From: Anaerolineales bacterium
Lineage (GTDB): Bacteria; Chloroflexota; Anaerolineae; Anaerolineales; Villigracilaceae
Length of the DNA: 64,000 bases
NCBI GenBank assembly: GCA_025056175.1
Contig: JANWWK010000061.1
Span: forward strand, 1 to 64,000
Direction: 5' to 3'
In this document: one piece after another, positions 1-64,000 of the stretch
How positions within the stretch are numbered: position 1 is the stretch's first letter
How the letters are laid out: the number at the start of each line of letters is the position of its first letter
The notes under the pieces: model-generated
Seen by the model: only the letters and a program-made list of their open reading frames with translations
Told to the model about the DNA's origin: nothing
Databases searched by the model: none
Translations under genes and position numbers: made by a program

Positions 1-78
1 GGCGATACCATCCGTTCTCGAAAAACTCATTTGCAGAACCGCGAGCCCATCATTAAAGGCCTGGTCTACAACATTCAT
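1..78 (-). CDS. Partial CDS, 5' end only, unknown function
   Basis: An open frame on the minus strand starts with ATG at 78 and runs off the left edge. The visible N-terminus (26 codons, beginning MNVVDQAFNDG) has no stop. It begins 12 bp after the stop of the glycosyltransferase gene at 91, so it may be the next gene of the same minus-strand run. There is only a weak purine-rich stretch before the ATG, and too little sequence to name a family. It could be a chance frame. Confidence 0.35.
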   Translation of the reverse strand, partial: MNVVDQAFNDGLAVLQMSFSRTDGIA

Positions 79-90
79 CGCTAACTCACT

Positions 91-924
91 CTATCTTTGC
101 AACAGAGCAATTTTATGTTCGTTAATTGTTCGATACACCAGCGTCATACCTAATCTGTGAATTCGATGTAATATGCGAATAGTAAAAGAAACATCATGGG
201 ATTGTAAAATCATTTCTTCTTCTTCTACGTAAGCTTTTTGATGTCCCTGCAGACTAGTTTTGGACGTAGGGTGAACACGAAATCCGGCAAGAGGTTGATG
301 TATAATGTGGGGGCGCCCAAATCTTTTCCAAATTCTAATCCAGTAATCATAATCCATTGCATAATGAAATGTTTCGTCTAATCCTCCTATTTTTTCCCAA
401 ACAGAACGTTTCCAGAATGTGGCTGGTTGAGAAATGAAATTCGTCAGGTATAAAAAATTGATATTAGGGAAATAGCGCAGAAAAAAGTTTTTATATTTTT
501 CAATCAGCAAGCGAATTCGTTGACCTTTGGCATTAAAAATTTGACACTGTCCTGTAATCCACCAGATAGATTTGGATGTTTGGGCAAATGTCAAGCCAAT
601 TTTATATAAACTGCCAGGTAAAAGAAAATCATCTGCGTTCAAATATCCAAGAATTTCACCATGAGAGCGCACTAAGCCTTTATTGATAGCTTCAGACTGT
701 CCTTTATCACTTTCGCTAACCCATGTGATGGCATGTTCCCATTTTCTTAATATGCTAATCGTTGCGTCGGTGGAATTTCCATCATACACAATAATTTCAA
801 GATGCGGATATTTTTGATTGACCAACGATTGAATTGTCTCTTCAATAAATGCTCCACTATTCAGTGAGGGAATAACGATGGAAATAGATGGTAAAAAACT
901 GGAAACGGACGCTTTGTTGACCAT
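91..924 (-). CDS. Family 2 glycosyltransferase
   Basis: Predicted cytoplasmic GT-A glycosyltransferase of about 277 residues that would transfer an activated sugar during surface polysaccharide or glycoprotein assembly. The N-terminus has the GT2 nucleotide-binding strand (SISIVIPSLNSG, residues 13-24), the DGNSTD turn (48-53) and an NADD motif (96-99) fitting the DxD metal site. The first ATG giving a normal GT2 N-terminus is at 924; an upstream extension to 1002 is unlikely. The start overlaps head-to-head with the divergent glycosyltransferase beginning at 878, so one of the two starts may be shorter (GTG or TTG). The donor sugar cannot be read from the sequence. DNA here is AT-rich compared with the window beyond 7.6 kb. 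Confidence 0.85.
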   Translation of the reverse strand: MVNKASVSSFLPSISIVIPSLNSGAFIEETIQSLVNQKYPHLEIIVYDGNSTDATISILRKWEHAITWVSESDKGQSEAINKGLVRSHGEILGYLNADDFLLPGSLYKIGLTFAQTSKSIWWITGQCQIFNAKGQRIRLLIEKYKNFFLRYFPNINFLYLTNFISQPATFWKRSVWEKIGGLDETFHYAMDYDYWIRIWKRFGRPHIIHQPLAGFRVHPTSKTSLQGHQKAYVEEEEMILQSHDVSFTIRILHRIHRLGMTLVYRTINEHKIALLQR

Positions 925-1804
925 TGTAATTCCTGTGTACAATGAGGAAAAGTCGCTTGAAAGACTCGTCCCCGTCATTTTAGAGGTTTGTGAGCAGAAC
1001 AATTGGCAAGCAATTTTTGTAAACGATGGTTCTTCTGATAACTCCGCAAAAATTCTTGAAATGCTTACTCAATTCAGTAGTAAAGCAACGGTGTTTCACC
1101 ATAAAATTAATCGGGGATACGGCGCAGCTCTTAAGAGCGGCATTCGGCGAACGAAAACTCCATATCTAATTACAATGGATGCAGATGGACAACATCGTGT
1201 CGAGGACATCAGAGAATTGCTTGATGTTGCTCTCTCTACCAATGCTGACCTGGTCATCGGCAGGCGCGATAAGTATTCCTCAGAAAGTGTATACCGTACC
1301 ATAGGTAAAAAGCTGATTTATTTGTTTACCAGTATTCTTATGCCTTTACCTGTTAAAGACATCAATTCTGGCTTCAAGTTATATCGTACACGGCTTGCAA
1401 AAATATTTTTACAGTTATGCCCTGATTCAATGGCATTTAGTGATGTGATGACACTCGTTTTTGTCTACCGTCGCCATTTGGTATTGGAACATCCAATTCA
1501 GGTTTTACCTCGTTCATCGGGAAGAAGCACAATTACTACGCGTACAGCGTTCGAGACCATCATAGAAATCTTCAACATTATTTTGCTATTTAACCCGTTA
1601 CGAATTTTTCTTCCATTGTCATTTTCTATGATACTGGTCGGAATTTTTTGGTCAGCAGGTGTTTATATCATAGTTAGACGCGGTATGAGCGTTGGAGGAA
1701 TGCTTGCAATTGTTACCGGTCTTGTTTTTCTAGCAATTGGATTATTATCGAATTTAATTTCTGACTGGAGAATGAGAGAACTGGAAGAACAAATCGAATC
1801 TTAA
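878..1804 (+). CDS. GT2 polyprenyl-phosphate glycosyltransferase (DPM1/GtrB-like)
   Basis: 308-residue glycosyltransferase with a catalytic GT2 domain followed by two C-terminal membrane helices (about residues 237-265 and 275-298). Motifs are TIVIPVYNEE (15-24), NDGSSD (49-54) and DADGQH (101-106), with an INSGFKLYR segment typical of dolichyl/undecaprenyl-phosphate sugar transferases. The family moves a sugar from a nucleotide donor to a polyprenyl phosphate at the inner membrane face. The three polytopic proteins encoded nearby are plausible users of such lipid-linked sugars. It converges with the gene ending at 1823, 18 bp apart. No promoter is visible in non-coding DNA because the upstream DNA is inside the divergent gene. 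Confidence 0.88.
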   Translation: MEIDGKKLETDALLTIVIPVYNEEKSLERLVPVILEVCEQNNWQAIFVNDGSSDNSAKILEMLTQFSSKATVFHHKINRGYGAALKSGIRRTKTPYLITMDADGQHRVEDIRELLDVALSTNADLVIGRRDKYSSESVYRTIGKKLIYLFTSILMPLPVKDINSGFKLYRTRLAKIFLQLCPDSMAFSDVMTLVFVYRRHLVLEHPIQVLPRSSGRSTITTRTAFETIIEIFNIILLFNPLRIFLPLSFSMILVGIFWSAGVYIIVRRGMSVGGMLAIVTGLVFLAIGLLSNLISDWRMRELEEQIES

Positions 1805-1822
1805 GACACGCTTCTCCTTACT

Positions 1823-3844
1823 TTATTCTTTATCGCAAAATCTTTTTGCTATGAGCAAAGCGTCTTCAGGTGTTTGTTTGGTCATTAATTGAAGGGTTTT
1901 AATTTCTTTTTGACAAAAGATGCGCTTTATATAATCGTCATTTTTGATTTTTTCCAAAAAATAATTTATAGCGCTAGAATTATCACTCATGATAGAAGCG
2001 CGAAGAAGTGGTAACCACTCAACATTATCGCGGGGGGCAAAATTTTGTGCTATCGCCTCATATCCAAAACGGAGAGCGGTTTCCCAATCTTCTCTTTGAT
2101 TGGATAAGCTGATTTTTTGATAATAATAACACCACGTACGCAAAGGTTCGTCTCCAAACAAAAAATGAGGTGGATTATCAGGAAATGTGTCAGCCAAAAT
2201 AACATCTTGTTTAGAATAGTCGGCAATTCTTCGGATTACATCAGGAGTATCCTTAGAAAACCATTCTCTTGTTACAATTTGGACGCAAGCATTTTTTGTT
2301 GGTTGCTGTAAAACTAACATTTTGTCAAAATGACGCGTCATTCCATGTGTACGATAATGCCACCATTCAGGTTTGAGTTGAAATTCTACTTTTTCTATGT
2401 CGGCGTCTGTAAGTGAAATCGCTGCAATCGGAAAGTGTATAAAACCATCTGGATCGCGTAGAGTGGGATAATATAACAAATTAGCCGGCCCCCAAATATT
2501 GTCAAAGTCCTCTCGGATGGGCATATCGTAATAATAGACTGCAAGAGTTGTATCTTGGTTTAATCCTGGAATACGCCAATAAACCTGCCACCAAAACTCG
2601 CGAATCATTTTTTGCTCTTGCAACGCGGCTAAACCAATTCCGTAATGCGTTAATGTTGCTAAACTTACCAGGATAGTCAATGTAACACGATGAATTGTGG
2701 ATACGTTGATAAGCCCAAAATATCCTGCCAAAAGCACAAGAGCAGACGGAATAGAAGGTAACGAATAATGGGAAAATTCCTGAAAAGAGATGACACGATT
2801 CGATAAAATTATGGGAATAGGGCTGGCTAATAGCCCGATTGCACCAATTATGATTGCTTCAAATTGCCAATCAATCACACGAATTTCTGAATACGACCAG
2901 TCTGACGAATTAAGATAAATAAACAAGAATAAAACAACAAGAATCGGTAATACATTTACAAAACCTTTTGCTTGTTCAACTTTCGTAAGATTTAGAAAAT
3001 GATTATTAAATGGCACAAACCAGGAAAGGATAGAGACGTTTAAGACAGATTGAATCCAGTTGGTTAGCCAAGTAGCAAATACCGGCAGCGGATTTTCAAA
3101 AAAAGAGCTTATCTGCATTTGAAAATCTGTCGCAGGACGTTGGTTTTCGAAAATCAAGAATCGCCAAACCAGAAATATGAGCGCAGGAATTGTTAATGCT
3201 GCGAACTTAATTTTGAATTTTTGATGCTGCCAAAAGATTGATTGTCTTCTTGCAAAGATAAGCACGCATCCCAAGCGAAAAATCTCCATTCCAATAGCAT
3301 ATTCCACCAGCAATAGTGAAATTAGAGTGCTGGTACCTGCCAACAAAAAAAATGTGATTTGATAATTTCTATTTAGTTCTATAATGAATTTTAGTGAGAA
3401 AATAATAGATACAATCCCTAAAAACAGACTGACCATCATCGGTTGATACTCTAAACCAGATACCCACCATAAATATCCTGGATAAATTACAAAAAGCAAA
3501 GCAACTAACCAGCCTATTTTTTTGTGTTCAGGCCATATCTGGTTGCATAGCCAATACAACGAAAGTGCCGTCAATATCCTCCATATGAAATTCGTTAAGT
3601 GATACGGAAAAGGATGTTCCTGAAAAAGAAAAAAGTAAATCTCAAAAAAGAGACCACGTGCCGGACGGTCTGGAGAAAACATCACAGGAAATATATGCGC
3701 CCCTCCTGCGATGCCATCCAAAATAAAATACCATTCATCTCGATAAAAACTGGCTTGAAAGACGAAAGGTAAATACACCAAACCAGCAAGAACCGTTAGA
3801 AGAAAAAAAGGAAACAAGGAAGAGTGTGCCAATTTCTTAATCAT
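1823..3844 (-). CDS. Polytopic membrane protein, glycosyltransferase-like
   Basis: Large integral membrane protein of about 673 residues with many hydrophobic helices in the first two thirds and a soluble tail. An early extracytoplasmic loop contains YRDEWYF, resembling the acidic loop of GT39/GT-C enzymes that use lipid-linked sugars. The exact family is not recognised. A GTG at 3850 is an alternative start; ATG at 3844 is preferred, although neither has a strong ribosome site. It follows two other polytopic glycosyltransferase-like genes on the same strand after a 172-bp gap, so it may belong to the same transcription unit. AT-rich composition. Confidence 0.6.
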   Translation of the reverse strand: MIKKLAHSSLFPFFLLTVLAGLVYLPFVFQASFYRDEWYFILDGIAGGAHIFPVMFSPDRPARGLFFEIYFFLFQEHPFPYHLTNFIWRILTALSLYWLCNQIWPEHKKIGWLVALLFVIYPGYLWWVSGLEYQPMMVSLFLGIVSIIFSLKFIIELNRNYQITFFLLAGTSTLISLLLVEYAIGMEIFRLGCVLIFARRQSIFWQHQKFKIKFAALTIPALIFLVWRFLIFENQRPATDFQMQISSFFENPLPVFATWLTNWIQSVLNVSILSWFVPFNNHFLNLTKVEQAKGFVNVLPILVVLFLFIYLNSSDWSYSEIRVIDWQFEAIIIGAIGLLASPIPIILSNRVISFQEFSHYSLPSIPSALVLLAGYFGLINVSTIHRVTLTILVSLATLTHYGIGLAALQEQKMIREFWWQVYWRIPGLNQDTTLAVYYYDMPIREDFDNIWGPANLLYYPTLRDPDGFIHFPIAAISLTDADIEKVEFQLKPEWWHYRTHGMTRHFDKMLVLQQPTKNACVQIVTREWFSKDTPDVIRRIADYSKQDVILADTFPDNPPHFLFGDEPLRTWCYYYQKISLSNQREDWETALRFGYEAIAQNFAPRDNVEWLPLLRASIMSDNSSAINYFLEKIKNDDYIKRIFCQKEIKTLQLMTKQTPEDALLIAKRFCDKE

Positions 3845-4016
3845 AAACACGTGCCTGTATTCTGCTTGAGGATCTTTGGTATAACATATCCAAAGGTAGT
3901 TTGATTTAGCGCTTCTGCCATATTCAGACCAAAGAATATAGTGATTTGTTTGCTAATCATCATCAGTAATTTGAATTCTAACCACTGAAAAAGACAGAGT
4001 AAATTACAAGTGGGAA
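3845..4016. other. Intergenic gap within the AT-rich glycan block
   Basis: AT-rich non-coding stretch between two same-strand membrane protein genes. A short minus-strand frame crosses it (from ATGATG near 3962 to about 3841) but has no recognisable family and no good ribosome site. No terminator or clear promoter was found. Confidence 0.4.
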
Positions 4017-5987
4017 TTATTTCTGAATTAAGTTTTTGCTCCAAAGCGCGTGCCAACCTGCAACACACCCTGTTTGGATAAGCATATCTTTAGATACCAC
4101 CATTCCATTTTCCAGCATACTTCCTGGTAACAACTCTCCAGGATTAGTATAACCGATTCGAATACCGGGGCCGCTGGATAGGCTTTCGACTTCAATTTCG
4201 TACACTCGTCCGATTGAATTCCAATCAGGAACACTAAGAGCAATTTCATACCACCCCGCCAGGGGTAAGTCTGCATTTGTTACCAATTCTTCAATGATGC
4301 GCGTTTCAGAATTTGTTAATAGAAACTTGGTTTTACCGCTTGAACTGGCATTTTCTGTATTTACCCAGATTGCTATTTTTTTTAGCCCATTACATTCAGG
4401 TAAAATTTGTTGTGAGATTTTTGTTCCGAGCAACAAATGAAAAGAAAGGGCAGGTTGAGGATTCCAATTTTTATAGCGCGGTAAGTAACACAGACCTTTT
4501 GTATAGTAATTCGAACCACATGTGACATAGTACGATAGATACATCCCTATACAAAAAAAAGTAAGAGAAGTAACCGCTGATATAAGGGAAATACGCACGG
4601 ATAAGCGGAAGGGAATTTGTTGAAAAACCAAAAACAACCCTAATCCCAAAAGAGGCCATACTGTCAGGAAATACCGTCCTTGCACTCCATTAATTGAATT
4701 ATGCCCAACTGGTGTGAAAGCAACGTACATCCCAATGATTGTAGCAAGGTAATTTGCCCAAAATAGCATGAATATACCAATAATTTGCCAGCCTGAATGA
4801 TATGTATGGTATTCTAAGTGAGTAATTTTCAGAAGATGTGTTGAAAATTTGTTGTTTTGTTTGGGTAGAGGTTGGCTCACAACAGACTGTTGAGTTACAT
4901 CCTGTGTAAACAATGACGCAAGCAATGAAAATGTACTCAAACCATACACTACACCAGGAACTTCCCAATAATTGTAGCCATAAATTGCTAGGCTATCTAA
5001 AAAGCGAGATATTCCGTTGGTTGCTAAGTCGTTCCAAAGAATTTGAACAAACTGTATCGGATGTAACAGAACAAATTCAATTTGTTCTAATGGATTAGCG
5101 TGAGAAACAGATCCCTGGTTATGCGTTCTCAAAACAGCATTCCAGCCACCAACTTCCACCATCATTAGCATAATCCCAATTCCTATTAAGACTGAGTATC
5201 CGTGTTTCACCCGAAATTGCGAAGGCCTGGTTAAGATGAAAGGCAAAAAAGCCAGAGGTATGATATTTATTTTTGCGGTAAAGAGCAGCGAAAACATCAC
5301 GCACAAAAAAAACATTTCTTTTACACCAATCATTTTTTTATGAGATAGCCAAAAAGATATTGCTATCATCAAGAACGCTAATCCATTTGAAATTGAATCT
5401 GCACTGACAGTAGATGCCTGTAAAATAGCTGTTGGAAGAGTCGCAATTATTGCTAATGTCCACTTACCCACAGGTATCAGGCGTACTGCTAACCAGGATA
5501 GCAAAATATAACTCAATAAGCCAGCCCATCGGACAGCATAGAACACAGGAAGGGCAGGTATATCAAAGCGGCGTCCCAGATATCTCATTACCAGGGCATG
5601 GGGCAACAAAAGCGATGGAAAGTAGGTTGAACGAGTTCTTGCGCCTTGATAAACATAATCAAATTCGTCGAGAGAGAGACTGCCATATTTCTCCCAAAAA
5701 TCGAGCGGCACTGTACGCACAAATGGTTGTCTGCGATACGATATTTCCCAATATATCGCCGGAAAAGGTATTTCTTTCCCTAATTTTTGATTGGGAATAA
5801 ACTCCAGGGCTGACATTTCCCATACACGCATTAGGTGTGTTTCTTCATCAAAGCCACCCCCAACTGGTATTAAGATGGTGGTTAGCAATCCAAATATCAT
5901 CAGTGTAAGAATCAAATAACGTTCTGGGAGACTGAACTGGACATTGATAACTTTACCTGCCAATTGGAATGAGCGCAAAAAATTCAT
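4017..5987 (-). CDS. DUF2142 family polytopic membrane protein
   Basis: About 656 residues with roughly a dozen membrane helices. Two features fit DUF2142, a family tied to bacterial cell-surface glycan clusters: an early FDEETHLMR loop (the equivalent of PDExxH) and the late GVQGRYFLTVWPL motif. A C-terminal extracytoplasmic domain of about 150 residues follows the last helix cluster. Molecular function is unknown; a GT-C-like sugar transferase is the usual guess. The ATG at 5987 is chosen because GGAG lies 9 nt before it, whereas the in-frame ATG at 5996 abuts that GGAG. It overlaps the 3' end of the upstream gene by about 35 bp, indicating translational coupling. Confidence 0.78.
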   Translation of the reverse strand: MNFLRSFQLAGKVINVQFSLPERYLILTLMIFGLLTTILIPVGGGFDEETHLMRVWEMSALEFIPNQKLGKEIPFPAIYWEISYRRQPFVRTVPLDFWEKYGSLSLDEFDYVYQGARTRSTYFPSLLLPHALVMRYLGRRFDIPALPVFYAVRWAGLLSYILLSWLAVRLIPVGKWTLAIIATLPTAILQASTVSADSISNGLAFLMIAISFWLSHKKMIGVKEMFFLCVMFSLLFTAKINIIPLAFLPFILTRPSQFRVKHGYSVLIGIGIMLMMVEVGGWNAVLRTHNQGSVSHANPLEQIEFVLLHPIQFVQILWNDLATNGISRFLDSLAIYGYNYWEVPGVVYGLSTFSLLASLFTQDVTQQSVVSQPLPKQNNKFSTHLLKITHLEYHTYHSGWQIIGIFMLFWANYLATIIGMYVAFTPVGHNSINGVQGRYFLTVWPLLGLGLFLVFQQIPFRLSVRISLISAVTSLTFFCIGMYLSYYVTCGSNYYTKGLCYLPRYKNWNPQPALSFHLLLGTKISQQILPECNGLKKIAIWVNTENASSSGKTKFLLTNSETRIIEELVTNADLPLAGWYEIALSVPDWNSIGRVYEIEVESLSSGPGIRIGYTNPGELLPGSMLENGMVVSKDMLIQTGCVAGWHALWSKNLIQK

Positions 5988-7599
5988 CAGATACATCTCC
6001 AGACAACTCTTCGATGATGTCCCATCGTATTTGCGGGGAATTGGTTTTGATATAAAAAGGCAATCCCTCTATTGCCACTAATTGGTATTCAGACAAGTAA
6101 GGTTCAGCGCTTTTGTAGTCTTCTTCCCAAAGTTGTACTATTACATCTGGTCTAAGTGTGCCTATGGAATGAGCATAATCCCATTTCATGTGACCAGGAC
6201 GTATATCGGCAAGACCAGCCAGACTAATCGGTGATTTTATAGGTTGTTGCGCGATGATTTTATCGGTTTTGCCAAGCAAGTCAATAAAATAACGGTCAGG
6301 TAGATAATAAGGGATAGTTCCTGCGGCGATGACGGCAATTTTTGTACCTGGTTGCGTAATCCTATTAAGAATTAAAGCTGTACGGATATATTTTTCATGT
6401 GATTCAACGTACAACGGCTTGCGTTGCAAAAGCCAACGTTCAATTGAACGATAGTCAGCTTTCAAAAAATTAACATTCCATATGCTAAAGCCTACTAAAA
6501 TTAAAGCAACAACATAGGATGCTCTTATTCCCCAACTCTTAAATTGCATACTTTTTTCAACAGATTTTCGTATACTGGCTACAGTCATGCCAAAGAGAGT
6601 AAACCAAAGTGGAATAGCTATCGAAATAAATCGATTTGCGCCTCCACGGTGTTCCCACGCATCTCCTCCAACATATGTACTGTAGACAATTTGTCCAACA
6701 AAAACTAGCAACAGCAACCAGATGCTTTTATCTTGCCGGAATAAGAGCACTGCTAATGGAAGCAGAAAAAGAACCCAGTTCATTTGCCAGGCCAATTCGA
6801 ACAGTACCCAAATCCCACGTGCAATCCGGAGTGTAGATGAAAATCCTGTTATTTTGAGCGTGTAAGTATTTGGTAACCATTCTTCATAATACCAATACCG
6901 AAGTAAGGTTTGTCCAACCAGGACAAACGCGAGAACACTGATGCCCCATCCAAGATGGCTATGCCATTTTTGACGGTCAGTAAAAACGAGAAAGCCAACT
7001 ATCAAGACTGCCGTAACAACCATATCAATCCGAATGAGTGTAGAAAAACCAAGCAAAAAATAGAGCAAGTATCTGTAGTGAGTATTATGTGCCAGAAACA
7101 GAGTAATCAAAACCGAAAAACTAACCAGGAACGTTAGTACACTGACTTCTGTTCCTAGTAATCCCCAAATGTTCAAAGGCCCGTAAAAAGCGGTCATAGT
7201 TAGCGCTGTACCAATAGATAGAAGGTCATCAGTGAATTGCCGGATAATTTTGTAGATGATAACAAGATTTAAAGATAAAAAGACCCCACCGGAAATCTGC
7301 ATAGCCAAACTAATTTCAGGCTGGCTAAGAGGCAATAGGTGCCAAAAGGCCATAAAAAAAACCCAAAGAGGATTGCTGAACCCCTCAACACGTTCACCCG
7401 TATTCCATACCAGGCCGTTGCCATGTGCCAGATTCCAGGCATACCGCATCGAAATCATAGCGTCATCGAAAAGATTGTAGTAGCGTGTGCCTTCAATCAC
7501 AAAGCTGGTTGCCCGGATGTAACGCACAGCGTAAATGGCGAATCCAAATAAAATGCCAATAAGTACAATTAAGGGATAGTAGTCTCGAAAAGATTTCAT
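5953..7599 (-). CDS. Polytopic GT-C-like glycosyltransferase
   Basis: 548-residue membrane protein with an N-terminal helix, then FDDAMISMRYAW (44-55) and the ERVEGFSNPLWV loop (70-81). This signature is typical of bacterial GT39/ArnT-like proteins that take sugars from polyprenyl phosphate on the outer membrane face. About ten further helices follow. A GGGGGAG site precedes the ATG, and the stop of the upstream gene (7602) lies 2 nt away, so the genes are co-translated. Base composition drops from GC-rich to AT-rich exactly at this junction. Sugar and acceptor are unknown. Confidence 0.8.
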   Translation of the reverse strand: MKSFRDYYPLIVLIGILFGFAIYAVRYIRATSFVIEGTRYYNLFDDAMISMRYAWNLAHGNGLVWNTGERVEGFSNPLWVFFMAFWHLLPLSQPEISLAMQISGGVFLSLNLVIIYKIIRQFTDDLLSIGTALTMTAFYGPLNIWGLLGTEVSVLTFLVSFSVLITLFLAHNTHYRYLLYFLLGFSTLIRIDMVVTAVLIVGFLVFTDRQKWHSHLGWGISVLAFVLVGQTLLRYWYYEEWLPNTYTLKITGFSSTLRIARGIWVLFELAWQMNWVLFLLPLAVLLFRQDKSIWLLLLVFVGQIVYSTYVGGDAWEHRGGANRFISIAIPLWFTLFGMTVASIRKSVEKSMQFKSWGIRASYVVALILVGFSIWNVNFLKADYRSIERWLLQRKPLYVESHEKYIRTALILNRITQPGTKIAVIAAGTIPYYLPDRYFIDLLGKTDKIIAQQPIKSPISLAGLADIRPGHMKWDYAHSIGTLRPDVIVQLWEEDYKSAEPYLSEYQLVAIEGLPFYIKTNSPQIRWDIIEELSGDVSDEFFALIPIGR

Positions 7600-7601
7600 C
7601 C

Positions 7602-8039
7602 CTACTCTCCCCCACGTTTTTCTTCCAGCGCGCGCTGGCCTCTCAAGGCGTCATCTACCAGTTGATTGTTTCCACTGCGTGGAAGTTTACGCCATTGATG
7701 CAAACCCGACCAGGCCAGCAGGGGCAACCCCACCAATGTCCCGGCCACCGGATAGGGGACTCCTGCGATGATGCCCATGACCAGGCCTTTTGCCAGCGAT
7801 GCGCCCCAGTCATCTTTGGCAACAAAGCGTTGCACCAGCGCCGTCGCGGAAAACCCTAACGCACCCACGGCAACAACGGTGATAGGCAGACTGAACGCCG
7901 CCAGCTCCGGTACGGTGAAGACTCCATCCAGCGCAATGGTGGCCAGGGCAGCCAGAGCGTGAATGGGGGGAGCGGGAAAACCTCCCGAATCGGAGCGGGA
8001 AACGAGAGGAGCTTCTTCAGGGCGAGGTTCCAGGCTCAT
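7602..8039 (-). CDS. Small hypothetical membrane protein
   Basis: 145 residues. A short polar N-terminus (SLEPRPEEAPLVSR) is followed by three or four hydrophobic segments (about residues 27-45, 50-70, 83-110) and a basic C-terminal tail. No known family is recognised. The start at 8039 follows GGAG by 5 nt; a longer frame to 8087 has no such site. It is the first gene of the minus-strand run into the glycan block but has the GC-rich composition of the core genome, so the block seems to have been inserted behind it. Confidence 0.65.
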   Translation of the reverse strand: MSLEPRPEEAPLVSRSDSGGFPAPPIHALAALATIALDGVFTVPELAAFSLPITVVAVGALGFSATALVQRFVAKDDWGASLAKGLVMGIIAGVPYPVAGTLVGLPLLAWSGLHQWRKLPRSGNNQLVDDALRGQRALEEKRGGE

Positions 8040-8126
8040 GGTAATCTCCAAATGGCTAGCAGAACAAATGGATGATAAGTCAGGCAAACGGGGAACTCCC
8101 CTTTGCAGCAGGATGCCTGGGGAGAA

Positions 8127-9668
8127 TCACTCCCATTCGATGGTAGCGGGCGGTTTGCTGGTGATGTCGTAAACCACGCGGTTGATGCCGCGCACTTCGT
8201 TAACGATACGTGTCGAAATGCGCGCCAGCACGTCATACGGAATACGCGCCCAATCGGCGGTCATGAAGTCATCGGTCACTACCGCACGGATGGCACAGGC
8301 ATCCTGATAGGTGCGCTGGTCGCCCATCACCCCTACCGATTTGACCGGCAGGAGAACCACAAAGGCCTGCGAAGTACCTGCCCCTTTCCCCAGCAGACCG
8401 GCAGCGGCCAATTCTTCGGTAAGGATAGCATCGGCTTCACGCAAACGGTCGGCACGTTCGGGCGTCACTTCTCCCAGAATACGAACGGTCAGGCCCGGAC
8501 CCGGGAAGGGCTGACGCCAGACCATCTCGACCGGCAGACCCAGGGCCTCCCCAACAGCCCGCACTTCATCTTTGAACAGGTAGCGCAGCGGTTCAACCAG
8601 CTGGAAGCGCATATCGGGCGGCAGTCCGCCCACGTTGTGGTGCGTTTTGATTTTGTCGGCCTTGTTGCGGTCGGGGGCCGAGGATTCGACCACATCCGGG
8701 TAAATCGTTCCCTGTACCAGAAAGGGCGGTTGCCCAAGCGCTTTGGCCTCGCGCTCAAAAATACGGATGAACTTCTCTCCCACGATTTTGCGCTTCTTTT
8801 CGGGGTCGGTTTCGCCTTTGAGGGCCTCGAAGTATTCCGCTGCAGCAGGAACAGCAATCAGTTCCACACCGAGCATCTCGCGGAAGGCGCGAACGACCTG
8901 TTCCGGTTCATTCTTTCGCAGAAGACCGGTATCTACGAAGACCGCTGTCAACTGGTCGCCAACGGCACGGTGAACGAGCGCTGCGGCAACAGACGAATCG
9001 ACCCCACCAGAGACGGCTGCCAGGACGCGTGCGCCGCCGACTTGCCGGCGAATGCGTTCGACTGCTTCTTCGATGATGGATTGCGGCGTCCAATCGGGCG
9101 TGATGCCTGCGATGTCGACCACGAACCGTCGGATAATTTCGGCGCCGCCCACTGTGTGATTAACTTCGGGATGGAACTGCAAGCCGTAACAGCGTCGTAC
9201 CGGATCGGCCATCGCAGCGTAGGGACTATTGCCCGATTGCGCCAGCGGGACGAAGCCGGGGGGCAAATCCGTCACCTTATCGCCGTGCGACATCCAGACC
9301 TGGAACGATGGCGCGGGAAGCAGGGGATTTTCCTGCACCGTTTCAACCACAGCATGACCGTATTCACGCCGTGCTGAAGCATCCACTCTGCCGCCGAGCG
9401 CATGGGTGAGTGCCTGCATTCCGTAGCAAATCCCCAAAATGGGCAGACCACTTTCCAGGATGAAATCCTGAATATACGGCGCGCCCGGCTCATAGACCGA
9501 CCTGGGTCCCCCGGAAAGGATGAATGCTTTGGGCTGGAGAGCCAGAATCTGTTCCCGCGGGGCATCCCAGGGGAAGAGTTCGCAATAGACGTGCGCCTCA
9601 CGCACACGGCGGGCAATTAATTGCGCATATTGGGAACCAAAATCGAGAATGGCAACGGCGTTTTTCAT
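8127..9668 (-). CDS. guaA: GMP synthase (glutamine-hydrolysing)
   Basis: 513 residues, the usual length. It makes GMP from XMP, ATP and glutamine, the last step of guanine nucleotide synthesis. The N-terminal class I glutaminase has its nucleophile in GICYGMQ (C81) and the His/Glu pair in QFHPEV (H166, E168). The ATP-pyrophosphatase P-loop is SGGVDSS (220-226), and the C-terminal dimerisation domain ends [13 protein letters not shown] as in canonical GuaA. Its ATG overlaps the stop of xpt by 1 nt (TGATG), so guanine synthesis and salvage form one operon. Confidence 0.97.
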
Positions 9669-10237
9669 CAGGCAAACACAATCTTTTCTTCGTTCAATTC
9701 AACAATTCTGGCCAGCGAAAAGACCGGCACCCCAAGATGTTCGAGCGCGCGCCGCCCGCCCTCAAAGGTTTTTTCGATGAGTGTGCCGATTCCGACAACG
9801 GTCGAACCGGCAGTTTGGGTCAGGCGCACCAGGCCGAGGATGGTTGCGCCGGTTGCCAGAAAGTCGTCAATAATCAGAACTTTTTCGCCGCCGCCAAGAT
9901 GTTCAGGGGAGACTATCAGTTCCACCATGCGGCCTTTGGTATGGGAGGGGGCTAACGTCAGGTACACCTGGTCAGGCATGGTGATGGGTTTGGTCTTGCG
10001 GGCATACACCACCGGCAAACCGAGATGAATGGCCGTGGTCAGCGCCGGAGCAATGCCGGAAATTTCGGCAGTCAGGATTTTGGTGGCGCCCACGCCGCCG
10101 AACAAGCGGGCAAATTCTCGTCCACAAGCATCCATCAGAAGCGGGTCTACCTGATGATTGATGAACGAATCTACCTTCAGAATGCCGTTACCAAGATATT
10201 GGCCTTCTTTAAGAATGCGTTGTTCGAGTGCTTCCAT
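9668..10237 (-). CDS. xpt: Xanthine phosphoribosyltransferase
   Basis: 189 residues, matching Xpt, which converts xanthine plus PRPP to XMP, the substrate of the next gene, guaA. The start [10 protein letters not shown] and the PRPP-binding loop [13 protein letters not shown] (120-132) are diagnostic. A site reading GGAAAGAAGG precedes the ATG. No purine riboswitch fold was seen upstream; only a possible -10 (TACAAT, minus strand, 10281-10276) with a poor -35. Divergent from maf, with about 195 bp between starts. Confidence 0.93.
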
Positions 10238-10410
10238 ACCTTCTTTCCTCTTCTGCTGAGGTCGTAGATGTTGCGATTGTACAACGATTGCCAGGATGCG
10301 AACAGAGGCAGGAGCAAGCCCATCAGACCGATTGCGTATGTTCCGTGTATCAGTTTTACGACAAATCCGAGAGTGCCGTCATGAATGGCATTGTGTTTCT
10401 GCGCCTGTGT

Positions 10411-10416
10411 TAGAAT
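10411..10416 (+). promoter_or_regulatory. Extended -10 element of maf
   Basis: TAGAAT preceded by TGT (an extended -10), 16 nt before the maf ATG. A good -35 is not seen at the usual distance. The predicted 5' UTR would be only about 10 nt with no Shine-Dalgarno. Confidence 0.4.
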
Positions 10417-10432
10417 CTTTCTCTGTTTTAGT

Positions 10433-11092
10433 ATGGAAACTTTCCCCGTTCTGATTCTGGCCTCGAACTCGCCTCGCCGCCATCAATTGCTGGCGTTGGG
10501 TGGTTGGGTCTTTTGCGTGCATGTGGCCGATATTGACGAATCGGTTCGTCCGGGCGAATCTCCATGCGACTATGTGGAGCGCCTTGCGCGCGAAAAGGTG
10601 AGCGCCGTTGCCGCGTACCATCCAGCAGATACGGTCATCATCGGTGCTGATACCACCGTTGTCATCGAAGGCGACATTTTGGGCAAACCTGCCGATGTGG
10701 CCCAGGCACGCGCCATGCTCACCCGCTTGCGTGGACAGGTTCACCAGGTCTATACCGGCATTGCAGCGCTGCGACTGCGCGATAGCCGTTTGTTGAGCGA
10801 AGTCGTTTGCACCGATGTCCCGATGCGAAACTACAGCGATGATGAAATCGAACGCTACATCCGCTCTGGCGACCCGATGGATAAAGCCGGCGCCTATGGC
10901 ATTCAAAACCCGGAATTTCAACCGGTGGCACGCATGGACGGGTGTTATGCCTCGGTGATGGGGTTGCCATTATGCAGTCTGGCGCGCCTGCTCACGCAGT
11001 TACAGGTTCCACCTCGCGCCGATGTGGCGGCAAATTGCCAGAAGGCACTCTCGTATTCCTGCCGCTCTCCTTTACGGCTGCAGGCAGGATAA
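10433..11092 (+). CDS. maf: Maf nucleotide pyrophosphatase
   Basis: 219 residues. Maf proteins hydrolyse non-canonical or specific NTPs (dTTP/UTP or m7GTP classes) to monophosphates and are linked to septum control. Visible motifs are SNSPRRHQLL (11-20), GADTTV (71-76) and the MDKAGAYGIQ segment. The ATG at 10433 is chosen because the family begins with the VLILASNSPRR strand; an upstream frame to 10385 lies over the promoter. There is no Shine-Dalgarno, consistent with a very short leader. The subclass cannot be settled by eye. Confidence 0.92.
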   Translation: METFPVLILASNSPRRHQLLALGGWVFCVHVADIDESVRPGESPCDYVERLAREKVSAVAAYHPADTVIIGADTTVVIEGDILGKPADVAQARAMLTRLRGQVHQVYTGIAALRLRDSRLLSEVVCTDVPMRNYSDDEIERYIRSGDPMDKAGAYGIQNPEFQPVARMDGCYASVMGLPLCSLARLLTQLQVPPRADVAANCQKALSYSCRSPLRLQAG

Positions 11093-11144
11093 GTGGTGTA
11101 CACTATCCTGCAACGGCTAATTGCGGCATACAATCAAGGTGAAT

Positions 11145-13430
11145 ATGAATCGAAATAAAACCTTTCCTCGTCTCCTGGCTCTGTTTCTGGCACTGGCTTT
11201 TAGCGTTGGATGCGCCGGTGTGGGCGGAAACGACGCTGGTACACAAACGCCCGCCGGAAAACTACTGCCGACTCCAATTGTAAATGTCACTGCAGCGCCC
11301 AGGCCCGATGGCACCCTGCGTGGCTACCTGGAAGCATGGAAAGCAGATGATTACGCCTCGATGTACAACCTGCTCACCCCCGAAAACCAGCAAACCATCA
11401 GCCTGGAAGAGTTCGATAAAAAATATCGCGCGGCCATGAACGCACTGACGCTTTCGGCGCTGCAATATGAGATTCTTTCGGTCGAGGCGGCTTCGCCTGC
11501 TGTTGCCGAGGGCCGCTTCCGTGTCACCTACGAGACCAACCTGTTCGGCAACTTCCAGCGCGAAATGCAAATCTCCTTCCGCATTGTTTCAGGATTGTGG
11601 CGCGTGGAATGGAACGATGGCCTGATTCTGCCCGAACTGGCTGGTGGTAACCGCCTTTCGATGGATTATCAAACCCCGCCGCGCGGGGTCATCTATGACC
11701 GGCCTCTGCGCGCCAATCAGGAAAAACGCCCCTTTGTGGCCCAAACCGACGCCTATGCCATTGGCCTGGTACCAACCAATATCCTGCCGGAACAAGAGCC
11801 AACTCTGCTGAGCGAACTTGGCATTTTGCTGGGTTTGTATCCCATCCAGGTCTTGCCAATTTACGATAACCGTCGGGATGTGTACTGGTACATTCCGGTT
11901 GGCGAAGCGCCTGCTTCTGAAGTGGAGCGGCGGCTGGGGCGGCTTTCGAGCATCAGCGGGTTGGTTCTCACCCCCTACACCGCGCGCTTTTACTACGGCA
12001 ACGGCATTGCCCCGCAAACGGTGGGGTATGTCTCGGCAGTACCTGCCGAAGAGGTGGATAAATACCTCCGCAAAGGCACTTCTCCCGCCGCGCGTGTAGG
12101 CCGTGCAGGCATCGAACTGTGGGGCGAGCAATACCTGGCCGGCAAAACCGGTGGCACGCTCTATGTGGTAAAACCCGATGGTTCCCTCACCCAGCTGGCA
12201 CAAGCCGCAAGCCAACCCGCTTCCGATATTCAACTGACAATAGACCGTGATTTTCAGGTACAGGTGCAGCGTGCCCTGGAGGGCTTTCGCGGCGCAATTG
12301 TGGTCATGGAACGCGATACCGGGCGCATTCTGGCGATGGCCTCCTCACCCAAATTCGACCCGAACATCTTTGAACCAAACAACGCCAACAGCCCCGATGG
12401 CATTCAGACTGTCTTCAACGATGTAAACCGTCCGCTGGTCAACCGCGCTGCGCAGGGGCAGTTGCCACTCGGTTCGGTCTTCAAGGTGATTACCTTTGCC
12501 GCCGCGCTCGAAAGCGGCACCTTCACCCCTGACCTGAAACTGCAGTGCGGTTACGAATGGACTGGTCTGGCGGACAAGATTCGCTATGACTGGACGTGGG
12601 AACGCTGTCAGAAGGAGTTGGCCGCCACCGGCACCTGCCGCACCCAGCCTTCTGGAGAACTGACGCTGACGCAGGGACTGATGCGCTCGTGCAACCCCTG
12701 GTTCTGGCACATTGGTCTTGACCTGTACCGCCAGGGACGGGTGACTGCCATTGCGGATATGGCGCGCGCCTTTGGGCTGGGTCAACCGACCGGTATCGGC
12801 GTAATTGACGAAAGCGCCGGTAACATCACCAACCCGGCGGGCGAGGTGGAAGCCGTCAACCAGGCGATTGGGCAGGGCGATGTGCTGGTCACGCCACTGC
12901 AAGTGGCGCGCTTTATGGCCGCCATCGGCAACGGTGGCACGCTTTATCGCCCGCAACTGGTTGAAAAAATCATTGCCCCCGATGGCAGCGAGACCACCGT
13001 CTTCAAGCCCGAAGCAATGGGCACCCTGCCCCTCAAACCAGAAACGCTGGCTGCTCTGCAAAAAGCCATGCGCGAGGTGATTATTAACCCGCGCGGCACG
13101 GCCGCACACCGCTTTCGCGGAATGCAAACCCCCATTTATGGCAAAACCGGCACCGCCGAATCTGGCTCAGGCCTGCCACATTCGTGGTTTGCCGGCTATA
13201 CCGATGCGCAAAACCCTGACCTGCCCGATATTGCAATTGCTGTTGTGGTCGAAAACATTGGTGAAGGCTCGGAATATGCCACGCCTATCTTCCGCCGCGT
13301 GGTGGAAATCTACTTCACCGGTCAGCCACGCACATTGTTCTGGTGGGAAGCCAATTTTGGCATCACCCGAACGCCCACACCCTTCGGTTTCGAGGGGACG
13401 GCAACCATCGAAGCACAGCAGAACCCGTAA
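11145..13430 (+). CDS. Class B penicillin-binding lipoprotein, MecA/PBP2a-like
   Basis: 761 residues. A signal peptide ends in the lipobox SVGC (C23), predicting a lipid-anchored extracytoplasmic protein. An NTF2-like MecA-N domain (about 45-140) precedes the dimerisation region and a C-terminal transpeptidase with SVFK (S444, K447), SCN (515-517) and KTGT (667-670), the three beta-lactam-binding motifs. The family cross-links peptidoglycan. The ATG at 11145 has AAGGTGA just upstream. Lipidation instead of a membrane helix is unusual for PBP2-type enzymes but occurs in MecA-like ones. It starts 52 bp after maf. Confidence 0.9.
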   Translation: MNRNKTFPRLLALFLALAFSVGCAGVGGNDAGTQTPAGKLLPTPIVNVTAAPRPDGTLRGYLEAWKADDYASMYNLLTPENQQTISLEEFDKKYRAAMNALTLSALQYEILSVEAASPAVAEGRFRVTYETNLFGNFQREMQISFRIVSGLWRVEWNDGLILPELAGGNRLSMDYQTPPRGVIYDRPLRANQEKRPFVAQTDAYAIGLVPTNILPEQEPTLLSELGILLGLYPIQVLPIYDNRRDVYWYIPVGEAPASEVERRLGRLSSISGLVLTPYTARFYYGNGIAPQTVGYVSAVPAEEVDKYLRKGTSPAARVGRAGIELWGEQYLAGKTGGTLYVVKPDGSLTQLAQAASQPASDIQLTIDRDFQVQVQRALEGFRGAIVVMERDTGRILAMASSPKFDPNIFEPNNANSPDGIQTVFNDVNRPLVNRAAQGQLPLGSVFKVITFAAALESGTFTPDLKLQCGYEWTGLADKIRYDWTWERCQKELAATGTCRTQPSGELTLTQGLMRSCNPWFWHIGLDLYRQGRVTAIADMARAFGLGQPTGIGVIDESAGNITNPAGEVEAVNQAIGQGDVLVTPLQVARFMAAIGNGGTLYRPQLVEKIIAPDGSETTVFKPEAMGTLPLKPETLAALQKAMREVIINPRGTAAHRFRGMQTPIYGKTGTAESGSGLPHSWFAGYTDAQNPDLPDIAIAVVVENIGEGSEYATPIFRRVVEIYFTGQPRTLFWWEANFGITRTPTPFGFEGTATIEAQQNP

Positions 13431-13437
13431 AGAAGAA

Positions 13438-13476
13438 CCGTCCCGAAGCCTCACAACTTCGGGACGGCCGGTTTTT
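13438..13476 (+). terminator. Intrinsic terminator after the PBP gene
   Basis: An 11-bp perfect stem (13438-13448 with 13457-13467), an 8-nt loop, then a short spacer and TTTTT. It separates the PBP gene from rsgA. Confidence 0.8.
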
Positions 13477-13482
13477 CCGGGT

Positions 13483-13488
13483 TAAAAT
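13483..13488 (+). promoter_or_regulatory. -10 element of rsgA, leaderless spacing
   Basis: TAAAAT lies 7 nt before the rsgA ATG (13496). With a normal +1 about 7 nt after the -10, transcription would start at or next to the start codon. No consensus -35 was found, and there is no Shine-Dalgarno. Confidence 0.4.
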
Positions 13489-13495
13489 AAGCGCG

Positions 13496-14416
13496 ATGAC
13501 TGCCTCTCGATACCACACCGGCCTTATCGTTCGCGCCCAATCGGGGTTTTTCACCGTCCTGACCGAAGAAACCGGCCAGGCGGTCGTTTGTCAACTGCGC
13601 GGACGCCTGAAGCAAGGACCGCGCCTGGGCGATATTGCCGCAGTGGGCGACCTGGTCCGGTTCAGCATCCTGCCAGATGGCAACGGCATCATCGAAGAAA
13701 TTCTGCCACGCAAGCGGGAAATCGTCCGCATGGACCCGCGTCCGCAGGGAGAATACCGCCAAATTTTGCTTGCCAACCCCGACCAGGCGGTTTTCGTGTT
13801 CGCTTGTGCCAGCCCCGCTCCACGCCTGCGTATGCTCGACCGGTTTCTGGTGATTGCCGAAAAACAAGAGATTCCAGCCATCATCGTAGCAAATAAGGTA
13901 GATTTGGTCGGTCTGGAGGCGGCACGCGCCTTGTTCGGGTTATATCCACCGTTGGGGTATCCGGTCATTTATACATCAGTGACGCACCATCTGGGTCTGG
14001 AGGAGTTGCGGGCGGCACTGCGCGACAAACTCTCTGCGCTGGCAGGACCTTCAGGGGTGGGTAAATCCAGCCTTCTCAATGCCATTCAACCAGGGCTGGG
14101 GCTGGCTGTAGGAGAGGTCAGCCAGGCGGTTGGAAAAGGGAAACACACCACCAACTTTCGTCAACTCCACCGCCTGGAGATGGGTGGATGGGTGGCCGAT
14201 ACACCCGGCTGGAAATCACTGGCTTTATGGGATACAGAACCCGAAGAGATAGACGCCTACTTCCCCGAACTAAGGTCTTTGGTGGCTGAATGCCCCTTTA
14301 GCGATTGCACACACACCCACGAACCCGGATGCGCGGTACTCTCCGCCGTGGCAGATGGACGGGTGCACCGGGAACGTTACGAGTCGTTCTTGCGATTGAG
14401 AGAAGGACAGGAATGA
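13496..14416 (+). CDS. rsgA: Ribosome small-subunit GTPase RsgA
   Basis: 306 residues. RsgA is a circularly permuted GTPase that helps mature the 30S subunit. An N-terminal OB fold is followed by G4 (NKVD, N133) before G1 (GPSGVGKS, 184-191) and G3 (DTPG), the permuted order. A C-terminal zinc site follows (ECPFSDCTHTHEPGC). The MTASRYHTG start fits the family; the frame open to 13343 overlaps the terminator and the PBP gene and is rejected. It is followed after 34 bp by holB. Confidence 0.95.
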   Translation: MTASRYHTGLIVRAQSGFFTVLTEETGQAVVCQLRGRLKQGPRLGDIAAVGDLVRFSILPDGNGIIEEILPRKREIVRMDPRPQGEYRQILLANPDQAVFVFACASPAPRLRMLDRFLVIAEKQEIPAIIVANKVDLVGLEAARALFGLYPPLGYPVIYTSVTHHLGLEELRAALRDKLSALAGPSGVGKSSLLNAIQPGLGLAVGEVSQAVGKGKHTTNFRQLHRLEMGGWVADTPGWKSLALWDTEPEEIDAYFPELRSLVAECPFSDCTHTHEPGCAVLSAVADGRVHRERYESFLRLREGQE

Positions 14417-14450
14417 GCGGAAAACAGGTCAGACTCCTGCAGAAAAACGT

Positions 14451-15464
14451 ATGACAAAAACTCGCAACGAATGGGGTCTCTTCGCCCACGATTGGGCAGT
14501 GGATATGCTCATGCGGCACATCCAACAAGGTGCGCTGCGGCACGCATATCTGTTTACCGGGCCGGCAGGGGTGGGACGCCGGACGCTGGCAATGCGCCTG
14601 GCGCAGGCCATTCAATGTCCAACACCTGTTGCAGCGGGCGTGCCATGTCGTACCTGCCGCGTATGCAGACAAATTGAAGCCGGTCAACACATAGATTTGA
14701 TGGTGGTACAGGCCGAAACCGAAGGCGGGACGCTTAAAGTGGAGCAGGTGCGCGAAGTAGCCCGATTTCTGTCGCTGAAACCATATCAGGCGGCGTTCAA
14801 AGTCGTTTTATTCTTGCGCTTTCAGGAGGCGAATGCCAGCGCCCAAAACGCCCTGCTCAAAACGCTGGAAGAAGCACCTGCCTATGCGCTGTTGATGCTG
14901 ACCGCCGACAACCCCGAACAACTCCTGCCCACGATTGTTTCCCGTTGCGAAGTCATCCGGCTGCGTCCGGCAAGCATACCGGCGCTAACCGAGTTTCTGA
15001 CCACGCAAGGCATAGAACCCACGCGGGCGCGCCTGTTGGCGCATCTCTCCGGCGGACGGCCTGGCTATGCACTCCGTCTGTCTGCCGATGAGCAGGCACT
15101 GGCCTTTCGGAGCGAAACGCTGGACGAACTGCGTGAACTGCTCTCTGCCCCTGTACGCACGCGCTTTGCTTATGCTGAAACACTCGCCAAAGACAAAGAA
15201 ACCTTCCGGCGGACGCTGTTCGTCTGGCTCTCGTTCTGGCGGGATGTGCTTCTGCGGGTGGCCGGCAGCCAGGCGCCGCTGACAAACGCTGACCGCACCC
15301 AGGAGGTAGAAGCGCTTGCTGCGCAGCTTTCTCTGGCCCAGGCGCGTACACTGACCGAACAAGCCGAACAGGCGATTGAACGGCTGGAAAAGAACCTGAA
15401 CGCGCGCCTGCTGGCTGAAGTGCTGTTCGTAGATTGGCCCAAACTCCGACAGCGAGGCAATTAA
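14451..15464 (+). CDS. holB: DNA polymerase III delta-prime-like clamp-loader subunit
   Basis: 337 residues of AAA+ clamp-loader type. A P-loop-like segment GPAGVGRRT (37-45) has Arg where ATP-binding subunits have Lys, as expected for the non-hydrolysing delta-prime. A zinc module (C56, C66, C69, C72) and the sensor region NALLKTLEEAP (133-143) support the call. The last 130 residues are the helical collar domain. Together with delta and tau/gamma it would load the sliding clamp. A dnaX-like protein is excluded by the short length and the Arg substitution. Confidence 0.88.
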   Translation: MTKTRNEWGLFAHDWAVDMLMRHIQQGALRHAYLFTGPAGVGRRTLAMRLAQAIQCPTPVAAGVPCRTCRVCRQIEAGQHIDLMVVQAETEGGTLKVEQVREVARFLSLKPYQAAFKVVLFLRFQEANASAQNALLKTLEEAPAYALLMLTADNPEQLLPTIVSRCEVIRLRPASIPALTEFLTTQGIEPTRARLLAHLSGGRPGYALRLSADEQALAFRSETLDELRELLSAPVRTRFAYAETLAKDKETFRRTLFVWLSFWRDVLLRVAGSQAPLTNADRTQEVEALAAQLSLAQARTLTEQAEQAIERLEKNLNARLLAEVLFVDWPKLRQRGN

Positions 15465-15506
15465 GGTTCCTTGCGCCGCCGTCCCGCCGCTGGTTGATGC
15501 ATGGGG

Positions 15507-16637
15507 TTATATATCGCGGTGATAAACGCGGTTGTTCTTATATTCCACACCGTTCAGATTCTTCAAGTCAGCGCGCATCTGGCGGGTGGTTTCGGCCACC
15601 TGAGTCATTTCCACATGCGTAAACTGCCCAAACTCCAGCAGAGTTTTGCCCATTTCGTAATACAACAGAGCATTGCCGCCATGTCCCTGGAATTCGGGCA
15701 GAATGCCGATTCCGTTGACCGAAACTGCGTTTGTTCGGCGCATGGTGAGCAGCAAATCCATCAACGAAAGCGGGTTGAGATGTCCCCGCGCGCGTTGCAT
15801 AGCCGCCGAAACATCGGGAAAAGCAAATAAGAAACCGACCACCTCATCACGATGGGTGATGATTTTAATCAGGCGGTGGTCGGCAACGGTGATGATACTG
15901 TCCACTACGAATTTGATTTCCCGCGGGGTCAGGGGATAGTATTCCCAATTGTTCACAAACGATTTGTTGTACGCCTCCCCAATGCGCCCGGCCCATGAAA
16001 CTAACTCCCGTTTACTGGCAAAGCGCTTGACCTGAAGGTGACTGCGTTCCATGACTCGTTGGGCAATACGCTCTACGCGCTCGGGGATTTTGAACTGGTC
16101 GGCAGGCACATAACAAGAGACGAAATCTACCTCCTTCTCGAAGCCCAACGCCTCGACCAGCTCCATGTAATAAGGGTAATTATAGGTGAGCATGTTCATG
16201 GTTTGCCGATGCTCAAAGCCAAACGTCAACAGGCCATATCCGTCCAGTGGCCCCATCCCCTTGGGGCCGACGATGCGGTTCAGGCCGCGTTTGCGCGCCC
16301 AGTCAAAAACGCGCTCAAACAAGGCAGAGGCTGCTTCGGGGTCGTTTTCACAATCAAAGAAGTAGAAACAGGCCTCCCGTGTTCCATGATAGCGGTTGAA
16401 CGGTCGGTTTTCGATAGCGGCAATGCGCCCCACATCGCGCCCATCGCGCACGGCCAGGAAAAAATCCACGTCCGAATGCTCGTAGAAGGGATGCTTTTTG
16501 GGGTTCAACTGAGTGTAAGCATCCACGTTCAGCGGCGGCACCCACTGCGGACAGTTCTGATACAAACGATGCGGAAGTTGAACGAACCGACGCACTTGCT
16601 GCTTGTTCGATAAATCCACCGGCTCGATGGTCAACAT
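15507..16637 (-). CDS. GNAT-fold acyltransferase-like protein
   Basis: 376 residues, a type seen beside housekeeping genes in several phyla and usually annotated as a hypothetical protein or N-acetyltransferase. The C-terminal half has a GNAT-like acyl-CoA site (NGIGILPEFQGHGGNALLY, about 311-329). The N-terminal half (DFFLAVRDGRDVGRIAAIEN) looks like a second, degenerate GNAT fold. Substrate unknown. AGGAG lies 8 nt before the ATG, and a TATACT -10 lies about 36 nt upstream. Convergent with holB; 42 bp separates the two stops. Confidence 0.72.
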   Translation of the reverse strand: MLTIEPVDLSNKQQVRRFVQLPHRLYQNCPQWVPPLNVDAYTQLNPKKHPFYEHSDVDFFLAVRDGRDVGRIAAIENRPFNRYHGTREACFYFFDCENDPEAASALFERVFDWARKRGLNRIVGPKGMGPLDGYGLLTFGFEHRQTMNMLTYNYPYYMELVEALGFEKEVDFVSCYVPADQFKIPERVERIAQRVMERSHLQVKRFASKRELVSWAGRIGEAYNKSFVNNWEYYPLTPREIKFVVDSIITVADHRLIKIITHRDEVVGFLFAFPDVSAAMQRARGHLNPLSLMDLLLTMRRTNAVSVNGIGILPEFQGHGGNALLYYEMGKTLLEFGQFTHVEMTQVAETTRQMRADLKNLNGVEYKNNRVYHRDI

Positions 16638-16716
16638 AGAGGCGCTCCTGACGTTGAGATAGTTGTAGTATATAACACTTCACCCGGTAGGAAGTGTTTT
16701 TGCCCTCTGCGCCAAT

Positions 16717-16745
16717 ACAAAAGCCTCCGCCCATGCAGGCGGAGG
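16717..16745 (-). terminator. Terminator of the tRNA-Ala gene
   Basis: On the minus strand an 8-bp stem (16745-16738 with 16731-16724) is followed by CTTTTGT. It lies about 20 bp past the tRNA 3' end. Confidence 0.75.
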
Positions 16746-16765
16746 GAAAATTTAGAGTGGGAAGG

Positions 16766-16838
16766 TGGACCTGAGGGGATTCGAACCCCTGACCTCCTCA
16801 GTGCGATTGAGGCGCGCTCCCAACTGCGCTACAGGCCC
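16766..16838 (-). tRNA. tRNA-Ala (anticodon CGC)
   Basis: A complete 73-nt cloverleaf read on the minus strand: 7-bp acceptor GGGCCTG/CAGGTCC with the alanine identity pair G3-U70, D arm GCGC-AGTTGGGA-GCGC, anticodon stem CCTCA/TGAGG with loop ATCGCAC (anticodon CGC), and T arm CAGGGGTTCGAATCCCCTG-type. The discriminator is A73, followed by encoded CC, so the final A must be added. It has its own promoter and terminator. Confidence 0.96.
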
Positions 16839-16856
16839 ATCAGTTGAGCGGGTGTT

Positions 16857-16885
16857 ATTCTAACTGACGGGGAGATGAATGTCAA
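16857..16885 (-). promoter_or_regulatory. Promoter of tRNA-Ala
   Basis: Minus strand: TTGACA (16885-16880), 17-bp spacer, TAGAAT (16862-16857). This places +1 about 10 nt before the tRNA. It overlaps the ATG at 16875 that would otherwise be offered as the infC start. Confidence 0.8.
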
Positions 16886-16898
16886 GCGCAAAACGAAT

Positions 16899-16928
16899 TT
16901 GACGAATCGCCCTGCCTTGTGGTATCAT
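16899..16928 (+). promoter_or_regulatory. Promoter of infC-rpmI-rplT
   Basis: TTGACG, 18-bp spacer, TATCAT with an upstream TGG (extended -10). Predicted +1 near 16935 leaves a leader of about 42 nt before the AUA start of infC and excludes the ATG at 16875. Confidence 0.7.
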
Positions 16929-16964
16929 CAGCCCGCTAAAAAGCCAGCCAAACGAGTTTTCTGT

Positions 16965-16970
16965 AAGGAG
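16965..16970 (+). promoter_or_regulatory. Strong Shine-Dalgarno that fixes the infC start
   Basis: AAGGAG sits 6 nt before the ATA codon at 16977-16979, the ideal spacing. There is no ATG, GTG or TTG in frame nearby. Confidence 0.75.
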
Positions 16971-16976
16971 ACGCAT

Positions 16977-17534
16977 ATAGCCGAGCAAGAGTTTCGAGTC
17001 AATGAAGCCATCCGGGTACCGGAAGTGCGCCTGATTGGGCCAGGCGGTGAAAACATGGGTGTCGTTCCCATTCGCCAGGCCATTCAAATTGCGCGCGATG
17101 CCGAAATGGATTTGGTGGAAGTCTCCCCCAATGCCACCCCGCCCGTTTGCCGTGTTCTCGATTTTGGCAAGTTCCTGTACGAGCGCGAAAAGAAAGAGCG
17201 CGAAGCCAAAAAGGCACAAACCAAAATCGAGGTCAAAGAAATCCGCCTGCGGCCAAAGACGAATGAACATCACCGCGGCTTTAAGGTGGAAGATGCCCGC
17301 CGCTGGCTGTTACAGGGTCACAAAGTGCGGGTGACCATCAAGTTTCGCGGACGCGAGATGGATTACCCGGAGCTGGCGCTGGAAGACCTGAAAGAAATTG
17401 CTCAATCGCTGGCCGATGTCAGCGTCATCGAACAGCCGCCGATGATAGAAGGCCGCACGATGCTGGTTGTGCTGGGGCCGGCGAAGAACAAACCGGCCAA
17501 AAAAGCCGAAAAATCTGCCGAAGCCGCTGCCTGA
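16977..17534 (+). CDS. infC: Translation initiation factor IF-3, probable AUA start
   Basis: 185 residues if started at ATA 16977, giving (f)M-A-E-Q-E-F-R-V-N-E-A-I-R, a normal IF-3 N-terminus. IF-3 binds the 30S subunit and rejects non-standard start codons. In E. coli infC itself starts with AUU and is autorepressed through this; an AUA start here would be the same device. The body shows the IF-3 N domain (VNEAIRVPEVRLI, DLVEVSPNATPPVCR), a Lys-rich linker and the C domain (KEIRLRPKTNEHH). The tail is Lys/Ala rich. Starting at ATG 16875 would add 34 unrelated residues encoded upstream of the predicted +1. First gene of infC-rpmI-rplT. Confidence 0.93.
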   Translation: MAEQEFRVNEAIRVPEVRLIGPGGENMGVVPIRQAIQIARDAEMDLVEVSPNATPPVCRVLDFGKFLYEREKKEREAKKAQTKIEVKEIRLRPKTNEHHRGFKVEDARRWLLQGHKVRVTIKFRGREMDYPELALEDLKEIAQSLADVSVIEQPPMIEGRTMLVVLGPAKNKPAKKAEKSAEAAA

Positions 17535-17564
17535 GGCTGTTCCGTCCTGGTTAAACGTGTATCC

Positions 17565-17589
17565 CCGCGGGAGAACGTTGCGCCCGCGG
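17565..17589 (+). promoter_or_regulatory. Hairpin between infC and rpmI
   Basis: A 7-bp GC stem (17565-17571 with 17583-17589) with an 11-nt loop, followed by TTGATTTTG. It may be a weak attenuator or an mRNA-stability element; no function is proven. Confidence 0.35.
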
Positions 17590-17616
17590 TTGATTTTGTC
17601 GAAAGGAGTGAGTCCT

Positions 17617-17844
17617 GTGCCTCGCAAGCCAAGAATTGGTAAGTTCAAGTTGAAGACCCATAAGGCTACGTCGAAACGTTTCCGCCTGACCGGGTCTGGC
17701 GAACTGGTTCGCACCAAAGGCGGCAAAAGCCACCTGCGCCGCCGCACGTCGAAGCGCACCAAAGCGTTGTTCACTGAGATGATTCCCGTCAACGGACGCG
17801 GTATCATCAAGCGCATTCGCCGTCTCGTGCCGAATCTCAAGTAG
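17617..17844 (+). CDS. rpmI: 50S ribosomal protein L35
   Basis: 75 residues, basic, with the L35 signature KLKTHKATSKRFRLTGSG near the N-terminus and the ending VPNLK. The GTG at 17617 is the start: AAAGGAG lies 7 nt before it and the mature protein begins PRKPRIGK as expected. L35 is a late-assembling large-subunit protein and is placed, as in most bacteria, between infC and rplT. A longer frame from 17467 is the out-of-frame overlap with infC and is rejected. Confidence 0.95.
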   Translation: MPRKPRIGKFKLKTHKATSKRFRLTGSGELVRTKGGKSHLRRRTSKRTKALFTEMIPVNGRGIIKRIRRLVPNLK

Positions 17845-17902
17845 GCGTTCGTATCCATCTATCCGTTTTTCGTTTGCGGCTACCGGGTGTACGCAACTGG
17901 AC

Positions 17903-17932
17903 GGCAAGGCGTTTCGACGTAGCGCACTTGCC
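17903..17932 (+). promoter_or_regulatory. Hairpin in the rpmI-rplT gap (possible L20 site)
   Basis: The 122-bp gap holds a 6+3-bp stem (GGCAAG-GCG with CGC-CTTGCC, one bulged A). In other bacteria L20 represses its own operon by binding such leader RNA; here this is only suggested by position. Confidence 0.25.
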
Positions 17933-17966
17933 CCGACGCCCGGGGGTTCGCAGGAGGTTCTAAACC

Positions 17967-18314
17967 ATGCGTGTCAAAGGCGGTCCGAGAGGACATCTTC
18001 GCCACAAAAAAATCTTGAAATTGACCAAAGGTCAACGCGGCACCCGCCACTTCCTCTTCAAGCGCGCCAACGAGGCGATGCTGAAGAGCCTGTGGTATGC
18101 CACGCGCGACCGGCGCACCCGCAAACGCGACCTGCGCCGGCTGTGGATTGCGCGCATCAATGCCGCTGCGCGCCTGAACGGCATTTCCTACAGCCGTCTG
18201 GTTGCGGCCATGAAGAAGGCCAACATCACACTCAACCGCAAAATGCTGGCCGACCTGGCCGTGCGCGACCCGCAGGCGTTTGCCGCCGTCGTCGCGCAAG
18301 CCAAACAGGCGTAA
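17967..18314 (+). CDS. rplT: 50S ribosomal protein L20
   Basis: 115 residues, the family length. Basic N-terminal extension with [13 protein letters not shown] and the [15 protein letters not shown] helix, followed by [26 protein letters not shown], all typical of L20. It binds 23S rRNA early in 50S assembly. GGAGG precedes the ATG by 9 nt. Last gene of the infC operon, followed by a strong terminator. Confidence 0.97.
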
Positions 18315-18333
18315 CGCCTCACACATGACCATG

Positions 18334-18370
18334 CCCGCCGGACGAGTATCTCGTCCGGCGGGTTGTTTTG
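18334..18370 (+). terminator. Terminator of the infC-rpmI-rplT operon
   Basis: A 13-bp perfect stem (18334-18346 with 18350-18362), a 3-nt loop, then TTGTTTTG. Very stable. Confidence 0.9.
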
Positions 18371-18375
18371 TCATT

Positions 18376-20847
18376 TCAGGCGAATGAATCGTACAACGAA
18401 CGGACGCTCACCCGGTTTTCCGGTGTCCAACCGGCAGGCAGGGGCGTGGAGACGGTCACGGTCGCGCCGGCGGGAAGGTCGAAGTAGTTGTCGCTGAAGA
18501 CGGCATCAGCCCCTTCGATGGAGAGTTCTACGAAACGGGCCAGGGTCTTCGCCGAGACATCCACCAAGAGCGTGTCGCCCTCGATGCGGGTTTGGGCTTT
18601 CAGGCCGGGCTTGCGCAGTTCGAGGTGTTTGTTGGCGACAAAGGGCGTCACGCTGCGGGCGGCGAGTTGACCGTCTCGCCACAGTTCAGCCACGAACACG
18701 ACCTTTTTCTGGTTTTCGGGCGTGACCCAGGTCGAAAAATCCTGGGTTGTCACGAGCGTATCGGCCAGCGCCAGCGCACGGACGAATTGCTCACCCTTTT
18801 GCAGAATTTTGCCATCCAGCGTCTCCAGCCGCCAGCGGACGGTGACATCCACCGGTTCGACCAGGTCGCTGGTGACGTGGACTTTCATCGTCTTGCCATA
18901 GTCTGCCACCGAGAGCAGGAGCGGGGCGTAGAAGCGTTTGGCGGCATAGTGGAGCGCCTTCCAGCGTCCGTAATAATCGAGCGAAGACCACGAAGCCACC
19001 GGCCAGCAGTCATTCAGTTGCCAGATGAGCGTGCCGCTGACGCGCTGCCGGTTGCGCCGCCAGTGTTCCACGCCATAACGGATTCCTTCGGCCTGCAAGA
19101 CCAGGCTGAGATAGACCAGCGAAGCAAAGTCTTTGGGCATTCGGAAGGTGTCGGTCATCTGGGCAATCATCAGGCCGTTGCCCGAACCGCTGCGCTGGTG
19201 ATGTTCCATGATGTAGGAGGTCATGTTCCAGTCGGCGGGGTCGGCGTAGGTGGCAATCGTTTGGAGCGGCGGCAGCGCCTGAAAGCCAAATTCGCTCATG
19301 AAGCGCGGGAATTGCGTGCGGTAGGCGGTGAACGGCTTGCGCCCGTGCCATACATCCCAGTAATGGCAATCTCCCTGCGCCTGGCCGTTGGCTTCTTTAA
19401 AGGGTGTGTCTGAGGAAGCCGAACTGGGCCAATAGGGGGTGTCGGGGTCCTCGACCTCGAGCAGTTCAGGTAGCATCTGGTGGAACATGCGGTCATAGCC
19501 GTCTTTCAGGCGTTGATTGAGCGGGTCATCGGGCTTGTTCCAGCCCCAATCGCACCAGCCCTGCTCCATCTCGTTGTTGCCGCACCACAGCGCCAGGCTG
19601 GCGCGATGCCGCAGACGGCGGATGTTCTCAATTGCCTCGATGCGCACGTTCTCGAAGAAATCCGCGTCCGCCGGGTAAATGCCACAGGCGAACATGAAAT
19701 CCTGCCAGACCAGCAGGCCGTACCGGTCGCACAGGTCGTAGAAGGTCTCTTCGGGGTAATAGCCGCCGCCCCACACGCGCAGCATGTTCATGTTGGCGTC
19801 GGCGGCAGAACGGATGAGATGTTCAAGATGGGCAGGCGTCAGGCGGGTGGGGAAGGAATCGGCGGGAATCCAATCGGCGCCTTTGGCGAACAGGCGCACG
19901 CCGTTGACGTAGAAGGTGAATTCCTTGCCCCACTGGTCAGGTTCCTGGCGCAGTTCAATCGTCCGCAAACCGATTTGATAGACGCGGCGGTGGAGGATGG
20001 TTTCGCCTTTTTTCAGCGTCACTTCAACACCGTAAAGCGGCTGTTTTCCATAACCATTCGGCCACCAGAGTTGGGGGTTGGCGATTGATAATTCGAGATT
20101 GCAGATTTGCCCGGTATTTTCCTCGAACCAGAACAGCGTTTCTTGCGCCGACTGCGTGCTTCCGTCAGGGTGAACGACTTTCAGGCTGGCGGTGAGTTCC
20201 GCGCCAGGGGGAGTGGAAGCAGTGACATCGACGGTAACGGTCACGCTGCCATCGTCCTCGAAGCGCTGGCGCAGGTGAACGTCTTCCAGCCGGGCTGAAA
20301 ACGCCTCGAGCCGGATGTCTTTCCAAATACCAATCGGCGGCAGTTTGGGACCCCAATCCCAGCCCCAATGGCAGGGCGCTTTGCGCAAATGCGGCCCGCC
20401 GGGGATGTCGCCGCCGCCCGTCAGGGGCAGTTGCGCCTGTTTGCCGGTGATGAAGCGCACCGGCGAGCCGAACACAATGCGAATTTCGTTTTCGCCCGCT
20501 TTGAGCAGGTCTTTCACATCCCATTCCCAGCGGCGGAACATGTTTTCGGCGTGGCCGAGATACGTTCCGTTGATGTACACATCCGCAATCGTATCGAGCC
20601 CGTCGCAGACCAGGACAAGGTTGGGTTCGGTCAGCAAAACGTCATTCACGCTGAAGACGCGGCGGTATTCCCAATCCGTTTCGGCCACCCACATCACCTT
20701 CAGTTCGTTATCCGCCACGAACGGGTCGGGGATTTTGCCCAGCGCCAGCAGGTCGGTATGCACGCCGCCCGGCACGGTGGCGGGCAGCCAGTCTTCGGTT
20801 CCGGCCTGGCGAAACTGCCAGCTGCCGGAGAGAGTCAGGGTTTTCAT
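18376..20847 (-). CDS. Beta-mannosidase, GH2 family
   Basis: 823 residues, typical of GH2 beta-mannosidases, which remove terminal beta-mannose from mannans or N-glycans. An N-terminal jelly-roll and Ig-like domains (1-300) precede the TIM barrel with the acid/base in GNNEM (E426) and the nucleophile in MSEFGFQ (E519). The WGWDWGPKLP segment (161-170) is a beta-mannosidase landmark. No signal peptide, so it probably acts in the cytosol on imported oligosaccharides. GAGGAAAAC precedes the ATG; a TATAAT (minus, 20888-20883) is the likely -10. No transporter is adjacent. Confidence 0.92.
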   Translation of the reverse strand: MKTLTLSGSWQFRQAGTEDWLPATVPGGVHTDLLALGKIPDPFVADNELKVMWVAETDWEYRRVFSVNDVLLTEPNLVLVCDGLDTIADVYINGTYLGHAENMFRRWEWDVKDLLKAGENEIRIVFGSPVRFITGKQAQLPLTGGGDIPGGPHLRKAPCHWGWDWGPKLPPIGIWKDIRLEAFSARLEDVHLRQRFEDDGSVTVTVDVTASTPPGAELTASLKVVHPDGSTQSAQETLFWFEENTGQICNLELSIANPQLWWPNGYGKQPLYGVEVTLKKGETILHRRVYQIGLRTIELRQEPDQWGKEFTFYVNGVRLFAKGADWIPADSFPTRLTPAHLEHLIRSAADANMNMLRVWGGGYYPEETFYDLCDRYGLLVWQDFMFACGIYPADADFFENVRIEAIENIRRLRHRASLALWCGNNEMEQGWCDWGWNKPDDPLNQRLKDGYDRMFHQMLPELLEVEDPDTPYWPSSASSDTPFKEANGQAQGDCHYWDVWHGRKPFTAYRTQFPRFMSEFGFQALPPLQTIATYADPADWNMTSYIMEHHQRSGSGNGLMIAQMTDTFRMPKDFASLVYLSLVLQAEGIRYGVEHWRRNRQRVSGTLIWQLNDCWPVASWSSLDYYGRWKALHYAAKRFYAPLLLSVADYGKTMKVHVTSDLVEPVDVTVRWRLETLDGKILQKGEQFVRALALADTLVTTQDFSTWVTPENQKKVVFVAELWRDGQLAARSVTPFVANKHLELRKPGLKAQTRIEGDTLLVDVSAKTLARFVELSIEGADAVFSDNYFDLPAGATVTVSTPLPAGWTPENRVSVRSLYDSFA

Positions 20848-20931
20848 AGTTTTCCTCGGGAAAAAGATGTCGGTGCGCTCCGATTATAGCGAGTTTGAAA
20901 AAAACGGTGGCTTTGCAGGCCAGTTTCATAA

Positions 20932-20937
20932 TAAAAT
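20932..20937 (+). promoter_or_regulatory. -10 element of fmt, leaderless spacing
   Basis: TAAAAT 6 nt before the fmt ATG (20944). Predicted +1 coincides with the start codon and there is no Shine-Dalgarno. Confidence 0.45.
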
Positions 20938-20943
20938 CAGGCT

Positions 20944-21909
20944 ATGAACTTACCGCGCGTCGTCTTCATGGGTTCGCCCGATTTCGCCGTCCCGGCCTTG
21001 CGTGCGCTCGTCGCCGCGAAATATCCCGTTGTGGGCGTCATCACCCAGCCCGACCGGCCTGCCGGGCGTGGGAATGTGATGACCCCGCCGCCGGTCAAAG
21101 TGGCTGCGCTGGAATTGGGACTGGAAGTCTGCCAGCCCGAAAAACTGCGCGCGCCCGAAGCCATGCAACAACTCCGGGCATGGAATCCGGACTTGATTGT
21201 GGTGGCCGCCTTCGGGCAAATTCTGCGCCCCGACGTGTTAACCCTGCCCCGCTGGGGTTGCGTCAACATCCACGCTTCGCTATTGCCTCGTCACCGCGGC
21301 GCGGCGCCCATCCAGGCTGCCATCCTCGCCGGGGATAAAGAGACCGGCATTACGATTATGCTGATGGACGAAGGCATCGACACCGGCCCGATGCTTGCCC
21401 AACGCGCGATTCCCATCGCGCCGCAGGAAACAGGCGGCACGCTCTTCGAGAAATTATCCGTGATGGGCGGCGAACTCTTGCTCGAAACGCTGCCCCGCTA
21501 CCTGAGCGGCGAACTCATCCCCCAGCCGCAACCCGCCCAGGGCGCCACGTATGCCCCCATGCTCAAAAAAGAAGACGGTCTGCTCGACTTTACACGCCCT
21601 GCCGCCGAACTGGAACGCAAAATCCGCGCGTTTCAGCCCTGGCCGGGCACGTTCATGCACTGGCAGGGCGCGCCGCTCAAGATTCATAAGGCGCATGTGA
21701 GGGGGGAAACGGGGAGACAGGACGACAGAGAGGCCGGGAAACTACTGGTAATAGAAGGTCTGCCCGCTGTCGTTACCGGGGATGGCGTCCTTGTCATAGA
21801 TGAACTCCAGCCGCCGGGAAAGAGTAAAATGCCTGGCAAAGCCTTCCTGGCGGGGGGGAGAATCTGGGAATCTCCCCCGCAGGTTGAACAAAATAAATCT
21901 GGAAAATGA
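20944..21909 (+). CDS. fmt: Methionyl-tRNA formyltransferase
   Basis: 321 residues. It transfers formyl from 10-formyl-THF to Met-tRNAfMet. The catalytic core shows N108-x-H110 (NIHASLLPRHRGAAP) and D146 (DEGIDTG). MNLPRVVFMGSPDFAVPALR is the standard start. The C-terminal OB domain is partly eroded and ends in a low-complexity basic tail. The stop overlaps the ATG of the next gene (ATGA), so the two are co-translated. No def gene is adjacent in this window. Confidence 0.95.
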   Translation: MNLPRVVFMGSPDFAVPALRALVAAKYPVVGVITQPDRPAGRGNVMTPPPVKVAALELGLEVCQPEKLRAPEAMQQLRAWNPDLIVVAAFGQILRPDVLTLPRWGCVNIHASLLPRHRGAAPIQAAILAGDKETGITIMLMDEGIDTGPMLAQRAIPIAPQETGGTLFEKLSVMGGELLLETLPRYLSGELIPQPQPAQGATYAPMLKKEDGLLDFTRPAAELERKIRAFQPWPGTFMHWQGAPLKIHKAHVRGETGRQDDREAGKLLVIEGLPAVVTGDGVLVIDELQPPGKSKMPGKAFLAGGRIWESPPQVEQNKSGK

Positions 21910-23153
21910 CCACGAAAACAGACCTTCTCATCGTTGGTGGCGGCCCCATTGGGCTGCATTGCACTTATTTTCTGCTTCAATCCGGGCGAAGTGTAACGCT
22001 GGTGGACCAGGCGCAAGCCGGAGTGGGCAGCGGTTCCGGCAACGCCGGACACATCGTGCCGAGTCACATCGTGCCGCTGGCTGCGCCGGGGGTGATTCCA
22101 ACGGCGCTCCGCTGGATGCTGGACCCACCGCGCAGTCCCTTTGGCTTAAAAATCAGCCTGCAGCCGGCCTATCTCTTGTGGCTCATTCGCTTTGCCGCCG
22201 CCTGCACCGAAGCAAACGTACAACGCGCTATCTCACCGCTGAAGGCTCTGGGGCTGTTGAGCGCAGAACTGTTTGCCCAAATCATTGCCGAAGAACACTT
22301 TGCCTGTAGTTACCGGGAAAACGGCCTGCTCTTTCTTTACAATACCCGCACGGCCTTCGAGGCCGGAAAACACGAAGCCGCGCTTCTGCATCAACACGGC
22401 CTGCCTGCCGAAGTGTTGGAGCGCCAGGCTGTTCACACACGCGAACCGGCTGCATTGGAGAGCGTCTTGGGGGGCGTGCATTTCACCGGGGATGCCTCGC
22501 TTGACCCGGGGGAATATCTGCGTTTGTTAAGAGCGCGCATTCTGACGATGGGCGCACACATTCAAGAGCAGACGCCGGTAACCGGCTTCGAGACGCGCGG
22601 CAACAAAATCGTGCGCGTTTTGAGCACCACCGAAGATTTTGCGCCGGAACAGGTGATATTGGCAGCAGGCGCCTGGTCGCCGCAGATAACGCGCCCGCTG
22701 GGCCTGAATCTGCCGGTGCAACCAGCGCGCGGATATAGCCTGACGGCATCGGGCCTCGAATCGCTGCCGCGCGGGGCGCTCTTGCTGGGGGAGCGGAAAA
22801 TTGCCGTCACCCCATTCGAGAACAAACTGCGAATCACCGGGCGGTTGGAAATCGGCGAAATGTCCACCGCGCCGAACCCGCTCTGGATTCGGCGCATCGA
22901 GGCGGCAGCGCGTGAATACCTGCAGCTGAACGGCGTGCTGCACATCGAGGAGACGTGGGCCGGTCTGCGTCCTGTTACACCAGATGGTCTGCCCGTCATC
23001 GGATACTCCCCTCATTATGAAAACCTGCTACTTGCTACCGGACACGCCATGCTTGGCCTTTCGCTCGCGCCGGCAACAGGCCAGGTGACGGCAGCGCTGG
23101 CCAATGGTCAGCAACTTCCCTTCGAGATTCGTGCATTTGAGTGGCGCTGGTAA
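21906..23153 (+). CDS. FAD-dependent oxidoreductase, DadA/DAO family
   Basis: 415 residues. N-terminal Rossmann motif GGGPIG (11-16), and a C-terminal FAD-contact segment (AGLRPVTPDGLPVIG, then LLLATGHAMLGLSLAPATG) typical of D-amino-acid dehydrogenases and related DAO-fold enzymes. Probably oxidises a small amine or D-amino acid; no adjacent racemase or electron acceptor helps define it. Translationally coupled to fmt by a 4-nt overlap. Confidence 0.82.
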   Translation: MTTKTDLLIVGGGPIGLHCTYFLLQSGRSVTLVDQAQAGVGSGSGNAGHIVPSHIVPLAAPGVIPTALRWMLDPPRSPFGLKISLQPAYLLWLIRFAAACTEANVQRAISPLKALGLLSAELFAQIIAEEHFACSYRENGLLFLYNTRTAFEAGKHEAALLHQHGLPAEVLERQAVHTREPAALESVLGGVHFTGDASLDPGEYLRLLRARILTMGAHIQEQTPVTGFETRGNKIVRVLSTTEDFAPEQVILAAGAWSPQITRPLGLNLPVQPARGYSLTASGLESLPRGALLLGERKIAVTPFENKLRITGRLEIGEMSTAPNPLWIRRIEAAAREYLQLNGVLHIEETWAGLRPVTPDGLPVIGYSPHYENLLLATGHAMLGLSLAPATGQVTAALANGQQLPFEIRAFEWRW

Positions 23154-23174
23154 ACCATCGTAAGGAGAGTGGCC

Positions 23175-24152
23175 ATGCCCAAACCCAAAGTGTTTGTAAC
23201 CCGCATCATCCGCGAGAAGGGGCTGGATCTGGTGAAAGAATTTTGCGAGGCCGAAATTTGGCCGGAAGAACTGCCGCCCGACCGCGCCACGCTGCTGGAA
23301 AAAGTGCGCGGCGTGGAAGGAATTCTCTGCCTTTTGACCGACCGGATTGATGCCGAAGTGCTGGATGCTGCCGGACTGCAGTTGAAGGTGGTGAGCAACC
23401 ACGCTGTTGGATTCGATAACATCGCGATTGGCGAGGCCACAGCACGCGGTATCCCGGTTGGCAACACCCCCGGTATCCTGACCGATGCGACCGCCGATTT
23501 TGCGTTTGCGCTTTTGCTGGCTGCTGCCCGGCGCCTGACCGAAGCCGAACGCTATCTGCGCGCGGGACGGTGGGTGACCTGGGGGCCTTCGACTTTACTG
23601 GGCATGGATTTGGCCGGCAAGACACTCGGTCTGATAGGGTTCGGACGCATTGGGCAGGCAGTTGCCAAACGCGCCATCGGGTTCGACCTGCGCGTACTTT
23701 ACTATGACCCTTCGGCCCTGCCCGCGTGGAACGCCACGCCGGTTGAAACGCTCGATGAACTGTTGCGGCAATCCGATTTCGTTTCGATACACACCCCGCT
23801 AACCGAACGAACGCGCCGTATGGTCAACGCGGAATTTCTCGCCAAAATGAAGCCGACCGCCGTGCTGGTGAACACAGCGCGGGGCGGCGTGCTGGACCAG
23901 GAAGCATTGTACGAAGCCCTCAAAGCGCAACGGATTTTTGCCGCTGCGCTCGATGTGACCGACCCGGAGCCCTTGCCGCTTGACTCGCCGCTTCTGACGC
24001 TGGAAAACTGCCTGATTACTCCCCACATTGCCAGCGCTTCCGCTTACACGCGCGATATGATGGCCTACCTGGCAGCACAAAATCTTTTGGCGGGGCTGAA
24101 AGGCGAACGCTTACCGTACTGCGTGAACCCGGAAGTGTACAACCGCGCCTGA
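23175..24152 (+). CDS. D-2-hydroxyacid dehydrogenase (glyoxylate/hydroxypyruvate reductase type)
   Basis: 325 residues. NAD(P)-binding motif GFGRIG (155-160) and the catalytic triad R236 (NTARGG), E265 and H284 (TPHIASAS). This is the layout of glyoxylate/hydroxypyruvate reductases and related D-2-hydroxyacid dehydrogenases. AAGGAG lies 7 nt before ATG 23175; the GTG at 23169 is too close to it. Likely co-transcribed with the oxidoreductase 21 bp upstream, which suggests a small amino-acid or hydroxyacid pathway. Exact substrate unresolved. Confidence 0.88.
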
Positions 24153-24157
24153 GACGG

Positions 24158-25198
24158 TCAATCTAACAGATACGCCAGAATCCACCGCGTGGTGGCTTCC
24201 AGGGCTTCGGTGTGCGTGCGTTCGTAGTTGTGAGAAGCATCCACACCTGGCCCAATGAGTGCAACGGCTACATCCCCTCCGGCATACCAGAAGGCTTCGC
24301 CATCCGAACCATAGTGGGGATAAATATCCACCCTGTAAGGAATGTTGTGCTGTTCAGCCAGGCGGCGCAGTTTCTGGCTCAAACCGTGATGGTACGGGCC
24401 GCCGCTGTCTTTGACGCACAAGGTGGCATGAAATTCATCCGAAGTCTGCCCCTGCCCAATCGCGGCCATATCTACCGAGAGCAATTCGTGAACTTCTGCC
24501 GGAATCCCTGCCGCCGCACCATGCCCTACTTCCTCGTAGTTGCTGAAGTGAAAGTAGGTCGTTTGGGCTGGTTGCAGACCGGCATCATAAAGAGACTTAA
24601 TCGCCGAGACCAGATTGGCAACACAGGCCTTGTCATCCAGAAAACGGGAGCGGACGAAGCCCTCGGTGATTTCCACCCGCGGGTCAAACGCGACAAAATC
24701 GCCCACCTGCACGCCCAGGGCGCGGGTTTCCTCCGCAGACGTCGTGCGCGCATCCAGACGGACGACCATGTTCTCTTCTGTGCGGCGCGTTTCGTTGACT
24801 TTTTCGCCATAGACATGCGCCGAAGCCTCCTCAAACAGGTAAGACCCGCGCACACGGCGGCCATCGTTGCATAGAACCCAGCATCCCTCGGTTTCCACGC
24901 CATTGAGAATCAGGCCGCCAATACGGGTAAGCTTCAGCCGCCCATCCGATTTGATTTCTTTCACCATCGCGCCAAGCGTATCCACATGCGCGGTAAGCGC
25001 ACGGGGAGCATTGTCGGCACGCCCCTGCCAGCGTGCCACCAAAGCGCCTTTGCGCGTCCGGCTCAATTGCAAAGGATACGGCGCCAGTTCCCGCTCCAGG
25101 AACGCAATCGCTTCTTCGGTGTAACCAGTGGGAGAGGGAATGTTTAGCAGGCGAGTCAAAAAATCGAGCAGGTAGGGGGTGTTGACAGGAGGAAGCAT
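24158..25198 (-). CDS. M42 family aminopeptidase
   Basis: 346 residues. Dinuclear metallopeptidase of the M42 (tetrahedral aminopeptidase / glutamyl aminopeptidase / FrvX) family. Metal and catalytic residues are visible in TAHVDTLG (H71, D73), SRFLDDKACV and NYEEVGHGAA. The family forms large cytosolic dodecamers that trim peptides. GGAG stands 6-7 nt before the ATG. Converges with the 2-hydroxyacid dehydrogenase; only 5 bp lie between the two stops. Confidence 0.9.
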   Translation of the reverse strand: MLPPVNTPYLLDFLTRLLNIPSPTGYTEEAIAFLERELAPYPLQLSRTRKGALVARWQGRADNAPRALTAHVDTLGAMVKEIKSDGRLKLTRIGGLILNGVETEGCWVLCNDGRRVRGSYLFEEASAHVYGEKVNETRRTEENMVVRLDARTTSAEETRALGVQVGDFVAFDPRVEITEGFVRSRFLDDKACVANLVSAIKSLYDAGLQPAQTTYFHFSNYEEVGHGAAAGIPAEVHELLSVDMAAIGQGQTSDEFHATLCVKDSGGPYHHGLSQKLRRLAEQHNIPYRVDIYPHYGSDGEAFWYAGGDVAVALIGPGVDASHNYERTHTEALEATTRWILAYLLD

Positions 25199-25248
25199 GA
25201 GAAACTCCGATGTTCAGTATTCAGAGAGCAGCAAACGGCGGTTAATGG

Positions 25249-25677
25249 TCAGGGAGATGGTTCGAGCTGTTCAAAGCGGGTAATGGTATGCCGCCACGCC
25301 GCAGGAATGGAAATGGTGGCGTGATTCCGGTAGTTGAAGGTGACGATAACGGTGGCCCCCGTTGCATACAGTTTGCCGCTGGTGTCGGTCAGTTCGTATT
25401 CCATCGTCATAGATTTGTTTCCCAGTCGGCTGACTCGCACTCCCACCTGTGCCTGCGTTCCAAAATAGAGCGGCGCTTTGAAGGTGACGGTTGCCTCGGC
25501 AACGATGATGCCAATTTCCAGAAAGGACTGGTCTTGCGAAAACAGGCCCAGGTGAACCAGATACTGAACGCGCGCCTGCTCGAAGTAAGTGAGAAAACGG
25601 GCGTTATTGACATGTCCTTGCGGGTCCAGGTCGGCGTAGCGAACTTCGATAGGGTGACGAAAGTGGAAGGCAGGCAT
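25249..25677 (-). CDS. Acyl-CoA thioesterase, hot-dog fold (YbgC/4HBT type)
   Basis: 142 residues. The motif YADLDPQGHVNNARFLTYFE near the N-terminus carries the catalytic Asp of 4HBT-type thioesterases. The rest is a single hot-dog domain ending soon after FNYRNH. It probably hydrolyses short or aromatic acyl-CoAs. ATG 25677 begins directly at the domain; the frame reading back to 25782 crosses a promoter and terminator and is rejected. A TATAAT 6 nt before the ATG suggests a leaderless mRNA. Confidence 0.85.
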   Translation of the reverse strand: MPAFHFRHPIEVRYADLDPQGHVNNARFLTYFEQARVQYLVHLGLFSQDQSFLEIGIIVAEATVTFKAPLYFGTQAQVGVRVSRLGNKSMTMEYELTDTSGKLYATGATVIVTFNYRNHATISIPAAWRHTITRFEQLEPSP

Positions 25678-25683
25678 GGCAGG

Positions 25684-25689
25684 ATTATA
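25684..25689 (-). promoter_or_regulatory. -10 element of the thioesterase gene, leaderless spacing
   Basis: On the minus strand TATAAT is followed by CCTGCC and then the ATG. A weak TTACGT could be the -35 with a 17-bp spacer. No Shine-Dalgarno. Confidence 0.5.
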
Positions 25690-25727
25690 AAGCCGAAATT
25701 GGGAATACGTAATAGGGCAGTTAAAGA

Positions 25728-25764
25728 GAAAAAATCGAGGGCGCGTCTGTACCGCGCCCTCGAT
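25728..25764 (-). terminator. Terminator of the PFOR/DHOD-like operon
   Basis: Minus strand: 12-bp perfect stem (25764-25753 with 25745-25734), 7-nt loop, then a run of six T. Confidence 0.9.
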
Positions 25765-25801
25765 ACACGGGTTATTGTTCACTGATTACTGAACACTGGC
25801 G

Positions 25802-26809
25802 TTACGGCAAATCGCGGAATGAGCCTAACACGCGCATATAGTTGGCGCGCTCAAAGGCCGCCGGTTCGCGCACAGCTTTCTGACTCATGCTGCCCTGCAT
25901 TTGTTGAATGGATTGGTACTCGTGTTCCTCCATCCAGGCGGTCATATTGGCGAGCAAATCGGGGATGCGATTGTAGCCATTCTTCAAAATTTCGGAGGCA
26001 ATCATCACCACCTGAGCACCGGCCATCATGGCTTTCAACACATCGGCAGCAGTGTGAACGCCGGTGGTCAGCGCCAGGTCGGCGTTGATGCGCCCGTAGA
26101 GAATCGATACCCACCGCAGCGGCAGGCGCAATTCTTCAGAAGTGGAAAGCACGAGCGTGTGCTGGACTTCCAGATTGTCCAAGTCGAAATCGGGTTGATA
26201 GAAGCGATTGAACAACACCAGCCCATCGGCGCCGGCCTGCACCAGCCGTTTGGCAAAGTTAGGCAGAGAGGTGATGAACGGACTAAGTTTGACCGAGACC
26301 GGGATGCTCACCGACGCCTTGACATCGGCTACTAATTCAACCTGCGCGTTCTCTAATTCCTGACCGGTCAGGTCCGGGTCAGTTGCCAGGTAATACAGGT
26401 TGAGTTCGATGGCATCGGCGCCGGCATCCTGCATATAGCGGGCATAGCGCGTCCAACCACCGGAGGAGACGCCGTTAAGCGAACCGATGACCGGTACACT
26501 CACCGATTTCTTGACGGCGGTGAGGTGGTCGAGATATTTGCCCGGTCCCATCGTGTAGAGACCGGTATCGGGGAGGTATGTTTGGGCTTCGGCGAAGGAT
26601 TCTGTGCCGCGCGTCAGGTAGTGGTCAAGTTCCAGGCTTTCCTGGATGATTTGCTCCTCGAAGAGCGAATACATTACGATTGCCCCCACACCGGCTTCGT
26701 CCAATTTTCTGGCTGAATCCAGTTTCTTGGTGAGGGGCGAAGCCGAAGCCACAATGGGGTTCTTGAGCGTCAAACCCAGATAGCGAGTCGTCAGGTCGGT
26801 CATAGTCAT
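25802..26809 (-). CDS. Dihydroorotate dehydrogenase-like TIM-barrel flavoprotein
   Basis: 335 residues with the FMN-binding TIM-barrel of class 1 DHODs ([39 protein letters not shown]). The usual active-site loop with Cys or Ser in an NxS[CS]PN context is replaced by [12 protein letters not shown], so true DHOD activity is doubtful. Such proteins are often encoded next to pyruvate:ferredoxin oxidoreductase, as here (62 bp downstream of nifJ), suggesting a redox partner role. Start ATG 26809 is close to its GAGG; ATG 26803 is the alternative. No pyrimidine genes are nearby. Confidence 0.82.
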
Positions 26810-26827
26810 TTTCCTCGATTTTTGAAG

Positions 26828-26862
26828 AAGGTGACAGCCTCTCTCGAAGCGGCTGTCACCTT
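26828..26862 (-). promoter_or_regulatory. Intercistronic hairpin between nifJ and the DHOD-like gene
   Basis: A 12-bp perfect stem (26828-26839 with 26851-26862) with an 11-nt loop. On the coding (minus) strand it lacks a T-run, so it is more likely an mRNA processing or stability element than a terminator. Confidence 0.5.
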
Positions 26863-26870
26863 TTCGTCAA

Positions 26871-29800
26871 TTAGTCATTCCCGTTGCCGTGACCGTTGCC
26901 ATAGTGCATGGCGGCCATCTGCTTGTAATACTCCCAGCGGCGCTTCACATCTTCCTGCGCCTGCTTGAGGAGAGTTTCGGCGCGAGCCTCATCGGCCTGA
27001 ACCAGCATGCGGTAGCGGGTTTCGTTGTAGATGTATTGCTCGAGCGGAATAGACGGCTCTTTGGAGTCAATCGTCAGCGGGTTCTGTCCCTGCGCAATCA
27101 GCGCCGGGTTGTAGCGATAGAGCGTCCAGTGGCCCGATTGCACCGCCAGTTTCTGCTGTTCGAGGCCTTTCGCCATGTCAATGCCGTGGGCAATGCAGTG
27201 CGAGTACGCAATGATGAGCGAGGGACCATCGTAGGCTTCGGCCTCCAGGAAGGCACGCAGAGTTTGCTGGTCGTTGTAGCCCATGGCCACGCGCGCCACA
27301 TAAACATGGCCGTAAGACATGGCAATCAGGCCCAGGTCTTTCTTGCCCATGCTCTTGCCGCCCATCGCAAACTTGGCAACTGCGCCCATCGGGGTCGCTT
27401 TGGAAGCCTGACCGCCGGTGTTGGAATACACTTCGGTATCCAAAACCAGAATGTTAACATTTCGCCCGGAAGCCAGCACATGGTCAAGACCACCGTAACC
27501 GATGTCGTAGGCCCAGCCATCGCCGCCCATAATCCAAACCGATTTTTTGACCAGCACATCGGCAATCGCCAGCAGGTCGCGCGATTTGGGGTCGGTCTTG
27601 CCGCTCAGTTTAGCCTTGAGGGCAGCCACACGCTCGCGTTGGGCTTTGATGCCGGCTTCGGTGCTTTGGTCAGCGTGGATGAGTTCGTCAACCAGCGTAC
27701 CAAGTTCGGCAGACATGCTCTTGAGCAGGAAGTGAGCATATTCGGCCTGTTTATCGAGCGAAAGGCGCATGCCCAGACCAAATTCAGCATTGTCCTCGAA
27801 GAGCGAGTTGTTCCAGGTCGGGCCGCGTCCGTCTTTGTTGAACGTCCAGGGCGTGGTGGGCAGGTTGCCGCCATAAATCGAGGAACAACCGGTGGCGTTG
27901 GCAATCAGAGCGCGATCGCCGAAGAGCTGAGAAACCAGTTTGACGTAGGGGGTTTCGCCACAACCCGCACACGCGCCGGAGAATTCAAACAGCGGCTCCA
28001 ACAACTGCGAGTTCTTAATGGTGTTGGGATTGATGGCCGTGCGGTCTACTTCAGGCAGGCTCAGGAAGAAGTCCCAGTTGCGGGCTTCGCTCTCGCGCAG
28101 GGGCGGTTGCGGGGCCATGTTGATAGCGCGGCGACCGGCCTGCGTCTTGTCTTTCACCGGGCAGGCTTCCACGCACAACGTACAACCGGTGCAGTCTTCT
28201 GGCGCAACCTGCACGGTGTAGGCCATGCCAGGAAATTCCTTGAACTTCGATTCGGTATGTTTGAACGTTTCCGGTGCGTTCGCCAGCAGAGCTTTGTCGT
28301 ACACCTTGTGGCGGATGACCGCGTGCGGACAGACAAACACGCATTTGCCACACTGGATACACAAATCTGGCTCCCAAACCGGAATTTCCAGCGCGATGTT
28401 GCGTTTTTCCCATTTGGTCGTGCCGGTGGGGAAGGTGCCATCTACCGGCATGGCCGAGACAGGCACCGACTCGCCTTCCATCGCAATCATCGGCGCCAAT
28501 GTTTTCTTGACGAATTCTGGCGCGGCTTCTGGAACAGGCGGGCGCATGCGATACTGGCTGGTGGCCTTCTCTGGCACGGGAATTTCATGCAGATTGGCAA
28601 GCGTCTGGTCTACAGCCTCAAAGTTCTTCTTGACAACCGCCTCGCCGCGTTTGCCATATGTCTTTTCGATGGAGTGTTTGATTTCTGCAATCGCCTGTTC
28701 GCGCGGCAGCACACCCGAAATAGCAAAGAAGCAGGTCTGCATAATGGTGTTCACACGGCTGCCCATGCCGGTTTTCTGCGCCACTTCATAGGCGTTGATG
28801 TTGTAGAATCTAAGTTTCTTTTCGATGATTGCCCGCTGGACTTCGATGGGCAGGTGGTCCCACACCTCGTCTTTGTCGTAAATGCTGTTGAGCAGGAACA
28901 CGCCACCCGGTTGGGCAAACTTCAGGACGTCGTAACGTTCCAGGAAGGAGAACTGGTGGCAGGCCACGAAGTTCGCCGTGTTGTTTGCAATCAAGTAGGG
29001 CGCACGGATAGGTTTGGGCCCAAAACGCAGATGCGACTGTGTGAGCGTGCCAGATTTCTTGGAGTCATAGACGAAGTACCCCTGCGCGTAATTGTCGGTC
29101 TCTTCGCCAATGATTTTGATGGAGTTCTTATTCGCCCCCACCGTACCATCAGCACCCAGACCAATGAACACGCAGCGCACGGTATCGGGATGTTCAATGC
29201 TGAACGAAGAATCCACTTCCAGGCTGGTGTGCGTCACGTCATCCTGAATGCCGACGGTGAAGTGGTTTTTGGGAGCAGGCTTCGCCAATTCGTCGAAGAT
29301 GGTTTTGACCATCGCCGGGGTAAATTCTTTAGATGAAAGACCATACCGCCCACCGATGACCTTGATACCCGTTCGGCCACTCTCGAACACAGCATTGACC
29401 ACATCCTGATAGAGCGGTTCGCCTGCGGAGCCAGGTTCTTTGGTGCGGTCGAGTGCCGCAATCGACTGTACGGTTGCGGGCAAGGCCGCAATGAACGCCT
29501 GCATATCGAAGGGGCGGAACAGGCGCACGCGCACCACACCGACTTTTTCGCCACGTTCGGCCAGGAAGCGAGCGGTCTCTTCTGCCGTTTCGCCGCCCGA
29601 ACCCATGAGAACGATGATGCGTTCTGCTTCGGGATGCCCTGCATAGTCGAACAGATGATACTGCCGCCCGGTGCGAGCAGCAAATTCGTTCATCGTTTCC
29701 TGCACCAGACCCGGCGTAGCCAGATAGAAGCGGTTGACCGTTTCACGTCCCTGGAAGTACACATCGGGGTTCTGGGCTGTGCCGCGCAGGATGGGGCGGT

Positions 29801-30434
29801 CAGGTGTCATGGCACGGGCGCGGTGTGCCTGCACCAGGTCCATGTCAATCAGCGCGCGCAAATCATCATCGCTCAGCGGTTCAATTTTGTTGACTTCGTG
29901 CGAGGTGCGGAAGCCATCAAAGAAGTGCAGGAATGGTACGCGCGTCTTGAGCGTAGCCGCATGAGCAATGGCAGCCATGTCGTGCGCTTCTTGCACCGAA
30001 CCGGAGGAGAGCATGGCCCAACCGGTCTGCCGGCAGGCCATCACGTCCTGATGGTCGCCATAAATGGAGAGACCTTGCGCAGCAATCGCGCGCGCCGCGA
30101 TGTGGAAGACCGTGCTGGTGAGTTCGCCAGCAATTTTGTACATATTGGGAATCATCAACAGCAACCCCTGGCTGGCAGTGAAGGTGGTACAAAGCGCCCC
30201 GGCCTGCAGCGCACCATGCACCGCACCTGCCGCGCCACCCTCGGATTGCATCTCGATGACATGCGGCGTGCTGCCCCAAATGTTGGGCTTGCCTTTGGCT
30301 GCCCATTCATCCGAAAACTCACCCATGTTAGAAGAGGGAGTAATCGGGTAAATGGCAATGACCTCGCTCACCCGGTAGGCAACAGAAGCGGTGGCTTCGT
30401 TGCCGTCAATGGCAATCATTGGTTTCTTGGACAT
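26871..30434 (-). CDS. nifJ: Pyruvate:ferredoxin (flavodoxin) oxidoreductase
   Basis: 1187 residues, the full single-chain PFOR. It oxidises pyruvate and CoA to acetyl-CoA and CO2, reducing ferredoxin, and is oxygen sensitive. Domains in order: pyrimidine-binding domain I (YPITPSSNMGE), transketolase C-like domain, gamma domain, a two-[4Fe-4S] ferredoxin module (CIQCGKCVFVCPH near 693 and CTGCTLCVEACPV near 748), a third-cluster Cys pair (CAGCGET near 821) and the TPP domain (GDGWAYDIGYGG). AAGGAG precedes the ATG. Upstream lie a TATAAT and a Rex-like palindrome. It points to anaerobic pyruvate metabolism. Confidence 0.97.
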   Translation of the reverse strand: MSKKPMIAIDGNEATASVAYRVSEVIAIYPITPSSNMGEFSDEWAAKGKPNIWGSTPHVIEMQSEGGAAGAVHGALQAGALCTTFTASQGLLLMIPNMYKIAGELTSTVFHIAARAIAAQGLSIYGDHQDVMACRQTGWAMLSSGSVQEAHDMAAIAHAATLKTRVPFLHFFDGFRTSHEVNKIEPLSDDDLRALIDMDLVQAHRARAMTPDRPILRGTAQNPDVYFQGRETVNRFYLATPGLVQETMNEFAARTGRQYHLFDYAGHPEAERIIVLMGSGGETAEETARFLAERGEKVGVVRVRLFRPFDMQAFIAALPATVQSIAALDRTKEPGSAGEPLYQDVVNAVFESGRTGIKVIGGRYGLSSKEFTPAMVKTIFDELAKPAPKNHFTVGIQDDVTHTSLEVDSSFSIEHPDTVRCVFIGLGADGTVGANKNSIKIIGEETDNYAQGYFVYDSKKSGTLTQSHLRFGPKPIRAPYLIANNTANFVACHQFSFLERYDVLKFAQPGGVFLLNSIYDKDEVWDHLPIEVQRAIIEKKLRFYNINAYEVAQKTGMGSRVNTIMQTCFFAISGVLPREQAIAEIKHSIEKTYGKRGEAVVKKNFEAVDQTLANLHEIPVPEKATSQYRMRPPVPEAAPEFVKKTLAPMIAMEGESVPVSAMPVDGTFPTGTTKWEKRNIALEIPVWEPDLCIQCGKCVFVCPHAVIRHKVYDKALLANAPETFKHTESKFKEFPGMAYTVQVAPEDCTGCTLCVEACPVKDKTQAGRRAINMAPQPPLRESEARNWDFFLSLPEVDRTAINPNTIKNSQLLEPLFEFSGACAGCGETPYVKLVSQLFGDRALIANATGCSSIYGGNLPTTPWTFNKDGRGPTWNNSLFEDNAEFGLGMRLSLDKQAEYAHFLLKSMSAELGTLVDELIHADQSTEAGIKAQRERVAALKAKLSGKTDPKSRDLLAIADVLVKKSVWIMGGDGWAYDIGYGGLDHVLASGRNVNILVLDTEVYSNTGGQASKATPMGAVAKFAMGGKSMGKKDLGLIAMSYGHVYVARVAMGYNDQQTLRAFLEAEAYDGPSLIIAYSHCIAHGIDMAKGLEQQKLAVQSGHWTLYRYNPALIAQGQNPLTIDSKEPSIPLEQYIYNETRYRMLVQADEARAETLLKQAQEDVKRRWEYYKQMAAMHYGNGHGNGND

Positions 30435-30472
30435 CGGTAAACTCCTTCTGAATAAAGAGAATAAGGTCTGTT

Positions 30473-30490
30473 TGTGAAAAATTGCTCAAA
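30473..30490. promoter_or_regulatory. Rex-like operator at the nifJ start site
   Basis: TTGTGAAAAATTGCTCAA is an imperfect 18-bp palindrome resembling the Rex NADH-sensor site (TTGTGAA-N4-TTCACAA). It overlaps the predicted +1 of nifJ, a repressing position. The right half deviates from consensus. Confidence 0.35.
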
Positions 30491-30667
30491 CCTGCCCATT
30501 ATACCGCACTTTGCGCGGAGGACGGAATGCCTTGTGGGCAGAAACATAACCGGCGCACGCATCTTTGCAAGTGTAGCCGCTCTGGTTTTTCGAGAATAGT
30601 CATGAATGTCACATTAAAGCCCGAATCTTGTCATGAATTTCGGACAAGGTTAGGGGAATTTGTACGC

Positions 30668-30688
30668 GGGCAGGTCTATCACCTGCCC
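30668..30688. repeat. Inverted repeat (8-bp arms)
   Basis: Arms GGGCAGGT and ACCTGCCC around CTATC. Not followed by a T-run in either direction; could be an operator or leader structure. Confidence 0.45.
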
Positions 30689-30715
30689 CACGTGCCGCAA
30701 ATCGGAGCTTTGCGA

Positions 30716-30736
30716 GAGCAAGTCTTTGACTTGCTC
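30716..30736. promoter_or_regulatory. Inverted repeat (9-bp arms) over a possible -35
   Basis: Arms GAGCAAGTC and GACTTGCTC around TTT. The right arm contains TTGACT, which could act as a -35 although the spacer to TAGGAT (30746-30751) is only 14 bp; the extended -10 (TGG) may compensate. Operator-like position. Confidence 0.4.
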
Positions 30737-30782
30737 AACCTGTGGTAGGATTCACGCATAGACACTTTGCGCGAGGGCTGAG

Positions 30783-32861
30783 ATGAAAAAAGCACCGTTT
30801 TTTCTGCTTTCGATGTTCTTTCTCCTGGCTGCCTGCCAGACCGTTCCCGGCGTTGCGCCGGAGAGTGTGCCAACCGCCCTGCCGGCCTCCGAAACGCCCA
30901 ACCCCGAGATTCCACCGGAATACCTGACCCAGGCCGCCCTGCCGCGCACCATCCCGCCCTCACCTACCGATATTGCGACCGAAACTCCCATTCCTACCAT
31001 TACCCCATCGATTACGCCCACCGCCACACCCAGCCCCACACGCACGCCGCGCGTGTTTGCACCCGCAGGTGCCGGAACGCCGGTGATTGACTTTGGCTTC
31101 CCTGCCATTCAGATTGAAAGCGTGCCACGCCTGCTTCCCATCTGGCAAGCCATGCAGCCGGTCATCCGGCAAACCGCTCTCAGCGGCGATGGGCAAAAAT
31201 TATTCGTCAGCACAGCCAACGGTTTGTTTGTGTTCGACTCAACAGGTGCACGTCTGGCGTACTGGCGCGATGTCTTCACCACCTCCCTGCCTTGTTCAAC
31301 CTGTCTGAGCGTCAACCGCGATGGCTCGCTGTTTGCCGTTCTCACACGCAACGCCGGACGGTGGGAAGCACAGGTGTACGAAGTGCGGGATGTCCAAGCG
31401 AAATCCCTGCGTTTGAGCATTCCCCTGGAGGGCAACTATCGCGAAACAGAAAATGAAGGGCTGGTCTTACTCTCGCCCGACGGTGTCTTTCTGGCCTATG
31501 CTGCTGGCGAGGCGCCTGTGCGCGTGTTCAACCTGAACACCGGGCGACAGGTACTGACCATCGCAAAACCCTTACGTAACCTGCAATTCAGCGGCGATGG
31601 CAGCCGCCTGGCCGTGCGCGATGGCCGCAATCTCTTGTTGTATGATACCCAAACGTGGGACAAGCCCACCACGCTCTTACTCCCCGCCAACGACACACCA
31701 TTTGCGCTCTCCGGGGATAGCCGTTTGCTGGCCATCACCTTTGGCAACCGCTTGCGCATTTATCAGATTCAAGACCTGAAACCCACCCGGGAAGTGACTG
31801 TGCCGGATGGCAAAGCGCGGCGATGGCAACTTTCATTCGTCAACGAAACTCTCCTGCGGGGCATCAGCGTAGCCTGGAATGTGAAACGCACCCTCGCCAC
31901 CGTCGTCATCGCCGAATGGGAGCCGCTCAGCGGGCAAAACCTGCGCTTTGAGACCTTTGAGACCGCCACACTCTCCCCCTTCCCGCCAGATTGGCCTTCA
32001 GAACTGCCCCTCGAAGATTCCTCCAACGGGTTGGGGGTAGGCGAATATCACGCCTTTCGCTACATCACCAGCGAAATGCTTCTGATTGGCACACCACACA
32101 AAGTGTGCTGGGTCAAAATTCTTTCTGGCGAACAAAACTGCGTTACCGACCCGGAAAATCTCCTCTTCACCACCGACACCATTGCGCTAAAAGAAATTGT
32201 TCAGGAAAAACGTACCCTGTTGCAAACCTGGCGGGGAGAAACCATCCTGGATGTGTTCGGTGATTATCGCGTGCGGGCGGTAGACCGCATTGGCGAATGG
32301 GTCTTGATTGACGTGCGCGGCGCAGCCGCAGATTTATACGCCAAAGGCCGGCCGCGCGCGTCCGAATCGGTCGGCGGTGCCTTCCAGGCATTTGCCGAAA
32401 CACGCACCCTGTTCGCCTATACCACCCAACAAAAAAACAAAACCTTCGTCATCACCATCTTCGATAAAACGACCGGCAAAACGATTGCCCAGCAAAAAGA
32501 CGTATTTCTGCTCTCGCCGCTCACAATGAGCCGCCAGGGGACACTTCTGCTGCTCAAGCGTGACCTGGATAAGGGCCTGACGATTGTGCTGTCTATGGCG
32601 CCGCCGCGTTACACGCTGCGCGAGGTCAAACGGCTGGCATTCGAGGCCGAAGTGCTGGCAATGGTCTATTCAACGCAAGAAAATCTGCTGGCATTTGCAC
32701 TTTCGGATGGGTCGGTGGTTGTGTACTCGTCCGATTTGGAACTGCGCGAGGTCTTCCAGGCATTCGATAGTCCCGTCACTGCTCTGGCTTTCAGTCCTGA
32801 TGACCGGTTTCTGGCCGCTGCCTCGGCCGAAGGCATCCGCGTTTTTGCGGTCAGACCCTGA
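30783..32861 (+). CDS. Beta-propeller (WD40-like) lipoprotein
   Basis: 692 residues. Signal peptide with lipobox LAAC, so lipid-anchored outside the membrane. Residues 20-100 are a Pro/Thr-rich spacer (PTPSPTRTPR-type), common in Chloroflexota surface lipoproteins. The rest contains repeated beta-strand units such as LSPDGVFLAYAAGEAPVRVFN, LQFSGDGSRLAVRDGRNLLLY and LAFSPDDRFLAAASAEGIRVF, fitting two propellers. No catalytic motif is seen; a binding or scaffolding role is likely. The ATG follows GAGGGCTGAG. Confidence 0.82.
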   Translation: MKKAPFFLLSMFFLLAACQTVPGVAPESVPTALPASETPNPEIPPEYLTQAALPRTIPPSPTDIATETPIPTITPSITPTATPSPTRTPRVFAPAGAGTPVIDFGFPAIQIESVPRLLPIWQAMQPVIRQTALSGDGQKLFVSTANGLFVFDSTGARLAYWRDVFTTSLPCSTCLSVNRDGSLFAVLTRNAGRWEAQVYEVRDVQAKSLRLSIPLEGNYRETENEGLVLLSPDGVFLAYAAGEAPVRVFNLNTGRQVLTIAKPLRNLQFSGDGSRLAVRDGRNLLLYDTQTWDKPTTLLLPANDTPFALSGDSRLLAITFGNRLRIYQIQDLKPTREVTVPDGKARRWQLSFVNETLLRGISVAWNVKRTLATVVIAEWEPLSGQNLRFETFETATLSPFPPDWPSELPLEDSSNGLGVGEYHAFRYITSEMLLIGTPHKVCWVKILSGEQNCVTDPENLLFTTDTIALKEIVQEKRTLLQTWRGETILDVFGDYRVRAVDRIGEWVLIDVRGAAADLYAKGRPRASESVGGAFQAFAETRTLFAYTTQQKNKTFVITIFDKTTGKTIAQQKDVFLLSPLTMSRQGTLLLLKRDLDKGLTIVLSMAPPRYTLREVKRLAFEAEVLAMVYSTQENLLAFALSDGSVVVYSSDLELREVFQAFDSPVTALAFSPDDRFLAAASAEGIRVFAVRP

Positions 32862-32865
32862 GAGA

Positions 32866-32898
32866 ACGAAAAACGGGGACGGCGTGCCGCCCCCGTTT
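32866..32898 (-). terminator. Terminator between the lipoprotein gene and gdhA
   Basis: Stem 32871-32878 with 32891-32898 plus an inner GC helix. On the minus strand it is followed by TTTTTCGTT, so it terminates gdhA. It may also work for the convergent lipoprotein gene. Confidence 0.75.
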
Positions 32899-32915
32899 CC
32901 ATAGACCATCTGGCG

Positions 32916-34202
32916 CTATACCCAACCGCGCAACTGCATGGCCTTGACCACCCGGTCAATCGCCACCATATAAGCGGCATCGCGCATATATACTTTTTCG
33001 CGCAGGCTCATATTCAAGACGGCGTGGAAGGCCTGTGTCATCTTGGTATCCAGTTTTTGCAGCACTTCTTCCTTCGTCCAGTAGAAGTTCATATCGTTCT
33101 GCACCGATTCGAAGTAAGAAGTCGTCACGCCGCCCGCATTGCACAGAAAATCGGGGATATTGAAAATGCCGTTGGCTTTGAAGAACTCATCGGCTTCGGG
33201 CGTGCAGGGGCCGTTGGCGCCTTCCGCCACAATTTTGATACCTTTCGACATCTTTTGAACCGTATCGGCGTTGACATGGCCTTCGATGGCCGCCGGAATC
33301 AGAACGTTGGCGTCCTTCTCAATCCACTTATCACCATCTTCCACGATGTAGCCCGAATCCAGCGCTTTTTTCTTGTCAATCGTGCCATACTGATCGGTGA
33401 TGCTCATCAAGAAACGGGGATTGACGCCGTCTTTGTGGCTGTAGGTGTAAGCCGTTTTGTCGTTGCGGTCCCAGCATGAGACGCACGCCACTGTACCGCC
33501 CAACAGTTCGGTAAAGCCAATAGCGGCATATTGCGCCACATTCCCAAAGCCCTCAATGGCCGCCACCGAATTTTTGGGGTCAATGTTCAGGTACTTCATT
33601 GCCTCGCGCACGGTGTAAATCACACCAAAACCAGTGGCTTCGGTGCGGCCTTCGGAGCCGCCACCGCCCAACGGCTTGCCGGTGAACACGCCGGGGGTGT
33701 ATTCGCCAACCAGTTTGGAGTACTCATCCATCATCCAGCCCATCATCTGCGGGGTCGTGCCGACATCCGGCGCAGGAACATCCAGGCGCGGGCCGATATT
33801 CTTCCACATCACCTGCACCCAGCCGCGGCACAGACGTTCCTTTTCCGTGGTGGAGAGCGTGGAGGGGTCTACCACCACACCGCCCTTACCGCCGCCCAAC
33901 GGAATATCGGCCACAGCACACTTCCAGGTCATCCAGGTCGCCAAAGCACGCACCGTATCGAGAGTCTCCGAAGGGTGAAAGCGGATACCGCCCTTATTCG
34001 GGCCACGCGCATCGTTGTGCTGTACGCGATAGCCCTGAAAAACGCGCAGAGAACCGTCATCCATCCGAATGGGGATGCGGAAACTGTACTCGCGCATCGG
34101 CCAGCGCAGCACTTCGGCAATTTGCGGGTCCAGGTTGAGCAGCTTGGCGACACCATCGAACTGCTTCTGAGCCATCTCGAACGCATTGATTTGTCCAGTC
34201 AT
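32916..34202 (-). CDS. gdhA: Glutamate dehydrogenase
   Basis: 428 residues, the size of hexameric NAD(P)-dependent glutamate dehydrogenases of the Glu/Leu/Phe/Val family. Substrate and catalytic region: GPNKGGIRFHP (67-77) and MTWKCAVADIPLGGGKGG (91-108) with K94 and K106. The C-terminal Rossmann domain has AIEGFGNVAQYAA. It links ammonia and 2-oxoglutarate to glutamate. AGGAGA precedes the ATG. The upstream leader contains a terminator-like hairpin. Cofactor preference is not read from sequence. Confidence 0.95.
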   Translation of the reverse strand: MTGQINAFEMAQKQFDGVAKLLNLDPQIAEVLRWPMREYSFRIPIRMDDGSLRVFQGYRVQHNDARGPNKGGIRFHPSETLDTVRALATWMTWKCAVADIPLGGGKGGVVVDPSTLSTTEKERLCRGWVQVMWKNIGPRLDVPAPDVGTTPQMMGWMMDEYSKLVGEYTPGVFTGKPLGGGGSEGRTEATGFGVIYTVREAMKYLNIDPKNSVAAIEGFGNVAQYAAIGFTELLGGTVACVSCWDRNDKTAYTYSHKDGVNPRFLMSITDQYGTIDKKKALDSGYIVEDGDKWIEKDANVLIPAAIEGHVNADTVQKMSKGIKIVAEGANGPCTPEADEFFKANGIFNIPDFLCNAGGVTTSYFESVQNDMNFYWTKEEVLQKLDTKMTQAFHAVLNMSLREKVYMRDAAYMVAIDRVVKAMQLRGWV

Positions 34203-34245
34203 TATCGTCTCCTGTCAGAATGTGACTGAAATGGTGAGAAAATAT

Positions 34246-34275
34246 AAGCGGGCAACCGGAACGCTGCCCGCTTTT
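34246..34275. promoter_or_regulatory. Terminator-like hairpin upstream of gdhA
   Basis: Arms AAGCGGGCA and TGCCCGCTT flank a 10-nt loop about 45 bp upstream of the gdhA start. On the plus strand it is followed by TTTT, but no plus gene ends here. On the minus strand it lies in the probable gdhA leader, followed by ATATTTTC, so it may be an attenuator. Confidence 0.4.
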
Positions 34276-34291
34276 TTACGGAGTAATGTCT

Positions 34292-34330
34292 TGCGTCTGA
34301 CGCATAGGGTTCATGTCAACCTTGGGTTGA
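34292..34330. repeat. Two operator-like palindromes between gdhA and ogt
   Basis: TGCGTC-T-GACGCA (34292-34304) and TCAACC-TTG-GGTTGA (34316-34330), each perfect. They lie in the divergent promoter region. Confidence 0.5.
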
Positions 34331-34450
34331 TACAGTACAAGATTACATGAATTTCAAAGGCAAGTCAATATGAGAGTTGTCACGAAATCGGGCGTTCTTT
34401 GTCAGACAAAGGTAAAATCAGGACTATCCTGCCTTTTGGAGACTTGCACA

Positions 34451-34996
34451 ATGAAAACTCTCTATATCGGACATACCGGTGAAACGCCGCTCGGCGAGAT
34501 TTGGGTCGCCGTTTCGGAAAGCGGCCTGGTGGCAGTGGATTTTCCATCCACACGCGAAGCGTTTACAATCGCGCTCAAACAGCGTCATGCCGCCGAAGTG
34601 GTCTTTGACCTGCAGCGGACTGCTGAAGCCGTGCGTCAATTGCGCGAATACGCTGCCGGAGAACGCCGCACCTTCACCCTGCCTGTTGACTGGTCGGGGA
34701 TGGGAACATTTCAGCAAAAGGTGCTGGAACTGACCCGGCAGATTCCGTATGGCGAAACACGCACTTATCAGCACCTGGCGGCCCAGTTGGGCAACCCGCG
34801 CGCCGCTCGCGCCATTGCGCGCGCGCAGGCCACCAACCCTATCCCGCTGGTCATCCCCTGTCATCGTGTCATCGGCAGTGATGGCGCGCTGCGTGGCTAT
34901 GGCGCAGGCAAAGGAATCGCCACCAAACAACAACTGCTCGACCTGGAAGCCCACAGCAAGCCGACCGCTCTGGATGCTGGCAAGAACACCCCATAA
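34451..34996 (+). CDS. ogt: Methylated-DNA--protein-cysteine methyltransferase
   Basis: 181 residues. Suicide repair of O6-alkylguanine; the acceptor is Cys in IPCHRVIG (C137). The helix-turn-helix PYGETRTYQHLAAQLGNPRAARA (99-121) flips out the damaged base. The start at 34451 follows GGAGA and gives a normal N-terminal domain; the frame back to 34370 crosses a -10 (TAAAAT, 34413-34418). It is followed after 11 bp by a PIG-L gene. Confidence 0.95.
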   Translation: MKTLYIGHTGETPLGEIWVAVSESGLVAVDFPSTREAFTIALKQRHAAEVVFDLQRTAEAVRQLREYAAGERRTFTLPVDWSGMGTFQQKVLELTRQIPYGETRTYQHLAAQLGNPRAARAIARAQATNPIPLVIPCHRVIGSDGALRGYGAGKGIATKQQLLDLEAHSKPTALDAGKNTP

Positions 34997-35007
34997 GTGA
35001 ACCGCCA

Positions 35008-35763
35008 ATGAACGAAGCCACCGAATACATCCCCCGGCGCGCCATGAGCATCCACGCTCACCCCGACGACCAGGAATTTACTGTGGGGGGAACGCTGGCA
35101 AAATGGGCACGTGCTGGCTGCGAAATCGTTGCCATCACCATCACGAGTGGCGATTCGGGCTGCAATGACCCTGCCAGAGATGCCTCCTACAAACCCGAAC
35201 TGGCAAAAATCCGCGAGGCCGAACAACTGGCCGCCAACGCCGTGCTGGGCATCCGTGAAGCGGTCTTTCTGCGTTATCCCGATGGCGAACTGGAAGCGAC
35301 CCTCGCGCTGCGCAAAGAACTGACGCGCCTGATTCGCTTGTACCGCCCCGATGTCATCGTGACTGGCGACCCGCAAGGCGTCTTCTATGGAAACGGCTAC
35401 ATCAACCATCCTGACCATCGCGCAGCAGCACAGGCCGCGCTGTATGCCACTTTCCCTTCTGCCGGCACACGGTTGATTTTCACTGACCTGCTGGAAGCAG
35501 GATATGAACCACACAACGTCAAGCGGGTGTACGTTCACGGCGCCGAAAAACCCGATACGTGGATAGATATTTCCGATACCATCCATCTGAAAATCGAAGC
35601 ACTGAAAAAGCACGTTTCACAACTGGGCGATTGGGACCCAACGGAAACGATTCAGAAGTGGGCAGAAGAAGATGGCCGTGAACGCGGCTTACGATATTCC
35701 GAATCGTTCAAAGTGATGGTGTTGGTTGAAGAGGATGCTTCCCACGCGCCCGGAAAGGATTAA
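35008..35763 (+). CDS. PIG-L / LmbE family deacetylase
   Basis: 251 residues. Zinc-dependent N-deacetylase fold with the AHPDDQE metal motif (about residues 13-19) and a late HPDHRAAAQAAL motif supplying the third ligand. Family members deacetylate GlcNAc conjugates such as bacillithiol, mycothiol or teicoplanin precursors. No thiol ligase or partner gene is adjacent, so the substrate is unknown. The stop overlaps the next ATG (TAATG). Confidence 0.88.
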   Translation: MNEATEYIPRRAMSIHAHPDDQEFTVGGTLAKWARAGCEIVAITITSGDSGCNDPARDASYKPELAKIREAEQLAANAVLGIREAVFLRYPDGELEATLALRKELTRLIRLYRPDVIVTGDPQGVFYGNGYINHPDHRAAAQAALYATFPSAGTRLIFTDLLEAGYEPHNVKRVYVHGAEKPDTWIDISDTIHLKIEALKKHVSQLGDWDPTETIQKWAEEDGRERGLRYSESFKVMVLVEEDASHAPGKD

Positions 35764-36437
35764 TGGAGAGCGCGCTCCTGTTTCTCATCTTCACCTGTGC
35801 AGCGGTCGAATGGCTGGCGGTCAGCAAAGGCTGGCGCAAGGTGGAATATCTCGCCAAGCCGGGTGTCATGGTTTTGCTGTTGGGTTGGCTGGCACTGGCA
35901 GGTGGACTGAGCGGCGCGCTGACATGGTTTGGCACAGGCATTTTGCTCTCAATGGCCGGTGACATCTTCCTGCTGCTCCCAAACGAACGCCGCTGGTTCT
36001 TGTTCGGGTTGGGCGCCTTCCTACTGGCACACCTGGCTTACACTCTTGGATTAAATATGCCGCCTGCGCCGCTTACGCCTCTCGTGTTGGGCCTGGCGCT
36101 GTTCGTGGGAATAAGCGTTTTGCCACTCATCCGGCGCATTTTGCTCGGCCTGCGCGAAAAAGGCTTGCGCCGCCTGGTTGAGCCGGTGCGTTATTACGCT
36201 ACAGCCATCACGCTGATGCTTTTTTCGGCGCTGGCAACACTGTTTCGCTCCGATTGGAGGAACACCCCTGCCTATCTGGTCAGCCTGGGGGCGGCTTTGT
36301 TTGCGATTTCGGATGCAGTTCTCGCCTGGGACAAGTTCGTCACTCCTGTGCGGCGCGGACGGCTGATTGTGATGGTCACATATCATCTGGGGCAACTTTT
36401 GCTGGCGATGGGGGCGGTGGAGCAGTTTGGAAAATAA
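35763..36437 (+). CDS. YhhN / TMEM86 family membrane protein
   Basis: 224 residues with seven or eight membrane helices. The order of helices and the polar pairs (MAGDIFLLLP near 60-70, then SDAVLAWDKF near 180) fit the YhhN family, whose animal members are lysoplasmalogenases. A lipid-hydrolase role is therefore possible but untested here. Translationally coupled to the PIG-L gene. The 3' end is overlapped by the terminator of the convergent cysS. Confidence 0.82.
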   Translation: MESALLFLIFTCAAVEWLAVSKGWRKVEYLAKPGVMVLLLGWLALAGGLSGALTWFGTGILLSMAGDIFLLLPNERRWFLFGLGAFLLAHLAYTLGLNMPPAPLTPLVLGLALFVGISVLPLIRRILLGLREKGLRRLVEPVRYYATAITLMLFSALATLFRSDWRNTPAYLVSLGAALFAISDAVLAWDKFVTPVRRGRLIVMVTYHLGQLLLAMGAVEQFGK

Positions 36438-36471
36438 CCACCGCAGACCTTCTTGCATGGTCTGCGGTGGT
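36430..36471 (-). terminator. Terminator of cysS
   Basis: 13-bp perfect stem (36437-36449 with 36459-36471). On the minus strand it is followed by TTATTTT, which runs into the last codons of the convergent gene. Confidence 0.8.
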
Positions 36472-36506
36472 CGGGTTGGTGATAAAGTCAAGATTGGACA
36501 GGTCGG

Positions 36507-37904
36507 TCAGGAGTAACGCCAGGTGCTGCCTTCGCGGCTGTCTTCGACGATGACGCCGAGTTCCTTCAAGCGGTCGCGAATCATATCGGACAACGCCCAT
36601 AGTTTTTGTTTGCGCGCTTCGGTACGGACTTCGAGCAGGAGTTCAATAAATTTATCGGCGTCGCCTGCGCCGCGTTTTTCGGTCAGCCGCAGCCCCAGTA
36701 CACCGGTCAATTTGCGGAGGGTATCCTGTGCAGGGCGCAGTTGTGATTCGGTCGCGCCAGCGTCGCGAGCAGTGTTGATGGCGCGCACAAAATCGAAGAG
36801 CGCCCCCAACGCGCCGGCGGTGTTGAAGTCATCATCCATTGCTTCGGTGAAAGCAGTTTCTACTGTCTGGATGGCTGCCGGCAACGCCACGACTGCATCA
36901 GCGGTAGAATCGGCACTTTTGTTAATAGCCGGTCGCAGGGCCGATTTCAGGCGTTCCAGGCCTTTTTCGGCGGCATCCAGGGTTTCCTCGTTAAAAACGA
37001 GCGGCGCGCGGTAACTGCCGTTCAACACCAGCATACGCATCACATCAGCATCCCGCTTTGAGAGAAATTCTTTGATGCTGATGATGTTGCCAAGCGATTT
37101 AGACATCTTCTCGCCACCCAGTTGCAACATGCCGTTGTGCATCCAATAGCGGGCAAAAGGCTTGCCGGTATAGCTTTCGGTTTGGGCAATTTCATTCTCG
37201 TGGTGCGGAAAGATAAGGTCGTTTCCGCCGCCGTGAATGTCTATCTGCTCGCCGAGTTCAGCCAGGTTCATCGCCGAACATTCGATGTGCCAGCCCGGGC
37301 GGCCTTTGCCCCAGGGAGAATCCCACGCCGGTTCGCCGGGCTTGGCGGCCTTCCACAAGGCAAAATCCATCGGATGCTGTTTTTCTTCGCCGACTTCGAT
37401 GCGCGCTCCGGCCTGCATTTCCTCCAGTTTCCGCCCCGAAAGCTTGCCGTAATCGTCATCTTTCGTCACACGAAAATACACATCTCCGCTGGGGGTAGGA
37501 TACGCATACCCCCTCTCGATGAGACCCTGCACAAAAGCGATAATTTGCGGCATGGTCTTGCTCACCTGCGGTTTAGACGTGGCCGGCAGAATGTTGAGGT
37601 CTTCCAGGTTCTGGTTGAAATCTTCAATGTACTTTTGTGCAAGCGCAAATGGGTCTATGCCCATCTGGTTGGCACGCTGGATGATTTTGTCATCCACGTC
37701 GGTGTAGTTCATCACATGGCGGACGCGATACCCACGATATTCCAGGTAACGACGAATAATGTCGAACACCAGTGCCGACATGGCGTGACCAACGTGCGCG
37801 TCGTTATAGACCGTCGGGCCACAGACATACATTTTGACGATGCCGGGTTCGAGCGTTTGCAATTCTTCTTTTTTGCGAGTCAGGGTGTTGTAAAGACGAA
37901 TCAT
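36507..37904 (-). CDS. cysS: Cysteinyl-tRNA synthetase
   Basis: 465 residues, class Ia synthetase charging tRNACys. HIGH-type motif [13 protein letters not shown], zinc-site Cys in MYVCGPT, the GWHIECSAM segment, and KMSKS in [10 protein letters not shown] are all present. The C-terminal anticodon domain is complete. AGGAGA precedes the ATG and a near-consensus sigma-70 promoter lies directly upstream. It is not linked to the cysteine biosynthesis operon at 54.4 kb. Confidence 0.97.
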
Positions 37905-37922
37905 GAGAGCGTTCTCCTGATG

Positions 37923-37961
37923 GGATTATAAGTGTCAGGGTTCAGGTGTCAAGTGTCAGGG
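37923..37961. repeat. Degenerate GTGTCAGG/GTTCAGG tandem units
   Basis: Four imperfect copies of a 7-8 bp unit (GTGTCAGG, GTTCAGG, TGTCAA, GTGTCAGG). Similar short degenerate units occur in several other gaps of this window. Confidence 0.5.
37925..37952 (-). promoter_or_regulatory. Promoter of cysS
   Basis: Minus strand TTGACA (37952-37947), 16-bp spacer, TATAAT (37930-37925). The -35 sits inside a degenerate repeat of TGACAC units. Confidence 0.85.
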
Positions 37962-38013
37962 GTAAGGAGCAGGCAATACGCGCAAAGACTACAGAATTGA
38001 ACATCAGATTCGA

Positions 38014-38041
38014 TAAAAAAGGGGCGGTTCCAAAAAACCGC
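38014..38041 (-). terminator. Terminator of the PIN/TRAM gene
   Basis: Minus strand stem GCGGTT/AACCGC followed by CCCTTTTTTA. It lies in the gap before the cysS promoter. Confidence 0.7.
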
Positions 38042-38078
38042 ACCCGGCTCACTGTTCACTGCTTACTGACGCGCTGAA

Positions 38079-39143
38079 TCACTGCTCTTCCGGCCTGGCA
38101 AAAATCATGCGTCCGGCGGCGGTTTGCAAAACTTTGGTAACGGTGACAAGACGAGTTTGGCCGATATAGCGGCTGCCATTCTCCACCACCACCATCGTGC
38201 CATCGTCCATATACCCTACCCCCTGGCTGGGTTCTTTGCCTTCCTGGATGATGGCAATTTCCAACGCTTCTCCGGGCAGTACCACCGATTTGACGGCGTT
38301 TGCCAGCTCATTGATATTGAGAATGGTTACCCCTTGCAATTCTGCCACGCGGTTCAGGTTGTAATCGTTCGTCAAAATCGGGCAACGCAACTGGCGCGCC
38401 AGGATGATGAGTTTATCATCCACCTCGCGCACGCCTTCCACGTCAATATCACTGATACGTACATTGACAGTGGCTACCTTTTGCAATTCGGCCAGTACTT
38501 CCATGCCTCGCCGCCCACGCTGACGGCGCAACGCATCTGGCGAATCGGCGATGTATTGTAATTCATTCAGCACGAAGCGCGGAATCAGCAGGGTTCCGGG
38601 CAAAAAACCGGTTTTAGCAATATCGGCCACGCGCCCGTCAATGATGACACTGGTATCCAGCAGGATGGTTCGTCCGCTCGTCCCCCAACCACCATTTCCG
38701 TTCGATGCCACATCGGGGCCTCGGCCGAGATTCGCCAGCACATTCATCATATCTGCCTGACGCATGACGAACAGCGCAACCCCGAAATACCCAAACAAGA
38801 CCACCGCCACAAACGGCAAAACACTGCCAAACGGGTCGGGCAGTTGCGAGAGCGGAAAGGTGAGCAGCGCTGCCACCAGCAAGCCCGCCACCAGACCCAC
38901 CAACCCGGCCAGCAGATTTTCTGCCGAAATACGTATTAACAATCTCCGAATCAGGCGCACCGGAACGGTCGTGAAGTAAGGTGTAGCCACCAGCCCAAAC
39001 AAAGCGCCCACCGTGCCAATAGCGAGTGTGTAGGTAACGATTTCATCTGGCGCATTGCGTGAACCGAACCAAAACCCCCAGTATCCGCCAATGAGCATGA
39101 AAAGAATCATGCCAACAAGACGAAAAATGAAATCAGGACTCAT
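38079..39143 (-). CDS. PIN/TRAM domain membrane protein (YacL-like)
   Basis: 354 residues. The N-terminal third has four membrane helices (1-140). A PIN nuclease domain follows, starting ILLDTSVIIDGRVADIA with its acidic residues and the later DDKLIILA and LTNDYNLN motifs. The protein ends in a TRAM RNA-binding domain (VGYMDDGTMVVVENG). This layout matches Bacillus YacL, a putative membrane-tethered RNase. ATG 39143 has AGGAG 6 nt upstream and lies about 57 nt after the predicted +1; the frame to 39239 crosses the promoter and is rejected. Confidence 0.9.
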   Translation of the reverse strand: MSPDFIFRLVGMILFMLIGGYWGFWFGSRNAPDEIVTYTLAIGTVGALFGLVATPYFTTVPVRLIRRLLIRISAENLLAGLVGLVAGLLVAALLTFPLSQLPDPFGSVLPFVAVVLFGYFGVALFVMRQADMMNVLANLGRGPDVASNGNGGWGTSGRTILLDTSVIIDGRVADIAKTGFLPGTLLIPRFVLNELQYIADSPDALRRQRGRRGMEVLAELQKVATVNVRISDIDVEGVREVDDKLIILARQLRCPILTNDYNLNRVAELQGVTILNINELANAVKSVVLPGEALEIAIIQEGKEPSQGVGYMDDGTMVVVENGSRYIGQTRLVTVTKVLQTAAGRMIFARPEEQ

Positions 39144-39206
39144 GAATAACTCCTGTGAAAGAATAAAACCAGAATAAATCCACAAGCAAAGAATAATTTG
39201 TTTTTC

Positions 39207-39235
39207 ATCATAGCACGGCGGTTGCAAAGCGTCAA
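39207..39235 (-). promoter_or_regulatory. Promoter of the PIN/TRAM gene
   Basis: Minus strand TTGACG (39235-39230), 17-bp spacer, TATGAT (39212-39207). Confidence 0.75.
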
Positions 39236-39277
39236 TCAAAACGCTGCCCTTGTTGAGATATTTCTTAAAGTTGCCCC

Positions 39278-40207
39278 CTAGGGAAGTGCAATTCTCTTCA
39301 CAATTGCCAGCATTTCGCGTAAACGGCGCGCAGTCTCTTCAGCGCCGCCAGGGAAAGAGTCGAAGCGCGTGGTGTGAAACGCGTTGAGTGCAGCCCGACC
39401 ACTTTCGGTCTCATGCAATCGTTCCAACGCTCGAACCAGAATGGCGCGATACGATGCATTCAGACCTGGACGCGCCAAAACCACCTGGCGGGGAATTTTC
39501 TCGGTACGAGCCAGTTCAACCAGTTGCTGGCTGATTTCCGGCGCCAAAACGATGTCAAAATGATAATCATCCACAACCCCAGCCGCAGCTGTTCTGCTCA
39601 AAACCGCGCGCAGGGTCTCCTGGTCGCTCCCAGTGAAAACGAAACCCGCTTCCGTCCCGTTGATAGACGCATTAAAACCGGGTTTCCCAACCAGGTTCAA
39701 GCCCTGTTCGGCCAGATAGGCCAAAGGCAAAAAGAAACCAGAGGTAGATTGCGGTGCGCGCACGGCAATCAACCCACCCTGCAATTCATGCAACGTTTTG
39801 AATTCGCTATCGCGGCTGGCAAAAATAACCGATTGGGCTTCGGGGCGACCGAACTGCCATCCGCGTAGAACGAATTCAGCCTGGCTCTGTTCGCTGACGA
39901 GCAAAGCCGGGTATGCGCTATCGAAGTACAAATCTACCACACCCGTTTTCATCCAATCGGCCATCTCATCCACCGAAGCGGCCACACGCACTTCTCCGCC
40001 GGTAATGCCATACTCCTGCAATCCCTTCGCCAGCACATCGGCCAACGGCTGAAGCTGGGAGGCATCTTCTGCCGCATTGCCCGAAATCACCCCTAACACC
40101 AGCAACCTGTTTTCGGGAATGACCACTTGCGGCGTGCAGGCTTGCCCTGCGCAGACCGAGAGAACGCATCCTATCAGAAAAAGAAATAATGGCAATCGGT
40201 TTGGCAT
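39278..40207 (-). CDS. PhnD-like substrate-binding lipoprotein
   Basis: 309 residues. Signal peptide and a lipobox-like GQAC (C24). The body is a type II periplasmic-binding fold of the phosphate/phosphonate (PhnD) class: LGVISGNAAEDASQLQPLADVLAKGL, VDLYFDSAYPALLVSEQS, SRDSEFKTLHELQGGLIAVRAPQSTSGFFLPLAYL. No permease or ATPase gene is nearby, so it is an orphan. It is divergent from the rpoN-kinase-regulator operon and could act as an extracytoplasmic sensor for it; this is inference. ATG 40207 begins the signal peptide; the frame extends to 40228. Confidence 0.78.
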   Translation of the reverse strand: MPNRLPLFLFLIGCVLSVCAGQACTPQVVIPENRLLVLGVISGNAAEDASQLQPLADVLAKGLQEYGITGGEVRVAASVDEMADWMKTGVVDLYFDSAYPALLVSEQSQAEFVLRGWQFGRPEAQSVIFASRDSEFKTLHELQGGLIAVRAPQSTSGFFLPLAYLAEQGLNLVGKPGFNASINGTEAGFVFTGSDQETLRAVLSRTAAAGVVDDYHFDIVLAPEISQQLVELARTEKIPRQVVLARPGLNASYRAILVRALERLHETESGRAALNAFHTTRFDSFPGGAEETARRLREMLAIVKRIALP

Positions 40208-40367
40208 CCGGGTATCCCTATCGCCCAAAAAACAGCGGGGAGAGAAAGTCTCGAATCATTATAGCGAAGGGTTGGTAGACAAACATTTAGATACCATTGT
40301 TGACGAAAAGGTCGCGCACGCCGAAACGAAACTGGAATGCGCACGGCGCCCCAATATCTCGATTTTT

Positions 40368-40383
40368 TGGCACGAATCTTGCA
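40368..40383 (+). promoter_or_regulatory. Sigma-54 (-24/-12) promoter upstream of rpoN
   Basis: TGGCAC-N5-TTGCA matches the sigma-54 consensus with exact spacing (GG 369-370, GC 381-382). Predicted +1 is near 40394, about 35 nt before the rpoN ATG. A TATAAT at 40397-40402 could be a -10 for basal sigma-70 transcription but lacks a good -35. Confidence 0.8.
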
Positions 40384-40428
40384 ACACGTTTCGATGTATA
40401 ATCTTCTCAACCAAAGCAAACACCCGCT

Positions 40429-41796
40429 ATGCTGCAACAAATCCAACGCCAAACCCAGCGTCCTGTTGCCAGCGCGCACCTGGCCCAAACGATGTCCCTG
40501 CTTCATTTAAACGCAGACGAACTGCGCCAGACGATAGAGCGCGAACTGGCAAACAACCCGGCCCTCGAGCAGGTGGAGCCGCCCATTTGCCCGGCATGCG
40601 GGCGCGCGTGGGTGCAGCCAGGCATTTGCCCCTTGTGCGCAGGCAAAACCGGCGACGTGGTGGTTTTTACGGTTTCACCCGAACCGTTTACAGGCGAACG
40701 CAGCGAGCAAGGGCATGACCCATATCAGCAGGGTGAACTGCCCGAAGCGCGGGAAAGCCTCTCCCTGGCCGCTCACCTGCTGCGGCAAATTGGACCCGAA
40801 CTTACGCCAGAAGAACGCCCTCTCGCTGCACATTTGCTGACTGCGCTTGACGACGATGGGTTGCTCACCCTTCCACCGCAAGAAATCGCTGCTTACTTTC
40901 ACGTGCCGCTTGCCAGAGTCGAGCGCGTGCGCAGCCTGATTCAGCGTGCCGAACCGCCAGGTTGCGCCTCTTGCTCTCCGAAAGAAGCGCTTCAGGTGCA
41001 GTTACAACTGCTTTCAGAAACCAGCGTTGTTCCTGCCACGGCCGAAGCCTGTCTGCAACACTTCAAACTGCTGGCACGCCGGCAATTCCATACCCTGACT
41101 GAACAAACCGGTTTCACCCAGAAAGAGTTAGAAGATGCCATCCGTTTCATCAGCACAAACCTGAACCCCTATCCGGCGCGCGCCCACTGGAGCGAAAGCG
41201 CCGCCCCAAAAACGGTGTACTACACTCCCGATGTGGTGCTGCGTCTCAACGAACAAACGCTCATTGTAGAAATTGCCCAACCCTTTGCCGGCAGTCTGCG
41301 CGTCAATCCGTTGTTCCGCAAAGCCCTGCGCGAGGCCACGCCAGAGCATCTGCCAGCCTGGCAAAACGACCTGGAACGCGCCCGCATGCTGGTCAAAGGT
41401 GCAGCCCAGCGTGCGGGGGCGCTGGAACAGGTAATGAAGTATCTGGCACGCCATCAACGTGAGTTCATCCTGCATGGAGAAGCGAAACTCCGCCCGCTGA
41501 CACGCGCCGCTTTAGCCAGAGAATTGGGCTTGCACGAATCCACCATTTCGCGCGCGGTTTCCGGCAAAAGCATCCAGCTGCCGAATGGGCGCATTCTGCC
41601 CTTGTCTGTGTTCTTCGAGAAGCATCTGAGCGCGCGCGCCCTGCTGCGTGACCTCATCAACCAGGAAAGCCGCCCTCTGACCGATGATGAACTGGCCGAA
41701 TCACTGCGCCGCGCGGGATTCCCTGTGGCACGCCGCACGGTCTCAAAATACCGTGCCATGGAAGGCATCTTACCCGCGCACCTGCGACACCGATAG
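40429..41796 (+). CDS. rpoN: RNA polymerase sigma-54 factor, zinc-ribbon variant
   Basis: 455 residues. Region I is the Gln/Leu-rich start (MLQQIQRQTQ..LLHLNADELRQTIERELANNPALE). Region II, usually acidic filler, holds a CPAC-x9-CPLC zinc ribbon (C54, C57, C67, C70). The core-binding domain and the -24-recognition domain end with the RpoN box ARRTVSKYR (434-442), one change from the classic ARRTVAKYR. It directs activator-dependent transcription from -24/-12 promoters, one of which stands directly upstream. It is followed by a kinase (11-bp gap) and an NtrC-class regulator (4-nt overlap) in one operon. Confidence 0.95.
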   Translation: MLQQIQRQTQRPVASAHLAQTMSLLHLNADELRQTIERELANNPALEQVEPPICPACGRAWVQPGICPLCAGKTGDVVVFTVSPEPFTGERSEQGHDPYQQGELPEARESLSLAAHLLRQIGPELTPEERPLAAHLLTALDDDGLLTLPPQEIAAYFHVPLARVERVRSLIQRAEPPGCASCSPKEALQVQLQLLSETSVVPATAEACLQHFKLLARRQFHTLTEQTGFTQKELEDAIRFISTNLNPYPARAHWSESAAPKTVYYTPDVVLRLNEQTLIVEIAQPFAGSLRVNPLFRKALREATPEHLPAWQNDLERARMLVKGAAQRAGALEQVMKYLARHQREFILHGEAKLRPLTRAALARELGLHESTISRAVSGKSIQLPNGRILPLSVFFEKHLSARALLRDLINQESRPLTDDELAESLRRAGFPVARRTVSKYRAMEGILPAHLRHR

Positions 41797-41807
41797 GACG
41801 ACAACCC

Positions 41808-43772
41808 ATGGGAACAAAGCCTCTGCCCCCTCCGTCCTGGATGTATTTCTCATCCTGGCATGGTCCATTGCCAGGCGCAAGCGAATTCAGCGCTTTGCTG
41901 GAGACGATGACCGATGCCACCATCGTCATAGACCGCACCAGCCGGCAAGTGGTGTTTGCCAACCAGGGCTTCTTCGAGTTAACGGGCTTCGACCCGCTTA
42001 CACCCCAACCGCTTTCCATAGATACCCTGTTGCCCGATTTCGGAGAAGGCTGGTCTTCAGGAGAAGCGCATCCCACCGAACTTCTCTTGTTAACCGGGCG
42101 CAAAATGTCCGTCTGGCTGAGTGTTACCTGGCTCGACAAGCCCGGTCAGTGGGTGTTGCTCCAAATCGTTCCATTGAATGTCCATGAATGGCGAAACATG
42201 CAAAGCCGCCGCGAGCAAGACTTGCTGGAATACATGGATGAGTTGGCGCACATCAACATTCAGCCGGACCTGGACTCCGCTTTGGAACTGGTTTTGCGGG
42301 TAGGGGCGCAGATGCTGGCCGCGCAAGGGTTATGCGTCTACCGCGCCGAAAAACAGACACGCCGCCTGGTGCTGGTCAAAACTCGCGGCGATGTGCTGAG
42401 CAGTCTGCCAGAGAGCGTGCCGCTTGACGAACCGACAGCCATTTACGCTCCTGCTCTCTGGCTCAAAAACCAGCGCCCGCTGACGCCTCTCCAGCACGCC
42501 GCGCGTCGACTCGACCTGGATTCGCTGGTCTCCGTACCAATTGAAATGAACGGCAGCCGGATGGGGTTATTGATGGCAGCCAACCTGCCGCCGCAAAACG
42601 CCCGACGGATGATTGAAAACCTGGAACTATTGGCCGCCTATATCGCCTCTGCGCTGCATCACTACATCACTCTGAACAACTTGCGGCGCACTTTATGGGA
42701 ATATAGCCGCTCTCTGGCAACCCGCGATGCCATTGCCGCCCACTCGCTGGAAGGCATCATCCTGCTCAACCCTGCTGCGCGTGTGGTCGACCTGAACCCG
42801 GCTGCGGAACTGATGCTCGGCTACGCCACATGCGAGGTGGTGGGGCAGCGGGTCGAAAACATCCTGGTTGGCGTCGAAACGCTCCCTGCTGCCCTGCGTC
42901 TGGCGCAGCAAGGTGTGGCCTCGCCCGATTTGGGGAATGTCAAACTGCATCGCCGCTCTGGGCAAGCCTTTCCCGCGCATTTGCAGGTTTTTCCGGTGCA
43001 AGCAAGCGGGGAGCGAAGCGGGATTGTCCTGCTCATCCGCGACATGAGCGAACAGGAAGAGTTCCGTGTGCGTACCCAGCAGCTGGAGCAACGCGCCCTG
43101 CTCGGCGAAGTGACGGCCATTTTCGCGCACGAGGTGCGTAACCCCATCAACAATTTGAGTACCGGCTTACAACTGTTAGAGATGAACCTGCCCGCCGACG
43201 ACCCCAACCGCGAACTGATAGGACGCCTGCAAAACGATTGTGGTCGCCTGACTCATCTGATGGAATCGGTGCTTTCCTTTGCCCGTCCGATGGAGTATAA
43301 ACTGACCCCTACCGATGTGGGCGGCCTGTTGCAGCGCTTGTTGGAACGCTGGGGCCCGCGTATGGCGCGCCTGAACGTTCATCTGCTCTTCCAGGTGGAA
43401 GAAGACACCCCGCCCGCTCTGGCTGATGGACGTGCACTTGACCAGGTGTTCACCAACCTGGTGAGCAACGCCCTGAACGCCATGCAGGAAACCGGCGGCA
43501 CACTGGCCGTCAAGGTAGAGAAAGTGAACGCCGTGGGTGGCAAGCGGTGGGTAAGCATTAGCGTCTCCGATACCGGGCCAGGCATCCCCCCCGAAGCGCG
43601 CGAGAAAGTGTTCGAGCCATTCTACACCACCAATCCACAAGGCACCGGGCTGGGGCTGGCTATCACCAAACGCATTGTGATTGCCCACAAAGGCAAAATC
43701 ACCCTCAACAGTTTCCCTGGTGGAACGATTTTTACCATCCTTCTGCCTGCCGCCGAAAGCGAGGAAGCATGA
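41808..43772 (+). CDS. Cytosolic PAS-GAF-PAS histidine kinase
   Basis: 654 residues, no membrane helix. Order: PAS (about 25-125), GAF (about 145-290), second PAS (about 305-420), HisKA with the phospho-acceptor in HEVRNP (H441), and HATPase with the N box (NLVSNALNAM, 550-559), G1 (DTGPGIP, 588-594) and G2 (GTGLGLA, 612-618). It is NtrB-like and probably phosphorylates D53 of the regulator whose start overlaps its stop by 4 nt (ATGA). The signal is unknown; the GAF and PAS domains suggest an internal ligand or redox cue, or input relayed from another protein. Confidence 0.92.
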   Translation: MGTKPLPPPSWMYFSSWHGPLPGASEFSALLETMTDATIVIDRTSRQVVFANQGFFELTGFDPLTPQPLSIDTLLPDFGEGWSSGEAHPTELLLLTGRKMSVWLSVTWLDKPGQWVLLQIVPLNVHEWRNMQSRREQDLLEYMDELAHINIQPDLDSALELVLRVGAQMLAAQGLCVYRAEKQTRRLVLVKTRGDVLSSLPESVPLDEPTAIYAPALWLKNQRPLTPLQHAARRLDLDSLVSVPIEMNGSRMGLLMAANLPPQNARRMIENLELLAAYIASALHHYITLNNLRRTLWEYSRSLATRDAIAAHSLEGIILLNPAARVVDLNPAAELMLGYATCEVVGQRVENILVGVETLPAALRLAQQGVASPDLGNVKLHRRSGQAFPAHLQVFPVQASGERSGIVLLIRDMSEQEEFRVRTQQLEQRALLGEVTAIFAHEVRNPINNLSTGLQLLEMNLPADDPNRELIGRLQNDCGRLTHLMESVLSFARPMEYKLTPTDVGGLLQRLLERWGPRMARLNVHLLFQVEEDTPPALADGRALDQVFTNLVSNALNAMQETGGTLAVKVEKVNAVGGKRWVSISVSDTGPGIPPEAREKVFEPFYTTNPQGTGLGLAITKRIVIAHKGKITLNSFPGGTIFTILLPAAESEEA

Positions 43773-44950
43773 GCGCGACGATTCTGGTCGTAGACGACGA
43801 AGAAAACGCCCGACATATCATTACGTCTTTTCTAACCCCCAAAGGGTACGAAGTGATTGGCGCGGCCACGCTGGGCGAAGCCCGCCAGCAAATTGCGCGC
43901 GGACGCGCTGACATTATCCTGCTCGATGTGCAACTACCCGACGGTTATGGGCCCTCTCTGTTAGAGGAGACGGCTCGCCTGCCGCTGCGTCCCCCCATTA
44001 TCCTGATTACCGCTTACGGTGATATTGAAATGGCGGTGGAAGCGATGAAAAACGGCGCACATGATTTTTTGCAAAAACCAATTCAGCTAACACGTCTGGA
44101 GCAATCTATCCTGCGGGCGCAAGAAGTGGTTGCCCTGCGGCGGGAGCTTTCTCACCTGCGCGCTGTTCAACGCCGCGCCGGAAGCGAGTTTGTCACCGGC
44201 TCCAGCCCGGCCATGCAGGCGCTGTTTGGTCAGGCACGCCGTGCGGCGCAGGCTTCCGTTTCGGTCTTGATTACCGGCGAAACGGGAACGGGCAAAGAAG
44301 TGCTGGCGCGTTTCATCCACGCTAACGGGCCGCGCGCCGAAAAACCCTTCATTGCCGTCAATTGCGCCGCCATCCAAAACACCATGCTCGAATCGGAATT
44401 GTTCGGCTACGAAGCCGGCGCCTTCACCGGCGCCGATAGGCGCAAACCCGGCCTGCTCGAAGTGGCCGATGGCGGCATCCTGTTTCTCGACGAAATCTCC
44501 TCGATGCCGCTCGATATCCAGGCCAAACTGCTGCGCGTGCTGGAGGAGCGCGCCTTCCGCCGCGTGGGAGGGACGAACCTGATTCGGGTAGACGTGCAAG
44601 TGCTGGCGGCATCGAACCGTCCCCTGCCCAAATTGCTGGCCGAAGGACAATTCCGCGAGGATTTGTACTACCGTCTGAAGGTGGTGGATTTGCACATCCC
44701 GCCTTTGCGCGAGCGCAAAGAAGATATTTTGGAACTGGCCGGCCATTTCGTGCGGCAAAACAACCTGCGCATGGGTCTGAATATCACCGACATTACCACG
44801 CGCGCGGCGGATGCTCTGCGTGCCTATCCCTGGCCGGGCAATGTCCGCGAATTGCGAAATGCCATTGAACGCGCCATGCTCTTTTGCGATGACCCGGTAA
44901 TTGACCTGGTTCACTTGCCTTCGGAGGTAACCAGGGTCAGTAATCAGTAA
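43769..44950 (+). CDS. NtrC-class response regulator lacking a DNA-binding domain
   Basis: 393 residues. Receiver domain with D53, T81 and K103. The AAA+ sigma-54 interaction domain has Walker A GETGTGKE (170-177), the sigma-54-contacting GAFTGA loop (217-222), Walker B GGILFLDE (235-242) and the WPGNVREL motif (355-362). The protein stops about 30 residues after that motif, where NtrC-like proteins carry a Fis-type helix-turn-helix. No HTH is encoded in any frame of the following 120 bp. It should open sigma-54 promoters from solution or through a partner, as FlgR of Helicobacter does. Confidence 0.93.
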
Positions 44951-44965
44951 TCAGCAACCAGTATC
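44934..44965. repeat. Degenerate CAGTAAT heptamer repeat
   Basis: CAGTAAT-CAGTAAT-CAGCAAC-CAGTATC-CAG: four to five 7-bp units overlapping the end of the regulator gene. Confidence 0.6.
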
Positions 44966-45070
44966 CAGTCCTGGCAAATCGTGAGGAAATCGATTCCAAC
45001 CATTCCAAATTCAACGCCGTTCAAAACCATTTGGACGCGGATTGCTGGGAAAAAACTTCATAGGAAAACA

Positions 45071-45095
45071 AAAAGCCCGCTTGATGCGGGCTTTT
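45071..45095. terminator. Bidirectional terminator
   Basis: A 10-bp perfect stem AAAAGCCCGC/GCGGGCTTTT with a 5-nt loop between two convergent genes. It serves both the sigma-54 operon and the minus-strand membrane protein gene. Confidence 0.9.
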
Positions 45096-45120
45096 GATGG
45101 GGTTGGTTCAGGGTGGCGAG

Positions 45121-46110
45121 TTACTTTTTCCAAATCGCCAGTTCGAGCGTCAGGCGGTCGCAGTAACTTTCAGGAGGCAAGGGGCCTTCGCCAAATTGAA
45201 TATCGGCCACAGTAGCGACCATTTGCAGCGTTTGGGTTTCCAGCACCACCTGGCGGTGCAAACCAAGCTCAAAGAGCTCGCCTTTGGCTTCGAGTTTGGC
45301 GCGGTAGGCCGCATCACGGAAAGCGTGCGGGGTCATCAGAACTTTGGTGACCGTCTGAATGTCGTTCTTATCGAACATCCAGACCTCGAAAGCGGTCACT
45401 TTTTTCGGGTCACCCACGCCGATGGTTTCGGAAATGCCTACGCCACACTCGCCGAGAAACTCGCCTGAAGGAGCATCAATGCTGAAGGAATCATCGAACA
45501 GGTCATCTCCAATCACGTAACTGGTGACGTATTGTGCAATCGGCGGTTCCTGTCCGGCAGCCACGTAGTCGGTTTTTTCAATGGAACGAGCGTACTCACG
45601 TGCCTGCTGGGCAGGGGTCAGTGGGCCAGTCTGACGCGGACGGCGGAACAACCAAAACGCGAAGGCCGCAATCAGACCAATGGCAAGCAAACCGCCAAAA
45701 AGCGCTGCCAGCGCGCCTACCCCCCCTCCGCCTGTCCCTGAATCAGGCTGCGGGGCGTTGCCGGGGACGTAAACACCGTTTTTGGTCAAGACCTGCTCGA
45801 AATCGGCAATCGCTTTCGGGTCTAATTTGCCGGGTGCCGTTTTGATTTGCTGGAAGATGGCATACGCATTTGGCCCGGCTTCCAGGTATCGGCGGACGGC
45901 GAGCGGCTCATCACGGTTGAGGGCGTAGGAATCCACGGCCATCCGCAGGTAATCTTCTTGCAAATCAGCGCGGGTGGAAGAAATGGGCAAATCTACCCAT
46001 TCGATGGGCGCGATGACATAGCCGTACAACAGACCCAGCGCCAGCCCGAGGATGACGCCCAAAACAGCAGCCCCGACCGGTTTTTTGAGCAAATCTGTGA
46101 TGGAGTTCAT
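45121..46110 (-). CDS. Conserved membrane protein of unknown function
   Basis: 329 residues. One N-terminal helix (about 12-33), an extracytoplasmic segment of about 95 residues rich in short helices, a Gly-rich linker, a second helix (about 130-152), and a cytoplasmic C-terminal domain of about 170 residues beginning TPAQQAREYARSIEKTDY. That domain (SYVIGDDLFDDSFSID, GISETIGVGDPKKVTAFEVWMFDK) looks compact but is not a family I recognise. AAAGGAG precedes the ATG. It has its own TATAAT upstream, behind the topA terminator. Confidence 0.7.
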   Translation of the reverse strand: MNSITDLLKKPVGAAVLGVILGLALGLLYGYVIAPIEWVDLPISSTRADLQEDYLRMAVDSYALNRDEPLAVRRYLEAGPNAYAIFQQIKTAPGKLDPKAIADFEQVLTKNGVYVPGNAPQPDSGTGGGGVGALAALFGGLLAIGLIAAFAFWLFRRPRQTGPLTPAQQAREYARSIEKTDYVAAGQEPPIAQYVTSYVIGDDLFDDSFSIDAPSGEFLGECGVGISETIGVGDPKKVTAFEVWMFDKNDIQTVTKVLMTPHAFRDAAYRAKLEAKGELFELGLHRQVVLETQTLQMVATVADIQFGEGPLPPESYCDRLTLELAIWKK

Positions 46111-46156
46111 GCGATGCTCCTTTCGGCGTAACGAACATTTTATCTATTATACAGGA

Positions 46157-46189
46157 AATACAGCGCAAGAGACCATCTTGCGCTGTATT
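46157..46189 (-). terminator. Hairpin after topA
   Basis: 14-bp perfect stem (46157-46170 with 46176-46189), 5-nt loop, 2 nt after the topA stop on the minus strand. The T-tract is weak (ATTTCC), so termination may be partial. The -10 of the next gene lies immediately beyond. Confidence 0.6.
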
Positions 46190-46191
46190 GT

Positions 46192-48504
46192 TCACTCTGC
46201 GGCCACTTCGGCCAGCACATTTTCGAGCAAGAAGGTTTCCTGACATTCCAGGCAGGAGGCTTCGCGCTTGTTGGCAATCACCAGCGTCCCTTTGCAGGTT
46301 GGACAGGGAGCCGGGAGCGGACGCTTCCAGGAGGTAAAGCCACAATCAGGATAGCGATTGCAGCCGTAGAAGATGCGCCCTTTGCGGGTTTTGCGTTCCA
46401 CCAGGTCGCCGCCGCATTTGGGACAGATGACGCCAATTTTTTCCAGCCAGGGTTCGGTGTGACGGCAATCGGGAAAGCCAGAGCAGGAGATGAATTTGCC
46501 GTAGCGCCCAAAACGGATGACCAGCTCTTTGCCGCATTTGGGACAGGCGCGACCAATCGGTTCCGGTCCGGTCTTGCTGACGGGCATTTCGGCCTGGGCC
46601 TTTTGCACTTTGGCGGCGAACGGCCCGTAGAAGGCTTCCATCACTTTTACCCAGTCGGCTTCTCCAGCGGCAATTCGGTCCAGGTCGGCTTCCATTTCAG
46701 CGGTGAAGTTCAAATCCACAATTTCCGGGAACCATTGCACCATCAGGTCGTTGACCAGCATGCCGGTTTCGGTCGGTTCCAGGCGTTTTTCGACCCGTGT
46801 GACATAGCCGCGCTCCTGAATGGTGGATAGGGTCGGAGCGTAGGTGGATGGCCGTCCAATCCCATGTGCTTCAAGCGCCTGCACCAGAGTCGCTTCGGTA
46901 TAGCGCGGCGGTGGCTGGGTGAAATGTTGCGCTGGCAGCAGGCGCTGAAGGTCTTGCCGCTGTCCTTCGACCAGTTCTGCCGGAATGCGAACGTTCATTT
47001 CGTCTTCATCGGTTTCGGGTTTGGCGTCTTCGTCTCTGGCTTCTTCGTAAACGACCAGGAAGCCGGGGAATTTGACCGAAGAGCCAGCGGCGCGGAACAG
47101 GTAGTTGCTGCCGCCTGCGCCGGTCACCTCGACGGTAAGCGTATCGTACACGGCTGCTTCCATTTGCGAGGCCACAAAGCGCTGCCAGATGAGTTGATAT
47201 AGTTTGAACATGGCAGGCTCAAGGTAGGGCCGCACCTTTTCGGGGTCACGCGCGACCGAAGTGGGTCGGATGGCTTCGTGAGCTTCTTGCGCGCCGACAG
47301 CGCGGGTTTTGTATTCGGGCGGCTGGGCAGGCAAAAAGTCATTCCCATAGCGCGCGGCGATGTAACTGCGGGCTTCGTTGCGTGCCAGTTCGGAGATATT
47401 GGTCGAATCGGTACGCATGTAGGTTATCAGACCAGTAGTACCGCCTTCTCCTACATCCTGGCCTTCATATAATCCCTGTGCCAGCGCCATGGTGCGCTTG
47501 GCAGTGAAGCCCAGTTTGCGCGAGGCTTCTTGCTGAAGCGTGGAGGTGATAAAGGGCGCCGAGGGCTTGCGGCGACGTTCGCCACGTTTGATGCGCGTGA
47601 CGGTGTAAACGGCACGTTCCAGGTCTTCGAGCAAGGGCTTGACTTGCGACTCGGAGGTCAGTTCAAAGTCCTGGTCGTTGATTTTGGCGAGTTTGGCGGT
47701 ATAGACCGATTTGGGTTTACCGCCTTCAGGTCGGAACTCAGCCTCGATGGTCCAGTATTCCTGCGGCACAAAGGCCTGAATTTCGCGTTCGCGCTCAACA
47801 ATCAAACGCAAGGCCACCGATTGCACGCGTCCGGCTGAAAGCCGCCCGCGCACCTTTTCCCACAAAAGCGGGCTGATGGAATAGCCGACGATTCTATCCA
47901 GCACCCGGCGCGCCTGCTGGGCGTTGACCAGGTTCATATCAATCTCGCGCGGATGACTGAAGGCTTCGTTGATGGCCGGTTCAGTAATTTCGTGAAAGAC
48001 AACGCGTTTGGCACGCCTCGGTTCAATCTCGGCGGCCTCCATCAGGTGCCAGGAAATAGCCTCGCCCTCCCGGTCGGGGTCGGTGGCCAGGTAGATTTCG
48101 GCGTGTTCTCTGGCGAGTTTCTTGAGTTCCTTGACAACTTCTTTTTTCTCGTTTGGTACGCGATACTTGGGCCTAAAGTTGTTTTCGATATCTACCGACA
48201 TTTGCGAGCGCAGTAAATCACGGATGTGACCCACTGACGCCCGTACTGTGTAACCTTTGCCCAAAAAGCGTCCGACCGTTTTGGCTTTGGCGGGGGACTC
48301 AACAATGACCAGTTTCCCAGAGCGTTTTTCTTCGGCGGAGGGGGGCGTCAGTCCCTGATGCGCTTCGGTGCGCCCGGTGCGAAAGAGGCTTGTGCCACAT
48401 ACCGCACATGTGCCACGCGTAATGGGTGACCCTGCCGCATTGAAGGTGGCAACAGGTTGCAGCATTTCTCGCCGGGCTTTACATTTCATGCAATAGGCTT
48501 CCAT
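46192..48504 (-). CDS. topA: DNA topoisomerase I with an N-terminal DUF5679 zinc module
   Basis: 770 residues. Relaxes negative supercoils by single-strand passage. The N-terminus is an extra zinc module (C5, C8, C33, C36; EAYCMKCKARREM) fitting DUF5679. The Toprim domain follows (KLVIVESPAKAKTVGRFLGKGY, E69), then the catalytic Tyr in TYMRTDST (Y362). Three C-terminal Cys4 units follow (CPKCGKE..CSGFPDC, CPKCGGD..CNRYPDC, CPTCKG..CLEC). GAGGAGG before ATG 48504 fixes the start; a frame to 48627 is rejected. It sits 31 bp after manC in the rimM-dprA-manC-topA run. Confidence 0.95.
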   Translation of the reverse strand: MEAYCMKCKARREMLQPVATFNAAGSPITRGTCAVCGTSLFRTGRTEAHQGLTPPSAEEKRSGKLVIVESPAKAKTVGRFLGKGYTVRASVGHIRDLLRSQMSVDIENNFRPKYRVPNEKKEVVKELKKLAREHAEIYLATDPDREGEAISWHLMEAAEIEPRRAKRVVFHEITEPAINEAFSHPREIDMNLVNAQQARRVLDRIVGYSISPLLWEKVRGRLSAGRVQSVALRLIVEREREIQAFVPQEYWTIEAEFRPEGGKPKSVYTAKLAKINDQDFELTSESQVKPLLEDLERAVYTVTRIKRGERRRKPSAPFITSTLQQEASRKLGFTAKRTMALAQGLYEGQDVGEGGTTGLITYMRTDSTNISELARNEARSYIAARYGNDFLPAQPPEYKTRAVGAQEAHEAIRPTSVARDPEKVRPYLEPAMFKLYQLIWQRFVASQMEAAVYDTLTVEVTGAGGSNYLFRAAGSSVKFPGFLVVYEEARDEDAKPETDEDEMNVRIPAELVEGQRQDLQRLLPAQHFTQPPPRYTEATLVQALEAHGIGRPSTYAPTLSTIQERGYVTRVEKRLEPTETGMLVNDLMVQWFPEIVDLNFTAEMEADLDRIAAGEADWVKVMEAFYGPFAAKVQKAQAEMPVSKTGPEPIGRACPKCGKELVIRFGRYGKFISCSGFPDCRHTEPWLEKIGVICPKCGGDLVERKTRKGRIFYGCNRYPDCGFTSWKRPLPAPCPTCKGTLVIANKREASCLECQETFLLENVLAEVAAE

Positions 48505-48535
48505 GAAACCTCCTCGAGCAGGTGTGCGAGCAGAC

Positions 48536-49624
48536 TTACAAATATCGTTCCTGGCGGTGCTTTCGCAAATGCTCAACGACGTTTTTGACCTTTTGCGCCT
48601 GGTCCGATTTGCAAACCAGGAGAACATCGCCGGTATCTACCACGACCATATCATCCACGCCAATGGTAACAACCAGACGCTGGCTGCCAGGTGCGCTGTA
48701 AACCAGGGTGTTGTGAGTCTCCAGCGCCAGGTGCTGTCCATTGGTTGTAATGTTACCACTCATATCAGGCAAAAGCACCTCGAAGAGCGAATCCCACGAG
48801 CCGACATCGCTCCAGCCCAGCCCCCCGGCAGGCAAAACGGCCACCTGTTCGGCTTTCTCCATAATTCCGTAGTCTATGCTTTCGGTCTTCAAATCGCGCC
48901 AGACGGATTCGATAACGGCGGGCTGTTGCGCCGGAGCGGCAGCGGAAATCTGGTCGAGCGCAGCGCTCAGTTCGGGCATAAAGCGGCGAATTTCGGTCAG
49001 AATCCGCTCGGTCTTCCAGATGAACATGCCACTGTTCCAGGAGTAATTGCCTGCACGCAGGAGTTTCTGGGCCGTTTGCTCATCGGGCTTTTCTACAAAG
49101 CGCGCAACGGCATAAGCAGGATATTTGTACTCGCCTGGCAGCGGCGCGCCCTGCTGAATGTACCCATAGGCGGTGGAGGGAAACGTGGGAGTGATGCCAA
49201 GCGTCACGAGATAATCGTTACAGGCTACATCCACTGCCGCCTTGACCAGGTAATGAAACAAATCACGGTTGCGAATGTAGTGGTCTGAAGGCAAAACAGC
49301 CATAACCGCATGGGGGTCGCGCTGATGCAGGATGGCCGCTGCCAGCCCCACGACCGAAGCTGTGCCGCGCGGAGCCGGTTCGATGATGTAGTTTTCTGGG
49401 GGAATTTCGGGCGATTGCACGCGCATTTCAGCGGCCTGTTCGGCCACCGTAACAACCAGAATGCGTTCGGGCGGGAGGAAGCCCTGCAAACGCGCTGCTG
49501 TGCTTTGGAAGAGGGTTTGTTCTCCAATCAGGGGCAGGAGTTGCTTGGGGCGATTCTTGCGTGAGAGCGGCCACAACCGCGTGCCGCCTCCACCTGCCAT
49601 GATGACTGCATAGGTATTTTCCAT
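48536..49624 (-). CDS. manC: Mannose-1-phosphate guanylyltransferase
   Basis: 362 residues, the length of single-domain GDP-mannose pyrophosphorylases. Pyrophosphorylase signature MAGGGGTRLWPLSRKNRPKQ (9-28), then LPSDHYI and FVEKPD, and the GWSDVGSWDSL motif near the C-terminus. It makes GDP-mannose for surface glycans, possibly for the glycosyltransferases at the left of the window. No fused isomerase domain. GGAG lies about 9 nt before the ATG; 19 bp from dprA. Confidence 0.94.
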   Translation of the reverse strand: MENTYAVIMAGGGGTRLWPLSRKNRPKQLLPLIGEQTLFQSTAARLQGFLPPERILVVTVAEQAAEMRVQSPEIPPENYIIEPAPRGTASVVGLAAAILHQRDPHAVMAVLPSDHYIRNRDLFHYLVKAAVDVACNDYLVTLGITPTFPSTAYGYIQQGAPLPGEYKYPAYAVARFVEKPDEQTAQKLLRAGNYSWNSGMFIWKTERILTEIRRFMPELSAALDQISAAAPAQQPAVIESVWRDLKTESIDYGIMEKAEQVAVLPAGGLGWSDVGSWDSLFEVLLPDMSGNITTNGQHLALETHNTLVYSAPGSQRLVVTIGVDDMVVVDTGDVLLVCKSDQAQKVKNVVEHLRKHRQERYL

Positions 49625-49643
49625 AGAGAAAATCTCCACCTGT

Positions 49644-50759
49644 TCAGGAACGCTCGACCCGATAAGAGGCCTGTTCTTCACGCACGGCGACATAACTCAT
49701 GCCGCCCAACTGCCGCACCATGCCCTTCAACTCCATCATCGCCAATGCAGCAGAGACTTGTTCGATGGGCAAGGAGACACGAGCGCGAAGTTCATCCACA
49801 TGCAAGGGTTCAGCGCCCAGCGCTTCGAGCAGACGGGCTTCGGTGGGATCGGTTGGCAACATTCGGCGGATTTCCCGCCGTTCCACATTCCGGGTAAGGT
49901 CCAGGGCTTCCAAAACGCTCTGGGGGGAAAGCAACACTCTGGCGCCGTTGGCAATCAGGCGGTTTGTGCCGCGCGATTGTGGCGCAAAGATGCTGCCCGG
50001 TGCGGCAAAGACCTCACGGCCTTGTTCTGCGGCAAATTCTGCCGTAATCAGCGCGCCGCTGGTATCCCCCGCTTCTACCACCACAACGGCCAGCGAAAGC
50101 CCGCTGATGATGCGATTGCGGGGCGGAAAGTTGACGCTATCGGGTGGGGTTTCGGGAGGGTAATCACTTAAAACGGCGCCTTGTGTGGTGATTTGCCCGG
50201 CCAGGGCGCGATGTTCAGGTGGATAGATTTTATCTACGCCGGAACCAAGCACGGCCAGCGTGCGCCCTCCGGCCTGGAGCGCGGCTTTATGGGCAATCGC
50301 ATCTACCCCACGCGCCAGTCCGCTGACCACCGTCACACCGTTGCGCGCCAGCACGGCGGCCAGTTCTTCGGTCACCTGCCGTCCATAAGCAGTCACGTTG
50401 CGGGTGCCAACAATCGCCACCGCCCAGGCATCTTCCGCCGTCAGGTTGCCGCGCACATACAAAACTGGCGGTGGTTGTTCGATTTCTTTAAGGTGCGCCG
50501 GATACGCCGGGTCGTTCCAGGTCAGAATACGAATGCCATTTTTGAGGATGCCATCGAGATATTCATCCAAACGGATAGATTTACGCGCCTGAACGACTCG
50601 TTCCGCCAGTCTGGCGCTTAGGCCAGCGGCAGTCAGGTCGAACAACGAGGCATTCCAGGCGCTCTCGGCGTCTCCAAAATAATCAAGCAAAGCACGGAGT
50701 CGCACCGCGCCAATGCCTTTGACCAGACTGAATCCGACCCAGAAACGAGTATCATCCAT
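49644..50759 (-). CDS. dprA: DNA processing protein DprA
   Basis: 371 residues. Binds incoming single-stranded DNA and loads RecA in natural transformation. The Rossmann-like core shows VGTRNVTAYGRQV, SGLARGVDAIAHKAAL and LGSGVDKIYPPEH, with an N-terminal helical domain and a C-terminal winged helix. All three parts are complete, so competence is plausible, though no com genes are in this window. It begins 14 bp after rimM. Confidence 0.93.
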   Translation of the reverse strand: MDDTRFWVGFSLVKGIGAVRLRALLDYFGDAESAWNASLFDLTAAGLSARLAERVVQARKSIRLDEYLDGILKNGIRILTWNDPAYPAHLKEIEQPPPVLYVRGNLTAEDAWAVAIVGTRNVTAYGRQVTEELAAVLARNGVTVVSGLARGVDAIAHKAALQAGGRTLAVLGSGVDKIYPPEHRALAGQITTQGAVLSDYPPETPPDSVNFPPRNRIISGLSLAVVVVEAGDTSGALITAEFAAEQGREVFAAPGSIFAPQSRGTNRLIANGARVLLSPQSVLEALDLTRNVERREIRRMLPTDPTEARLLEALGAEPLHVDELRARVSLPIEQVSAALAMMELKGMVRQLGGMSYVAVREEQASYRVERS

Positions 50760-50773
50760 TCGACACTATGAAC

Positions 50774-51322
50774 TTACTCCAACCCGGGCAGGAGATGCAC
50801 TTTCATCACCTTGTGTTCCAGGTCAATCTCCAGGATGACCTGATGAATGGCAGGCAACAGCAGTTCCCGTCCTTCGGGAGTCTTGACGACATAGACATCG
50901 TTCGCGCCGGTCTCCAGGATGTCCGTCACGACACCAAGCGATTGACCGTTTTCATCGAATACATTCAGGCCGAGAATCTGATGGTGATAATATTCACCTT
51001 CTGGCAGCGGCGGACGGTCATCGGCGCGGACGAAGGCGGTTTTTCCGGTATATCTGGCGGCTTGTTCGGGCGTGGTAATACCCTCAAACCCCAACAAGAG
51101 ACCGTCGTTATGTGGACGGCGGCGGATAATTTTGAAAGCGCGTTTTTCCTCCCCCACATAGACGAGCGTCCCCGGACGCAAGCGCTCGGGGAAATCAGTC
51201 AACACGGTGAACAGGATGTCGCCACGCACGCCATGCGGGCGGCGGAACATGCCAACCGCCAGGTAGAACAGCGGCTCGGCAACAGCCCCATCGGCTTGCG
51301 ACGGCGATGTTTCAACCGTCAT
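50774..51322 (-). CDS. rimM: 16S rRNA processing protein RimM
   Basis: 182 residues. Assembly factor for the 30S head that binds S19. N-terminal beta-barrel with VGMFRRPHGVRGDILF and a C-terminal PRC-barrel (YHHQILGLNVFDENGQSLGVVTDILETGANDVYVV). The ATG at 51322 shares one base with the khpA stop. It follows rpsP and khpA, the usual neighbours; trmD and rplS are not downstream, which departs from the common order. Confidence 0.95.
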   Translation of the reverse strand: MTVETSPSQADGAVAEPLFYLAVGMFRRPHGVRGDILFTVLTDFPERLRPGTLVYVGEEKRAFKIIRRRPHNDGLLLGFEGITTPEQAARYTGKTAFVRADDRPPLPEGEYYHHQILGLNVFDENGQSLGVVTDILETGANDVYVVKTPEGRELLLPAIHQVILEIDLEHKVMKVHLLPGLE

Positions 51323-51555
51323 CAAGGCTCCATTACGTCCAGGGTCACTTGCTGGCCGTCCCGTTCGGCAGCCACGCGCAGCAAAACACGAATGGCATTG
51401 GCAACGCGCCCGTTGCGTCCAATCACACGTCCCATGTCGTCTTTAGCAACGCGCATTTCCAGGCGAACGCGATTCCCCTGACGGGTTTGCGTCACCTGCA
51501 CTTCATCGGGATGTTCAACCAATGCTTTAGCAATATATTCGGTCAGGGCTTTCAT
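51322..51555 (-). CDS. khpA: KH-domain RNA-binding protein KhpA
   Basis: 77 residues, a single KH domain with the GxxG loop in MGRVIGRNGRVANAIR. KhpA (YlqC) binds RNA, often as a dimer with KhpB, and affects cell division in Firmicutes. It lies between rpsP and rimM as in many bacteria. The start MKALTEYIAKALVEHP is standard; the frame to 51597 reads through the upstream hairpin and is rejected. Confidence 0.93.
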   Translation of the reverse strand: MKALTEYIAKALVEHPDEVQVTQTRQGNRVRLEMRVAKDDMGRVIGRNGRVANAIRVLLRVAAERDGQQVTLDVMEP

Positions 51556-51565
51556 GGGTGTCTCT

Positions 51566-51606
51566 GAAAAAAGGAAGCCTGACAGGTGGGAAAGCACCTG
51601 CCAGGC
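51566..51606 (-). terminator. Terminator-like hairpin between rpsP and khpA
   Basis: Minus strand stem 51606-51595 with 51588-51577 (12 bp with one mismatch), then TTCCTTTTTT. It would reduce transcription of khpA-rimM-dprA relative to rpsP. Confidence 0.65.
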
Positions 51607-51620
51607 CGGGGAGAGGGAAC

Positions 51621-51965
51621 TCAGTCTTTGCGGGTTTTGTTTGTGGTATGGCGTTTGGCTTCTGCAGCCTGCGCTTCCGCAACCAGCGTCTCCAGGGCTT
51701 CCCCTTTTTTGAAGCGGGCAAAGCGGTCGAGCGTGCCGGTGGTCTTAAGCAGCGCGGCAACCGATTCGGTCGGCTGGGCGCCTTTCGACATCCAGTCGTA
51801 CACTTTGGCTTCGTCAATGGTAATGGTAGCTGGTTCGGTGCGCGGGTTGTAGAACCCGACGATTTCGATGAAACGCCCATCGCGGGGGCTTTCTTTGTCC
51901 TGGACGACAATGCGGTACGACGGCTGATTCTTGAGACCAACGCGGCGAAGACGAATGCGAACCAT
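51621..51965 (-). CDS. rpsP: 30S ribosomal protein S16
   Basis: 114 residues; the S16 core is MVRIRLRRVGLKNQPSYRIVVQDKESPRDGRFIEIVGFYNP-type, followed by the DWMSKGAQPTESV segment and a charged C-terminal extension of about 30 residues beyond the family core. GGAG lies about 13 nt before the ATG. Preceded by a long structured leader. Confidence 0.97.
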   Translation of the reverse strand: MVRIRLRRVGLKNQPSYRIVVQDKESPRDGRFIEIVGFYNPRTEPATITIDEAKVYDWMSKGAQPTESVAALLKTTGTLDRFARFKKGEALETLVAEAQAAEAKRHTTNKTRKD

Positions 51966-52129
51966 GGATTTGACTTGCTCCTTTTCTTGGTGTGAACGAA
52001 TGACGATGACATGGCTGAGGACGGCTCACTCCGTCCGAGGCACATGCCCTCCGATGGTTGGCTTCAGTCCGTGCGGGAGAGGGGTGCGCGAAAGGGGCGC
52101 GCCCGCAGGGCTGGATTGCCCGAAGAGTG

Positions 52130-52158
52130 ATTTTACCTGATAAGTGGGAATATATGAA
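52130..52158 (-). promoter_or_regulatory. Probable promoter of rpsP
   Basis: Minus strand TTCATA (52158-52153), 17-bp spacer, TAAAAT (52135-52130). Confidence 0.5.
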
Positions 52159-52193
52159 GGGTCAGGTCATAGAGTGGAAATCGACGTTTGGCT

Positions 52194-52222
52194 TTGACAT
52201 TTGAGCCGACTTCTCTTAAAAT
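52194..52222 (+). promoter_or_regulatory. Promoter of the EF-G paralogue
   Basis: TTGACA, 17-bp spacer, TAAAAT. Near consensus; +1 predicted near 52229. Confidence 0.85.
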
Positions 52223-52270
52223 CAGCCCGCTGTTATGTTTGCAAATTCTTAATACGAGGAGTACCTCTCC

Positions 52271-54352
52271 ATGAAAGAGTACACGACCGAGTACCTCCGC
52301 AACATCGCCCTGGTCGCGCACGGCGGCGCCGGGAAAACGATGATGGCGGAGGCTTTTCTTCATTTCACCGGAGCAACCACCCGTTTGGGCAAAACCGACG
52401 ATGGCACGACCGTTTCCGACTATGATGAAGAAGAAATCCGCCGCAAAATCTCACTCTATACCAGCGTGATTCCGGTCGAATATCGGGAGCACAAAATCAA
52501 CGTGCTGGATGCGCCCGGCTTCACGGATTTCATCGGGGAGATGATTTCGGCGTTGAGCGTGGCCGACGGCGCGGTTCTCCTCGTCGATTCGGTGGCGGGC
52601 ATGGAAGTCGGTACGGAACTGGCCTGGGATTACTGTGACCGTTTCCACCTGCCGCGCTTTGTGGTCATCAACAAGATGGACCGCGAAAACGCTAACTTTG
52701 AGAAAGCCTATGCTTCGGTGGATGAGTTCGCGCACGCTTCGGGCGCGCGTCTGGTTAAGGTACAGTTGCCGCTCGGCGAAAAGCTCGAATTTCGCGGCGT
52801 GATTGACCTGATAACCATGAAAGCCTACGAAGGCGATGGCAAAACGACCAAAGACATCCCGGCCGAATACCGCGCTGCCGCTGAAGAAGCGCGCACCGTT
52901 TTGATGGAAGCTGCTGCCGAAGGCGATGACGCTCTGATGGAAAAATACTTCGAGAACGGGGAGTTAAGCCAGGAAGAAATCCTGCGCGGTCTGAAAGCGA
53001 TTGTGCAAAGCGGAGCATTCGTGCCGGTCTTCGTCTCTGCCGCCGGGCATGAAAAAGGCGTTGGGCCGCTGTTGGATGCTATTCTGGCCCTGATGCCTAA
53101 CCCGGCTCAGCGTCCGCCCGTCACCGTGCAGGGGAAGAGCGGCGAGGAACAACTGACGCCATCCGATTCCGGCCCGACCGCGCTCTACGTCTGGAAGACG
53201 ACCGCCGACCCGTTCGTCGGCAAGATGACCTACTTCAAAGTGCTTTCGGGCAGTGTGGCTGCTGATGTTCACCTGTGGAATCAGACCAAAGGCGCCGATG
53301 AACGCATGGCCGGTTTGCACATTCAGCGCGGCAAAGAGACCCTTCCGGTCAAACTGGTTCATGCCGGCGATATTGCCGCCGTTACCAAGTTGAGTGTGAC
53401 CGCCACCGGCGATACCCTGTGCGATAAGAACCACCCGGTGACCATCCCCGTTCCGGCTTACCCCAATGCGCTCTACCGCGTCGCCATTCAGCCCAAAACG
53501 CAAGCCGATGCTGCCAAAATTTCGCCCACGCTCACCCGCTTGTGCGAAGAGGATATGACGCTTTCGTGGTACAACGAGCCAGCCACCGGCCAAACCATCT
53601 TGCAAGGGATGGGCGACCAGCATATTGACGTGGTCATCAACCGCGCACAGACCAAGTTCCAGGTTGGTCTGATTATCACGGAACCGAAAGTGCCTTACCG
53701 CGAAGGTATCACCCGCAAGGCGTCGGCGCAATACCGCCACAAGAAGCAAACCGGCGGCGCCGGACAGTTCGGCGAAGTCCATCTGCGCATCGAGCCATAT
53801 CCCGAAGGCGACTTCCTGTTCACCGATGAACTGGTGGGCATGAACCTTTCACGCTCTTATCTGCCCCCCATCGAAAAAGGCATTCGCGCTGCAATGGAAC
53901 AGGGTGTGTTTGCCGGTTACCCGATGAGTAACGTCAAGGTCATCGTGTATGACGGCAAAGAACATCCGGTGGATTCCAAGCCGGTGGCCTTCGAGACTGC
54001 CGGACGTGAAGCGTTCAAACTGGCGGTGCAGGATGCCGGACCGGTCTTGTTTGAGCCGGTGATGAACGTGCGGATTACCGTGCCAGATGCCAACATGGGT
54101 GATGTGATGGGAGATCTGAACACCCGGCGCGGACGGGTGCAAGGCACCGAAGCTGAGCGCGGCAAAACCACTATCATTGCGCATGTTCCGCTGGCCGAAA
54201 TGCTGCGCTACACCACGCAGTTGCGTTCTCTCACGGGCGGGCGCGGTTACTTTACGATGGAATTCGACCACTACGACATCGTGCCACAGCACCTGACCCA
54301 GCCGATTGTGGAAGCCCACAAGAAAGAACTGGAAGCCAAGAAAGAAGAGTAA
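52271..54352 (+). CDS. Elongation factor G paralogue (EF-G2 type)
   Basis: 693 residues with the five EF-G domains. The P-loop is AHGGAGKT (16-23) instead of AHIDAGKT, and switch II reads DAPGFTDF (80-87), with Phe where translocating EF-G has the catalytic His. G4 NKMD is intact. These changes mark the EF-G-like paralogue class (T. thermophilus EF-G2-type) rather than the main translocase. Its role is uncertain: ribosome recycling, stress translation or slow GTP turnover have been discussed for relatives. GAGGAG precedes the ATG. No rpsL, rpsG or tuf is nearby, also unlike the main fusA. Confidence 0.9.
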   Translation: MKEYTTEYLRNIALVAHGGAGKTMMAEAFLHFTGATTRLGKTDDGTTVSDYDEEEIRRKISLYTSVIPVEYREHKINVLDAPGFTDFIGEMISALSVADGAVLLVDSVAGMEVGTELAWDYCDRFHLPRFVVINKMDRENANFEKAYASVDEFAHASGARLVKVQLPLGEKLEFRGVIDLITMKAYEGDGKTTKDIPAEYRAAAEEARTVLMEAAAEGDDALMEKYFENGELSQEEILRGLKAIVQSGAFVPVFVSAAGHEKGVGPLLDAILALMPNPAQRPPVTVQGKSGEEQLTPSDSGPTALYVWKTTADPFVGKMTYFKVLSGSVAADVHLWNQTKGADERMAGLHIQRGKETLPVKLVHAGDIAAVTKLSVTATGDTLCDKNHPVTIPVPAYPNALYRVAIQPKTQADAAKISPTLTRLCEEDMTLSWYNEPATGQTILQGMGDQHIDVVINRAQTKFQVGLIITEPKVPYREGITRKASAQYRHKKQTGGAGQFGEVHLRIEPYPEGDFLFTDELVGMNLSRSYLPPIEKGIRAAMEQGVFAGYPMSNVKVIVYDGKEHPVDSKPVAFETAGREAFKLAVQDAGPVLFEPVMNVRITVPDANMGDVMGDLNTRRGRVQGTEAERGKTTIIAHVPLAEMLRYTTQLRSLTGGRGYFTMEFDHYDIVPQHLTQPIVEAHKKELEAKKEE

Positions 54353-54360
54353 AGCCGCAC

Positions 54361-54391
54361 AAAAATCGGGGAGCGTGCGCCCCGATTTTTT
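54361..54391 (+). terminator. Terminator of the EF-G paralogue gene
   Basis: 11-bp stem AAAAATCGGGG/CCCCGATTTTT with an 8-nt loop and a T-run. Confidence 0.9.
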
Positions 54392-54423
54392 GTTAAATTT
54401 ATGATAAAAATTATCCAGATTGC

Positions 54424-54451
54424 TTGACTTTCACGAATAGGCGAGTAAAAT
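54424..54451 (+). promoter_or_regulatory. Promoter of the cysteine operon leader
   Basis: TTGACT, 16-bp spacer, TAAAAT. The -10 ends 7 nt before the ATG of the leader peptide, so +1 should fall on or next to that ATG. Confidence 0.8.
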
Positions 54452-54458
54452 ACGAGGT

Positions 54459-54506
54459 ATGAAGAAGTTTAACTTACTTTGCTCCTGTATGGCGCGGGGT
54501 TCGTAG
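54459..54506 (+). CDS. Cysteine-codon leader peptide (15 aa), probably leaderless
   Basis: A short ORF encodes MKKFNLLCSCMARGS then TAG. Two Cys codons (TGC 480-482 and TGT 486-488, prefix 54) lie directly before the first strand of an RNA hairpin. It is followed by competing antiterminator and terminator stems and then by DUF4395-thioredoxin-cysK-cysE. This is the arrangement of amino-acid attenuators: ribosome stalling on Cys codons would report low Cys-tRNA. The ATG coincides with the predicted +1, so the mRNA is probably leaderless. No homologue search was possible. Confidence 0.7.
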   Translation: MKKFNLLCSCMARGS

Positions 54507-54560
54507 CCGCCGCGCCTTCGTAACAAAAGCAAAACATCACCTGACCGAAGGAACGGCGCG
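54491..54560 (+). promoter_or_regulatory. Attenuator: pause hairpin and alternative antiterminator
   Basis: Strand 1 GGCGCGG (54491-54497) pairs with strand 2 CCGCGCC (54510-54516). Strand 2 can instead pair, from 54511, with strand 3 GGCGCG (54555-54560), extended by 54517-54520 with 54546-54549 across a 5-nt bulge. Strand 3 is needed for the terminator, so the folds exclude each other. Confidence 0.7.
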
Positions 54561-54650
54561 CGAATCCCGCAGAGGCATTCCCCTCGAGGGGCGCTTTTTC
54601 GCCGTTCTTTTGTTTTGCCTGCTCAGGGCGAAACCGGTCAGGTGGTTTTT
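54538..54650 (+). promoter_or_regulatory. Outer long-range stem with a second T-tract
   Basis: CACCTGACCG (54538-54547) is fully complementary to CGGTCAGGTG (54635-54644), which is followed by GTTTTT. It encloses the attenuator terminator and may be a second terminator or a stabilising closing helix. It competes with the antiterminator at 54546-54547. Confidence 0.45.
54551..54616 (+). terminator. Attenuator terminator of the cysteine operon
   Basis: Strand 3 GAACGGCG (54551-54558) pairs with strand 4 CGCCGTTC (54600-54607), followed by TTTTGTTTT. The loop holds an inner perfect hairpin CCCCTCGAGGGG (54580-54591) that itself precedes CGCTTTTT. About 95 nt upstream of the first structural gene. 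Confidence 0.75.
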
Positions 54651-54701
54651 ATTTGGGAGCCTGCCACAGACAATAGATTTCCAACGCAAGGAGTAAATGA
54701 C

Positions 54702-55196
54702 ATGGAGCAGTTACAAAAAATAGACCACAGCGCAATGACCGTCAACCAGGTCATCATCATCGCGCTCAATTTCATCGCATTTGTGTTAAATCAACCCTGG
54801 CTGGTAGCTCTGGTAACCGCCTTCATGCTGCTGGGAACCCTGCTGGGCAAGCCCGGCTTCGGCTTTCTCTACCACTCCCTGCTCAAACCCACCGGATGGG
54901 TCAAGCCGCACGTCCTGCTCGATAACCCCGAACCGCACCGCTTTGCACAAGGACTGGGCGGCCTGTTCATGCTGAGCGGCACGCTGGCTCTCTTTGGAGG
55001 ATGGAGTCTTTTGGGGTGGGGTCTGGTGTGGATGGTGGCCGCGCTGGCCGCACTCAACGCCTTTGGCGGCTTTTGCGTGGGGTGCTTCGTCTACTACTGG
55101 TTGACCCGTCTGGGAGTGCCAGGCTTCTCAAAGACTCCGCCTGCCGGTACATTTCCGGGCATGCGCCCGAAAAGTGCGGTGAACGATGAACGTTGA
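54702..55196 (+). CDS. DUF4395 membrane protein with CxxC
   Basis: 164 residues, four membrane helices, ending with the family motif GFCVGCFVYYWL that contains a membrane-embedded CVGC pair (C125, C128). AAGGAG lies 8 nt before ATG 54702; the frame back to 54615 is rejected. DUF4395 proteins have no settled function. Here the gene is first in an operon with a thioredoxin-like protein, cysK and cysE, behind a cysteine attenuator. A role in sulfur-compound uptake or in transferring thiol electrons across the membrane is inferred. Overlaps the next gene by 11 bp. Confidence 0.85.
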   Translation: MEQLQKIDHSAMTVNQVIIIALNFIAFVLNQPWLVALVTAFMLLGTLLGKPGFGFLYHSLLKPTGWVKPHVLLDNPEPHRFAQGLGGLFMLSGTLALFGGWSLLGWGLVWMVAALAALNAFGGFCVGCFVYYWLTRLGVPGFSKTPPAGTFPGMRPKSAVNDER

Positions 55197-55605
55197 ACTG
55201 GTCGAGCGTCTCCTTCTGTCCGTATTGCTTTCTGCTCTGGCGGTTGCAGCCTATCTGTTCCTGAACCGTTATTTGTTGCGGCGGGCTTCCGGCAAGCTGG
55301 CGCGCTTTCCCTCCTACCGGGTCGGGCGTCCGGCACTGGTGTATTTCAGCACGCCCACGTGCGCGCCATGTAAAACGGTTCAGCGTCCGGTCATCGAGCG
55401 GCTGAAAAACCGCTATGGTGAATGGTTTCAGGTCATCGAAGTAGATGCCAGCCGGCAACCGGAAATCGCCCAGGAATGGGGCGTGATGACCGTCCCCACC
55501 ACGTTTGTGATAGATGCCAGCGGCAAGCCGCGTTATGTGAATCAGGGCGTTGCCACGGCAGAAAAACTCATTCAACAACTCGAACTGGAGGATTTTTCGA
55601 TATGA
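55186..55605 (+). CDS. Membrane-anchored thioredoxin-like protein
   Basis: 139 residues. One N-terminal helix (8-30) anchors a thioredoxin fold with the redox site CAPC (C59, C62) and the cis-Pro loop in MTVPTTF. The CAPC pair differs from the classic CGPC. It probably exchanges electrons with the DUF4395 partner or reduces a sulfur substrate for CysK; both are inference. Its stop overlaps the cysK ATG (ATGA), so translation is coupled. Confidence 0.88.
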
Positions 55606-56537
55606 AAATTGCAGCCAACGTCACCGAACTGATTGGAAATACCCCGCTGGTGCGCCTGAACCGGGTCACCAACGGTGCCGCCGCCGAAGTGGTGGCAAAA
55701 CTGGAGTTCTATAACCCGGCCAAGAGCGTAAAAGACCGCATTGGCTTTTCGATGATTGACGCAGCCGAAAAAGCAGGTGTGCTGACCGCGCAAAAGACGA
55801 TTGTGGAACCCACCAGCGGCAACACCGGCATTGCGCTGGCCATGGTGGCCGCAGCCAAAGGGTACAAATGCATTCTGACGATGCCAGAAACAATGAGCAA
55901 AGAACGCCGGATGTTATTGCGCGCTTACGGAGCAGAATTGGTGCTAACCCCCGGCCCCGAAGGAATGGGCGGCGCCATTCGCAAGGCAGAAGAAATCGTG
56001 CAATCGGACCCAGAAAAATACTTTATGCCGATGCAATTCAAGAATCCTGCCAACCCCGAAATTCACCGCCTCACGACTGCTGAAGAAATCTGGCATGATA
56101 CCGATGGCAAGGTAGATATTGTCGTTTCAGGGATTGGCACCGGCGGGACGATTACCGGCGTGGGCGAAGTGCTGAAGAGCCGCAAACCTTCGGTACAGAT
56201 GGTGGCCGTCGAACCGGATGCTTCACCGGTGCTTTCCGGCGGCGTAAAAGGCCCCCACAAAATTCAGGGCATCGGTGCCGGGTTCGTGCCAGAAGTTCTG
56301 AATACGAAAATCTACGATGAAATTGTGCGCGTGACCGATGACAACGCTATGGAAACCGCCCGACGCCTGGCGCGCGAAGAAGGCCTGCTGGTTGGAATTT
56401 CCTCCGGCGCCGCCACCTGGGCCGCCTTGCAGGTGGCACACCGCCCGGAAAACACCGGCAAATTGATTGTGGTCATCATCCCCTCGTTTGGCGAACGGTA
56501 CCTGTCTTCAGCGTTGTATGCACACCTGGCCGATTAG
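55602..56537 (+). CDS. cysK: Cysteine synthase A (O-acetylserine sulfhydrylase)
   Basis: 311 residues. PLP enzyme making cysteine from O-acetylserine and sulfide (or a sulfur donor). The Schiff-base Lys is in [11 protein letters not shown] (about residue 43), the substrate loop is [11 protein letters not shown] and the PLP phosphate loop is [13 protein letters not shown] 55602 follows the family start ([15 protein letters not shown]). It is coupled to the thioredoxin gene and followed after 40 bp by cysE. A frame from 55422 is the overlap with thioredoxin and is rejected. Confidence 0.96.
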
Positions 56538-56577
56538 GAACCTGGAACCTGCAGATTAATTTCCTGACGGAGATGTG

Positions 56578-57336
56578 ATGCAAATCGAAGTATCCCAAAC
56601 CGTTCAAACGAAAAAGGCTAAAGCGCCCGGCTTTTTAGACTCGGTGCGCGAAGACCTGAACTCGGCCCTGCAACGCGACCCGGCGGCGCGCTCGCGCCTG
56701 GAGATTGCCCTGCTCTATCCCGGCTTGCATGCGATTTGGATTCACCGACTCAGCCACTGGCTGTGGAATCGGGATTTCAAGCTCCTGGCGCGCTGGCTCT
56801 CACAACTGGCGCGCGGGTTAACCGGCATCGAAATTCACCCCGGCGCAAAAATCGGGCAAAGAGTCTTCATTGACCATGGCATGGGCGTTGTCATTGGCGA
56901 AACCGCCGAAGTGGGAGATGACGTGACCCTGTATCATGGTGTGACGTTAGGCGGAACCTCGCTCAACAAAGGCAAGCGTCACCCAACGATTGGCAATCGC
57001 GTCACCATTGGGGCCGGCGCCAAAGTGCTGGGCAACATTACTATTGGCGATGACAGCCGCATCGGAGCCAACGCAGTGGTGGTCAAATCGGTGCCGGAAA
57101 ATTCGGTGGTCGTTGGCGTGCCAGGACAAATCGTCAAACGCGCTCAGCCACACCGTCCCAGCGATGCTCCTGACCTGAATCATACTGCCCTGCCAGATGT
57201 CTTTGCCGCGGCCATCCGCGATTTGCTGGCGCGCGTAGAAGACCTGGAGACACGCGTCGAAGGCCATTCTCATGTTCACACTGCCCACTACACCCCGGTG
57301 GGCGAAGCATGGCAGGAAGTGGATTACACGATTTGA
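56578..57336 (+). CDS. cysE: Serine O-acetyltransferase
   Basis: 252 residues. Makes O-acetylserine, the substrate of CysK. N-terminal helical domain, then a left-handed beta-helix of hexapeptide repeats ([36 protein letters not shown]) with the catalytic DHG and the [15 protein letters not shown] loop. The C-terminus extends about 60 residues beyond the helix with a short coiled segment ([13 protein letters not shown]) and lacks the usual CysK-binding Ile end, though it does end in I. GGAG is 5 nt before ATG 56578. Last gene of the operon. Confidence 0.95.
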
Positions 57337-57388
57337 CCGACATCTCAAGCGGTTCTGCTCTCCAAAAACAAATCCCCGCTGCATTCAC

Positions 57389-57413
57389 AAAAGACCGGCG
57401 CTGCCGGTCTTTT
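57389..57413 (+). terminator. Terminator of the cysteine operon
   Basis: 11-bp perfect stem (57389-57399 with 57403-57413), 3-nt loop, with the T-run forming the end of the stem. Confidence 0.88.
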
Positions 57414-57423
57414 GTATTGCCTC

Positions 57424-57451
57424 TTGACAAATCGGCGCTTTGATATACAAT
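57424..57451 (+). promoter_or_regulatory. Promoter of the GntR operon
   Basis: TTGACA, 16-bp spacer, TACAAT. The -10 is the first unit of a four-copy ATACAA repeat, so any repressor bound to the repeat would block initiation. Confidence 0.8.
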
Positions 57452-57476
57452 GATACAAAGATACAATTATACAATC
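57445..57476 (+). repeat. Four ATACAA direct repeats at exact 8-bp spacing
   Basis: ATACAA occurs at 57445, 57453, 57461 and 57469. The array covers the -10 and the predicted +1 and ends 7 nt before the gntR-type ATG. Probable autoregulatory operator. Confidence 0.7.
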
Positions 57477-57481
57477 GTCCT

Positions 57482-57877
57482 ATGCTCACACTCAACCTCG
57501 ATTTCCGCTCCGATGTCCCGCTCACCAATCAGATTGTGGCGCAAATTCAACGGCAACTGGCAAGTGGTGTACTCAAACCAGGTGACCAGCTGCCGACCGT
57601 GCGTGCGCTGGCAACCACCCTGCGTGTAAATTTCAACACGGTAGCCCGTGCGTACCGCATTCTGGACGAAGCTGGAATTATCTCTACCCAACAGGGACGC
57701 GGCACGTTCATTCTGGAACAACCTCCACCCGAAACCAGCACGCAACTACGCCGCGAAGCCCTCAATGCGCTGGCACGCCGCTATCTGGAAGAAGCACATC
57801 GGTTGGGGTTTAGCAAACAGGAAGCCCTGCAAGCGATTGCCCAACGCAATGAAACGGCAACAGAAGGTCATACCTGA
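57482..57877 (+). CDS. GntR family regulator, YtrA subfamily
   Basis: 131 residues. Winged helix (PLTNQIVAQIQRQLASGVLKPGDQLPTVRALA) with TLRVNFNTVARAYRILDEAGII as the recognition helix, then a short C-terminal tail of about 55 residues. The short tail, with no UbiC or FadR effector domain, defines the YtrA type. These usually repress their own operon of membrane proteins. It is first in the operon with stomatin-like, SdpI, DUF4177 and CPBP genes. ATG 57482 is chosen over the frame from 57440, which lies in the promoter. Confidence 0.9.
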   Translation: MLTLNLDFRSDVPLTNQIVAQIQRQLASGVLKPGDQLPTVRALATTLRVNFNTVARAYRILDEAGIISTQQGRGTFILEQPPPETSTQLRREALNALARRYLEEAHRLGFSKQEALQAIAQRNETATEGHT

Positions 57878-57916
57878 TTCGTAATCTATCCGATAGAGGA
57901 AACGAAAGGAGTTCTT

Positions 57917-58840
57917 ATGAAACAAAATCTGCCTAAAAATCAACCCAAACCCGACTCGCGCATTCCACCGATTGCCGGGGTGATTGCCACTGCCTTGATG
58001 CTCATTGGCATTCTCGGCGCAATCTGGCTGGATGGCAAACAATCGGACCTGATGATTGCTCTTTGGGTCACCGCCTGGCTGGTCGGCGGAATGTATATTT
58101 TGTTCGCACTCAAAGTAGCCAACCAGTGGGAAAAGGCTGTGGTGTTACGGCTGGGAAAATTTCGCGGACTGCGAGGTCCAGGTCCGTTTTGGATTGTCCC
58201 GATTGTGGACACCATCCCGAGCTGGATTGACCACCGCGTGATGGTCACGCCCTTCTCAGCGCAAAAAACGCTCACCAAAGATACCGTGCCGGTGGATGTG
58301 GATGCCGTGCTTTTTTGGGTGGTCTGGGACGCAGAAAAAGCCGCTTTGGAAGTGGAAGACTACCAATCAGCCGTAGATTGGGCCGCACAAACCGCCTTGC
58401 GTGACATCATCGGGCGGATGATGCTGGCCGACATCCTGATAGGCCGCAGCGTGATTGACAAAGAATTACAACAGGTCATTGATGAACGCACCACGCCGTG
58501 GGGCGTCACTGTGCAGTCGGTTGAAATCCGCGACATCGTCATTCCACAAGATTTGGAAGATGCCATGAGCCGACAGGCGCAGGCAGAGCGTGAACGCCAG
58601 GCGCGCGTCATCCTGGGTGAATCCGAAAAACAAATTGCCGAGTCATTTGCCGAGGCATCGCAGGCGTACATCAACAACCCTACCGCGCTGCACCTGCGCG
58701 CTATGAACATGCTCTTTGAGGGGTTGAAAGAAAAAGGTGCGATGGTCATCGTCCCCAGTTCGGCGGTGGACACGATGAACCTGGGCGGGCTCAGCGGCAT
58801 GATTTCGATTGCACAACAAAATATGCCGAGGGAGCAGTGA
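57917..58840 (+). CDS. SPFH/stomatin-like membrane protein (slipin)
   Basis: 307 residues. Two close N-terminal helices (about 19-38 and 44-66), then a Band 7/SPFH domain (NQWEKAVVLRLGKFRGLRGPG, then DHRVMVTP and SVEIRDIVIPQDLEDAM) and a coiled-coil tail (SRQAQAERERQARVILGESEKQ). Such proteins form membrane microdomain scaffolds. No NfeD protease partner gene is adjacent, unlike many slipin operons. AAAGGAG lies 7 nt before the ATG. Confidence 0.9.
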   Translation: MKQNLPKNQPKPDSRIPPIAGVIATALMLIGILGAIWLDGKQSDLMIALWVTAWLVGGMYILFALKVANQWEKAVVLRLGKFRGLRGPGPFWIVPIVDTIPSWIDHRVMVTPFSAQKTLTKDTVPVDVDAVLFWVVWDAEKAALEVEDYQSAVDWAAQTALRDIIGRMMLADILIGRSVIDKELQQVIDERTTPWGVTVQSVEIRDIVIPQDLEDAMSRQAQAERERQARVILGESEKQIAESFAEASQAYINNPTALHLRAMNMLFEGLKEKGAMVIVPSSAVDTMNLGGLSGMISIAQQNMPREQ

Positions 58841-58853
58841 ACAGTGAGCAGTG
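58833..58853. repeat. Degenerate CAGTGA heptamer repeat
   Basis: GCAGTGAACAGTGAGCAGTG: three units of the same family as 44934-44965, immediately before a parS-like site. Confidence 0.5.
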
Positions 58854-58867
58854 TTTCACGTGAAACA
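58852..58867. promoter_or_regulatory. parS-like ParB site 1
   Basis: TGTTTCACGTGAAACA is a perfect 16-bp palindrome and matches the B. subtilis parS consensus TGTTNCACGTGAAACA at every position. It lies in the 61-bp gap between the stomatin and SdpI genes. Confidence 0.8.
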
Positions 58868-58901
58868 TAAGAGATTATCTGAAACCACAGAAAGGTAAAC
58901 G

Positions 58902-59555
58902 ATGACCACCAAAACATCCATCCTCATATCCTTTGTGCTGATTGCAGCAGCCATTATCGTGGGCGTGCTGCTTTCCGCCCAACTCCCCGACCCTATGCCC
59001 TCTCACTGGAACGCCGCCGGCGAAGTAGATGGCTACACATCCAAATTTTTGGGAATCTGGCTGCTGCCGCTGATGACAGCAGGAATTCTGCTTCTGCTGG
59101 CTTTCCTGCCGATGCTCGACCCATTACGCGCAAACATCGAAAAGTTTCGCGGCCTGTACAATGCTTTCTTGCTCGGTTTTACAGTCTACATGCTGTATGT
59201 GTATGGGCTGACGCTGGCCGCCGCTCTCGGCTGGCAATTCAACATGACGTACATGCTGGTACCAGTCGTGGGTCTCTTGTTCGTCGGCATCAGTTTTCTG
59301 CTCCAAAATGCCAAACGCAACTTTTTCATCGGCATCCGCACGCCCTGGACGCTGGTGAGCGATAGCGTGTGGGATAAGACCCATCAACTCGGCGCGCAAA
59401 CCTTTCGTATCGCGGGTGTACTGGTCATCATCAGCACCTTCTTTGGCGAAAACGGCTTGTGGCTTCTGATGGTTTCGCTGTTGTTTGCAGCGTTGTTGCC
59501 GGTGGTGTATTCGTACTTCGCATGGCGTCAAGAACAGTCAGAAACGGGCAAATAA
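58902..59555 (+). CDS. SdpI/DUF1648 family membrane protein
   Basis: 217 residues, six membrane helices. The N-terminal DUF1648 motif LPDPMPSHWNAAGEVDGY and the later IGIRTPWTLVSDSVWDKTH segment define the SdpI family. In B. subtilis SdpI gives immunity to the SdpC killing peptide and signals to SdpR. No sdpABC toxin genes are seen here. With the CPBP gene two places downstream, a protective role against membrane-active peptides is inferred. Confidence 0.9.
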   Translation: MTTKTSILISFVLIAAAIIVGVLLSAQLPDPMPSHWNAAGEVDGYTSKFLGIWLLPLMTAGILLLLAFLPMLDPLRANIEKFRGLYNAFLLGFTVYMLYVYGLTLAAALGWQFNMTYMLVPVVGLLFVGISFLLQNAKRNFFIGIRTPWTLVSDSVWDKTHQLGAQTFRIAGVLVIISTFFGENGLWLLMVSLLFAALLPVVYSYFAWRQEQSETGK

Positions 59556-59565
59556 GTCTGCCAGA

Positions 59566-59581
59566 TGTTTCACGTGAAACC
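59566..59581. promoter_or_regulatory. parS-like ParB site 2
   Basis: TGTTTCACGTGAAACC, 15 of 16 positions of the parS consensus, in the gap between the SdpI and DUF4177 genes, 714 bp from site 1. Confidence 0.75.
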
Positions 59582-59590
59582 ATCAACCCA

Positions 59591-59615
59591 TTGGGCAAAG
59601 CAGCCATTTGCCCAA
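59591..59615 (+). promoter_or_regulatory. Hairpin before the DUF4177 gene
   Basis: 9-bp perfect stem TTGGGCAAA/TTTGCCCAA with a 7-nt loop, just before the AAAGGAAG ribosome site. No T-run, so a translation or stability element is more likely than a terminator. Confidence 0.4.
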
Positions 59616-59629
59616 AGAAAGGAAGTCTC

Positions 59630-59863
59630 ATGCCCCAAGAAATGCCCCTGTGGGAATACCGCGTTCAGACCTTTGGCAGTTTCTGGCATGGTGTCAAAGC
59701 CGAAGAACTGCAAGCCCTGCTGAATGAGTGGGGCGAGCAAGGCTGGGAAGTGATTGCCATCCACGAGGTAGAAGGACATAGCAAAATCAACATCATCGCC
59801 AAACGCCCCCTAACCGACCGGGTTCGACGTATGCGTTCCATGCCTGCTGCCTACCAACGTTAA
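59630..59863 (+). CDS. DUF4177 small protein
   Basis: 77 residues. The pattern WEYRVQTFGSFWHGVKAEELQALLNEWGEQGWEVIAI fits DUF4177, a small soluble family of unknown function. AAAGGAAG lies 4-5 nt before ATG 59630. It sits inside the GntR-led membrane operon, 18 bp before the CPBP gene. Confidence 0.85.
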   Translation: MPQEMPLWEYRVQTFGSFWHGVKAEELQALLNEWGEQGWEVIAIHEVEGHSKINIIAKRPLTDRVRRMRSMPAAYQR

Positions 59864-59881
59864 CTCACCAGGATTTTTCGT

Positions 59882-60835
59882 ATGCTCGACAAAAAATCAC
59901 TGACCTGGTTTCTCCTCATCGCCTTCGGTATTTCCTGGCCGCTGTTCATCGCACCGATGGCTGTGAAAAACAACCGAATGCTTTACCCGATTGTGATGGT
60001 CACTCTGTTTACCCTTGCCATGTGGGGGCCAGGTATCGCCGCCATCCTCGTCACCCGCCTGGTTACCAAAAAACCGCTTTCCAGCCTGCGGTTGAAGCGG
60101 CTTGGCCCGAGGCATTATTACTTCTGGGCGTGGCTGTTTGCCCCGCTCATGGCTGCATTCACCCTGGGCGCAACCATCCTGCTCGGCACGGGTGTCTTCG
60201 ACCCCAACTTTACCAGCATCCGCCAGGCTATGGCGCAAACTCCACAGGCAGAAGGGCTTCCGTCCATCGAAACAATCCTGATGATTCAAGCCATCTTCGC
60301 GCTCACGCTCGCTCCGCTCATCAACCTCCTGCCTGCGCTGGGCGAAGAACTGGGCTGGCGTGGATTTCTGTTGCCTCAGCTGCTTCCGCTGGGTCAATGG
60401 AAAGCCCTGCTGCTCAGCGGTGCCATTTGGGGACTATGGCATGCGCCAGCAATTATCCTGCACGGTCACAACTTTCCCTCTCACCCTTACCTGGGTGTGC
60501 TGGTGATGATGGTTGGCTGCATCTTACTGGGCATCCTGTTTGGATGGCTGTATTTGAAAACGCAAAGCCCCTGGGCGCCAGCCTTTGCGCATGGCGCCTT
60601 CAACGCCATTGCACCCGCCTCGCTGGTCTTTCTTCGACCAGAAGGACTGGATACCGCCTTGGGCGGTAACCCGCTCGGCGTGGCGGGCTGGGTGGGTATG
60701 GCCGCAATCCTGCTCGTGCTGCTGGTACTTCGACAGTTCGACGAGTCAACTCTCTCACGCCAACACAATCACCTGGCGCATAATTGCACACCAGCAGACA
60801 ATGTCCCCAACGCTACAAAGCTTACAAATTTGTAA
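59882..60835 (+). CDS. CPBP family intramembrane metalloprotease
   Basis: 317 residues, about eight helices. The Abi/CPBP motifs are EELGWRGFLLP (motif 1, EExxxR), WHAP (motif 2) and AHGAFNA (motif 3). The family includes CAAX prenyl proteases and bacteriocin immunity or maturation proteins. Last gene of the GntR operon. Its stop lies inside a 16-bp palindrome. The last 40 residues are polar and not conserved-looking. Confidence 0.92.
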   Translation: MLDKKSLTWFLLIAFGISWPLFIAPMAVKNNRMLYPIVMVTLFTLAMWGPGIAAILVTRLVTKKPLSSLRLKRLGPRHYYFWAWLFAPLMAAFTLGATILLGTGVFDPNFTSIRQAMAQTPQAEGLPSIETILMIQAIFALTLAPLINLLPALGEELGWRGFLLPQLLPLGQWKALLLSGAIWGLWHAPAIILHGHNFPSHPYLGVLVMMVGCILLGILFGWLYLKTQSPWAPAFAHGAFNAIAPASLVFLRPEGLDTALGGNPLGVAGWVGMAAILLVLLVLRQFDESTLSRQHNHLAHNCTPADNVPNATKLTNL

Positions 60836-60836
60836 G
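60821..60836. promoter_or_regulatory. 16-bp perfect palindrome at the CPBP stop
   Basis: CTTACAAATTTGTAAG, perfectly symmetric, directly upstream of the paired TCTAC boxes. A candidate operator for a dimeric regulator. Confidence 0.4.
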
Positions 60837-60839
60837 GGT

Positions 60840-60857
60840 GTCTACGTTTTGTCTACG
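60840..60857 (+). promoter_or_regulatory. GTCTACG direct repeats over a promoter -35
   Basis: GTCTACG at 60840-60846 and 60851-60857, 11-bp pitch. The second copy overlaps the candidate -35 TTGTCT (60849-60854). Confidence 0.55.
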
Positions 60858-60877
60858 CTCATTCGATAAGATAAAGA
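60849..60877 (+). promoter_or_regulatory. Candidate promoter of a small RNA
   Basis: TTGTCT, 17-bp spacer, TAAAGA. Predicted +1 near 60885. Confidence 0.4.
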
Positions 60878-60884
60878 CAATCTA

Positions 60885-60965
60885 TCGCAACGTGGAACTG
60901 GGGCCCACGTTTTAGACGCCGGTAAACAGGAAGGGGGTCTTCCGCAACCGGCGTCTAGCTTTTTA
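60885..60965 (+). ncRNA. Candidate small RNA of about 80 nt ending in a terminator
   Basis: Two stacked hairpins: AACGTGG/CCACGTT (60889-60895 with 60905-60911, 9-nt loop), then an 11-bp stem (60913-60923 with 60947-60957) with an inner GGAAG/CTTCC hairpin, and CTTTTT. It lies between the CPBP stop and the promoter of the next gene, so it is either an independent RNA or the 3' end of the GntR operon transcript. It matches no riboswitch class I know. Confidence 0.4.
60913..60965 (+). terminator. Terminator of the GntR operon / small RNA
   Basis: 11-bp stem with an internal 5-bp hairpin followed by CTTTTT. Confidence 0.7.
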
Positions 60966-61030
60966 AGCGCATATCAAAGACCAGTCCGCATGTAAGTTTT
61001 AATGATTTTCTAGGCAAACTCTCTTAAAAT

Positions 61031-61046
61031 TCTACAAAAATCTACA
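61031..61046 (+). promoter_or_regulatory. TCTACA direct repeats at the transporter promoter
   Basis: TCTACA at 61031-61036 and 61041-61046, 10-bp pitch, abutting the -35. The same core (TCTAC) is paired at the other promoter 190 bp upstream. Confidence 0.6.
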
Positions 61047-61074
61047 TTGACGCCCTGTTTAACCCCACTACAAT
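61047..61074 (+). promoter_or_regulatory. Promoter of the PucC-like transporter gene
   Basis: TTGACG, 16-bp spacer, TACAAT; +1 near 61081, leader about 28 nt with AAAGGA. Confidence 0.75.
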
Positions 61075-61108
61075 CTGGAGAAATTTCACCCAAAGGATAG
61101 GCTTTCGT

Positions 61109-62404
61109 ATGTGGAGAAAACGCCTGCAACTCGGCCTGATTCATGTTGCTGTTGCTATGACCCTCGTCCCCATCAACAGTACTCTCAACCGTGTCATGAT
61201 TAAGGAACTGGGGATTGCGGCTACGGTGGTTGCCATCCTCGCCATCTTGCCGTATTTGTTCTCACCCATGCAAGTCGCCATCGGTTCATTCTCCGACCGC
61301 TATCCCCTGTTGGGGTATCGCCGCAGTCCATACATTCTCGCCGGGCTGTTCTTGTGCGTTATCGGCGTTGTGGTTTCGCCACAAGTAGCCTTTCTGATGG
61401 TCGAACAGCCCTTGTTGGGGTATCTGACGGCAGGACTGGCCTTTGGCGCATGGGGAATGGGATACAACCTGTCATCCGTTTCATACCTGGCGCTGGCAAA
61501 CGAACTTTCCGGCGAAAATGGACGCGGCAAAACCATTGCAACCATGTGGTTCATGATGATTGTCAGTATCATCTTCACGGCCATTGCCATCAGTCGCCTG
61601 GTGGAACCGTATTCGCCCGAGGCTCTGCAAATGGCCTTTATCGAAGTCGGCATAACCGCCCTGGTGCTGGGCGGGGTGGGCCTGCTCGGGCTGGAAAAGC
61701 GTTACCAGGCCGCCGGGCAGAAAGATGAACAATACTCCTTCGCCCAGATGGCTGCTGCTATTCTGAAAAGCCGTCAGGCAACGACCTTTTTCTGGTATCT
61801 TGCTCTGCTCCTGGCTGCCATTTTAGGGCAGGATGTTCTGCTCGAACCGTTTGCCGCCGAAGCCTTTGGCATGACCGTTCAACAAACAACCCGCATCACC
61901 TCGATTTGGGGCGTGGCCGTACTTTTGACGATTTTGCTGGCCGGTGCGCTGGAGCGACGCGCGCCACGCAAAGCCGTAGCGCAAACTGGCAACCTGACCG
62001 TGCTGGCCGGATTTCTGCTCATTCTTGCCAGCGGCGCACTCGGTTCAACCGGCATTTTCTACTCTGGGGTCATCCTGCTCGGCGCAGGGACAGGTCTCTC
62101 GACCGTTGCCAACCTGGCGCTGATGTTCGACCTGACCCTGCCCGGTTACGTTGGCCTGTTCATTGGCGCATGGGGTGTTGCAAACTCCATCTCACGTCTG
62201 GTTGGAACGCTGCTGGCAGGCATCGTGCGTGATGGCATGACCTGGCTGACGAATGACGTACTCGTCGGCTACCTGGTGGTTTTTGGCATCGAAGCGATGA
62301 TGGTGGCTCTGGCAGCCTTCCTGCTGTTAGGGATTGACACGCGAAAATTCTACCAGCAAGTCGAAGCGCCCTCCATCACCGAACGCGCCGCCCTGGCCGA
62401 CTGA
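61109..62404 (+). CDS. PucC/BCH-type major facilitator protein
   Basis: 431 residues, 12 predicted helices. The N-terminus (LQLGLIHVAVAMTLVPINSTLNRVMIKELG), the SDRYPLLGYRRSPYI loop and the final GVANSISRLVGTLLAGIVRD segment fit the PucC/LhaA (BCH) branch of MFS. In phototrophs this branch assists light-harvesting complex assembly and handles (bacterio)chlorophylls. No photosynthesis gene is present in this window, so a role in exporting another tetrapyrrole or hydrophobic compound is possible. It is followed by a MerR/BldC-like regulator gene after 24 bp. Confidence 0.82.
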   Translation: MWRKRLQLGLIHVAVAMTLVPINSTLNRVMIKELGIAATVVAILAILPYLFSPMQVAIGSFSDRYPLLGYRRSPYILAGLFLCVIGVVVSPQVAFLMVEQPLLGYLTAGLAFGAWGMGYNLSSVSYLALANELSGENGRGKTIATMWFMMIVSIIFTAIAISRLVEPYSPEALQMAFIEVGITALVLGGVGLLGLEKRYQAAGQKDEQYSFAQMAAAILKSRQATTFFWYLALLLAAILGQDVLLEPFAAEAFGMTVQQTTRITSIWGVAVLLTILLAGALERRAPRKAVAQTGNLTVLAGFLLILASGALGSTGIFYSGVILLGAGTGLSTVANLALMFDLTLPGYVGLFIGAWGVANSISRLVGTLLAGIVRDGMTWLTNDVLVGYLVVFGIEAMMVALAAFLLLGIDTRKFYQQVEAPSITERAALAD

Positions 62405-62428
62405 CCTCCCGCGCAGGAGAGACTTTGG

Positions 62429-63067
62429 ATGACAACAACCAAGCCTCAGGCCCACTGGCTTTCTCTTTCTGATGTTGCTGAAAAACTGGGAGTACACCCA
62501 TCCACCGTGCGGCTCTGGTCAGACAAAGGGGTACTCCCTACCCACCGTACCTCCGGCGGACACCGCCGTTATCTGCTTCACGAGGTCGAACTTTGGATGA
62601 GCGCCACCCGTCAGAAGCAGATTGTCGAACCAGGGGACGCCTTGCAAAACGCCATCGGCAAAATCCGCCTGCGGGTGAGTGAAGGCCAGCTGGAATCTGA
62701 ATCCTGGTATCAAAAACTCGATGCAGAAGCGCGCACGCAATACCGCATGAACGGTGGGGCACTGGTGCGCGGACTCATCGGCTACCTTTCCAACCCTGAT
62801 GGCGATGAAGACATTGAAGCCAAAGCCCTGGGCTACGAATATGCTTCACGCGCACGCCGTTACGGATTGAACAGCGTCGAAGCCACGCAGGCATTCCTGT
62901 TCTTCCGCAACTTGCTGCTCGATGCCTTGTTCAACGCTTACGAAGAAGCCCGCGTACCGCCCGGCTGGGCATGGGGACAAATGCTCACCCGCTTACACCG
63001 CTTTACCGACCGCGTGCTGATTAGCCTGTTGGAAACCTATCAGGCCCTTGAAGAAAGAGGGCGCTGA
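62429..63067 (+). CDS. MerR/BldC-like DNA-binding regulator with a helical C-terminal domain
   Basis: 212 residues. Winged-helix HTH of the excisionase/BldC type (LSLSDVAEKLGVHPSTVRLWSDKG..PTHRTSGGHRRYLLHEVELWM, residues 11-56). A mainly helical domain of about 130 residues follows, which is not one I can name. No metal-binding Cys or B12 motif is seen. BldC-like domains bind head-to-tail direct repeats of about 10 bp, which matches the TCTAC pairs upstream; autoregulation of the cluster is inferred. AGGAGA precedes the ATG. Confidence 0.8.
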   Translation: MTTTKPQAHWLSLSDVAEKLGVHPSTVRLWSDKGVLPTHRTSGGHRRYLLHEVELWMSATRQKQIVEPGDALQNAIGKIRLRVSEGQLESESWYQKLDAEARTQYRMNGGALVRGLIGYLSNPDGDEDIEAKALGYEYASRARRYGLNSVEATQAFLFFRNLLLDALFNAYEEARVPPGWAWGQMLTRLHRFTDRVLISLLETYQALEERGR

Positions 63068-63094
63068 TAAAATTTCAAGGATAGAAAGGTTTTT

Positions 63095-63805
63095 ATGCTC
63101 CAGGTCATTCACTATCTTCCCATCGTTACAACCATCATTGCGTTCAGCTTTACCGGTGTACTGCTTCGACACTGGATGCGCAAACGCTCTGCAACTTACC
63201 TGTTGTGGTGGGGTATTGGTACGCTGATGTTTGGCATTGGTACCAGTACGGAAGCAATTCACGCATTGTTTGGATGGAACGAAGCCAATCTTAAAGCCTG
63301 GTACATTTCTGGGGCTTTATTTGGCGCGTTTCCCCTGGCACAAGGCACAGTCTATTTACTCTTCAAAAAGAAAACGGCAGATGTAATGGCAGGCATGATA
63401 ACCATCTATTGTTTGATTGCCTCTATTTTAATTGCGGCATCCCCAATCAATTCAAGCATGGTCACAGGCGAATTAACAGGGAAGGTCTTGGGCTGGTCAT
63501 GGGTGCGCGCCTTTTCGCCGCTTCCGAATATGTATGGACTGATTTTCCTGGTAGGAGGTGCGGCCTGGTCAGCAATTCAATATGCTCGCAAGCAAGGGTC
63601 AGGCAACCGCGCACTGGGGAATTGGTTAATAGCCCTCGGCGGTCTCTTGCCCGGCATCGGCGGCACGTTTACCCGCCTGGGATTCGTAGAAATCTTGTTT
63701 ATTACAGAATTTTTCGGGATTTCGCTCATTTGGGCAGGCTACCGCGTAATTCTTTCGGCCAGTCAGCCCTCCATTCATCCCATACAACAACAGACACAAA
63801 TTTGA
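63095..63805 (+). CDS. Conserved membrane protein of unknown function
   Basis: 236 residues with seven predicted helices and an outward N-terminus (YLPIVTTIIAFSFTGVLLRHW, YLLWWGIGTLMFGIGTSTEAIH, WYISGALFGAFPLAQGTVYLLF and others). It shares the overall look of small seven-helix sensors or lipid enzymes, but I recognise no family motif. It starts 27 bp after the regulator gene and probably shares its mRNA. AAAGG lies near the ATG. Confidence 0.65.
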   Translation: MLQVIHYLPIVTTIIAFSFTGVLLRHWMRKRSATYLLWWGIGTLMFGIGTSTEAIHALFGWNEANLKAWYISGALFGAFPLAQGTVYLLFKKKTADVMAGMITIYCLIASILIAASPINSSMVTGELTGKVLGWSWVRAFSPLPNMYGLIFLVGGAAWSAIQYARKQGSGNRALGNWLIALGGLLPGIGGTFTRLGFVEILFITEFFGISLIWAGYRVILSASQPSIHPIQQQTQI

Positions 63806-63920
63806 GGGCATTAGAAAGCACGCGGAAGGGTCTGTTTTTTGAATTCAGGGTGGAGGGAAGCACGGAACAAGACGAAACATTGTCATACCCCTGCTTTGTG
63901 CCGGCTTTCAAGGTAAAACC

Positions 63921-63956
63921 GGCAGCAATGGTGGTTTGGCTGCCATCCTGTTTTTT
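63921..63956 (+). terminator. Weak hairpin with T-run
   Basis: GGCAGC (63921-63926) pairs with GCTGCC (63939-63944), then 6 nt and TTTTTT. Possible terminator for the preceding operon. Confidence 0.35.
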
Positions 63957-63965
63957 GAGTACAAT
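63936..63965 (+). promoter_or_regulatory. Promoter of the last, partial gene
   Basis: TTGGCT (63936-63941), 18-bp spacer, TACAAT (63960-63965). The ATG at 63972 is 6 nt after the -10, again the leaderless layout. Confidence 0.5.
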
Positions 63966-63971
63966 AGAACC

Positions 63972-64000
63972 ATGAACAACCTGCTAAAAACCCCTCTCGT
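63972..64000 (+). CDS. Partial CDS, first nine codons, unknown
   Basis: ATG 63972 opens a frame (MNNLLKTPL) that runs off the right edge. It has a well-placed -10 but no Shine-Dalgarno. Too short to identify. Confidence 0.45.

Follow-up and report, generated by a model that had tools for sequence, protein, structure and literature searches.

A putative cysteine-responsive transcription attenuator with two conserved cysteine codons recurs ahead of sulfur genes in one class of Chloroflexota

The leader of a DUF4395-thioredoxin-cysK-cysE operon, found in the 64,000-nucleotide stretch of Anaerolineales DNA analysed here (the window), is best read as a ribosome-mediated transcription attenuator of a cysteine regulon that senses charged tRNA-Cys, a reading to which we assign a probability of about 0.9. 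Comparison of related sequences shows its short open reading frame (ORF), its cysteine codons, its two alternative folds, an outer stem and its sulfur-gene context; the signal would be the charging of Cys-tRNA, the output would be read-through into the operon, and the dependence on ribosome position is a computed one. On this reading, a transcription attenuator specific for cysteine and equipped with an intrinsic terminator would recur in one class of a phylum whose gene regulation is, to our knowledge, little known. A point against this reading is that two cysteine codons are few.

A preliminary description of the leader had named a promoter, a 15-codon ORF with two Cys codons and four pairing strands, and re-reading of the sequence recovered each of them in its place. 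The sigma-70-type promoter (TTGACT-N16-TAAAAT, 54,424–54,451, forward strand as for all features that follow; −35 TTGACT at 54,424–54,429, −10 TAAAAT at 54,446–54,451) is one of two promoter-like sites on both strands of 54,300–54,800, against a mean of 0.3 in shuffled sequence. The ORF, MKKFNLLCSCMARGS-stop (54,459–54,506; ATG at 54,459, stop codon at 54,504–54,506), has no Shine-Dalgarno motif and is probably leaderless, because its ATG lies only 7 nt past the −10 element from which we infer the transcription start. It carries the putative sensor codons UGC-UCC-UGU (Cys-Ser-Cys, 54,480–54,488; UGC at 54,480–54,482, UGU at 54,486–54,488), and strand 1 indeed begins 2 nt past the second of them. 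Strand 1 (54,491–54,503) can pair through 54,491–54,501 with strand 2 (54,505–54,520), whose partner is either strand 1, in the 1:2 hairpin, or strand 3 (54,546–54,558), in the antiterminator; part of strand 3 (54,551–54,558) can instead pair with strand 4 (54,600–54,607) in a terminator that ends in a first U-tract, UUUUGUUUU (54,608–54,616).

Two further pairings were absent from the preliminary description. Within strand 1, GCGGGGUUCG (54,494–54,503) matches CGAAUCCCGC (strand 3′, 54,561–54,570) in the terminator loop over 10 bp and would extend the antiterminator, and an outer stem formed by AUCACCUGACCG (O5, 54,536–54,547) and CGGUCAGGUGGU (O3, 54,635–54,646) surrounds the 3:4 terminator and is followed by a second U-tract (54,646–54,654). 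The four-strand claim thus stands in that 1:2, 2:3 and 3:4 all occur and are kept in relatives, but the predicted antiterminator is larger than 2:3, joining strands 1 and 2 with 3 and 3′. The RNA from 54,459 to 54,702 folds at −97.2 kcal/mol, compared with a shuffled mean of −74.7 (z = −4.97; equalled by 0 of 200 shuffles), and the features of the window are beyond chance because 163 further copies exist. A simple terminator scan with a loop limit of 3–8 nt missed both attenuator terminators, probably on account of their longer loops. The operon behind the leader comprises the DUF4395 gene (PF14340 domain match, 54,702–55,196), a thioredoxin-like gene (PF00085 domain match, 55,186–55,605), cysK for cysteine synthase A (TIGR01139 above cut-off, 55,602–56,537) and cysE for serine O-acetyltransferase (TIGR01172 above cut-off, 56,578–57,336); it is followed by a gene for a GntR-type regulator, and the leader is preceded by an EF-G-like gene that has its own terminator (54,361–54,390).

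In the proposed mechanism, RNA polymerase would start at the promoter and a ribosome would begin the short ORF, by a probably leaderless start in the window and by a Shine-Dalgarno-led one in most other families of the order tested. When Cys-tRNA is plentiful, the ribosome would pass UGC-nnn-UGU, reach the stop codon and mask strands 1 and 2; with both masked, no antiterminator could form, the 3:4 terminator would fold, and transcription would end at the first U-tract or else at the second one, behind the enclosing outer stem. When Cys-tRNA is short, the ribosome would wait at a Cys codon with its leading edge at or in the first bases of strand 1, so that strands 1 and 2 would pair with 3′ and 3 ahead of the synthesis of strand 4; this long hairpin would block the terminator and allow transcription of the DUF4395-thioredoxin-cysK-cysE operon. 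Here we depart from the preliminary description, in which strand 1 paired with strand 2 and was masked by a stalled ribosome, since strand 1 is predicted to pair with 3′ in the antiterminator.

Folding calculations assumed ribosome leading edges 13, 19 and 37 nt from the first Cys codon for ribosomes at the first Cys codon, the second Cys codon and the stop codon. For RNA that ends at 3′, the 2:3 pairing exceeded 50% in 92 of 96 leaders when no ribosome was present, in 94 with a ribosome at either Cys codon and in 0 with a ribosome at the stop codon. At equilibrium with strand 4 present, 3:4 exceeded 50% in 76 (no ribosome), 51 (first Cys codon), 77 (second Cys codon) and 88 (stop codon) of the 96, and 2:3 did so in 12, 35, 14 and 0, respectively. 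The window leader, folded to the U-tract at minimum energy, adopts the antiterminator when a ribosome stands at either Cys codon, and the terminator when it stands at the stop codon or is absent. The earlier expectation that a ribosome at the stop codon leads to termination therefore agrees with these folds, at the assumed edge; the expectation that a Cys stall leads to 2:3 agrees with them before strand 4 is made (94 of 96) and in the window, but not with the full-leader equilibrium in most relatives. Since that equilibrium mostly disfavours the antiterminator under a Cys stall, the model needs co-transcriptional timing: the logic would hold at equilibrium for the window, and in most relatives it would require an antiterminator that is formed first and then maintained. 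By the same argument an untranslated leader, in which the off state (1:2 plus 3:4) is favoured at equilibrium, could also form the antiterminator first (92 of 96) and read through. In these calculations, the choice of fold by ribosome position appears as the weakest step of the model.

Among 11 genomes of the genus, a DNA search found homologous leaders in 4, including the window's own, and it also found them ahead of DUF4395 in other genera; in two congeners with no DUF4395 match (G003 and G007), the leader stands immediately 5′ of cysK-cysE. A first covariance model, R1, trained on 12 sequences with the Cys codons included, searched 152 genomes of the window's family and detected the element in 132, covering all 26 genera, some genomes having two or three copies; R1 gave no match in the other 20 of the 152, some of them near complete. 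Among 301 genomes from across the phylum, R1 matched 21, all in the window's order except one (locus L158 in G169, of another class, E 0.002), which we rejected by eye as a false positive because it lies inside a longer open frame and has no sulfur gene. As R1 includes the Cys codons and its matches favour them, a Cys-blind model, R2, was built from 45 sequences that start after TGC-nnn-TGT; of 400 genomes from the order, 175 gave a match with it. Of these, 72 lie outside the window's family, from 30 of which 32 loci, mostly higher-scoring ones among the places listed, were taken (G246, G307 and G355 among the 30 had previously been matched by R1). A third model, R3, with 57 diverse training sequences and the Cys codons included, was run on 297 genomes of the class that are at least 90% complete and matched 73 of them, 39 of the 73 outside the order; it also matched 25 genomes of a 291-genome phylum sample, all of them of the window's class (the sample's number from other classes is not given). 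From R3 we added 36 loci, of which L322 lies within the order and the other 35 come from 33 of the 39 matched genomes beyond it; the R3 loci of G734, G908 and G1025 share a contig with an R3 training sequence. The set for the order thus holds 128 elements (96 family copies, that is, 99 matches minus 3 duplicate loci, and the 32 Cys-blind ones) and the full set 164 copies (these 128 and the 36 R3 loci). Judged by these sequences, the leader is a class-wide conserved RNA family of which the window element is one copy, and organisms with a name that carry it are, among others, Anaerolineae bacterium Nak57 and Candidatus Desulfolinea nitratireducens.

Conservation of the Cys codons, which the preliminary description had named in advance as a point whose absence would count against it, extends to every element examined: in the order, each of the 128 elements has two Cys codons that are separated by one codon and so form no run of adjacent Cys codons, and all 164 copies have Cys-x-Cys (CxC) codons. 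CxC among R1 and R3 matches is partly ascertained, as both models contain these codons (R3, which favours CxC, gave 36 of 36), whereas the Cys-blind R2 set outside the family has TGC-nnn-TGT exactly in register before the model start in 32 of 32. Fifteen of the 19 weaker R2 matches listed also have TGC-nnn-TGT before the model start, off by one base in two of the 15 (L255 and L274); the four that lack it (L304, L305, L306 and L307) were taken as chance matches. An ATG is open in frame with the Cys codons in 123 of 128 elements, whereas the two remaining frames give 5 and 11, and 161 ATGs within 45 nt upstream are in frame versus 15 and 8 out of frame. A test with any start codon (128, 11 and 117 of 128 by frame) was discarded in favour of these ATG counts as uninformative, because TTG overlaps the TTGC context. 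The stop codon falls exactly 8 codons past the first Cys codon in 121 of 128.

These counts also bear on the interpretation that the leader is a T-box-like riboswitch that binds tRNA or a ligand, the ORF being a by-product. The leader is highly structured, lies ahead of amino-acid genes and has nearly invariant bases in strands 1 and 3′, all of which would suit a riboswitch, but we consider this exceedingly improbable, given the in-frame ATG in 123 of 128 elements, the Cys codons kept where the model does not demand them, and the result of an Rfam search, which returned no family at gathering score for the leader (up to E = 1 it gave two snoRNA matches, far below gathering).

Another interpretation is that a metabolite, and not codon starvation, causes a nascent CxCxxRGS peptide to arrest the ribosome at the stop codon or close to it, as in the metabolite-responsive arrest peptides TnaC and SpeFL. 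The C-terminal conservation (R in 127 of 128 elements, G in 119 and S in 90) and the L, M or I that follows the second Cys in 108 of 128 are what an arrest peptide might show, but we consider this reading very unlikely because the R, G and S are encoded by strand 1 (GCGGGGUUCG), where bases are constrained by pairing, and lineages with a different strand 1 end differently (RRGR, GRGL, RRGQ). Moreover, the middle residue of CxC varies (L 46, S 34, M 22, I 17, T 6, and F, N and V 1 each; n = 128), as does the fifth residue (R, G, W, K, S, A, T or E), and a stall at the stop codon would mask strands 1 and 2 and favour termination.

The Cys codons themselves follow a fixed order, UGC-UGU in 126 of 128 elements and UGU-UGU in 2, which is not explained by coding alone; the window's open frames of at least 200 codons use TGC 210 and TGT 119 times. 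tRNAs that read UNN codons carry a thiolated A37, and a speculative suggestion, which we regard as unlikely, is that the order UGC then UGU forms a two-step sulfur gauge that responds to how far tRNA-Cys is charged and also to its sulfur-dependent modification, with a ribosome waiting at the first Cys codon just clearing the base of the antiterminator. If so, the leader would sense cellular sulfur beyond cysteine alone, and its position ahead of rhodanese-SufE, of a sulfite-reductase-type gene and of a sulfur transporter would agree with that.

Initiation of the ORF appears to differ among copies of the attenuator. A promoter was called in 117 of 128 elements, with 6–14 nt from the −10 to the ATG in 28 and 18–68 nt in 89; a promoter lies 4–12 nt before the ATG in 28 of 123 elements, compared with a mean of 7.5 and a maximum of 14 in 50 mononucleotide shuffles. 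Twenty-six family elements, the window's included, have the ATG 6–14 nt past the −10, 25 of the 26 with no Shine-Dalgarno-like motif, and two f92 elements resemble them. The remaining 24 elements outside the family have gaps of 28–65 nt and, in 20 cases, a Shine-Dalgarno-like motif before the ATG; the remaining 65 family elements have gaps of 18–68 nt and such a motif in just 22. With transcription starts placed by inference, the switch probably works with both short (probably leaderless) and led starts, the family itself being mixed, and the RNA logic of one attenuator would have been kept across both kinds of start.

Evidence for two competing folds comes from a family alignment (A4, 85 non-redundant rows) that was not fitted to the alternative fold. 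Its high mutual-information pairs include 3:4 (73–127), the inner hairpin (95–107), 2:3 (30–78), 1:3′ (23–83 and 20–86) and 1:2 (12–37), alongside several others that are not helix partners. The terminator fold pairs 87.3% of cells, with double changes in 18 of 25 pairs (reached by 0 of 500 shuffles), and its 3:4 helix has double changes in 8 of 8 pairs and 94.7% of cells paired; a T-rich tract follows strand 4 in 12 of 12 sequences, and an intrinsic terminator is accordingly predicted before the first gene. The alternative fold pairs 80.9% of cells versus 76.5% after shuffling (0 of 500; slid versions 26–51%), its outer extension being weak (51–56% of cells). One 2:3 pair, whose upstream partner is unpaired in 1:2, occurs as AU 56 times, GC 16 times, GU 12 times and otherwise 5 times. 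The conserved complementarity asked of relatives by the preliminary description is therefore seen as pair-keeping double changes in the terminator fold and in the alternative fold alike.

For the 1:3′ helix alone, covariation on 12 sequences was not significant (matched by 105 of 500 shuffles), and single 1:3′ pairs are mostly near-invariant inside the family; RNAalifold over order and class keeps 1:3′ as the sole helix, and outside the order strands 1 and 3′ change together (GCGAGGGC with GCCCUCGC, GCGGGAAUAG with CUAUUCUCGC). In an alignment-free test on 148 non-redundant copies of the 164, strands (1+2)×(3+3′) of the same copy paired at a mean of −35.8 kcal/mol versus −28.6 for cross-pairs between copies. 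Set against its mean over cross-pairs, a copy's own pairing was the stronger in 140 of the 148 copies, and outside the order in all 32. Own pairing also beat the cross mean for strand 1 alone (132 of 148) and strand 2 alone (128 of 148); for the tail of strand 1 (positions 19–28) it was preferred in 80 of 148, and in 37 of 85 within the family, which is no preference. The outer stem reached an own helix score of at least 18 in 108 of 128 elements versus 33% of cross-pairs and was stronger by energy than its cross mean in 106 of 128, and at least 5 T occur in the 10 nt after it for 90 of the 108 good stems versus 5% in background.

GCGGGGUUCG and CGAAUCCCGC resemble a T arm. A derivation of strands 1 and 3′ from the T arm of tRNA-Cys, which the tRNA-Cys gene beside DUF4395 in L034 would also suggest, is disfavoured, since GCGAGGGC and GCCCUCGC at class level speak against a fixed T-arm sequence.

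The conserved, covarying intrinsic terminator with its U-tract, and the second one behind it, also weigh on a third interpretation, namely that regulation is translational or Rho-dependent attenuation, as proposed for the polycysteine leaderless short ORFs of mycobacteria that Canestrari 2020 reportedly describes, and that the hairpins are incidental. In the excerpts available, leaderless Cys-rich ORFs before cys operons are the nearest published parallel, but we consider this interpretation highly improbable because both terminators stand between the ORF and the gene.

The first downstream gene, called by tblastn within 450 nt of each of the 164 copies, is a cysteine or sulfur gene in 161, the other three copies lying at contig ends. 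Together with the conserved Cys codons and the covariation of both folds, this supports the trp/his-type attenuation logic that had been proposed for the window. That first gene is CysK-type in 117 copies, a rhodanese in 19, DUF4395 in 15, CysE in 3, an O-acetylhomoserine/O-acetylserine sulfhydrylase in 3, of sulfite/nitrite-reductase type in 2, and thioredoxin-like and a sulfur transporter in 1 each; because the queries for the rarer genes were drawn from the same loci, their share, though not their identity, is circular. Examples checked for family identity include rhodanese with SufE behind it (L118 and L097), PF01053, NIR_SIR with PAPS reductase, and PF04143, and the reductase and transporter are named by domain only since their NCBIfam scores fall below cut-offs. 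The regulated set put forward earlier, DUF4395-thioredoxin-cysK-cysE, does lie behind the element but is too narrow. The candidate cysteine regulon drawn from sequence would comprise cysK, cysE, DUF4395-thioredoxin, JAB, rhodanese-SufE, the O-acetylhomoserine/O-acetylserine sulfhydrylase, a sulfite-reductase-type gene with PAPS reductase and a sulfur transporter, and it would connect the supply of cysteine with DUF4395, a domain whose function is unknown.

A JAB-domain gene (PF14464) follows CysK in L111 (1501–1923), and a JAB match lies behind CysK in 17 of the 36 class-level loci (for example L318 and L323); these neighbours bring to mind the mycobacterial Mec-CysO-CysM sulfur-carrier route. 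In L070 (741–1172) a thioredoxin-like domain is fused to a ThiS domain. DUF4395 is further present in three MAG records that carry the label Spirochaetes (L279, L285 and L295), which gave no attenuator match save an L295 fragment at E 0.97.

The four-strand layout is that of the trp attenuator. By its sequence, the element has the features that define classical attenuation: like the trp, his and leu attenuators, it has a short leader ORF with codons for the cognate amino acid, a cognate biosynthetic operon behind it, and an antiterminator and intrinsic terminator that are mutually exclusive. It departs from them in amino acid, in the role of strand 1 and in its nested second terminator: the element uses cysteine through only two codons, split as UGC-nnn-UGU; strand 1 joins the antiterminator (1:3′), which would add a layout to those of known attenuators; the terminator sits inside an outer stem that has a second U-tract; and part of the group probably has a leaderless start. 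As far as the excerpts available go, the mycobacterial polycysteine ORFs are similar in placing Cys codons before cys genes with cysteine as presumed signal, leaderless Cys ORFs there preceding cys, cysA2 and related genes (Shell 2015, PMC4633059; Seliverstov 2005, PMC1262725), but they belong to a different phylum and have runs or clusters of Cys codons in place of CxC. No conserved terminator hairpin was found upstream of mycobacterial cys operons, according to the part consulted of PMC1262725, and a review, likewise in part, holds that the polycysteine ORFs regulate translation (PMC9031893). The preliminary description knew of no such attenuator for this lineage, and the available portions of the literature searched, one library (including PMC9031893, PMC13236596, PMC9094748 and PMC2965389), name none in Chloroflexota and give cysteine attenuation for Actinobacteria only.

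In L080, tandem attenuators (401–537 and 706–836), each with a CxC ORF, precede a single CysK-type gene; this tandem is on the same contig as L261 of Candidatus Desulfolinea nitratireducens (1121–1248 and 1426–1547). In G042, a genome with no attenuator match, a tRNA-Cys(GCA) gene (L034, 1750–1822, minus strand) stands immediately before DUF4395.
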